Source: Owenia fusiformis (taxonomy: Eukaryota; Annelida; Polychaeta; Sabellida; Oweniidae). From it: a DNA stretch of 64,000 nucleotides. The notes below the pieces were generated by a model. That model made no database searches. It had not been told where the DNA came from and was given only the letters and a program-made list of their open reading frames with translations. The stretch covers positions 9,666,030 to 9,730,029 of the forward strand of contig CAIIXF020000009.1 in NCBI GenBank assembly GCA_903813345.2. The letters run 5' to 3'. A program made the translations under genes and the position numbers. Shown piece by piece: positions 1-64,000 of the stretch; positions within the stretch are counted from its first letter, which is position 1, and every line of letters begins with the position of its first letter.

Positions 1-130
1 CTCCCTGTAAATATATAAATATAATCCTAGTGTAGCAGTTGTGATATTTATAATATATGATAAGTTCATAAGAAATAAATAAGAAACGTTGTAACAGCTC
101 GAATAATCAATGAAATGAGCAAATTCTTAC

Positions 131-813
131 CTTGATTTTCTACACTTGAATTCAGCGCATCATTTCTTATCAATTCATCTTCTATATGAAAAAGAATAAT
201 TAAAACATATGATTTATAATTGAATACTAGTACATCGTAATTTACAAGGTTCTGGTTGCTATACAACCTTGGAAGTCAAAGATGAGTGAAAATGCCAATT
301 CCGTTTAATTTTACAATTGATTTCGCGTCGTTCCTTTGTAAATACTATTTATTATTGATTCATTGGTTGACCACGTTTCATTTATTTAAGTAAGTCCTGA
401 AAATGGCACGTGTAAAGTGACAGTCAGAACAGGGTTATGAGTCATACCTGATAATGGATTTCTGCAATCTGCTTTGTAGAGGATCGTTTCATCAATAAAA
501 AATCCATTCATGGTAGAAGTCAACGTAAAATCAAAGGTAAGATAGAACACACTAATCTTACTAGTACTTCCATCGTGAACATTGACAGATCGTGTCATCC
601 ATGTAGACGACGATGATGCATTTCCTTCTGGTACTCCCATAAAAAATTGGTCCAGTAGTATTTTTGATTTGGCAGTAGACTTCCAGATTTTGACTTGTCC
701 ATTGTACAATATATACGAAAACTTCAAATATACTGCAACGTTCGTTGTAATCTTTGGACTCTTAAACGATTCTTTCATATCAACAACTTGGATGGCATTT
801 CCAATGAAGGATC
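131..813 (-). CDS. Exons for second-half MAM-like domain and short linker exon
   Basis: Exon 448-813 (122 codons, phase 1 at both ends) starts after a TTTCAG acceptor and ends at GTATGA. It reads like the second half of a MAM domain: a GSFIGNA start, a paired-strand stretch with [14 protein letters not shown], a TWM block, and a FFIDET motif in the place of the usual aiDdi near the end, followed by a Cys. Exon 131-181 is only 51 bp (17 residues, [10 protein letters not shown]...), also phase 1-1, with a GTAAGA donor. It matches no domain I recognise. The gene continues leftwards out of the window. Confidence 0.7.
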
Positions 814-3800
814 CTGAAATATTTTATATGATATCCTATCATATCCTATTATATCATATCATACTTATTGCTTAAGTATATCATACATAGAGGATATCCT
901 ATGATTTATGAGTGATATGATTTTTATCCACGAATGGATATGATATCTGCACGAGCGAGCGTAGCGAGAGAGTGCAGATATCAATATCCATGAGTTTTCA
1001 CTTTGTTTGAGATGAAACAATAGAGATAGTCTAGTGTAATCTTGTCATAAATGGCATGAAGAAATTAAAAAAGTACAAAACTGGTTTATATTAGCATTGT
1101 CAGTTTGAGATGAAGTATATAAAGTTGGCATGAAGAAAAAAGTACAAAACTGGTTTCTATAGTATTTTCAGTTTGACATATAATCTTCGCATATCATATG
1201 ACATGAAGAAAAATGTACCAACCTGGTTTGTCTATTGCAGTTATTTTGAAATCAACAGTGTCAATGTTCCGTTCGTCGTGGTTTTCCTTCCATGTTAGAG
1301 CCATCAGGAGTTTGTTGACAGATGACACTGTTGGCTCCATATATCCGTTGTAACAGGACGATTTCAAAACTGAATCAGTATTATTTGATCCATCATGCAG
1401 TGCAATTTGAACATATCGATCATCGCAGCTATACTCTGGTGAAGACTCATCAGAAAACACTACAACTACAACCTGAAAAATGGTACACGTATAGTTTTAA
1501 GAAAAATTCATCAGTTTGACTTCATCGTGTACTGTTGGACTTAAAAGAAGACAGTATCTCGCTTTCTCAGCATTGACTCGCATCGTTTCTCCTTTATTTG
1601 AAATGTTCATAACAAAAGGTTTACTATTTTCCCCATAAAATCTGGTGACCTTAAATAACAACTAGACCTCACAAATAAGTATAATAATATTGATTTCATG
1701 ACATAGTGTTATATACCAAATTGTTTAAAAATGGATTACCTTTAAAATGATATATAAATCAATGTATCATGTTTGAACATAGCTATTTCTATTCTGATTT
1801 GAAATTGGGTATTGGTTTTTTGGCCCACCCTGTATGTCCTTTACGATTCCAAACAAAAGAATTAAATTACCAAAAAGATACATGGTTCAACAAAAAAAGA
1901 AAACCTATTCGATTAACGCATGCAATCATCTTTTTACTCAGGCACAACAAATTCCACGAGACGAGAATTTTAGGGTAAAACTAACTTGCACTTGAAATCT
2001 AAATATTGGAAATATGAATCCTAAAACGACAATTTAATTAATTCACCTGGTCATCACGTTCAGTTTCGAATATCATATCACAGTGGCAAGTCTTATTTCT
2101 GCATCTACTTTTTACATCAGTCGTTTCCCCCTTTGATATTATTTTGGTTTTGTTGGTTGAAGAACAGATATCAATAGCCTCATAAGCATCTAAATCATAA
2201 ATATAAGCGTTAAAGATATTAACATCTCAATAATATTTATACTTAATAATATTTAATTATAATATCAGAAAGATTATGTTAATATGATGTATAAGATAAA
2301 TGAAGTGAAATGTATACTCACCTATCGCTTCACTATATTCAATAACAAATCCCTCAAAAGTAGCCGTGTAATCAGAAGTAAACCGGATTTCAACGATATT
2401 TGAAGGTGATATAAACTCTTCTGGTGGTGATCTGTCGCAATATGGTCCAAATAACTTAGTACTACTACCATCATATATCGATATAGAGTCATAATCGCAG
2501 TTAGGGTGATATTCGATCAAAAACGTCAGGAAGTGCAATTTGATATGCTGTAATAATAAACACTTCATTGTACAGGTTGTACATGTACCAGTTAAAGCTA
2601 GAGTCAAAAAATGAGTAGTAGATGAATGCAACTGGGTGTTAAAAACGTTACGTATACAAGTATAAAGGGTGGACCATGGTCGCTCGTGGCTCCCCTGATG
2701 TCAACCTAAGCCACTTAATCCACATGAAAAAAAGTTTTTTCAGTCGAATGGTGTCATATTGTTAGGAATGATCTATCTTTCAAATGATTTTAGGAAAATA
2801 TAGGGGCATGGCTGAACATATGTCACATGATATTCATCTTTGAACTGGTGCATTGTTTTTTGGCCCACCCTGTATATATATGAAATAAAATGAAACAATA
2901 GACGTAGAATAATGTTACAATTAACTATACTTATTACAGCCTTTGCTACTTAGATCGCCGAAATACTGAAGCACTAATTCAAGGAACTAGAAGAGACTAA
3001 AGCAAAAACTTTACATCTCCTGTAATTTTCTGCAAGTTGACCTTCAAAGCGAAGAATTATTCTGAGTAATGTATTTTTAGACAAGGGATATGATAACCAT
3101 GGCAAAATGTCACCATATAGTTGCTCACAATATAATAAGTTCAAAAATTGTAAATTTGAGGCAAATTGAAAAAAGAACCCTTTTTACCTTTTTCACCTTG
3201 AGAAGGTCATTGAAAGTAAAGTCTTAAATCTAAAGGTTAGATTCACATTTCTGAGAACTTGTAGATGATTTCGAAAAATGACCCTGAGAAAGTCAAATTT
3301 CAAATCTAAAGTCAGATTTGACCCTTTGAGAACTTGTAGATGATTTTGAAAAAAGGTCAATATGAATGAAGTTGTGGACCTTTTGGACCAATAGGTCATT
3401 GAAGGTCAAATCTCAAATTTAAAGTTAGATTTTCAGTATTTGTTAACTAATTGAGAGTTTACAGAATTTGCTAGAGACGTCGCGTCGAACGCCAAGCGCC
3501 ATTACAGACGCCAACCGACGACATCACAGAAATAGAGGACATTACAATGTCACCTCCAGTAAAAAGGTTCATTGAATAGTGAGATTAGAGTGTGACTCCC
3601 TTTGCAATATTATACAGTAATATATTAATATAGTCATACATGATCAGGGTCGGTTGTGATTCTCCACGTACATTTCTGGTCATTGGGATAATTGCCATGC
3701 CCATAATTTGGAGAATATAGAAGCCCTGATGTACTTTCTTTATCCAGCACCAGTTCAACTACTTCAGTCCCGCAGCTGGTTATATCTGCTTTGGATACTC

Positions 3801-6800
3801 TAGTTCCTTAATAAATCAGAAGGATGAAATAATTTACTTTGTTACAAAGGCAATGCACAAATCGAATATTAATGTTTCTGTATTTTTAAAATAGTGTCAA
3901 GTGGTGTAAATAGTGTAATTCCACTAAATAATACATACCTGCTTGGTACTTTAGGAATGAAATGTGTGATGAAAGTTGCCTATAGCCTGTCTCATGCGTG
4001 ACTATACACCTATGAGCAACCGTTAACGCTAAATGGTGTAATTCCACCGAATAATACATACCTGCTTGGTACTCAGGAATGAAATGTGTGAGGAAAGTTG
4101 CCTATAGCCTATCTCGTGCGTGACTATACACCTATAAGCAACCGTTAACGCTAAATAGTGCAATTCCACTAAATAATACATACCTGCTTGGTACTCAGGA
4201 ATGAAATGTGTGATGAAAGTTGCCTATAGCCTATCTCGAGCGTGACTATACTTTTTTTTTATTTTTTTTATTTTTATTTTTCTTATATATATATATTTAT
4301 TATCTTTAATTTTCATTTACAATCTACAATACATCACAATGCGCACACATAAGCACAACTTTGGGTACTTTGAGAAGTCAAAAGAGCTACCTTTTGATAG
4401 CGGAACTATAAAAATACAATAATTGGAACATGTACAACATGAACATAGCATACAGGTACATAGGAATATAAAAATACAATACGGTAATAAAATACAAGGT
4501 ACAGTACAGTTTTTTGTTAAAACGGTATCTCTAATTTGTTAAGAATAGAATTCCATTTTCTAATAAAGAGTGGCCTAGTCTGATTTTCTGTTGATATTCT
4601 TAATTCGTTTTTTATTTTGTTTCTTATGATATTTTTAAACACATTTATGTTGATAATCGAGTTACCCACTTTAGAGGAGTGAATGTAATTTTTTGCGTAG
4701 AGTAGGCAATAGTTTAGTGCAGATTTGTTGTCATTTTCTGGATTATTAGTGATGCCTAGTAGTATTTCCCTATTGTTTAAATGAATGTTATTGAAAAAAA
4801 TTGACATGTCATTCCAGAAGTTCACTACTGTTGGGCATTCTATATAAAAATGGAGAGTATCGTCAATTTGGCCAAGATTACATTTATCGCATAAGTTTGA
4901 TGCAGATATTTTTTATTAAACAGAAATAGATTGCATGGCGTGAGGTTTAATAGGAGTTTATATTGAAAGCTTTGTATTTTGGCCTCACGGGCTACTTCGA
5001 AGGGTAATCTAAAAATTGATTTCCATTCCTGTTCGGAAAGGTTGTATTTTTCGTTGAAGTATCGTTTCCCTGTAGGATCTTTAAAATGGTCTTTTATGAT
5101 ATACCAGTAAATTTCTTTTGTGGTGATGCGTTTTATATTTATCATAGATTTTTTTACTTGAATGTCGTTTGCTCCTAGAATTTTAATATTTTCCTTTTCA
5201 TTTCGCAAAAGCGTTTTCCAATTTCTCGGGATTGCATGAATTATGCCATAATATGTTACGAAAGGCGTAGTGATATTGTACTTTTGAATGAAATCTTGGT
5301 ATCCTAGTAGTTCTCCATTTTCTTTTATAAGGTTTTTAATTTGTTTTACACCTTGGGTTTTCCAGTTAATGTAATTTACTGTTTTATTATTTATTGTTAA
5401 CTATTTATTGTTCCAAATGGTTTCATTTGTTATTGTAGTTTTATCGTAGGGTTCATCATTGTGAATTTTGCTCCAGGTTTTCATAATCGAGAGATAAAAA
5501 GGTGGAAAATTATTAAAGGCGTCATTTTTAAATTTTGCTTGAAATATTTCTTTTGAGTCAAGATTAGGCAATAATTTGTAAAAGAAAAGTTTCCATTTAG
5601 CCCCATTGTTATTATATAATCGCTTCACCCATTGTATTTGTAACGCTTTTATTTGTGAATCGAAATGGATGGTTTTGATTCCTCCATTTTCTATTTCTCC
5701 TATTGTCGTATAATTGCTGATCAGGGGTGGTTTACCGTTCCACATAAAAGAATTAATAAGGTTTTGCACTTGCTCGATGATATTGATTGGAACGAGAATA
5801 GTTGATGCAAGGTATGTTAGTTTTGATATTGCAAGGGCTTTGATTATTGTATTTTTTCCAATCAGGCTTAAATTTCTCCAGTTCCAGATTTTAAAAAGGT
5901 TCTCTATTGCTTTAACTTTTGAAGAAAAATTTAGGTCATTTCTTTCATTCAAATCGTGACTAAACCATATTCCTAACGCGTTAAACTTATCATTGTTTAT
6001 TTGAATTTTGGAGGTTTGACAATGCGGTTGTATAAAAGGGGGGTCATTCTTATAAGCTCCTAACCATCGTCCTTCGGTTTTATTTAGATTTGGCTTCAAC
6101 CCAGAGATTTCTGAAAAGGATTTTAAAGAGTTAAGTACTAGTTCGGTTGAGTCTATGGACTTAAGGAACAGTGTAGTATCGTCGGCAAACATGGATATTT
6201 TTATCTCGATATTATTAACTTTTATACCTTTTATATTATCATTTTGTCGGATTGACGATGCTAAGATTTCGGCGACAATAATAAAAAGGTAAGCCGATAG
6301 GGGGCAGCCTTGGCGTACGCCTCTAGTTGGAAAAAACATGTCAGATTGATACCCATTATTTGAAGTGCAAGATTGTATATTTTTGTAAAAAGTTTTAACC
6401 CATTTTATTAAAGTTTCTCCAAAATTGAAAAGGGTAAGGGCTTTTTCGATGCATTTCCAATTAACGGAGTCGAAAGCCTTTTCAAAATCAATTTGAAGAA
6501 GGATACCGGAAATATTCTCATTGGATGTATAGTTTATCATATCTTCGATTAATCGTATGTTTTCCCCTATATATCTTCCCTCAATATAAGATGTTTGGTC
6601 AAAATTTCGTGACTATACACCTATGAGCAACCGTTAACACTAAATAGTGTAATTCCACTGAATAATATATACTTAATTGCTTGGTACTCAGGAATGAAAT
6701 GTGTGATGAAAGTTGCTTAGCCTGTCTCTTGTGTGACAATATGCCTATGAGCAACAGTTAACGTTAAATAGTGTAACTCCACTAAATAATACATACCTGC

Positions 6801-9800
6801 TTGGTACTCAGGTATGAAATGTGTGATGAAAGTTGCCTATAGCCTGTCTCGTCTGTGACTATACACCTATGAGCAACAGTTAACGCTAAATAGTGCAATT
6901 CCACTAAATAATACATACCTGCTTGGTACTCAGGAATGAAATGTGTGATGAAAGTTGCCTACCTGTCTCGTGTGTGACTATACACCTATGAGCAACCATG
7001 TAATTCCACTAAATAATACATACCTGCTTGGTACACAGGAATGAATTGTGTAATGAAAGTTGCCTACCTGTCTCGTCTGTGACTATACACCTATGAGCAA
7101 CCGTTTACGCTAAATAGTTGAAGTCCACTAAACATTATATACCTGCTTGGTACTCAGGAATGAAATGTGTTGTGAAAGTGGCATCATTTTTTGGCCAAAT
7201 TTTAGGATTCACAAAGCCAGGTGGAGAGAGGGCTCTGCCATACATCCAGTTTCCCGGTGATGGAACGTGCCATCCACACCTGAATGGTGTTTCAAAGCTG
7301 CAGGTTATCGACGGCGCTGTATATAAAAATACATTGAATTGGTATTTGATAATTGTACATGAAGGTGTCATCGAAAACCATCAATCATTTTAATATACTC
7401 TAGTTTTCAATTGCTGTTGAATTTATTTTCATCACCCCTTTAACATATAAAGTATTAATCAGAACCACTTCATATCCAAATATGTCAAAAGAAAAAAGAC
7501 AAAAAAATAACCTCACCACAGGCTGGAGCGGATTCATCACTAAAGTCTCCACAATCATCATTGCCATCACACAACATATTGTTAGGAATGCATCTCCCAT
7601 TGTTACAATGGAATCCAGAGCAATCTGTAACTAAGATAAGAATTCATCCATGAATCAGTACTCATACAAATAAGTCTACCTATTGTACGATTTTTATATT
7701 AAGTTTCATTTATTGTAATTTATTCAAAATACAGTAACAAGTTGTGTACTTTGTAGTATAAATTGCTGACTAAATTGTTTTTAAATCCCCAAATTTATGA
7801 ACTTGACTTGGTAAGAGGAAAGGATATGAATTTAACTATTATATCTGCCATGTAATACAAATATTTCTCGACAAATACAGGTCCTTGAGAAGAGCAATAT
7901 TATCTGCATAATTTTTTACAATACTCAACATATAATATACTTACCTCCAGGACATACACCACCAACGACCCGTACATTGTCAATGGCGACATCTATTTCG
8001 AATATATTCCTCCTCTCGATCATTAAATTGTACGAAGCTTCGTTGGATGGAAGTTGAAACTGAAAACGTTTCCACTCGTGATTTTCACATCGGTTTCCCA
8101 GCAAATGAGCTAGCTGTATCATATACCCCGACGAGGAAAATCGAATGTAAAATTTGAGGAGGACTACTCGTTTGTCACATCCACCAGTTTCCCTGAGAAA
8201 ATATGTTTTGTAATCCAGATGAAGGCAATTCTGTCTTGCATACACACGTTTGCTAACTCCAGGTGATATTAGATAACTTCTTATTACGCCATATGTCTTT
8301 ATCATTTTATCTGATGCAGATGTGACTCCCATGAATTGACCTAAAGTATGAACATTTTTTTAAGTTATCCATCTTACTACTACTGTTAATAGTTAACACT
8401 GATGTGATAGAATTATATTTTTCAAGGTAGAGTTGTAAAGTAATGCATAGTTAACTCTGATACTTATTATTTTCAATAAATGTATCTGACCTAAGATGGC
8501 CTCTTATGGTGAAATATATTGCAATAGATACAAATAAATTGCAAAATTATATAAAAATGTAGGTACAAGTTTACCTTTTGCCCCGACAGCCGTGATGTTA
8601 CTTATAGTAAGAATCTCTTCCGGTGGAGTTGTAATCATTGTTGATCCAGTGGCAATATTATTGGTTGTTGCTAGTGTAGATGTTGCCATGGGATCCGTAA
8701 TCGTTGATCCAGTGGCGCCAGTATTGGTTGTAGCTTGTGTAGATGTTGCCATGGGATCCGTTATCGTTGATCCAGTGGCGCCAGTATTGGTTGTTGCTTG
8801 TGTAGATGTTGCCATGGGATCCGTTATCGTTGATCCAGTGGCGCCAGTATTGGTTGTAGCTTGTGTAGATGTTGCCATGGGATCCGTTATCGTTGATCCA
8901 GTGGCGCCAGTATTGGTTGTAGCTTGTGTAGATGTTGCCATGGGATCCGTTATCGTTGATCCAGTGGCGCCAGTATCGGTTGTTGCTAGTGTAGATGTTG
9001 CCACGGGATCCGTTATCGTTGATCCAGTGGCGCCAGTATTGGTTGTTGCTTGTGTAGATGTTGCCATGGGATCCGTTATCGTTGATCCAGTGGCGCCAGT
9101 ATTGGTTGTTGCTTGTGTAGATGTTGCCATGGGATCCGTTATCGTTGATCCAGTGGCGCCAGTATTGGCTGTTGCTTGTATAGATGTTGCCATGGGATCC
9201 GTTATCGTTGATCCAGTGGCGCCAGTATTAGTTGTTTCTGGGAAAGGGGGTGTAAAGAAAACGTCTACAATCACGGAATAACTAGTTTGATCTTCAGGAG
9301 GTGGATAACCGCCGGAGGAACCTGCATTTTCATAACTTGGATCCGTAGGATATGAGCTGCAACACTCCCCATACGATTCTCCACTAGCTCCATAAGGTGA
9401 CGTTGTTGAAGCGTAAGGCGACGAGTAATATGACGAATCATCGTAATCATACGACACACATTCTAAACCATACTTATTGGATTCACTACCGATGACATTA
9501 CACATTATGTCATCTTTGAATATTTCTGAAAGGTAGAGATAGTGTGGAAAACGAAAAGAGCAATGTAATATAAACCAGAGACATATAAAAACATTTATGT
9601 ATAAACGCTATGTATATGTATACAAACGCCATACATAAGTTTAAGGTTAATTAGGTTAAGTACAAGCAAGTTAATTTATCAAGTTCCCAATGCTGGGGCT
9701 TGAATTTATTCGTTTACAGTATCAATTTGATGGTATTTTCCTAGCCATGACTTTCCACTTTCATCAGGAGAAATTCGCAATACAATTTAAAAAGCATGCT

Positions 9801-12800
9801 CTTTTAGTCAGTGATTGGCTTTTTTCTTCAGTTTCAACAGATTGTTTTGACTTAGATTAAAATAATGATAAATCTCCCCAAAACATTGTGTATTGTTCTA
9901 GACATATTGCGTTCATATTTGACATATTTGGTTGTTCTGTTGGTTGTTCTGATGGTTGTGCTTTTGATTTCCTCGATACATCGGTGATACTGTGCTTATG
10001 CTTTGGTCTCAAAATATATCTAAAGTATATATGATGTTTTATGAGTAAATATATTGGGACAATACTGACTGTCCAGAAGAGAAATATGTAGCAGGGTACA
10101 CAAAACCAGAAAAAGCACATACCATTTTCTTTATCTTCGTCCATAAGCATCCAAGTATATAGTTCTGAAACCATTATAAATAGTATATTCACAGATAAGC
10201 ATGATATCATTTATTATTGTGTTATTCTTTGTTTTACAGTAAATAAATGGTAAGTTTGATCCTTATTTATTATCCTTATATATCCCTATTTCCCAGCTTC
10301 GATCAAAGTCATTCAAATGTATACTTGTATGGCCATTTATTACATATATTTATATACATAATTTGTAATTTTCTAATAAAAATGAGGATCATTATTTTAT
10401 GAGTTCATTTATGAAATATATGGGCACATGAAACCAAGAATTAGATTTAAAGAATCTTTGAAAGCAATAATTAACTCGCGGATCGCTAAGTCATAACTTA
10501 CTAAGTTCGGTGCCTAAATCCTTGAATGTATTTTTATCATTGCCTTCAAATAACAATAAATCAATATACTGTACATAGTATTTACACTGGACACCTTATA
10601 TAATATTAATACTTCTGTGTAGATTCAAGACTCTGGTATTATATTAAATAACTAAAGTTCATTGACCTCAGAACCATTACTAACTTTAGTTATTTAATAT
10701 AAATACTGAGTTAATATTATCAATATAATTTTATTGTACACCGTAGCTCATAAATATGGAATACATTTTGCATTTTGAGGTCGGACCATAAGCATAAAAT
10801 TTACAACCCCTCCCCCCTTAAAAGATAGCTTTGTCTACTCTGTGTCTACTTTTGGCTTACCTCAGCGCTCATAACTTACTAACCCAGTACCCACATAAAA
10901 ATTCCACGTTACGAATGACGGTGTACGTTGTCTAAAATAACACATACCTGACTGTTTTGGTTCTATGGAAAATCCACACAGATTATCATAATTGAATTCA
11001 CAATCTTCCCCTGCAAGAACATTTCCAATCTCAAACAAAACAAGCAAACATACAAACATTAAAAGACATTGTTTGAAAAAAACTTGATAAAATGAAACAT
11101 AGAGTCGTTAATTCAATCAAAACAGGTATGATTTTTAAGATATACCATTATTGACAACTTGGTTTTCTTCTTGCAACTTACTGAAGTTGATAGGTATGAA
11201 TAAATATTTTATGAAATTGAAATTGCTTAAAGTCCCCGTCTGAAGTTTGAAACTATTTTTTTATCATTCATTTACTGTTTGTCATGACTTTAAAAGTTAT
11301 TTTAGAGATTTTTGAGCATCTCATTTCTCAAATATTCAAATTTCCAGCAATTTTTCAAAAAGTTGAAATTTTTTAATCACCAAATATTTCTTAATGCATT
11401 TCAAAAAAGACTATCTTTTTAACACCAATACAAAGATTGAACACACACACTATTTCAATAATATAATGCCATATTTAATGGGCCACTTCAAGTTTTAGCA
11501 TATCAAAAATATTTTGCAACATTAGTGATGTCACTAAGGCGGCAAAAACTTTTTGAAAAAGATTGAATTTTTTTTTTCGATGTCAATCTTTTCTAAATAT
11601 GCTAGACTTCAATAATAAACCAATGTTGATTGTCTACGGTTAAAAGGAAGAAGAATATATTATGTTTTAGGTATCATTGTACCATTGGTTTCTATGAAAA
11701 CTAAAATTTTGAAATGCATTTTTCTCGGAACCATTTTCATGCACTGATGAGTTCATTTCTCGCTTATTTATGAACCGATTTTCTTAATTTTTCGGCAAAA
11801 AAACATAGAGGATGAATGCTATGCATTGGTATGGATTGTGGCTAATTAAAAGGTATTTGGTAAAAGGTAAAGGTACCTCTAAAAGTAAATTTTAAATAAA
11901 TTCACAAATTTTGGAACAAAAAGTCTATCAAAAACCACTTTTTGAAATCTAAACAAAACGTTTCACATATCACACTTTGATTACATTGGGTAACACTACA
12001 ATATAAGCCAAAGTGGTTTAAAACTTATATGGGGACTTTAAATGATATCAACTTACATGGGACCCTTTAATGAAGCCAAAGAAGCAAAACTCGTTTATTT
12101 CAAGAGATAACCAATTAAAATAATTAATTAAGAGACTCGGAATAGAAGATTGATTCTTTAGAACTAAGGGCTCGAGTGGGTGCTCGAGACATATCATTCC
12201 GTTCCTTCCTTCTTCACCCTATCAACCGCAGGGTTCCAGACTTCATACATTGGTATATCAAGATGAGAAAAGGCAGTAGAGCGGATGATGTCTGGTACCC
12301 CACCTAAGGAAGATGAGAAAATAGGGACTTGTTTTGCTATACATACAGCATTGGTTGATTTCATCACTTCCGTCGTCACAATTAGACATTCCATTACAAA
12401 CCAAAGACTCGGGAATACAGTCGCCATTGTCGCATTCAAATTCGTCTTTTCCGCAAACTAAACAAATAAAGAAACAGTATGGACTGATCTACTTTTTGTG
12501 TAGAAATTATTCAAAACGAGACTCTTATCATACACTCCAAAGAATTTTACAGAACAAACTATACAATCAATTATTTATCAAATATATAGGATTCATTTGT
12601 ACTGATGCCCTATTGAGGCCAAACGTAACGTACATCTAACAATGAAATATTACCATTACAGTAAAAATAGTAATAAAGTAAAGAAAATAAAACTGCATCT
12701 TTCAGATTACATAAATATACATATTTTGTACAGTTCCCTTGGCTTATAACGTAAATTATCGTATGATCGGTCAGTTCTTGTGCTGTACCATTCTGTATTG

Positions 12801-15800
12801 CTACTGAGATTGTCCCCGTTGATCATCTCCGTCGCAATACAGAAAATATTGGTACGGAGGGGACAATCTCAGTAGCAATACAGAGGATCACGTGATAAAA
12901 ACGTTATTGAATGACTTGAAGTGCAATATAGGATATATTCTGTCTCGATATTCTGTATTGGCACTCGACTTCGTCTCGTTCCAATACAAAATTTCTCGCG
13001 CAGAATATATCCTGTATTGCACTTCAAATCATTCAATAACTTGTAGTATCGCAACATTGAAGATGTTCAACAATCTTGTTATTTTTGTATTGACATCTTA
13101 ATGCGTTTAAACTGAAATGGAAAAAAATTGTCAAACGAAATGCTAATTATCATTGTTGGTGAAAGGTAAGGAGGAGGTTAAACTATATGTCATTTCAAAG
13201 AAAATGAAATACATGTACGCGAAATTGTAACATAATGGGCTCTCAATTTGATGGACTCTCAATTTGGTAGCTTGACCTCTCCGATGCCTAACACAACCCA
13301 TGTTATAAAGATATAACACTTACCTCTACATCGAAAGAATATGTCTTCTGTGGAGCTTTCAGCCAATTCAAAATCATCCGTTTCAATACTTGTGATTGAG
13401 CAACTCGCCTGGGCTTTGCTGTAGAAAATTGACTTGCATTTCAACTTCGTATCTTTCACACACAGGTATTTACAAACCTCCAGTGTGAGTCCAATGAATG
13501 TTGCGACCTCGTGTTTCTCTAGTTCGACAAAATTGCTGATACTGACAGTTTTGTTTGGTAGTAATGTAAACGGGTTCTGCACGGTGCATGGTCGCACCTC
13601 TGAGTATCCTTTGAACATTTGAACAAAATATGTGAAACAACATGTAAAGCCATACACAATTGTGTACAATGAAGAATGTAGGTTGATTCGTATAATCTAA
13701 ATTAGAAGCTTAAATAGTTACACCTATTGCTAAATGAAAACAAGATTATGTGGCGAAAGCCAAAACACTGTCTAAATAAGACTAAAATTGGGGGAAAATC
13801 AAAATTTCCATGATTTCAACCATTCGACCTGGAATTACTAGAAAAAATAGGAAATATGTAAGGTATTATGTAATATCACATTTCGACGGATCAAATATAT
13901 ATAATTTCATTTTAGTTTAGCAATACTCCATAAAACAACTTTTATCTTCTTGTATCTCATTTATTTTAATCAATATTAATTATTGATTGAATACATTGTA
14001 CAGGATGTCAAAAAACAACGGCACCCCCCTCTACATCAAAAGGTACTTAATGTTACATGGTGTGTCATATCTCATTTTAAAGACAATTTAATTCTGGAGT
14101 TACTTGAGAAATATCAGCTTTATATCATATAATTTTACAGATTTACAGCTGATTCTTAGTAGTTGGTATGACAACCAGTTGCTGCTCAAACAGCAGCTTA
14201 TCTGGATGGATATGATTTCAATAAAAATTCAGATAAAGATGTAGCTTTGGATAACCCTCTTAGCACTTTCCTCAAATTCTTCAGAATTACATCCTTAATG
14301 TATATTTTTTCAAGAGGCTCTTTTTCCATCAATTCCTATACTCTGTTTTTCAGAACTGTGCCCATATATTCAGTGTAGTTGAAATCTGGGCTAATTCTTT
14401 CATGATCCACTTACTTAAGATTTGACCTTTAACAAGTAACAGAGCAGCAAACAAAGTACCCGAAGTAGCAAACTTTGAAACAATGTAGCTTTTTTAATAT
14501 AAAGTTTTATTAAATGAAATTTGATGAGTAACTCCAGAATTAAATTGTCTTTCAAATGAGGTATGAATATGACACGATATGTAACATTAAGGACTTTTTG
14601 CTGTAGAGGGGGGGTGTCGTTGTTTTTTGACACCCTGTATATTTTTGTAATTGTAGAACGTGTCTAATAATGCTAAAAGCACAGCCACTTAAGCATGTAT
14701 TACTGTATTGTATTCTTTGTACAAATGAATAACTTAATAAAAAAAAGTTTAGCATCTATAAAACCATTAAAACTGAAAAATGATCCATATAGACCCTGGA
14801 AAGCATATATTGAAATAGCTTGTACGGCTTAATGCATCCAGCAGATTACAATTCAGGACACACTAAATATTTCATTAAAACGTTAAAAATACTACAATTT
14901 CCATCATTCTTGAAAATATCCAATACACACGTTCCTAAACAGTATGTCGATCCTTGACATTAGACCCATACTAAACATACTAACGTAAAAGGTCTACTGG
15001 GTCATGATTAAAAGTCAATCTTACCTGCTTGTATGGCTTTAAACCTACTGGATATCTCATCAAACATTCCCGTCTTATACACCTCACTACCCCTATGTAC
15101 ATAAAGACATGATATTAACACGAAAATAGTGACTGACAATTTTCCTATATATCCGTCTTTGCACTAATTATACTACCAGATTGACAGTCTGTTGCATTGG
15201 AAAGACACATGGGGGTACAGCTGGTGTTCAGTGAACCATAATAAGAAATGGAATAAAACGAGACTTAGTATGTTGGCAACCATGATGGTTACGGGACTTG
15301 CAGCAGGGTAGGCTAAAAATGGAACATTTTCCGATTCATTTTAACTTCTTTTTTAGTCATGTAAAATATAACATTTAATACTTAAGGAAATTGAAGAACA
15401 ATTCATTGTCAACAGTTTGTGTAAATATGAATACACAAGCTCAATATTCAATTACTCAATGCAATAAGGGTTTCATGTCCTCCACCCACCTGAACAACTA
15501 GTCTCAGCTGTATTTGACAGTCAAACATGGCTTAAATGATATGTTTAGAGACTAGACATATTTTGCCAGTTTTGAAAAAGCTGAGGTCAGTTATCCTAAA
15601 TTATATATTCCAAGGAAGACATGTCTAGCTTCTCCTAGCGATAAATACATATGTTTTAATCGATGGAAATTGTGTTGAGAACATTAAAGGGCACATACTG
15701 AGTGAAAGATACTCTATTTTTAGCAGTGATGTCTCAAGAAGAGACAATTTTGAATTTTTTCATGACATGCGCAGTTTACAGATCATGACCATGACAAGCC

Positions 15801-18800
15801 AAAAATAATTATACATACATATTTTTATCTTTGACATTTTCACAAATAATCATTTTACCATTTTTTGAATTTTTGTGGATTAAACTGCAATAATAAAGAA
15901 AATTGAGTAAATAGAAAAATGTTCCAATTTTTATTGGCTCACTCTGTAAGAAGTATCATACATGAGATGAAGAAAACACGATCAAGAAAATTGTGATTTG
16001 GGCCGTTCTTGCTAACATTATAGGAGATCTGATTATTAGTCNNNNNNNNNNNNNNNNNNNNNNNCATTATAGGCGCTTCTATGGTATCATAATTATAAAC
16101 AACGTTTTTCGAGCTGTCTCTGATCAATAAGAACAAATGCAAAAATATCCTGTTTAATAATACACGTATAAAACAGGCATTCAATTTTCATATTTCAGCA
16201 TTTACTCACCTTAAGAAGTTGTGATTGCAAATGGTGACTGCTGGAAATTTTAAACTTGACGCTGATTCCACTTGGACGTTCACAATAGTGTTATACTCGA
16301 AATAAGTAAACAACCTGTTGTAGACGATATTACAGAAAAAGCACGTGCTCGTTAGTACAACCGCTATCCACAATATGCTGAAACAAATACATGTAGTATT
16401 TTAAAAACCCGGATGTTACCTTCAATGAAGGGGTGAGAGACTTGTCATACGTACCCATGTGCGGGTATACAGTAATTACTAATTAGCGATACATGGTAAT
16501 ATGTCACCTACCAAAAATGTATAATATTTGGTTTCTTGTCGTATGAAAAGTTTTTTCGCAATCTTGTGAATGTCAATAGCCTAGCCCAAAAATCAGGATT
16601 CATTATTGTCAGAAAGAAAAAGTAGTTGTCAAACTTATAGAGGGCAGTATACTTTAATTTTTTTCAAAATCAGAAACAGTGATCACTAACCCCTCACTGA
16701 CCTCAACTCCCAAACACTTTATAGATATTAAACATGTACCGTCTGACAAGAAAAACAGTCGGCTGGGGTATGTATCGAACACCATGGAAGGTTGTGTTCT
16801 GGGTAAAATCATAGAGCAAGCTTCCCCAAGTTTCCGAGTCTGCTTCCGGCTCAACTTTTGTTTCGTCATAGCCTGGTGGTAGTGGTCTACTAGGCTTGTT
16901 GAAATAACCATATCCAAGGGCATCTGAAGATAAGTTACGCTTCAAAGGGGCTCCAACTAGAAATATCAATATACTATTTTGTTAATACTCGTTTACTTGT
17001 GGTTGAGAAGGTACCATTTATTTATTTTTTATTCATTTATTTATTTCTCATATTACCCCTTATGGGTTATATACATGTAGAGTATACAAAAGAGTATTTC
17101 ATATTTTCATACATGTTTTGTACTAGAACTAAAAAGTTCCCTTTTATCCCACATATTTTTATTAGTTTTAGCCACAGTCCATTGTGTCCGATTCGATCAA
17201 AAGATGAGGAATAATCAAGTAAACCACAATACAATTCTCTCTTTTAGTGTAAAAATACATCAATCATTTGAGCAATGAGCACAATAATGTCATCAACCAT
17301 GCTCTGAAAATTACAGAAATCAGTTTACGATGAGAGTGTGCACGTTGGTCGCACTTGACATATTTAATATTTCCTAGTATTTCCTTCATCTCCAGGATTA
17401 GCGATCAAAGAAGAGACACGTTAACGTAAATACAAATTACTAATTAGACTATGTAAAGAACGTATGGGACATTTTCTGAAACAAACAATGAGTAGAACAT
17501 GTGATATAAAATCACAACCTGATTACAATTCAATGGTTTTGCGGATTGAAAATGACATGCATTATATTCGTTTAAGAGAACGTGTACGTGAACGTGTATA
17601 ATTGTGATGCATGGTGCCGTTTTGGTTATATTCTGTTTGAGAATTTTTGTATTTGAACGAGACGAAGTCGAGTGCCAATACAGAATATCGAGACAGAATA
17701 TATCCTGTTTTGCACTTCAAATCATTCAATGACGTTTTTATCGTGTGATCCTCTGTATTGCTACTGAGATTGTCCCCTCCGCACCAATATTTTCTGTATT
17801 GCGACGGAGATGATCAACGGAGACAACCTCAGTAGCAATACAGATTGGTACAGCACAAGAACTGACCAATCAGAGGGCTTAATTTTACAGATCATACGAT
17901 AATATATAGTACCGTAAATATGTCACCGTAGACCAAAATAATACCGTATGATACCGTGGATACTGTACAACACCACAATCGTCCGGCACCACACTCTTAA
18001 TGTACCTTACGGTGCCGGATTGGGGGTGTATGGATTAATAGTTCTCCCCTTCCGAGTATATTGCCCAAATAACGGTGTTATAAAACGGCTGTGATTAGAT
18101 CTCCGGAAAAGGAATTGAGAAATGTTATAAAATTTCACGTTCGCTCATAACTTCCCTTGAAAACGTACAGTTAAACCTCCCTTTTGTCTTCATTAAAACG
18201 TTACGTGAACCCAAATAAGTCGCTTTATAAGTCACACTCTTTGCATGTTTCATGGTAATTTACGATTTATTAAATTATAAAATCTATTTAGCCCCACCCC
18301 ACTCTCCTAAGATTCGCCCCATTCACAAGGAAGACATTAAATAGATAATTGCTTGCCTCGAATAGACTCGAATGAAATCACATTAGCGAAAAGGTGCTAA
18401 CAATACTTTCAACATACAAAATCGGTTTATTTAAGCTACAACTTAATGTAATACATTAGTGCAGTTTAACGTTACATTGTATATACACGTACGCGTTAAA
18501 TTATTTATCGTAGTAAAACTTTTAAAGGGATTTTTGATGATAGTCTATTTCATTAACTATGACGTTTGACCTCACGACTCTTGGGGATTATTTTCATATC
18601 ATAATACCCATCGTTATAATTGCTACCCGTATTATTCTTGTTTCATAAACACAATCCAATCCCAAACACTAATAACACAACACATTTGCTTAATTGAGGT
18701 AAAACGTGCTTTTGGGATCGGTCTGAGTGTTATCGCGAACGCCCAGTAGTTACAAAACAACCATCAAGTTGTATTAATTGAAATACATTTTTTATATATT

Positions 18801-20192
18801 AATGGTCATTTGTATTTCCATATTGACTCTAATTTAGGTACTAAGTACTTTCACTTTTCTTAATTGATTGGACATTTTGATATATACAAATTCGTATACA
18901 CCCAATGTTTATACACCTGTAATTGGCATTTTAGAACAAAATGGGATTTCTTGTTAGGAAGATAGAGGCTTGGGTATTATAAGATTCCACAGTAAAAACT
19001 GTGCATTACGAAATGACAACTCCGATTCGAATAATAAAAGTAATCGAAGAATTTAGCATATTTTGATCCAATTTACGTTTGGCTCCATGTGGTGGGTCAA
19101 TATCCGAACGAAATGAATTTCATCGAATCTTTGCCAAAATATCGCAATCAAAAACATGATATTTCAAATAAACAACAGGACAATCCAAATGTAATGATAT
19201 TAGCATGTTAATATTCTAAAACTGGAGAAAAGTGTACAACAAATATTAGGAAACAGAATCTCATCATTTCGTATATTGTCCTTGTGCGATATGCCATAGT
19301 TCGGGGTATTGGGGATTTGCTTTCCTTAACAGTGGTTGCAAGTGCTTTACGTTGCATTTATAAAAATGGGAAATAAAAATGCTAATTTAAAAATATATAA
19401 TAATGATGAAACTTGTTTTGAATAAAGGTGTGTCGTATTGATCAAATCTCGAGACACCCCAAAGTATGCGCCCTGGGCCTATACAATACCATACAATGGG
19501 ATGTATAACGACGGAATGTGTCATAGTATATATGAAAAAATAGCATTAACGTTAATAATCATTATTGTATGGTAAATGAAGTAATTAAGTATTGTTGTCG
19601 TGAGCAGGTACTATACCTTTGTTTCATTTTTATTTACTTATTTGGAGACTACGCTTTTACAACGGCATAGAAAATTGGTGCGTCCATTTAAGATAGCCTT
19701 AAACATTTAGTATTATTTTATAGGGCATTGCATTTCCAGCACACGTTCACGAGACTTGACAACATTTTCAGTCAAAAGCTGGAGTATTATTGTGTAAATG
19801 TTTATTCACTTTGCAAATCAATCTGAAAATTGTCTTCATAATGTTTTCCTCTAAAAATAATTTGAGTAACTGAACTTTTTTAATGAGGACTTTTTCTCCT
19901 ATTTATACTCTATACTGCCATACCCCCACCCCGATCATACATCTTTTACATTACCTTGTGGCGCACCATCGTCACCTTGTTCCTCTGATATAGCAGAACG
20001 GGCATACCAAGGTTCCGAATACTCATTCTCGTAGTTTGGTCTTTGCATTTGTTCGAACTCTTTACCAAGAAACACTTTAGTGAGATCCTTGTACCAAGTT
20101 GGATCGCCATTCGTGTCATCTACACCTTCATTTCTGAATTCCTTTTCCACAAAAGCAACTGAGTTTTTCCGTTTTGTCTCTCCCTCAAACAT
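131..20192 (-). CDS. DEG/ENaC-family channel with mosaic PAN-LDLa-MAM-mucin-CUB ectodomain (3' end outside window)
   Basis: Eighteen coding exons with GT-AG borders and matching phases: 19955-20192, 16740-16956, 16210-16377, 15025-15092, 13324-13608, 12347-12457, 10948-11010, 10123-10164, 8575-9525, 7945-8340, 7517-7630, 7143-7316, 3640-3806, 2322-2547, 2047-2189, 1223-1472, 448-813, 131-181. They encode about 1343 residues. Order: cytosolic N-terminus (1-150), HG gating motif, TM1, start of channel ectodomain (to 230), PAN (231-325), LDLa (326-362), MAM first half (363-397), Ser/Thr/Tyr-rich repeat exon (398-714), MAM second half (715-846), LDLa (847-884), second MAM first half (885-942), CUB (943-1073), divergent CUB (1074-1204), MAM second half (1205-1326). 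DEG/ENaC subunits form trimeric sodium channels at the plasma membrane; the modules are extracellular adhesion or ligand-binding types. The ATG has A at -3 and an in-frame TGA upstream. Palm/thumb remainder and TM2 are not in the window. Single-transcript continuity is inferred from phases and needs cDNA. Confidence 0.8.
820..1000. repeat. Palindromic MITE-like hairpin
   Basis: The sequence GATATCTGCACGAGCG near 940 is answered by the inverted copy AGTGCAGATATCAATATCC about 20 bases later, giving a hairpin around a GAGCGAGCGTAGCGAG loop. Flanking AT-rich ATCCTATCATATC repeats lie to its left. It sits in the intron between CUB2 and the MAM second half. The superfamily is not determinable. Confidence 0.45.
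1223..2189 (-). CDS. Two exons encoding divergent second CUB domain
   Basis: Exons 2047-2189 and 1223-1472 join in phase 0 and encode 131 residues, exactly the same length as the preceding CUB pair. The first exon is Cys-rich ([15 protein letters not shown]) and lacks the usual SPNYP motif. The second has the better CUB signature: [16 protein letters not shown], then SSCYNG, then [12 protein letters not shown]. The identical intron position and length suggest duplication of the neighbouring CUB followed by divergence. The donor at the left end (GTTGGT) is weak. Confidence 0.65.
2322..3806 (-). CDS. Two exons encoding first CUB domain
   Basis: Exon 3640-3806 holds the N-terminal half: [19 protein letters not shown], then KCTWRI. 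Exon 2322-2547 continues in phase 0 with [32 protein letters not shown] and a final GFVIEY. The four canonical Cys of a CUB domain are present. CUB domains are extracellular beta-sandwich binding modules. The split at DPDH|HIKL uses donor GTATGA and acceptor TTACAG. Here the CUB pair is placed between the two halves of a MAM domain. Confidence 0.85.
3098..3560. repeat. Long copy of a GGCATTAAC/TGTCACC interspersed repeat family
   Basis: It starts with ATGGCAAAATGTCACCATA and ends near ACATTACAATGTCACCTCC. In between are repeated AAGGTCAAATCTCAAATC and ACTTGTAGATGATTTTGAAA blocks, and a GACGCCAACCGACG-rich 3' part. A closely related long copy lies at 31908-32260, and shorter copies occur at 25525, 33705, 43474 and 62023. 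It sits in the intron between CUB1 and the MAM first half. Confidence 0.5.
3890..7142. repeat. Tandem array (unit about 122 bp) built from an exon end plus its splice donor
   Basis: Seven units contain ACCTGCTTGGTACTCAGG at about 3938, 4060, 4181, 6676, 6796, 6917 and 7022. The eighth, at 7141, is the genuine end of exon 7143-7316. On the minus strand each unit has roughly the last 40 bases of that exon, the donor (GTATGTATT) and about 80 bases of intron. The array is interrupted by a LINE (4252-6607). The copies therefore form a ladder of decoy donor sites immediately downstream of the real one. Confidence 0.85.
4252..6607 (-). mobile_element. 5'-truncated L1/Tx1-like LINE with reverse transcriptase, decayed
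   Basis: The minus-strand reading frame from about 6606 to 5401 encodes reverse transcriptase. It has [15 protein letters not shown] (first catalytic Asp), [13 protein letters not shown], and FADDTTLFL (catalytic FADD). A TAG at 5401-5403 interrupts the frame, which then continues open to about 4900, where a shift near an A-run follows. The other frame carries a C-terminal CDKC...H...C zinc-finger-like motif at about 4825-4900 and runs to 4517. The 3' end faces left with a T-rich tail on the plus strand (4252 onward). An 11-bp target duplication, CGTGACTATAC, flanks it at 4241-4251 and 6608-6618. The 5' end is cut off inside the RT domain. The L1/Tx1 assignment rests on motif style only. Confidence 0.9.
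7143..7316 (-). CDS. Exon encoding first half of second MAM domain
   Basis: This 58-codon exon (phase 1-1) has an ATATACAG acceptor and a GTATAT donor. It begins [16 protein letters not shown], the typical MAM opening (C-x-FE ... C-GW), followed by a Trp-containing stretch. It ends FIPEYQAG. The matching second half of a MAM domain is not in the next exon: two CUB domains come between. Its last 40 bases were copied into the adjacent tandem array. Confidence 0.75.
7517..7630 (-). CDS. Exon encoding LDL-receptor class A module (second)
   Basis: One phase 1-1 exon encodes a full LDLa module. It has six Cys in the pattern [32 protein letters not shown], with the calcium-binding acidic cluster ([12 protein letters not shown]). 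The donor is GTGAGG. Two acceptors are possible: TTAG (exon end 7630, preferred for its pyrimidine tract) or ACAG (7624). Both keep the frame. Confidence 0.92.
7945..8340 (-). CDS. Exon encoding second half of first MAM domain
   Basis: This 132-codon exon (phase 1-1, acceptor CTTTAG, donor GTAAGT) reads [51 protein letters not shown] and finally [13 protein letters not shown]. This is the ordered strand pattern of the MAM second half with the conserved Asp-Asn-Val end. It starts at the same point in the fold as exon 448-813, so both MAM domains in this protein are cut at the same place. Confidence 0.8.
8575..9525 (-). CDS. Large exon with Tyr/Ser-rich acidic region and nine 21-residue mucin-like repeats
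   Basis: The 951-bp exon is phase 1 at both ends (acceptor TTTCAG, donor GTAAAC). Its first part is Cys-containing ([21 protein letters not shown]) and then Ser/Tyr/Gly/Pro-rich. From about 9240 to 8640 it is a 63-bp tandem repeat: nine full units and a partial tenth of a 21-residue unit containing [12 protein letters not shown] and MATST. The units are almost identical in DNA. Thr/Ser density suggests an O-glycosylated stalk. The exon is placed between the two halves of a MAM domain. The long antisense frame across it is only a product of the repeat length being a multiple of three. Confidence 0.85.
8640..9240. repeat. 63-bp coding minisatellite
   Basis: The unit contains GTTGATCCAGTGGCGCCAGT and GTTGCCATGGGATCC on the plus strand. 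About 9.5 copies differ at only a few positions each, implying recent expansion or homogenisation. Length 63 bp keeps the frame. Confidence 0.95.
10123..11010 (-). CDS. Two small exons encoding first half of first MAM domain
   Basis: Exon 10948-11010 (63 bp; acceptor TTGCAG, donor GTATGT) reads [19 protein letters not shown], the classic MAM opening. Exon 10123-10164 (42 bp; acceptor TTTCAG, donor GTATGT) adds [14 protein letters not shown] with the conserved Trp. Both are phase 1-1. If the intron after 10123 is retained, the frame stays open to a stop at 9857 and encodes a strongly hydrophobic segment followed by a basic tail. Confidence 0.75.
10637..10705. repeat. Short perfect hairpin
   Basis: TATTATATTAAATAACTAAA (10637 onward) is mirrored by TTTAGTTATTTAATATAAAT (about 10685-10704) with a 22-base loop. 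It lies within an intron of the channel gene. Confidence 0.6.
12347..12457 (-). CDS. Exon encoding LDL-receptor class A module (first)
   Basis: The 111-bp phase 1-1 exon (acceptor TTTAG, donor GTATGT) encodes a complete LDLa: [33 protein letters not shown], then NQC. All six Cys and the acidic calcium ligands are present. It follows the PAN exon directly, and the split codon makes Val before the first Cys. Confidence 0.93.
12755..13060. repeat. Compound MITE with two adjacent long hairpins (left copy)
   Basis: Hairpin one: CTGTATTGCTACTGAGATTG at 12791 is mirrored by CAATCTCAGTAGCAATACAG ending at about 12882. Hairpin two: TTATTGAATGACTTGAAGTG at about 12903 is mirrored by CACTTCAAATCATTCAATAA ending at about 13040. 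The same composite appears in inverted orientation at 17645-17910. Confidence 0.8.
13324..13608 (-). CDS. Exon encoding PAN/apple-like domain
   Basis: This 95-codon exon (phase 1-1, donor GTAAGT) follows the channel's proximal ectodomain. Cys spacing fits a PAN/apple fold: RPC near the start, LEVCKYLC in the helix (C-x3-C), [15 protein letters not shown] in the strand pair, and FFRC at the end. PAN domains bind protein or carbohydrate ligands. The acceptor (TTCAAAG) has a weak pyrimidine tract, but phase fits both neighbours. Confidence 0.8.
14001..14637. mobile_element. Mariner/Tc1-type MITE with TA target duplication
   Basis: The terminal inverted repeats begin CAGGATGTCAAAAAACAACG on the left and CAGGGTGTCAAAAAACAACG at the right end (read inward). 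They extend about 100 bp, and TA flanks each end (13999-14000 and 14638-14639). The 637-bp length and lack of a frame indicate a non-autonomous copy inside an intron of the channel gene. Confidence 0.88.
15025..20192 (-). CDS. DEG/ENaC core exons: cytosolic N-terminus, HG motif, TM1, proximal ectodomain
   Basis: Exons 19955-20192, 16740-16956, 16210-16377 and 15025-15092. Family marks: [14 protein letters not shown] (the His-Gly gating motif before TM1), FLVRR joined across the intron to [14 protein letters not shown] (TM1), then [17 protein letters not shown], the FPAVTICN signature that begins the DEG/ENaC ectodomain. All junction phases agree (1, 2, 2, 1). The first exon is acidic and low in recognisable motifs. 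After exon 15025-15092 the frame enters the PAN domain, at the point where family members normally have the variable finger region. Confidence 0.92.
16042..16064. other. Assembly gap (23 N)
   Basis: A run of N lies in the intron between the TM1 exon and exon 15025-15092. Both flanks end in CATTATAG-like sequence (CATTATAGGAGATC and CATTATAGGCGCTTC), so the gap may hide a short repeat. Confidence 1.
17645..17910. repeat. Inverted copy of the double-hairpin MITE
   Basis: This is the reverse complement of much of 12755-13060, including GAACGAGACGAAGTCGAGTG, GAGATTGTCCCC and GACCAATCAGAG at the outer edge. It is 4.6 kb from its partner, with the TM1 exons between them. Confidence 0.75.
17911..19954. 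other. Remainder of intron 1 of the channel gene; no feature seen
   Basis: AT-rich sequence with no coding-like frame, no RNA gene and no clear repeat boundary that I could find by eye. Confidence 0.5.
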
Positions 20193-20289
20193 TTTGTTTT
20201 TACTTCAGTATATGAAGCATGCGATCCAATATTTTGTGAAATTTCGATTTCTTCTTTTTGCGTTGAAGTATACCTGACTGTCAGAGTGA

Positions 20290-20296
20290 TATATAG
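20290..20296 (-). promoter_or_regulatory. Possible TATA box of the channel gene
   Basis: CTATATA on the minus strand lies about 100 bases upstream of the ATG at 20192. Position is compatible with a short 5' UTR, but AT-rich DNA makes chance matches common. Confidence 0.2.
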
Positions 20297-22721
20297 TTAA
20301 ATTCTATGAAATATGCATTTATCTTCTCATCCGAGTGTCGTCATTTATATCCAATAGGCACAACTTGATTGAATCTGGTTTGAATTTGATCCGGATCATT
20401 GTAAACAGAATAAAATTCGGATTCGGTCAGAGAATGCGATAGTCCCAATTTAATTCCATGTTAAATTCCAATATTATAAGCAAAACGAGTGTTATTCTTT
20501 AATTGTAGCCGTAAATATGTACAACTTGCTACTAATTGATTGCTGAATGGGGATTCCACCACCAATTCAGCTAATCTGTCAGAAAATTGAGAGTATAGTT
20601 AGAAACCCATGCCTCTCTATCGTTTCAAAAAATTTACCCAACGTGGCGGTCTCTGTTAATTTATGGCATCCATACTTTTCTGAAAGGTAACACTTTGAGG
20701 CTCAATTTTTTGCCGGATGCCCTTGCAAACTCTCATTGGTTGCTCTGTATTGTAGCATTCCGTTACCATGGTTACGCATCTATAGACATCTTACCTTGGA
20801 ATCTTAAATCATTTGTAACTTTGTCATTATTTGGTCTATAGAGATGATATTGGTATCAAATTAAACCTAATTAATTTTCTCATAAAGTAATGATATTCAA
20901 TTATGCAAATTAGATAATTTGCATAAATTGTGACGTCATCAATCAATTTTTGATTCAGAAATTTTGAGTATAGCAACATATCTATTAGAACTGAGGCCGT
21001 ATGTCAGAATTTCGGCAAAGTTTGGTCCTTTAGACTATAAGAAGAATGTATAAGCAACATAAAAGTGAAAACAGATTCAAAATTGGATCAGTATTGCCAA
21101 AGTTATTAAACTTTCGAGGCAGCTACTGTGAATGTCATTATTTGACAATTTTATTCAGACATCTTACCATGGACGTTTAAAGTGTTTGTAGCTTTGTCAT
21201 TATTTGGTCTATAGATATGATATTGGTATCAAATTAAACCTTATAAAATTTCCTGTACGATTACAATATTCAATTATGCAAATTACCTAATTTGCATAAA
21301 TTGTGACATCATCAATCTATTTTTGTTCAGAATATCCCAGTTAGCAACATACATATTAGAACTTAGGCCGAATGACAAAATGTGTGCATAGTTTTGACCT
21401 TTATTTGATGAGTGGAAGATAGAGGCAACATTCAAGAGACAACAGATTCAAAATTGGGTCAGAATTAGCAAAGTTATTCAGCTTTTGGGGCAGCTACTAT
21501 GAACGTCATTGTTTGACAATTATAAAAATATTACAATAACAAAAAAAGAAACAAACATAGTTGTTTCAATCTTATTGAGTAAAAATGTACATGACTTGTT
21601 CATATTTTTTATTGAACTGTACACGAAAGTATGTGGAAATGTTACATGTATTTTGACTATCATTCACAGGGGTCAAAATCATGTGATCTTGATCTTGTAT
21701 TTTAAAATCTAATTTTATAATTTACCATACACTGTCAATGATCCATATGAATACATAGTAATGCTTTAATTATTATGCTATTTTGACATATGCTGACTAA
21801 TATACATATCAATATTTACAAAATCTATATGGAAGAGTATTCCTGGTTTCATTTGATTTCTAGCATGTGAAAAAGCTGAAAACAAAATTTGTTGATATTT
21901 GGACATAAACTAAATAAATCTTAACTACCATTTTATATTTAAAATACAGATAAAGTGTCAACTTAAGAACTTATATGTTAACATTTCCAAAAATCAATGC
22001 CCAAAATAAGTCAATCGGTGGCAAATGGCGAGCCCATACAGCTAATGTGATAACTACTTTAGGGGAATTTTTCAACCTTCATAATCCTTGGTGATTCAAC
22101 CTTAGAATGATTTATGTTATAGCTCTTCTGAAAATGGACTATAAGCAGAAAGTAGGTACTTAGAGAAGCAAAATGGAAAGTAGTTTTTATATGATTTTAC
22201 ATTATATAACCTCTTCGATATGCAATGAAAAATGATGACAAAATCCATACAAGAGCTCAGTAGTAGTACTAGTAATCCTGAAATTAAAGTCTATTGATCA
22301 AAATAGTCACGAAGAAAAAATGCCCTTTAAAATATTTTTGAAAGAATTGATTTTTGTAGGACTTTAACTAACCCTTCCTACATCTTCATATAGGTTTCCT
22401 ACATCTATCTCTTATGCCCCAAAGTATTATGGTATAGGACTTGTAATCTGAACTTGTTTTAAAAGGTTTCCAAAATATGAAATACCAAAAATCTATGAAA
22501 AATATATGTCTGAAATGGATGGATTTCAGGTATATCCCCATAGACTATGGATACCATTCAAAACTGAGAACCGTAACAACAGGAGATTTAAGTGCAAAAT
22601 AAAGGAGTTGATCACGTAGTATGATTGACAGGGGTTGAATCTAAACTATTTTAATTTACACTTTTTATAGTTTAGAAGCTTTAATATGGAATGCTCTAAT
22701 CTAATGAAGATCTAATCAATA

Positions 22722-23667
22722 CAGTGTGCATCAAAAAAAACGCAATAGATTGTTATCTCGGAAAAGCACAAAACCAGTGATAACATCATTGATTTCATTC
22801 AATGCACCATGAAGCCATGTGTCTCCTCTTTACAATGATATATCATTCATTGATATTTGGAAAATTAGCTTGGGGCCAAGTTATAAACATCGCAAAAGTC
22901 AGTGTACGAAGCCCAATGCAATATTGGAAGAAAACATAAAACCTATGCTGACTATATCCTTTTCATTCAATGTACCGAAAAGCCAAATTACTCCTCTTTG
23001 CCAATGGCATATCATTCATTCACAGGGAGTCATGGCTGGCCGAATAATCATTAAGTTTGCAAAGTAGGGCAAAATTCAGTTCGGACTCAAGTTTCAAACA
23101 TTGCAAAAGTCAGTACAATGGGCATAGGGGCGATTGGAAGAAGGTTTGACAGGTGTGGCATAGACAGTAAAGTATTCATACTCATACTCTTGCAAGAATA
23201 CATCCTATACCTCTCCAAATTGCCACCACTTCCTTGCACATAAAGATGCGCTCATTTGTCCACGTCATGCATGGTTCAGCCTGGAGTCATCTGTGGGTTA
23301 AAGCAGAGAAAAGCAGCCCATGGGCAATTCTTTCTCGAGGTTTCGCAATATCTGGTGAAGGAATTGTGAGCACAGATGCTCCTGAGATAGCTCTAAAAGA
23401 AAAAGTCACAGCATTTCAAGTCAGGGGAACTTCCATAGGTACTACTACTTAGCCCTTGCACTGATTTTTGTAATATCTAAAACTTGGTCCAGAGTCAATT
23501 TTGACCCACTGTGCAAATGGAAAGATTTCTCACCCAACCTTTACCACATGTGAATGAAGAGGAGGGATGTGGCTTTATGGTACATTGAATGAAATTAATG
23601 TAGTCATTACTAGTTTTGTGATTTTACGAGATAACTACCTGTTGCGTTTTTTTTGAAACACCTTGTG
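22722..23667. mobile_element. Nested mariner/Tc1-type element, about 946 bp
   Basis: The inward termini share TCAAAAAAAACGCAA, preceded by CAGTGTGCA on the left and CACAAGGTGTT on the right. They extend over about 100 bp with divergence and are flanked by TA. No intact transposase frame. It lies inside the 6.5-kb foldback element. Confidence 0.7.
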
Positions 23668-24241
23668 TAACAGATTTTATCAAAAAGTCTCAGATGTACG
23701 TGTAGGCCTGGACGCTGGGGCAAAAGTCATCACAATAAGATGTGCTGAGAGGAGCTGAATCAATTTCACACCTATAGATGATGTTAACAAGAAGATTAAT
23801 GTCACACAGATGATATTTGGGAGTCAAATCACACTGGTGAGGTGAACATGGAGATGTGACAAAGATGATGGAAACATTAAGAATAAAAAGCATCCCTGTC
23901 ATGAAAGTCACCACTGAAATAGATTAACAAAAGAAAAATTCAACCACTGCCATATGGGTCCTTGACATGGGTAATGGGTAATATCGATTTTACATATATG
24001 GCTATAACATGAATGAATGCCATAGAGGTGATGTTAACGCGGATATCAATGTCACATGGATGACATGGTGATAAAACGTTAATTTGTTCAAAGTTACACT
24101 ATTAAGGTGTTGTTAGTCACATGGAAATAAATGTCACATGGATGTAGGAACTCTTGGGTTTAAGTCCTCGCTTCATCAACACTTAATATAAAAATGCAAT
24201 GCTATTTATGAACTATAATAGCTTTGGTATGATAAATAATA

Positions 24242-25195
24242 CAAGGTGTCTCAAAAATGTACCCAAAAGTATATTAACACCACAGTTTAACGAATCAATA
24301 TTTTCAGATATTTTTGCATGATCATGTTGCTAAAGCATGTAAGTTTCCTCCCCAATACAAAGTTTTCAGTTCAGACTTGCATTTTGATGATTTAACCCTT
24401 TACTTTTTACTTCATATTTCGATGACAGCCTGTCCTTGTGCTACATTGTTCATCACATTTGATAATGTTTCAGGTGGAATGTTTTGAATTTCTTTTTGGG
24501 TGTTGGCTTTATGTTGTTCTAGGTCTTTCGGCTTGGGATTAGCTTAACATGCTCCTTCAAATAACCCCAGAGAAAGAAGTTCCAAGGTTGAAGATGGCAG
24601 AACAATCACAGAGAACCAGCTCAATTATCATCAAATGATTTAGCAGTTAATTGATAATGGAGTTCCATCTGCCAGAGTTACAGAGACTGAATGATATCCA
24701 AATGAGAACACTGTGGTTCCAGACAGTTTGAGCCCCTCCATGTACAGCAAGGGCCACACAAAAATTCCCATGAAAGCAGTTTCTTCTCCCTATGTAAAGA
24801 CAGTGTGAAGGCCTCCCTATTCAACAGATTTGACACCCCAAACATTTTCTCTGGAATGACTTCAAGCCCAATGTTTATATTTATCCCAAGCTAAGAGACA
24901 TCGAACAATTTGAGGTCAACATGTGAAAGGAAATTCAAAACATTCCACCAGAAACATTGTCATATATGATAAACAATGTAGCAGTAAGAATGCAGGCTTT
25001 TTTCGAAATGTAAGGAGGTGAAATTAAACACATGGTATAAAAAGGGTTAAAGCATCAAAAAGGCAAGACTGAACTAAAAAATTAGTATTGGAGAGAAAAC
25101 TTACCTGTTTTTCCTAAATGACCATGCAAAAATATCTGAAAATATTGATTTATCTTTGCTGTTGATATACCTTTGGTTCATTTTTTGAGACACTC
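24242..25195. mobile_element. Nested mariner-type element with transposase relics in both orientations
   Basis: The ends CAAGGTGTCTCAAAAATG and (inward from the right) GAGTGTCTCAAAAAATG extend over about 100 bp. On the plus strand about 24815-25030 are remnants of a DDE-transposase C-terminus: PPYSTDLTPQ, then KEIQNIPPETLS, with stop codons. On the minus strand about 24560-24420 a second copy reads KEIQNIPPETLSNVMNNVA. The element is thus partly an inverted duplication of a transposase 3' end. Confidence 0.75.
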
Positions 25196-25524
25196 TAGAT
25201 TATAAAAATTGTCTCTTTAATGTCACTGCCAGTAATCTGACAAAATGAGTGAAGGGAGTCGATTTCTGCTAGAAAATTCAGCAAATAATATTTCTTTCTT
25301 CAAAAAGCATATAGTATGGTAAAATCAGTTAGGTTTTAGGTGTAAGAATGGTGCAACGTCACCAGCATGCAAAAAGTCAATCTTTGAATCCTCTTCAATG
25401 TAATAAATCAAAATGAATGTTCTTGCTGTTTTTTTAAATGAGGCTTTTAAAAATATATTATTTTGATATTTTTTTATAACATTTTGTAAATAATTCAAAC
25501 AAGGCATAAACATGCAAAATGTCT

Positions 25525-25635
25525 AAACCTGCCATTTGTTACAGATGCCAAAGGCCAGACACCAGATGTCAAACGCCGTCTCAAAAATGGAGACAAATGG
25601 AGAACAATATGTCACCGCTTTTGGTGGTGACATAA
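25525..25635. repeat. Short copy of the TGTCACC interspersed family
   Basis: It contains GCCATTTGTTACAGATGCCA, then AATATGTCACCGCTTTTGG and a TGGTGACATAA end. Related to copies at 33705, 43474 and 62023. Inside the 6.5-kb foldback element. Confidence 0.65.
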
Positions 25636-27093
25636 AAAACAGCAATGACATACATTTTGTGATATAACGTCATCAATTTGTATTAACAGGTCATGTAGAT
25701 GATTACTGCTTGAATTGCAGCACAAATATTAATGTTTGACCAGTCATGATGTTTCGTCCTTTTAAATAGATTGACGCTTATGAAGCAAATCAGTTTAAAA
25801 ATTCATGTAGATGTTCACTGCTTGAATTGCAGCACAAATATTGATGTTTCACCAGTCACGATGTTTCGCATTTTTTAATAGATTGACGCCTATGAAGCAA
25901 ATCGTTTCAATGATTTATAGATTACATAACAGATTTTACCATACCATTCACCCATTCACTAACTGATTAATCCATAACTTTCTCACAAACAATAAATCAT
26001 GTTACAAAATCAAAAAAACTGTTTTGACCCCTGTCAATGATAGTCAAAATTATGAATACCCATATCATTTCTATACACCAACTACTTCAGTGACATGTAA
26101 AATATATATTATTCACTCAATAAGCTTGAATCAGCTTTGTTTCATTTTTGTTATTTCAATGTTTTATTTATGATTGTCAAATAGTTACGTTCATAGCAGC
26201 TGCCTCAAAAGCTGAATTACTTTACTAATACTCATTCAATTTTGAATATTTTTGGATGTTGCTCATACCTCTTCCACTCATAGAATAAATGACGAACTAT
26301 GCAGAAACTACACCATCCAACCTCGGATCTAATAAATTTGTTGCTATACTTGGAAGTTCTGAGCCAAAAATAGATTGATGACATCATAATTTATGCAAAT
26401 TAGCTAATTTGCATAATTGAATATCGTTACCACACCATTTATTCAATTAGGATCAATTCAATACCAAGATCTCCTCTGTAGACCAAATAATGACAAAGCT
26501 ACCAAACATTTCAATTCTCAGGTAAGATGTTTAAAGTTAATTGTTCAATGATAACGTTCATGGAAGCTGCCCAGAAAGCTTAATAACTTTGTTAGTTCTG
26601 ATCCAATTTTGAATCTGTTTTCACTTCTATGTTGCTTAAACCTTCTGCTCATAGAATAAAAGTCATAACATTGAAGAAATTCTACCATACGGCTTCGGTT
26701 CTTAAAAATACATTCCTATACTTGAAAATTCTGAACCAAAAATAGATTTATGACGTCACAATTTATTCAAATGAGCTAATTTGCATAATTGAATATTTTA
26801 ATTATATGAGAAATTTATTTAGGTTTAATTTGATACCAATATCATGTCTATAGACAAAATAATGACAAAGCTACAAATGACTTAAGATTCCAAGGTAAGA
26901 TGCCTATAGATGCGTAACCATGGTAACGGAATGCTACAATACAGAGCAACCAATGAGAGTTTGCAAGAGCATCCGGCAAAAAATTGAACCTCAAAGTGTT
27001 ACCTTTCAGAAAAGTATGGATGCCATAAATTAACAGAGACCGCCACGTTGGGTAAATTTTTTGAAACGATAGAGAGGCATGGGTTTCTAACTA

Positions 27094-27930
27094 GTATTAT
27101 TGTATATTACTTATATTGATTGCCCGTATGTTAATGTTCCAAGAGTGATAATATTTTTTTTCATTTTATGTACGCTGATTTTCGACGACCGTTATAAAAT
27201 ATAAAATAGTTTATCACCCTCATATTGAAGGGCTTATTTATTGAAAAAGTCTATCCAATGTTGTTTTTGAGTAGAAGATAGCAACACAATTGAAAACACA
27301 AGCAAATTAATATAATGGCGTAAAACATCATTAATAGTTAATGGTCCAAAATTGTTGACAACATTTTTATTTTATCGACACTTTGGAAGTGTCAGTAACC
27401 GCTAGTACACTTTTATATATGTTGTATAACCTCGCTATCTAACCAACTTTTAGTATTCAAAGGGTTAATTATTCAAAACCGTTATTCACGCAAATGCCAA
27501 AATAATTCAAAGACACTACAGACATTTGTATGTATATAGTAATTATACGTATATATATATGTATTCATATATTCTTGGACTGGCCTGAGGTATATACAAA
27601 TGGTTGAAAGAGTCAAATTCCATAACTTTTGCATTTTCAGTGGGACCCCGTCAGCAACAGGAGTAAGAGGCGTTATTGAACGCCCTTTCCCTTTTGAGTT
27701 ATAGTCAGATCAATTATATCAACAATGCACACGATATGGTGTAGATCTAGGCATTTTGCTTTCAGTTTATAGCTCCAGCTCACCATCAATTAAAGTATCG
27801 ATGTCCTCTTAGTTCAACCTAAAATGGTTTTAACAAAACATGTGCAGGTGAAATACTTAATTCAATCAATAGGCATCAATAATGCATCACGAAATGACAT
27901 ATCAGGAAAAAAGTGTAGATATAATCCTTT
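27094..27930. other. Intergenic sequence; nothing recognised
   Basis: AT-rich sequence with a short ATATATA run near 27550. No frame or repeat boundary that I can support. Confidence 0.5.
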
Positions 27931-27934
27931 TTAA

Positions 27935-28577
27935 CCCTAGAAGCCCTAAGGGGGGGGTCAAAATGACCCCCCCTGTTAAGTTTTTTCCCCATAACTTTTT
28001 ATTGGCATCTGGTAGGGTCTTCAAATTTTCAGTAGCTAAAGCTACAGATATAAGACATGTTTTCTGAAAAAATCAGCAGAATTGTACATAGGGTTACTGA
28101 TTTATTATGATGTAATCATCAGCTGCAATAGACAAAATCGGAAAAAGCTAGCACTATTTCTACCATACGTGTTATCTTTCGAATAAAATTACACAATCTT
28201 CCATCATCATAGTTGTTAAAGTTATTACACTAAGTTGTAGATAATTGAATGAAGTATATTTTGGTAAAGCTTTGAACATCCTAGCTTTACTAATTTGTTA
28301 TTTATTTATTATGATGTAATCATCAGCTCCAATAGACAAAATCAGAAAAAAGCTAGCACTAATTCTACCATACGTGTTGTCTTAAGAATAAAATTACGCA
28401 ATCTCACATCATCGCAGTTGTTAAAACTTTGATACCAAGTTGTAGATAATTGAATGAAGTATTTGTGGAAAAAGTTTGAACATCCTAGCTCTACTAATAA
28501 AAATTTTACAAGGGGGGTGCCCTTTTGACCCCCCCTTAGGTGTTCGTGTGACTATTTTTACCTTAGGGCTTCTAGGG
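27935..28577. mobile_element. piggyBac-type MITE with TTAA target duplication
   Basis: TTAA at 27931-27934 and 28578-28581 flanks inverted ends that begin CCCTAGAAGCCCTAAGG, matching the CCCTAGAA start known for piggyBac ends. A G-run/C-run (GGGGGGGTCAAAATGACCCCC) lies just inside. The 643-bp interior holds a direct duplication of about 170 bp (about 28090-28260 and 28310-28465, starting TTTATTATGATGTAATCATC). No transposase, so non-autonomous. Confidence 0.88.
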
Positions 28578-28581
28578 TTAA

Positions 28582-31500
28582 AATCTTTATTTCAACCTCA
28601 ACACAAAATTGACGGATTTAGAAAGTTTTTGATAATTTCTTTCCAAGTTTGCAACTAAAACTAAATTTAAACATAATCGCATCTTTGAGTAACTAATACA
28701 TTATTGGTAAAAAAATAACCAGGTCTCCCTAGAATGCATCGCCTGAAATCAGTTACGCCTAACATTTTTTCAAGATCCACGTACACGCATGATGACAAGG
28801 TCTTTGATCAGCTGGCTCAGGAATTCAAAATATCGTTTGAAATTCACTCCACATTATCACAGGCCAGTATCGAAAAATTTGTCCGCTGTGACGGAGCGTG
28901 CTATTTTGCATAGAAACATTAAGCAACCCACACGATTCACTTTTTACTCATAGGTTTCGCTATACCTAAGAAAATTACTTACTCCATGCAATGGATATAT
29001 CATTTGCGGGTAACATCAACTTCTGTTTGAAGTCCAACAACGCTAGGTGTAAAAGCTATTGAAAACGGCGCCGGAGTATCAAACTCCAATACGTACCATT
29101 TCTTTTATTTATTTTTAATGGTACAATATAATGACACGTTGGAAAATTCAAAATGGCCACTTAAACATTTACCCAGACTGCCTAAAAACTAATTAGTTCT
29201 AGACTTTCCATAGAAACATCTCTAAAATTTTAGGATGAATCCATGAAACCTGTAAACAACCCCCAACAGACACGTTTTAAGGTATTACTTCACAGTGTAT
29301 CAGCTTTTTTCTACAATTCAGATTTTCCTGAAAAAAATCCTGGTAAAAGATATACTGATGTACTACAAAATATGTGAAAATTGGAAAGATTGACCATTTG
29401 GTTATTTCTAAAAAAATGTTTTAATTTAACATTGATCTCAATAACATTTACCCAGAATGCCGAAAAACTAATCAGTTCTAAACTTTTATAGGTAAAAACA
29501 CCCCTGAGAATTTCAAATGAATCCCTCAAACGGTTTGGCTGGAAACCTGAAGACAAGATTATTCGGGACGCCCGCCCAACCGACCGCCCGCCCGCCAGGC
29601 AAACTGATTACAATATAGCACCTGAGGGTGCGATAAAAACTGCATGATTTTGAAAGATAACCCATCGACTACCCCCCCCCCCCCCCCTGGGTACGGGCCT
29701 GACAATTTAAATAAGATATTTCTTACCTCAAACAGGCACACATTCCTTTATTAATTAATAAAAAACAAACTAAAATAATGATGAGCAAAGCGACGGAGTA
29801 AGCAATGCCATTGACATATTCTAAGCCATATGCATTTATCTAGTACCCTTTGAAAATATGATCAAAAAGGAAAGCATGATAATGCTCATTTCGAGGCTCT
29901 CATGTTTAAGACATGAAATCATACCCTTCTCTTGAAAGCCCGTAATTACGACCACAAACCAAATATTTCCAACAAGCTGAAGTGTCGTCTGTAAACAGAA
30001 CATAGGCTAGAAATGGGCCCATAATCACAAACTATGGTAACAATTTTTTTGTAACGATAATTTATTTCTTCATTACTAATTGTAATAAAATAAATGGTAC
30101 GTACGATAACGAGGAAAATCAAATAAGGCAATTTCTTTGAAGTCTCAAAATTTGCTTTCGAAAAACAAATCTGTTTTTAGTGTCACACAACGACTGATCA
30201 TATGAAGTATGAACCCATTCTAATATATATACGTCAGTGGATGGACATTCCCCATCGCTTTTAACAGTTGAGCGATGATATCATTTCTTCATGAGAATTC
30301 ATCTAACAAATTTAACAGATTAAATTTGACAGGGAAAATTGAATAATTGAAGGCAGTATGCATAAGGTCATCTTTCATAATAAAACCAATCAAGAACATT
30401 AATGTACTAGTATAGTATTTCTTGAACTTGTCTCTCTCGCCCTCGAACATCTCCCACACTTATTTATTCAATTTCCATGTCTTTCAATTTATAATAGGGT
30501 ACAACTTGAACCATCAATGTTTACTTTGTCAACTCTTATTTCTGTAAATGGCAAAGCTTAACTGAAAAAATTGAGAAAATTGAAGATTTTCATTTAGCCT
30601 ATTTACTGAACAACTGAGTTTTAATATCCGGTGACATGACTGATTGTGAATGTTATACAGTCTCTAGTTGAGATACAATAATTAGTCAATATTAGCACAA
30701 ATGTATGTTCTATATATGTACCAAATATCAAGAAACAATTCCTCAAAATGACAAAGTTAGAGATAAATAAACAGAACTTTTTGACTGACCTAAGTACAAT
30801 ACAAAGTCTGGGTAAAGTGTAAAGTAGAAACCCTGTATATCGTATAAATTTGGGGTGGTTGATGTTCTAAATGACGAGTTGACCCCGTTTACTTCAACTG
30901 AAAGTACTACCATCAGATTATGTTGAAAAACATTATAAATGCTTTTGATATAAAAATCGAAAATGTCAAAATCCATGTACACCTTCTAAGCAGCAGCCAT
31001 ATGGGAATGTTTTTTTTTCAAAAGAATATGTAATACAGTAATTTAATAGTGATATCTAAATATGGAAAATCAAGGAATACTTGGTGAATACTAGTATTCT
31101 TTCAACGACGCCCATATGATAGTATTTATAAAAACCTCCGAAAAAGGACATATTCCTTCAACGAGTCCTTTGGCATAGTATTTATATCAACCCTCTGAAA
31201 AGAACATATTTCACCAACGAGGCCCAAAGAATAGTATTTAACATTAACAAGTGTCCATTTGCTATATAGTCAATAAATAGATGGCAGCATATGAATTGGT
31301 AGAGCTAGATACCACAATGCAAATCCCTTGGAATCTGTTATAAAAGAGACTTCAGCGAGATTTCAAAACTATAAAGTAAATGCTTAATCATGTACTTGGA
31401 GAGCCAATTATCAACCGTAAGAAGGGCAAAATTGATGAAACGTTAACTCTTAGATCAAAGAATTAGGCAAAGGTCATCTTTAAAGCAGAATCCAACAATT

Positions 31501-31900
31501 TGAAAGAATTTAAAATATTCCCATATGGCCCCTTTTAAATTGACTTAGAAAATAATATGACTAAGTTCACATATTTACAGATAATTTAAATCATATTTAT
31601 ATCATTATTTAAATCATATAACTGCATAACATCACATAAATAATACAAATATTTTTACAACATAACAATCTCCTATAAATTACAAGATGTAAAAAGGTAT
31701 AAGCTATAAGAATTGTACACAACTGAAATTTATGAAACTCAGTCCACACAATATGATCAAGATACATGTACATTGCAAGGTACCATTTTACAGTATGATC
31801 TCAAGGAAGATTGGCTACCAGGGTTGCAGACTGTCTCATCCATTTGGAACAGCAGGTGGGCAGTTTTTCCATTGAACATGGAAGTCTATGGCAGATTGAA
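28582..31900. other. Intergenic sequence with fragments of repeats
   Basis: No gene seen. Two related blocks of about 110 bp start ACATTTACCCAGA (about 29168 and 29447). A GACGCCCGCCCAACCGACCG-rich stretch follows at about 29567. A C-homopolymer (29673 onward) next to TGGGTACGGGCCTGA belongs to the family described at 42455. Confidence 0.45.
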
Positions 31901-31907
31901 ACAAGGC

Positions 31908-32260
31908 ATTAACATGACAAAATGTCACCACCTAGTTAAGTTGCTCATAATATTATAAGTTCAATCTAAAGTCAGATTATAACTTCTGAGAATTTGTAGA
32001 TGATTTAGAAAAGAATTGGTAAATTTGAGGAGGTCAAATGTTTTTTTTACCTTGAGATTGTCAATGAAGGTCAAATCTATAGTAAAATTTGAACTTTTGA
32101 GGACTTCTAGATGATTTTGAAAAAAAATTGGTCAATTTGAAGCAAGTTGAAAACAGACCTTTTTGACCTTGAGAAGGTCAATGAAGGTCAAATCTCAAAT
32201 CTAAAGTCCAATTTGAATTTCTGATAACTTGTAGATAAGTTTGAAAAAACTGAAGTCAGT
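31908..32260. repeat. Long copy of the GGCATTAAC/TGTCACC family
   Basis: It starts AAGGCATTAACATGACAAAA and TGTCACCACCTAGTTAAG, then carries the same AAGGTCAAATCTCAAATCTA blocks as 3098-3560. Confidence 0.6.
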
Positions 32261-32401
32261 CTAAACAATATTTGTTATTCGATGTATGAATAAATTGAAT
32301 AATAAATAAGAATACAAAAACTATCTGAATAACCAAAAATGAAGCTGTCTTTGCCTTTCAAGGGGAGTCCGCATATGAAGTAAATGCCACTGATTGGTAA
32401 G

Positions 32402-32590
32402 GCTAAATCACACAGGCCTGTAGCCAGGATTTGCCAAGGGAGTTTACTTTTTCAAAAATTCCAGGGGGGTTCACTTTCGACAACTTTTGCCCGAAAATGA
32501 CCAATATCACTTGAAAAGTGCTAAGAATGGTGAAAAATGGTATGATTTTGAAAGAATAATTTGCCATTGGGGTTCGCTCGAAATGATGAC
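32402..32590. repeat. Copy of a GGGGGTTCACTTT interspersed family
   Basis: AGGGGGGTTCACTTTCGACA, then GGTGAAAAATGGTATGATTT and TTGAAAGAATAATTTG parallel the sequence at 42455-42612. Left end ACAGGCCTGTAGCC. Confidence 0.5.
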
Positions 32591-33251
32591 TTTTAACCAA
32601 TGTATTTGCATTATAAACTGGCCGCTTTTAGTAGTTCCTTATATATCAATGGTGATTTCAAACCAATGCATATGCATCTTAATTGCCCCTTTTAGTTGTT
32701 CGGTGTTCAGTTATTTCTTTTTATATATTAATGGTGATTGCTATCTACATGTTGCATTTGTATCATTATTAAGGCCCACCCTTGCACAAGATTTAACAAG
32801 TCAAGCATTTTCTATATAATGCTATTTCATACATTTCAAAACAATCAGCCTACAATTATTGTAAATGTAGGCTTCAGCATTAAATATTTAAGATGGCAGC
32901 ACTCAAAGGAGCATAGCTAATAATGAAAAATGTGAGGCAATTCTAAAAAGGAGGGGCAAATTTGACTAATAAAATGTGATATCACATTCTCAATTGAAAA
33001 AAATCCTGAAAAAATAATTTTCTGTAAAAGATTGGTGAGCTACTCGCCTCACCTGTTTCATAACCAGCTAAGTTCCTTAATGAATTTTGGTAAAATTTGT
33101 GAGATAATCATATTTTAATAAACTTGACCAGAGACACTTTTACAGGGTGTTCATAACACATCATTTACAATCTTTACACAGTGTTCCATTGGAGTTTGGA
33201 CACTGGAATTTTTGAGTGTGGATAAATAAATATATACATGTGAGCTGAGCT

Positions 33252-33490
33252 AATGACTAGCACTAATCACTGGAACTATTCACTAGAGCTAATGACTAGT
33301 ACTAATCACTGGCACTATTCACTAGACCTAATGACTAGTGCTAATCACTGGCACTATTCACTAGAGCTAATGACTAGCGCTAATCACTGGAACTATTCAC
33401 TAGAGCTAATGACTAGTACTAATCACTGGCACTATTCACTAGACCTAATGACTAGTGCTAATCACTGGCACTATTCACAAGAGCTAATGA
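33252..33490. repeat. 39-bp minisatellite, about six copies
   Basis: The unit contains AGCTAATGACTAGTACTAAT and CACTGGCACTATTCACTAG, with alternating variants. Stop-free in one frame only because 39 is a multiple of three; not regarded as a gene. Confidence 0.9.
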
Positions 33491-33704
33491 CTGGACCCTG
33501 ACACTATTTTCTGCCAAAGGGACTTGGCAGAACGAACCAGTCTCTGTGAAACATTGCAAGGTTGTAGACTAGATACGAAGGTGCCCAACTGTTTGGCATA
33601 ATCTGTAAGAACAATTAAGGAAAATTACATAGGCTACATGGATGATTTTATAGAGGAATTTGTGATTGTATGATTGATGAATGTTCTAATAACAATGAAT
33701 AGAC

Positions 33705-33864
33705 AAGGCATTAACTTGACTAAATGTCACCACCTTGTAAGTTATTGCAAATTGTTAGAAACCAAATGCAAATTGTTACAGACGACAAAAGCCAAACTCC
33801 GAACACATTCCACAAAAATGTTGGAGACAATAGCAATATGTCACCACTTCGGGTGGTAACATAA
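33705..33864. repeat. TGTCACC-family MITE overlapping the NAA60 last exon
   Basis: It starts AGGCATTAACTTGACTAAAT and ends AATATGTCACCACTTCGGGTGGTAACATAA, the same boundaries as copies at 43474-43610 and 62023-62193. It contains the NAA60 stop codon (CTA on the plus strand, 33720-33722). Confidence 0.8.
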
Positions 33865-35871
33865 CAACGAATTAATAGATTTATTATACCACCTTTGGGT
33901 TTGGGTTGGTGTCTGAAGCCCTTCCTTGGCAGTGACATAATTTCTAACAATTCATAAAATAAATTCTGTTGATTTTTAAAAGGATATAACAAAGTCCAAG
34001 GAGGTGTCCCGCCATTTATATACAGCACATATGAATAACCGTCCCGCGGGGATCCATTTATTGAGTAGTAATACGGCAGATAGCTATGGACTTTGAAGTA
34101 GCGCCTCTCATAGAAACCTATAGCTACAGAGTTCGTAGTTAGCACATGAAGGTAGACAGCTTTGACATTGGGCATTTCAGAGGAACTCAGGTATGATAGT
34201 AAAGTATCTAAAAGTAAAGAGGCTGAAACAAAGATTGAAAATTAAATTTGGTTACTGAAGTTTTCTAGTTACATAAAGAAGGTCCTTTCTTATTTCTTGT
34301 AATTGCTATTTTAAATGAAATTGTTTTTTGGTCCAGTAACCTAAGTTCCATTGAATCTATTTTTTACTTTATATTTAGGTGCTTAATTTTTTAGTTCTGC
34401 GATAGTATGAGATGATGTGACAGTGACATCAAAAATAATTTGATTCATCTGAAAACATAGGATCAAATCCTATGCTTAAGGCTGATGTGAAAAAATCACT
34501 CTACCCTGGTGGGAATCAAAACCCACATTCTTCCGATTACATGCTCTAACACTTGAGGTATGGAGCGAACAGACTAAATGATTTTATGTATGAATGAAAT
34601 ACTTTGTTTTCCTCACCTATTCCATGTCGTCTGAAATCATTAAGGACACCCAGACTAAGGATGTAAGCTACCTGAGTTGAGGCAATGAAATGGTTGGCCA
34701 AAATGTCCATATCCTGAAACAAATGTTGGAGAATACAGGGTGGTCAAAAAATATACACAATTTTGACACTTTAAAACTGTTTCAACATAAACAATCTTAA
34801 TTTTATTGTATACAGTATTGTGAAAGTTATGAGGTGACAAAAACGTAGATTTTTTTAAACCAACCAGTGAACTGTACGAGTACATACACACTTAACTTAG
34901 AAAACATTACAATCAAAAAAATTACTGAGTCATTAGTTTATTTTTTAACTTAAATGAATTTCTCCATTGATAAATAAATACAGGTAAATTCAAGTCATTT
35001 TTACCATTTATCATGATTTGGCTAATGCCATTCTATTAGACATGATCAAGCCAACTGAAGTAATTCATAAATTCAAGCAATGACCCATATTACTACACAC
35101 ACACACCCATATTACTACACACATACCCATATTACTACACACATACCCATATTACTACACACATACCCATATTACTACACACATACCCATATTACTACAC
35201 ACATACCCATATTACTACACACATACCCATATTACTAAAAACATACCTCTCTATTGCACTTTATGCGTGGCTTCACCTCACAGATAATCATGCCAACAAT
35301 TTGAGTGTTATAAGTTGCAGCAAGGGAATAGAACTTTGGGTTTGATGTGATGTCTTGGTACCATTGCTCTGGGTACCTAAAAATTACAGTTTGCAGTTTA
35401 ATTAATTGCAGTTTAATTAATTGCAGTTTAATTAATTGTAGTTTACAGTTTAATTAACCACATCAGAATGATGAAGCTAATGCAAAATTATTTAGGATGT
35501 AGACATTTTGTGGCCCACCCTGTATATACATGCACTGTATTTCATGGAGGAATGCGAACATATGTGTTACCCCTCAAATAATGAAAGATCATAGGAAAAA
35601 TACAAATTGACAAGTTATTTTAATTTTATCATATTGCAAATGTTTACTTTTTGTTAAAGAGGCACTATACGTACCACGGAAGCACAATCAAGACCCCCCC
35701 ATGTACTGGAGAAACTTATGGCATAATGCAGCTTTAAACTTACTCTATAGGGAACCATTCATGGCACAATTGTTTGACAACATCAATGTCCTGTGGTGTG
35801 AGGAATCGCAGTTGGACCTCATGCTGTAGGCTGAATGACACTGTACTTTGGTCTGATCCGTAGGACCCCAT
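33720..35871 (-). CDS. NAA60: N-alpha-acetyltransferase 60 (NatF)
   Basis: Coding exons 35744-35871, 35247-35376, 34617-34713 and 33720-34222 (phases 2, 0, 1) give 285 residues; human NAA60 has 242. It is a GNAT enzyme that acetylates N-termini of transmembrane proteins at the Golgi face. Family marks: HEWFPIEYPEQWY, LAATYNTQIVGMI, TQVAYILSLGV, RRHGIAS (the acetyl-CoA R-x-x-G-x-A motif), AVYLHVLTTN, and LPYYYSI with YVLYINGG. Glu43, Tyr103 and His144 align with human Glu37, Tyr97 and His138. The acceptor at 34222 (TTTCAG) is chosen over a nearer TTTTAG because only it restores the GIAS motif. An in-frame TGA precedes the ATG. The last 47 residues come from a MITE and replace the usual C-terminal end. 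Confidence 0.95.
34490..34572 (-). repeat. tRNA-derived SINE fragment
   Basis: The minus strand reads GCTCCATACCTCAAGTGTTA then GAGCATG (A-box-like), and GTGGGTTTTGATTCCCACC (B-box-like, with arm pairing). The anticodon region is degraded, so it is not a functional tRNA. It lies in NAA60 intron 3. Confidence 0.5.
35090..35240. repeat. 20-bp tandem repeat abutting the NAA60 exon 2 donor
   Basis: The unit ACATACCCATATTACTACAC occurs about 7.5 times. ACATAC is the reverse complement of the GTATGT donor hexamer, and the array ends at the real donor (35241-35246). Confidence 0.92.
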
Positions 35872-36826
35872 GCTTCAATTTGATTTCATGAGAGACATTA
35901 CTGTTTGTGAAAATTATGCTCATCACAGTTTTTTCGGCAACATCTTTACACTGTTCATTTGATATCATATCATCTAGCTACATTCTGCTTAGTATTTCAT
36001 CTGATGGATTATTTTGTGCACCATAAGTGGATGTACTCCGATAGCTGACCTGGACTTAAAATCAATTCCTCTGTGACGCTGATCGTTATACCTTGAAACA
36101 AACAAAATCGTAAACATTAATATTATTATATATCAATGACATTAACGCCTTTTGCCTGCTCCACCGGTCAATGATTTATCTTTCAATGCAAAAAATGAGA
36201 GGAATTATTTTCACCTAGGAAATGCTTAAGATTACGACTGAAGTCAAATATTGATCTATTTTCTTGTATCTGTTTTCAATGGACCATTTCGTAACTACAA
36301 GTACAGTGTGACACACATTTTTTCTTATCTTGAGACCATTAGTATATAGGGGGTAAACACTGGACAATGAAAGGGAATTTGGATTGTGATTGGAATATTC
36401 TTGGTGATTTGGTGACCTTAGTCCTCCCAACATTTTTCATATTGGACTACCTTTTTTGTTTTATCTGTGCAGACCCCTGCCACTCGTATTTTCCACTGAA
36501 GATACTGTACTAGGTACACAGGTGATATGCCATATCCCTAACAAAGTATGCCCGTTGCAACTAGGCTCCCAGTGACCCTGGCTCTTCTTGGTTCATTTTT
36601 TTATTATATAGCCAATAAATTGTAGCAACTATAGGAGTTGGTTGTATTGACCTCAGGAGTCTGGCATTGAGCTGTAAACTTCCTAGCATCATTTATACTG
36701 TTCTTTTACAACAAGCATGGAGTAAAAGGACACTCCAAACATGTAGTAAAATAACACTAAAAACGATACAAATCATATGTAAATAATTCTCTGAGGAGTC
36801 TGGTTACAGTTTACAAAGACCCTTTC

Positions 36827-37350
36827 CCTACCCACAGGGGCTTGTCTCGAGGGTCGGGCAAGCCCTCCGATGAGTGTGTACTGCTTATTAAGAGTATAAG
36901 GGAGGTCGTTTTTGATGCTTCCTGAAATTTGTAGAAAATGATATTCGTTAAAAATAATATACCGGAAAGAACCTAAGAAAACAAAGAACTCTAGGAACTA
37001 CCAATTTTTAACAGTGAACGTGTCTTGAAGAAGAAATCGACTCTGGAGCTAATAATTTGGATGCAAAAATTGTGGGTATTTGCATTTTAATCACTTCTTT
37101 ACATATTCTTCAGATTTCTCAGCAACTAGTGGATGGATTGCAACCATTTTGGGTAAATTTGCTCTGTAGTGTTGTTTGAATCAGCATGTCGATTATTGAA
37201 AGGATTCCTTATGTTTTTACTGGATATCTAACAATCATTCTCTACAAATTTCAGGAAGCATCAAAAACGACCTCCCTTATACTCTTAATAAGCAGTACAC
37301 ACTCATCGGAGGGCTTGCCCGACCCTCCAGACAAGCCCCTGTGTCCCTAC
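36827..37350. repeat. Palindromic MITE with about 120-bp arms
   Basis: CCTACCCACAGGGGCTTGTC on the left is mirrored by GACAAGCCCCTGTGTCCCTA on the right. The arms continue through GGGCAAGCCCTCCGATGAG and GGGAGGTCGTTTTTGATGC with few mismatches. Upstream of NAA60; no frame. Confidence 0.85.
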
Positions 37351-37579
37351 CATAGCCCGTTTTTCAAAAAAATCAAAAAAAATAAAAACAAACGGCAAAT
37401 TCATTAAAGAATCCAGATATAGCTAGTATTATGAGACCTAGGTACGAAAAATTTAAAACAAAGATCAAGATACATAAAAGAATCAATACTAACCCCAATT
37501 TGGACGAATGCATGCGTTCAATTCACCAAAATTGACGAAAAAGTAGCAACGCAATTCGGAAATATTTTTGGATATTTCT

Positions 37580-37589
37580 CACTTCCGGT
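37580..37589 (-). promoter_or_regulatory. Possible ETS-type promoter element upstream of NAA60
   Basis: ACCGGAAGTG on the minus strand lies in a locally CpG-richer stretch (about 37500-37680) 1.7 kb upstream of the NAA60 ATG. ETS sites are common in housekeeping promoters. This needs a 5' UTR exon splicing to the coding exon, which I could not define. Confidence 0.25.
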
Positions 37590-37689
37590 ACAATGTTTCA
37601 GAATGACTGCGCGCATAGTATCACGAAATATTGGCTGAGTTTTTAAATGCTCGCGGCGCAAGTCTGTTGCGTAATATTTATATGAGATA

Positions 37690-40052
37690 TCTCCCTAGGT
37701 ATCACGAAAAAAGATCAATAGGCCATGTGGAGCAATGCATCAAGTGCAAATTTTGGAGAGCAACACCTAAAAGTAATGGTCATTCCACATTGCAGTGCTT
37801 GAATCCTGAAACCAAACTGTGGTTTAGTTAAAATAATGCTGGTATGATATGTATATTGCGATACTTTTTAACAGTAAAAACAATCAAATTCTAAGTTGAG
37901 CGAGGTGTGAGGATATAAAAATGACCGCACAAAAAACGTACTATATTTAACATGTCTAATACTAAATTGGAACGGTGGAAGTCAGGGGGACAATTTGTGT
38001 ACAGTCTCAAGAACAACCTAGACATGTGCAAGTACCCTAAAAACACAGATGATATGAAACACATTCTGCTAGCTGAATTAGAATATACTATCTAGAATCA
38101 GCAAGGTCGATACACTTACAAGATAGAACCATTGCATAAAATTTGTCGATTTTCACGAGATCGTGCCATGGATTATACGGATTAATAGCGGTTTTTACTT
38201 ACAGTGTCTAGTATCATTCTTCACAGTTTTTGGTCCTTTCCCTTTGGCACTTGTTCTTAGATATTTACATAGGTTTCTTCATATTTTTCTCAACCTATGA
38301 AGACAGTCAGGTTTTTGTCTATTTTTCTTCATCTCCCCAAAAAACGCATCTCTCAAGTGAAAGGATGAGCTGGATATATGCCCTTTTGGTCCCTCAGTTA
38401 AATGTATGTGAAATATGTTTTTTTTTATAAATGGCCCTATAGTCATACTTGATAAGTATATTATTAATTTTTCATGAGTTTTGATGCATAATTAACCCTA
38501 TGCTGAGAGTCAGAATAAGTATCCGATCAAGAAAATATCATTATCATAGAAAAACACCAATGGCAACATGTATGACATACAAACTGACAAAGAAATAACT
38601 TAAGACGCCTGAAGAATTAATAAGAAAATCATATTTTCAAATGTATTAAAGGATTTTTTTTCAAATTTTTGAATTTCTCGCCAGTTTAATTTGAAGGGGG
38701 AAAACAAGATTGCTGCCATTTTATGTAAGAAATATCAAATATGAAATAAGGTTGCTTCGCTTTTAATTTTCACAATGAGCAGTTCTCCGGTTTAGGTTTT
38801 TTGATTGATTCCGACTCTTTATCACCAGGGTCATGTATAGAGATTATAAAATTGAAACCAAAATGTTGTGCTAAGCATGAATTTGACTGAAATATTTGTA
38901 ACTTTACCAAAACAATTGAAGTCTCAAAATTGGATGCTCAGTAACTTTGAGTGACTATAATCCCTTGATTAACCAGATAAACACCAATTCACTTATCCAG
39001 AAATACCACTCAATGTCTATACAAAGAAAGTAAGCAATGTTTTGGAGGATATGTTTCAAACTTTTTAAGTGCATAAATTATTCATTTAATCATATACATT
39101 GTCTTTGATGCCAATATCCTTCATCAATTGTGAAACAAATTGATCTTTTTGTAATCTCAGAATAAGGATAAGATATTGAAGTTTAATAATATGTGTGATT
39201 GAGTTAGTTTTTCAGACATTACAATTTTTAACATTTCCTAAGTTGATGCCCAGACTCATCCTTTGGACAGTGTACACTGTGTATAACATGTACAATCCAA
39301 ACGCTTCTGTAATCACCCCGGATTGTTTCTTTACTTTACTCTAAACAAGGAAATGCTCAAGAATAAGAAAAAAAATAGCTGGTGGAAATGTTCACACGTA
39401 CAACGATTTCGATAATAATGTGAATAATAGCACTGTATGTTATTTGTTTCGTGTACACCATTCGATGGGTGTGATATTCATGAAAAAGACCGTCACGTAC
39501 TGTATGTACTAATGGAAACAAATTTTACTCAAGACCTACATGTATTCGCCAGTACACGCAGTTTGACGTCCGGTTTTCCGTTTATATGTAAAAAGGCCTT
39601 GAATCGCTCACGCCCAAACCCTCATTCAGACTAGAGTCCCGGGACAAAAATACTAGATCGACAAAAAGATGACAGACAGACCACGTGTGTTCATCTTCGA
39701 GGATCTTTAAGTCAACTTACATGTAGCCCCTATGCAAAAATACAAATAACAGTTAAATTATATAGCTTTCTAAAAATGAGAAAGTCACCAATAGTTCACT
39801 GACAACAATAACATAAACTGTATTTAATGTAAATATATTCTTTGTTTAGATTTTATGTTTGGTTTTTTTAAACACATGCTTGTACAACAATCAACATGAA
39901 AAGTAGTAATTATGTTGACAATGTCATGCAAAATCATAAGATTTCAAAAGGATGAAAGTCTTGTAAACTCATTTTGAAATATCCTTATTTGTCAGTTATC
40001 ATGGTTGCTCCAGTCACTTGGCTGCCACTGGCATAAAGGTTGCTTCAGATTG
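37690..40052. other. Intergenic; nothing recognised
   Basis: AT-rich, with only short chance frames and no clear repeat boundary found by eye. Confidence 0.5.
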
Positions 40053-41075
40053 ATTGTCCCCCACTTCAATGAAGGTTGTCCCCACTACAATGAAGGTTGC
40101 CCCACTACAAGGTTTTCCCCACTACAATAAAGGTAGTCTCCACTTCAATGAAGGTTGGCCCCACTTCAATGAAGGCTTTCTCCACTTCAATGAAGGTTGT
40201 CCCCACTACAATGTAGGTTGCCCCACTACAAGGTTTTCCCCACTACAATTAAGGTTGTCCCCACTTCAATGAAGGTTGTCCCTACTACAATGAAGGTTGT
40301 CCCCACTACAATAAAGGTTGTCCCCACTTCATTGAAGGTTGTCCCCAGTACAATGAAGGTTGTCCCAACAACAATTAAGGTTGTCCCTACTGCAATGAAG
40401 GTTGTCCCCAATTCAATGAAGGTTGTTTCCACTACATTATATTGATGGTTGATCCCACGACAATGAAGGTTGCCCAACTTCAATGAAGGTTGCCCCCACG
40501 TCAATGAAGGTTGTTCCCACTTCAATGAATGTTGTCCCCACTACAATACAATGAAGCTTATCCCCACTTCAATGAAGGTTGTCTCCATTATTATGAAGGT
40601 TGTCCCCACTTCAATGAAGGTTGTCCCAACTTCACTGAAGGTTGCCCCCATGTCAATGAAGGTTGTCCCCACTTCAATGAAGGTTGTCCCCACTACCATG
40701 AAGGTTGTCCCCACTACAATGAAGGTTGTCCCCACTACAATGAAGGTTGTCCCCACTACAATACAATGAAGCTTATCCCCACTTCAATGAATGTTGTCCC
40801 CACTACAGTGAAGGTTGTCCCCACTACCATGAAGGTTGTCCCCACTTCAATGAAGGTTGTCCCCACTACAATGAAGGTTGTCTTCATTATTATGAAGGTT
40901 GTCCCCACTTCAATGAAGGTTGTCCCCACTTCAATGAAGGTTGTCCCAACTTCACTGAAGGTTGCCCCCATGTCAATGAAGATTGTCTCCACTTCAATGA
41001 AGGTTGTCCCCACTACCATGAAGGTTGTCCCCACTACAATGAAGGTTGTCCTTAATTATTATTATGAAGGTTGCT
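40053..41075. repeat. 21-bp minisatellite, about 48 copies
   Basis: The unit CCCCACTTCAATGAAGGTTG(T) varies at a few sites (ACTACAATG, ACTACCATG, GCCCC). Because 21 is a multiple of three, several frames on both strands stay open and give false proteins with VVPTTMK or GCPHFNE repeats. It lies between NAA60 and the 3' end of FIGNL1. Each unit holds the near-palindrome CTTCAATGAAG. Confidence 0.96.
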
Positions 41076-41117
41076 CCAGATTATTTGGCCCTTTACCACT
41101 TTAAAAGTTGTTTCAAT

Positions 41118-41556
41118 AAAACTCGACTAACATAATCGCGCAGTACTAACTTTGACCGTTAATTTGAATTTTTGACCTACCAGATGCTCGAAAATCAAAC
41201 TGCACCGTTTTTTTTCAAACTTATACCATTAAAAAAAAAAAAAAAAAAAATTGCCTTTCTGTCAGTGCATTATTTTATTGTAAAGAGTCCCTCGTTCTAG
41301 CAGCGTTTTGGTCCTCAGCTGTGAGAAGGCCTTCTTACAGCTTAAGGGACAAAAATGCCGCTGGAAGTAGGGACTCTGTTTAAGAGTAGAATGTACAAAT
41401 AGAAAGGGATTTTTGTTATGCTTTGAATGGAACAAGTTTGAAGAAAAACAGTGCAGTATGAGACTAGTAATCCTTGATTTTCAAACATCTGGTAGGTCAA
41501 AAATTCAAATTAACGGTCGAAGTTAGTACCGCGTGATAATAATTGGTCGAGATTAT
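41118..41556. repeat. Palindromic MITE with an internal second hairpin
   Basis: Outer arms: ACTAACTTTGACCGTTAATT and TTTTTGACCTACCAGATG are mirrored at about 41485-41530. Inside, AGAGTCCCTCGTTCTAGCAG at 41284 is mirrored by a CCGCTGGAAGTAGGGACTCT block ending at about 41380. An A-run follows 41229. It lies just beyond the FIGNL1 stop codon. Confidence 0.8.
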
Positions 41557-41670
41557 TTGGACATACAGGGGACATACCCACGAATATAAACTTGCTCCAA
41601 ACAATTAGTCCTCATTTCCACAATGTATTTATGTATGTATGACGAACAAACTATTTCCTCCTCTTGCGTA

Positions 41671-63488
<21,818 letters not shown>

Positions 63489-63759
63489 ATTTCAGATATC
63501 TCAAAAATGTTTCTGGAATGAAGGTCAAGTAAAACCAGAACAACGGCAACGCCAAAGCATATGCGAATCCCATCGAACAGAAATGGCTGGCATTTTTACA
63601 AACGAATAGCAGATATCATAAAACAAAACACCAGAAACGCCACCATTTTCAAAATGGTTGCTCACTAGCCAAGTTGTCATCAGAAGAAATAATATGCTTT
63701 AAAGTAGCCACCTCTAAAATTTTTGAAAAATCGCACACGTACTTGTAAAATAACACACA

Positions 63760-64000
63760 TAAAAATGGTGGCCATTTTGCGACTCCCCAAAGTTTTATTA
63801 GACAATGTGCCATGCTTAAAGCATTCACATATCAAATATGAACAAAATCGCTCCACTACTTTTCGAGTTATAGTAAAATACGTTAAAATGGCGGCCATTT
63901 TTCAAAATGGCCACCTTCTACCAAAAGTGTCATTAATAGAAATAGACAGTGTGCCATGCTTATAGTATTCACATACCAAATATGAACAAAATGGCTCCAC
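63760..64000. repeat. Two direct repeats with AAAATGGCGGCCATTTT palindrome, running off the window
   Basis: Units at about 63763-63857 and 63885-64000 share ATGTGCCATGCTTA-type and CAAATATGAACAAAAT blocks ending GGCTCCAC. Each starts with AAAATGG(T/C)GGCCATTTT. They lie 0.3 kb upstream of the FIGNL1 start codon. Confidence 0.75.

Follow-up and report, generated by a model that had tools for sequence, protein, structure and literature searches.

A DEG/ENaC channel gene of Owenia fusiformis carrying a cassette of adhesion modules in the finger and a long insert in the thumb, a candidate arm-gated member of the ASIC clade

A gene on the minus strand of a 64,000-nucleotide stretch of the Owenia fusiformis genome (G000:C9:9666030-9730029; hereafter the window) appears to specify a 2,132-residue DEG/ENaC subunit of the ASIC clade in which a complete channel is interrupted by two insertions, a cassette of adhesion-type modules in the finger and a block of ∼450 residues in the thumb. 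The whole explanation, namely that a single gene encodes this subunit and that the cassette forms an arm through which the pore would be gated, is given a probability of about 0.6. The gene runs from window position 20192 to position -8741 and extends beyond the left window edge; negative coordinates denote positions to the left of window position 1, where 30 kb were included in the analysis (coordinates in this larger sequence, L001, equal the window coordinate + 10000). Its exons were placed by hand from the sequence, the splice sites, homology and profile evidence. The resulting model comprises 28 exons (6,399 nt, 2,132 codons) that read in a single frame with a sole, terminal stop, and AG/GT splice sites are found at all 28. 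It can be stated with great confidence that the exons from TM1 through the cassette to TM2 belong to one gene, a strong claim that still falls short of proof. The preliminary description of the window had joined an HG motif, TM1 and FPAVTICN in phase to PAN, two LDLa, MAM and CUB modules with no intervening stop, and the 28 exons do form one such frame.

All exons lie on the minus strand, and their phases are given as in/out. E1 (19955-20192; phase 0/1) contains the start codon (ATG at 20192) and the cytoplasmic N-terminus, and its GT donor is in phase with E2 (16740-16956; 1/2), which bears the HG motif (TFHGVRYI) also present in the paralogues on C5, C1 and C12. TM1 and FPAVTICN are encoded by E3 (16210-16377; 2/2), and the start of the finger by E5 (15025-15092; 2/1). 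A candidate exon E4 (16119-16065, running into 23 Ns) was dropped; it is not needed because E3 joins E5 directly in phase, both here and in paralogue C5. The run of 23 Ns itself (window 16042-16064) lies within an intron of the gene, beside an exon-like open frame. After the cassette, the finger resumes in E20 (-262 to -363; 1/1) and continues in E21 (-1828 to -1918; 1/2), which includes TGHKASDMI. E22 (-2249 to -2352; 2/1) encodes CVYDGESC ... DFGMCYTF, and E23 (-3268 to -3350; 1/0) and E24 (-4017 to -4115; 0/0) the palm. The Cys-rich thumb begins in E25 (-5430 to -5586; 0/1), continues in E26 (-5735 to -5791; 1/1) and ends in E27 (-5991 to -7422; 1/2), which also carries the long insert. E28 (-8048 to -8139; 2/1) supplies the palm strand preceding TM2, and E29 (-8584 to -8741) supplies TM2 with a GAS filter, the C-terminus and the TGA stop codon.

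The preliminary description had pointed to the sequence left of position 1 as the place to seek a Cys-rich thumb and a TM2 with a GxS filter, and had held that the lack of a downstream TM2 would speak against its reading. Both elements lie there. The minus-strand frames left of the window contain DFGMCYTF, a Cys-rich thumb with KPWGSC ... CLTKNVVDLCGC and CQEDCNEQC, then a long Cys-poor stretch, followed by NFLELDIYYSKLAYQNIQQ and DIGGFMGLLLGASVLTVFEI; the thumb (E25-E27) and the TM2 with its GAS filter (E29) are in frame with the rest of the gene. The objection fails because TM2 with GAS is located left of the window. An automatic Viterbi gene finder, for which 19 other, single-exon channel genes of the genome served as training set, was also tried and its output rejected: the HG, TM1 and palm exons were missing from its best chain, which assigned E5 a different frame and finished within E27. 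The coding model derived from this set was weak, the score of the TM1 exon being below 0.

DEG/ENaC subunits share an HG motif before TM1 and an FPxVTxCN motif after it, and the gene has TFHG in E2 and FPAVTICN in E3. When both insertions were taken out, the remaining core of 586 residues matched the Pfam ASC family (PF00858) over model positions 1-454 of 455 in one stretch, with 301.1 bits (2.1e-89); as encoded, the two channel halves matched ASC at 9e-17 (the TM1 half, E1-E3) and 1e-61 (the TM2 half). By comparison, the strongest ASC match among those listed for the 498-Mb genome reached 288.1 bits. That list holds at least 95 matches (92 of 212 candidates were scored, and matching was done exon by exon), most of them single open frames longer than 500 residues. 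The closest PDB relatives of the TM2 half were ASIC1 chains (1.2e-40). In the alignment with ASIC1, a 790-residue query aligned in two blocks, 52-233 (from the end of the finger to the thumb) and 697-771 (ahead of and within TM2), while the long Cys-poor stretch at query positions 262-708 was mostly unaligned, the second block beginning a few residues inside it. The ectodomain is thus not limited to palm, beta-ball, finger, thumb and knuckle, the finger being longer by 1,111 residues and the thumb by ∼450; DEG/ENaC membership nonetheless stands, because a module-free ectodomain is typical of the family, not defining. From these sequence features, the gene product is very likely a working cation-channel subunit.

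The finger cassette (E6-E19) amounts to 1,111 residues with 41 Cys, located between the finger start in E5 and the later finger and palm exons, which bears out the earlier proposal that a DEG/ENaC finger had received more than 1100 residues of adhesion-type modules. The modules run from PAN and LDLa through a first MAM, which the mucin exon interrupts, to a second LDLa and a second MAM, interrupted in turn by a CUB and a CUB-like domain. Phase-1 introns flank the cassette, and its exons are 1/1 except for the phase-0 intron within each CUB or CUB-like pair. E6 (13324-13608; 1/1) encodes the PAN domain; scanned alone it matched PAN_1 at 5.3e-5 (23.4 bits against a cut-off of 21.4; 1.3e-6 in the paralogue), and PAN_1 was not listed by Pfam when E6 was scanned within a longer piece. 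LDLa 1 is in E7 (12347-12457; 1/1) and matched at 1.4e-11. MAM 1 is assembled from E8 (10948-11010; 1/1), which holds its N-terminal piece, E9 (10123-10164; 1/1), a 42-nt exon placed by phase and splice sites and the least certain of all, and E11 (7945-8340; 1/1), which holds the C-terminal piece. Within it lies the Thr/Ser-rich mucin exon E10 (8575-9525; 1/1), made of 9.5 copies of a 63-bp repeat; MAM 1 scored 5.6e-8 without most of this exon and 4.8e-8 without all of it (E8, E9 and E11 joined). LDLa 2 (6.8e-10) is in E12 (1/1); the preliminary description had an exon at 7517-7630, where the LDLa exon is indeed found, its boundary being better set at 7517-7624. E13 (7143-7316; 1/1) and E18 (448-813; 1/1) encode the N- and C-terminal pieces of MAM 2, which when joined covered model positions 1-158 of 158 at 5.7e-4, with 20.2 bits and hence below the cut-off of 26.4; the halves of the counterpart in paralogue C5, similarly joined, gave 1.1e-15. 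Between them, E14 (3640-3806; 1/0) and E15 (2322-2547; 0/1) form a CUB domain (1.5e-26). E16 (2047-2189; 1/0) and E17 (1223-1472; 0/1) are read as the two halves of a second CUB-like domain by their exon pattern only, which is that of E14/E15: Pfam yielded no CUB or other credible match for them, and a match to PilZN1 (0.16-0.17) was taken as chance. The MAM 2 match appears only with E13 and E18 joined, as would be expected if the CUB pair interrupted a MAM domain. When the MAM 2/CUB part was compared with the PDB, cubilin, procollagen C-endopeptidase enhancer 1 and neuropilins were among the best matches, their best stretches lying over the first CUB. The linker E19 (131-181; 1/1) is the final exon of the cassette.

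The intron between E13 and E14 contains two further elements. A retrotransposon reverse-transcriptase open frame of 403 aa lies at window 5401-6612 on the minus strand, in the same orientation as the channel (RVT_1, 7e-26 for a 182-residue piece). At 3907-4251 and 6609-7102, tandem repeats of ∼122 bp hold seven more copies of the last ∼40 nt of E13; the GT donor is kept in six of the seven copies. The array flanks the retrotransposon on both sides and could give rise to pseudo-exons or alternative donors.

The cassette might be optional, alternative splicing producing both a compact channel, in which E5 is joined to E20, and a long one whose cassette would be a regulated antenna or decoy. Such a skip is allowed by the gene model, E5 (out 1) and E20 (in 1) being in phase once E6-E19 are removed, and the core freed of the cassette and the thumb insert is the one that scored 301 bits for ASC. 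The phase argument is not specific, however, because any class 1-1 insertion permits a skip of this kind, and we regard this alternative as unlikely, if worth keeping in mind.

The second insertion, in E27, adjoins the finger and is 447 residues long, 2 of them Cys and 8 Pro. It is probably helical, as judged from composition and hydrophobic periodicity only: its hydrophobic moment is higher at 100 degrees (0.89) than at 170 degrees (0.67), the corresponding values for the cassette being 0.54 and 0.62. Candidate relatives were not believed (best Pfam match 0.12; best PDB match 0.0011, for an 83-residue stretch, to DNMT1). A long thumb insert is present in six genes of the genome. The inserts with their flanks are 29% (C5), 21% (C1) and 15% (C12) identical to that of the C9 gene. 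The C5 insert is similar to that of C9 along its length (2.5e-30); those of C1 and C12 resemble the C9 insert only over about their first 75-135 residues, and their presumed homology past that point is judged by position and length.

Paralogue C5 (G000:C5:14563956-14591052, plus strand) is diverged and located on another chromosome. On one strand it shows, in order, TM1, finger start, PAN, LDLa, MAM, LDLa, MAM start, CUB, MAM end, palm, thumb and thumb insert. When 26 exons of the C9 gene were searched against it (E9 and E19 being too short), 16 had a match at E ≤0.02, and 14 of the 16 best matches were collinear, a value reached in none of 200,000 shuffles (the most was 11); none of the 26 had a match at this threshold on the opposite strand. 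The two non-collinear matches were a weak one of E21 and one LDLa, the latter misfit arising because both LDLa exons prefer one C5 LDLa exon. E18 is outside the 16, having scored 0.017 in a smaller search and more weakly in the larger. The best-scoring C5 splice sites had the expected phase on both sides in 11 of 15 homologous exons; for E25 this was true of the acceptor only, and for E2, E11 and E15 it was not. C5 additionally has a kringle (7.2e-21) and a further extra exon read as WSC-like, which had no Pfam match; kringle, WSC and CUB make up the domain set named for Kremen1 (PMC5014086). No TM2 was found in C5 with three TM2 sequences and motifs in 48 kb, up to C5:14609000, ∼18 kb beyond the last exon found.

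A different cassette occupies the same place in paralogue C1 (44920765-44942925), where four Laminin_G_3-like domains (1e-11, 1.1e-5, 3.2e-13 and 5.4e-12, the second just below the cut-off) and Thr-rich stretches lie between TM1 and palm. By best sites, three of the four laminin-G exons are 1/1, the third lacking a good donor in that phase. At C12 (G000:C12:26226001-26273200) three channel genes of the ASIC clade lie in tandem, each with more than 500 residues inserted in the thumb; across the insert the other two are 72 and 70% identical to the first. The one C12 gene read for a cassette shows none, its TM1 exon being 1.6 kb from its palm exon. Six genes thus carry the long thumb insert and three of these a cassette, with one of the three C12 genes read for it. 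Beyond what the preliminary description contained, the analysis therefore adds the thumb insertion of ∼450 residues, a clade shared with ASICs, a subfamily of six genes and a sister gene whose cassette is of another kind.

A tree of 25 rows, which includes four of the six insert-bearing genes and 19 other genes of the genome, grouped C9 with C5 (96/96), these with C1 (92/96), and all three with C12 and two ASIC rows (100/100). Both ASIC rows fill less than half of the kept columns, and long branches were flagged elsewhere in the tree. By this 100/100 grouping the C9 channel is placed with the ASIC clade, inside or beside the ASICs, and C12 may likewise fall either way relative to them. A separate ASIC-like gene with an ordinary short finger (G000:C8:12402001-12406500, L033) groups with human ASIC1 (99/96).

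H73, D78, E411, E416 and K211 have been described as proton-gating residues of spiralian ASICs (PMC9949801). The residues taken from the ASIC1 alignment as equivalents of rat ASIC1a E411/E416, in a numbering map of our own, are S/Q in C9, S/T in C5, A/Q in C1 and R/E in C12; the K211 equivalent falls in a poorly aligned stretch. For H73 and D78, the 18-residue stretch after TM1 that we take to be the candidate region contains no His or Asp. The C9 channel is read from its sequence as probably not chiefly proton-gated, and the change at the E411/E416 equivalents means that gating or placement through the finger arms, not by protons, would be expected. It might still be argued that the channel remains mainly proton-gated and that its arms position it at matrix or synapse, as an anchor and not as a gate. 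Its membership of the ASIC clade fits this view; the four pairs of residues at E411/E416 and the want of a His for H73 in the presumed stretch go against it, and we consider it doubtful.

Under the arm-gated reading, exon shuffling would have brought the cassette into a phase-1 intron. The channel would be assembled from three subunits and expose three long arms; a matrix protein, a glycan or a soluble ligand that bound to an arm, or a pull on it, would move finger and thumb and thereby gate the pore, protons not being the main stimulus. The protein would then probably function as a finger-coupled, ligand- or matrix-gated cation channel; taken by itself, gating or tethering through the cassette is given an even chance. 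There is precedent for such coupling. The finger of FaNaC1 binds FMRFamide, and its closing on the ligand pulls the thumb; a corner of the finger has also been named as the proposed matrix-tether site in other family members (PMC11026163). Tethering to the extracellular matrix is, furthermore, a discussed gating model for degenerins (PMC10148893).

With ASICs, those of spiralians included (PMC9949801), the C9 channel has in common the best PDB match, the tree clade, the GAS filter and the order of finger, palm and thumb; it differs from them in the 1,111 residues added to the finger, the ∼450 added to the thumb, and the S and Q at the E411/E416 equivalents. In FaNaC the finger is a ligand sensor that moves the thumb, as is proposed here, but the ligand pocket is formed by the channel's own finger helices and neighbouring loops, and the excerpted account mentions no inserted modules (PMC11026163). 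Gating via the extracellular matrix has been proposed for degenerins such as MEC-4, as it is here for the C9 arm; the tether of a MEC-4-type channel would be made of separate matrix proteins, whereas the C9 arm would belong to the subunit (PMC10148893). EGAS-1 to -4 of C. elegans are DEG/ENaC subunits that owe their name to an additional EGF part (EGF + ASC), and those tested in oocytes gave no currents different from controls (PMC10424705). In contrast, no EGF family was among the Pfam matches of the C9 cassette pieces scanned, all of them outside the mucin repeats. No published account of a DEG/ENaC subunit with such an architecture was found in the open-licence literature of PubMed Central, a scope outside which preprints and most subscription journals fall. 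Polycystin-1-like proteins also tie a very large adhesive ectodomain to cation channel function, but their membrane part is unrelated and their modules are different.

Two other explanations were weighed against the arm-gated channel. A former mosaic channel might be degenerating, and now be a pseudogene or a non-conducting adhesion protein. The reverse-transcriptase insertion and the seven partial copies of the E13 end in the E13-E14 intron would agree with decay, as would the TM2 that was not found within 18 kb in C5; an array of 2,132 codons with no internal stop, AG/GT sites, an intact HG motif, a Cys-rich thumb and a GAS filter would not, and we judge decay improbable. Even less credible is that an intron of a normal channel gene houses a separately spliced MAM/CUB/LDLa adhesion gene of the same orientation, for while the phase-1 introns that enclose the cassette mean that an E5-E20 transcript would stay open, and gene predictions often contain erroneous fusions (PMC12964723, PMC3927609), the acceptor of the first cassette exon is in the phase left by E5, the interval from TM1 to the palm has the same module order in C5 and a different set of modules in C1, and a modest test found no signal-peptide-like start exon with a phase-1 donor in the intron before the cassette in either C9 or C5 (such exons are rare by chance, 0 of 60 random control pieces having one). 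The reading of the preliminary description, a single gene rather than two, has thus gained from frame continuity, from the start-exon scan, modest as it is, and from the module order in the paralogue.

Downstream of the channel gene, the region from -11207 to -28081 (minus strand; L001-L003) contains serial similar open frames that encode pieces of Cys-rich, lectin-like ectodomains with Thr-rich stretches. Separate frames in the region contain a single hydrophobic stretch, and there are also long frames in which Tyr motifs recur; one of the long frames holds eight copies of a unit like ETPYDTTLEAVN. The two ectodomain frames scanned had no credible Pfam match.

It has long been asked how the effect of a ligand or a force on the ectodomain of a DEG/ENaC channel reaches the pore, and the tethers that have been proposed to link mechanosensitive degenerins to the matrix, being separate proteins, are difficult to test. 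The arms read in the subfamily are PAN-LDLa-MAM-CUB in two genes, one of them with a kringle in addition, and four laminin-G-like domains in another; none was found in the C12 gene read. Similar and different cassettes at the same site suggest channels with built-in sensor or tether arms. Tentatively, and with slightly less than even odds, we propose that the finger intron of an ASIC-like channel has been a docking site for exon-shuffled cassettes, giving rise to a family of receptor-channel hybrids that have the pore and a large thumb block in common and whose exchangeable arms would let different matrix or soluble ligands gate a sodium channel directly, with no separate tether protein. We conjecture that length filters or splits in gene prediction could hide such genes in surveys. 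If the explanation is true, it would suggest that the finger tolerates an insertion of a thousand residues, which would be useful for engineering ligand-gated sodium channels, and a self-armed subunit with sister genes that have another arm, or none found, would constitute a natural swap experiment in which one kind of pore is joined to different sensors.
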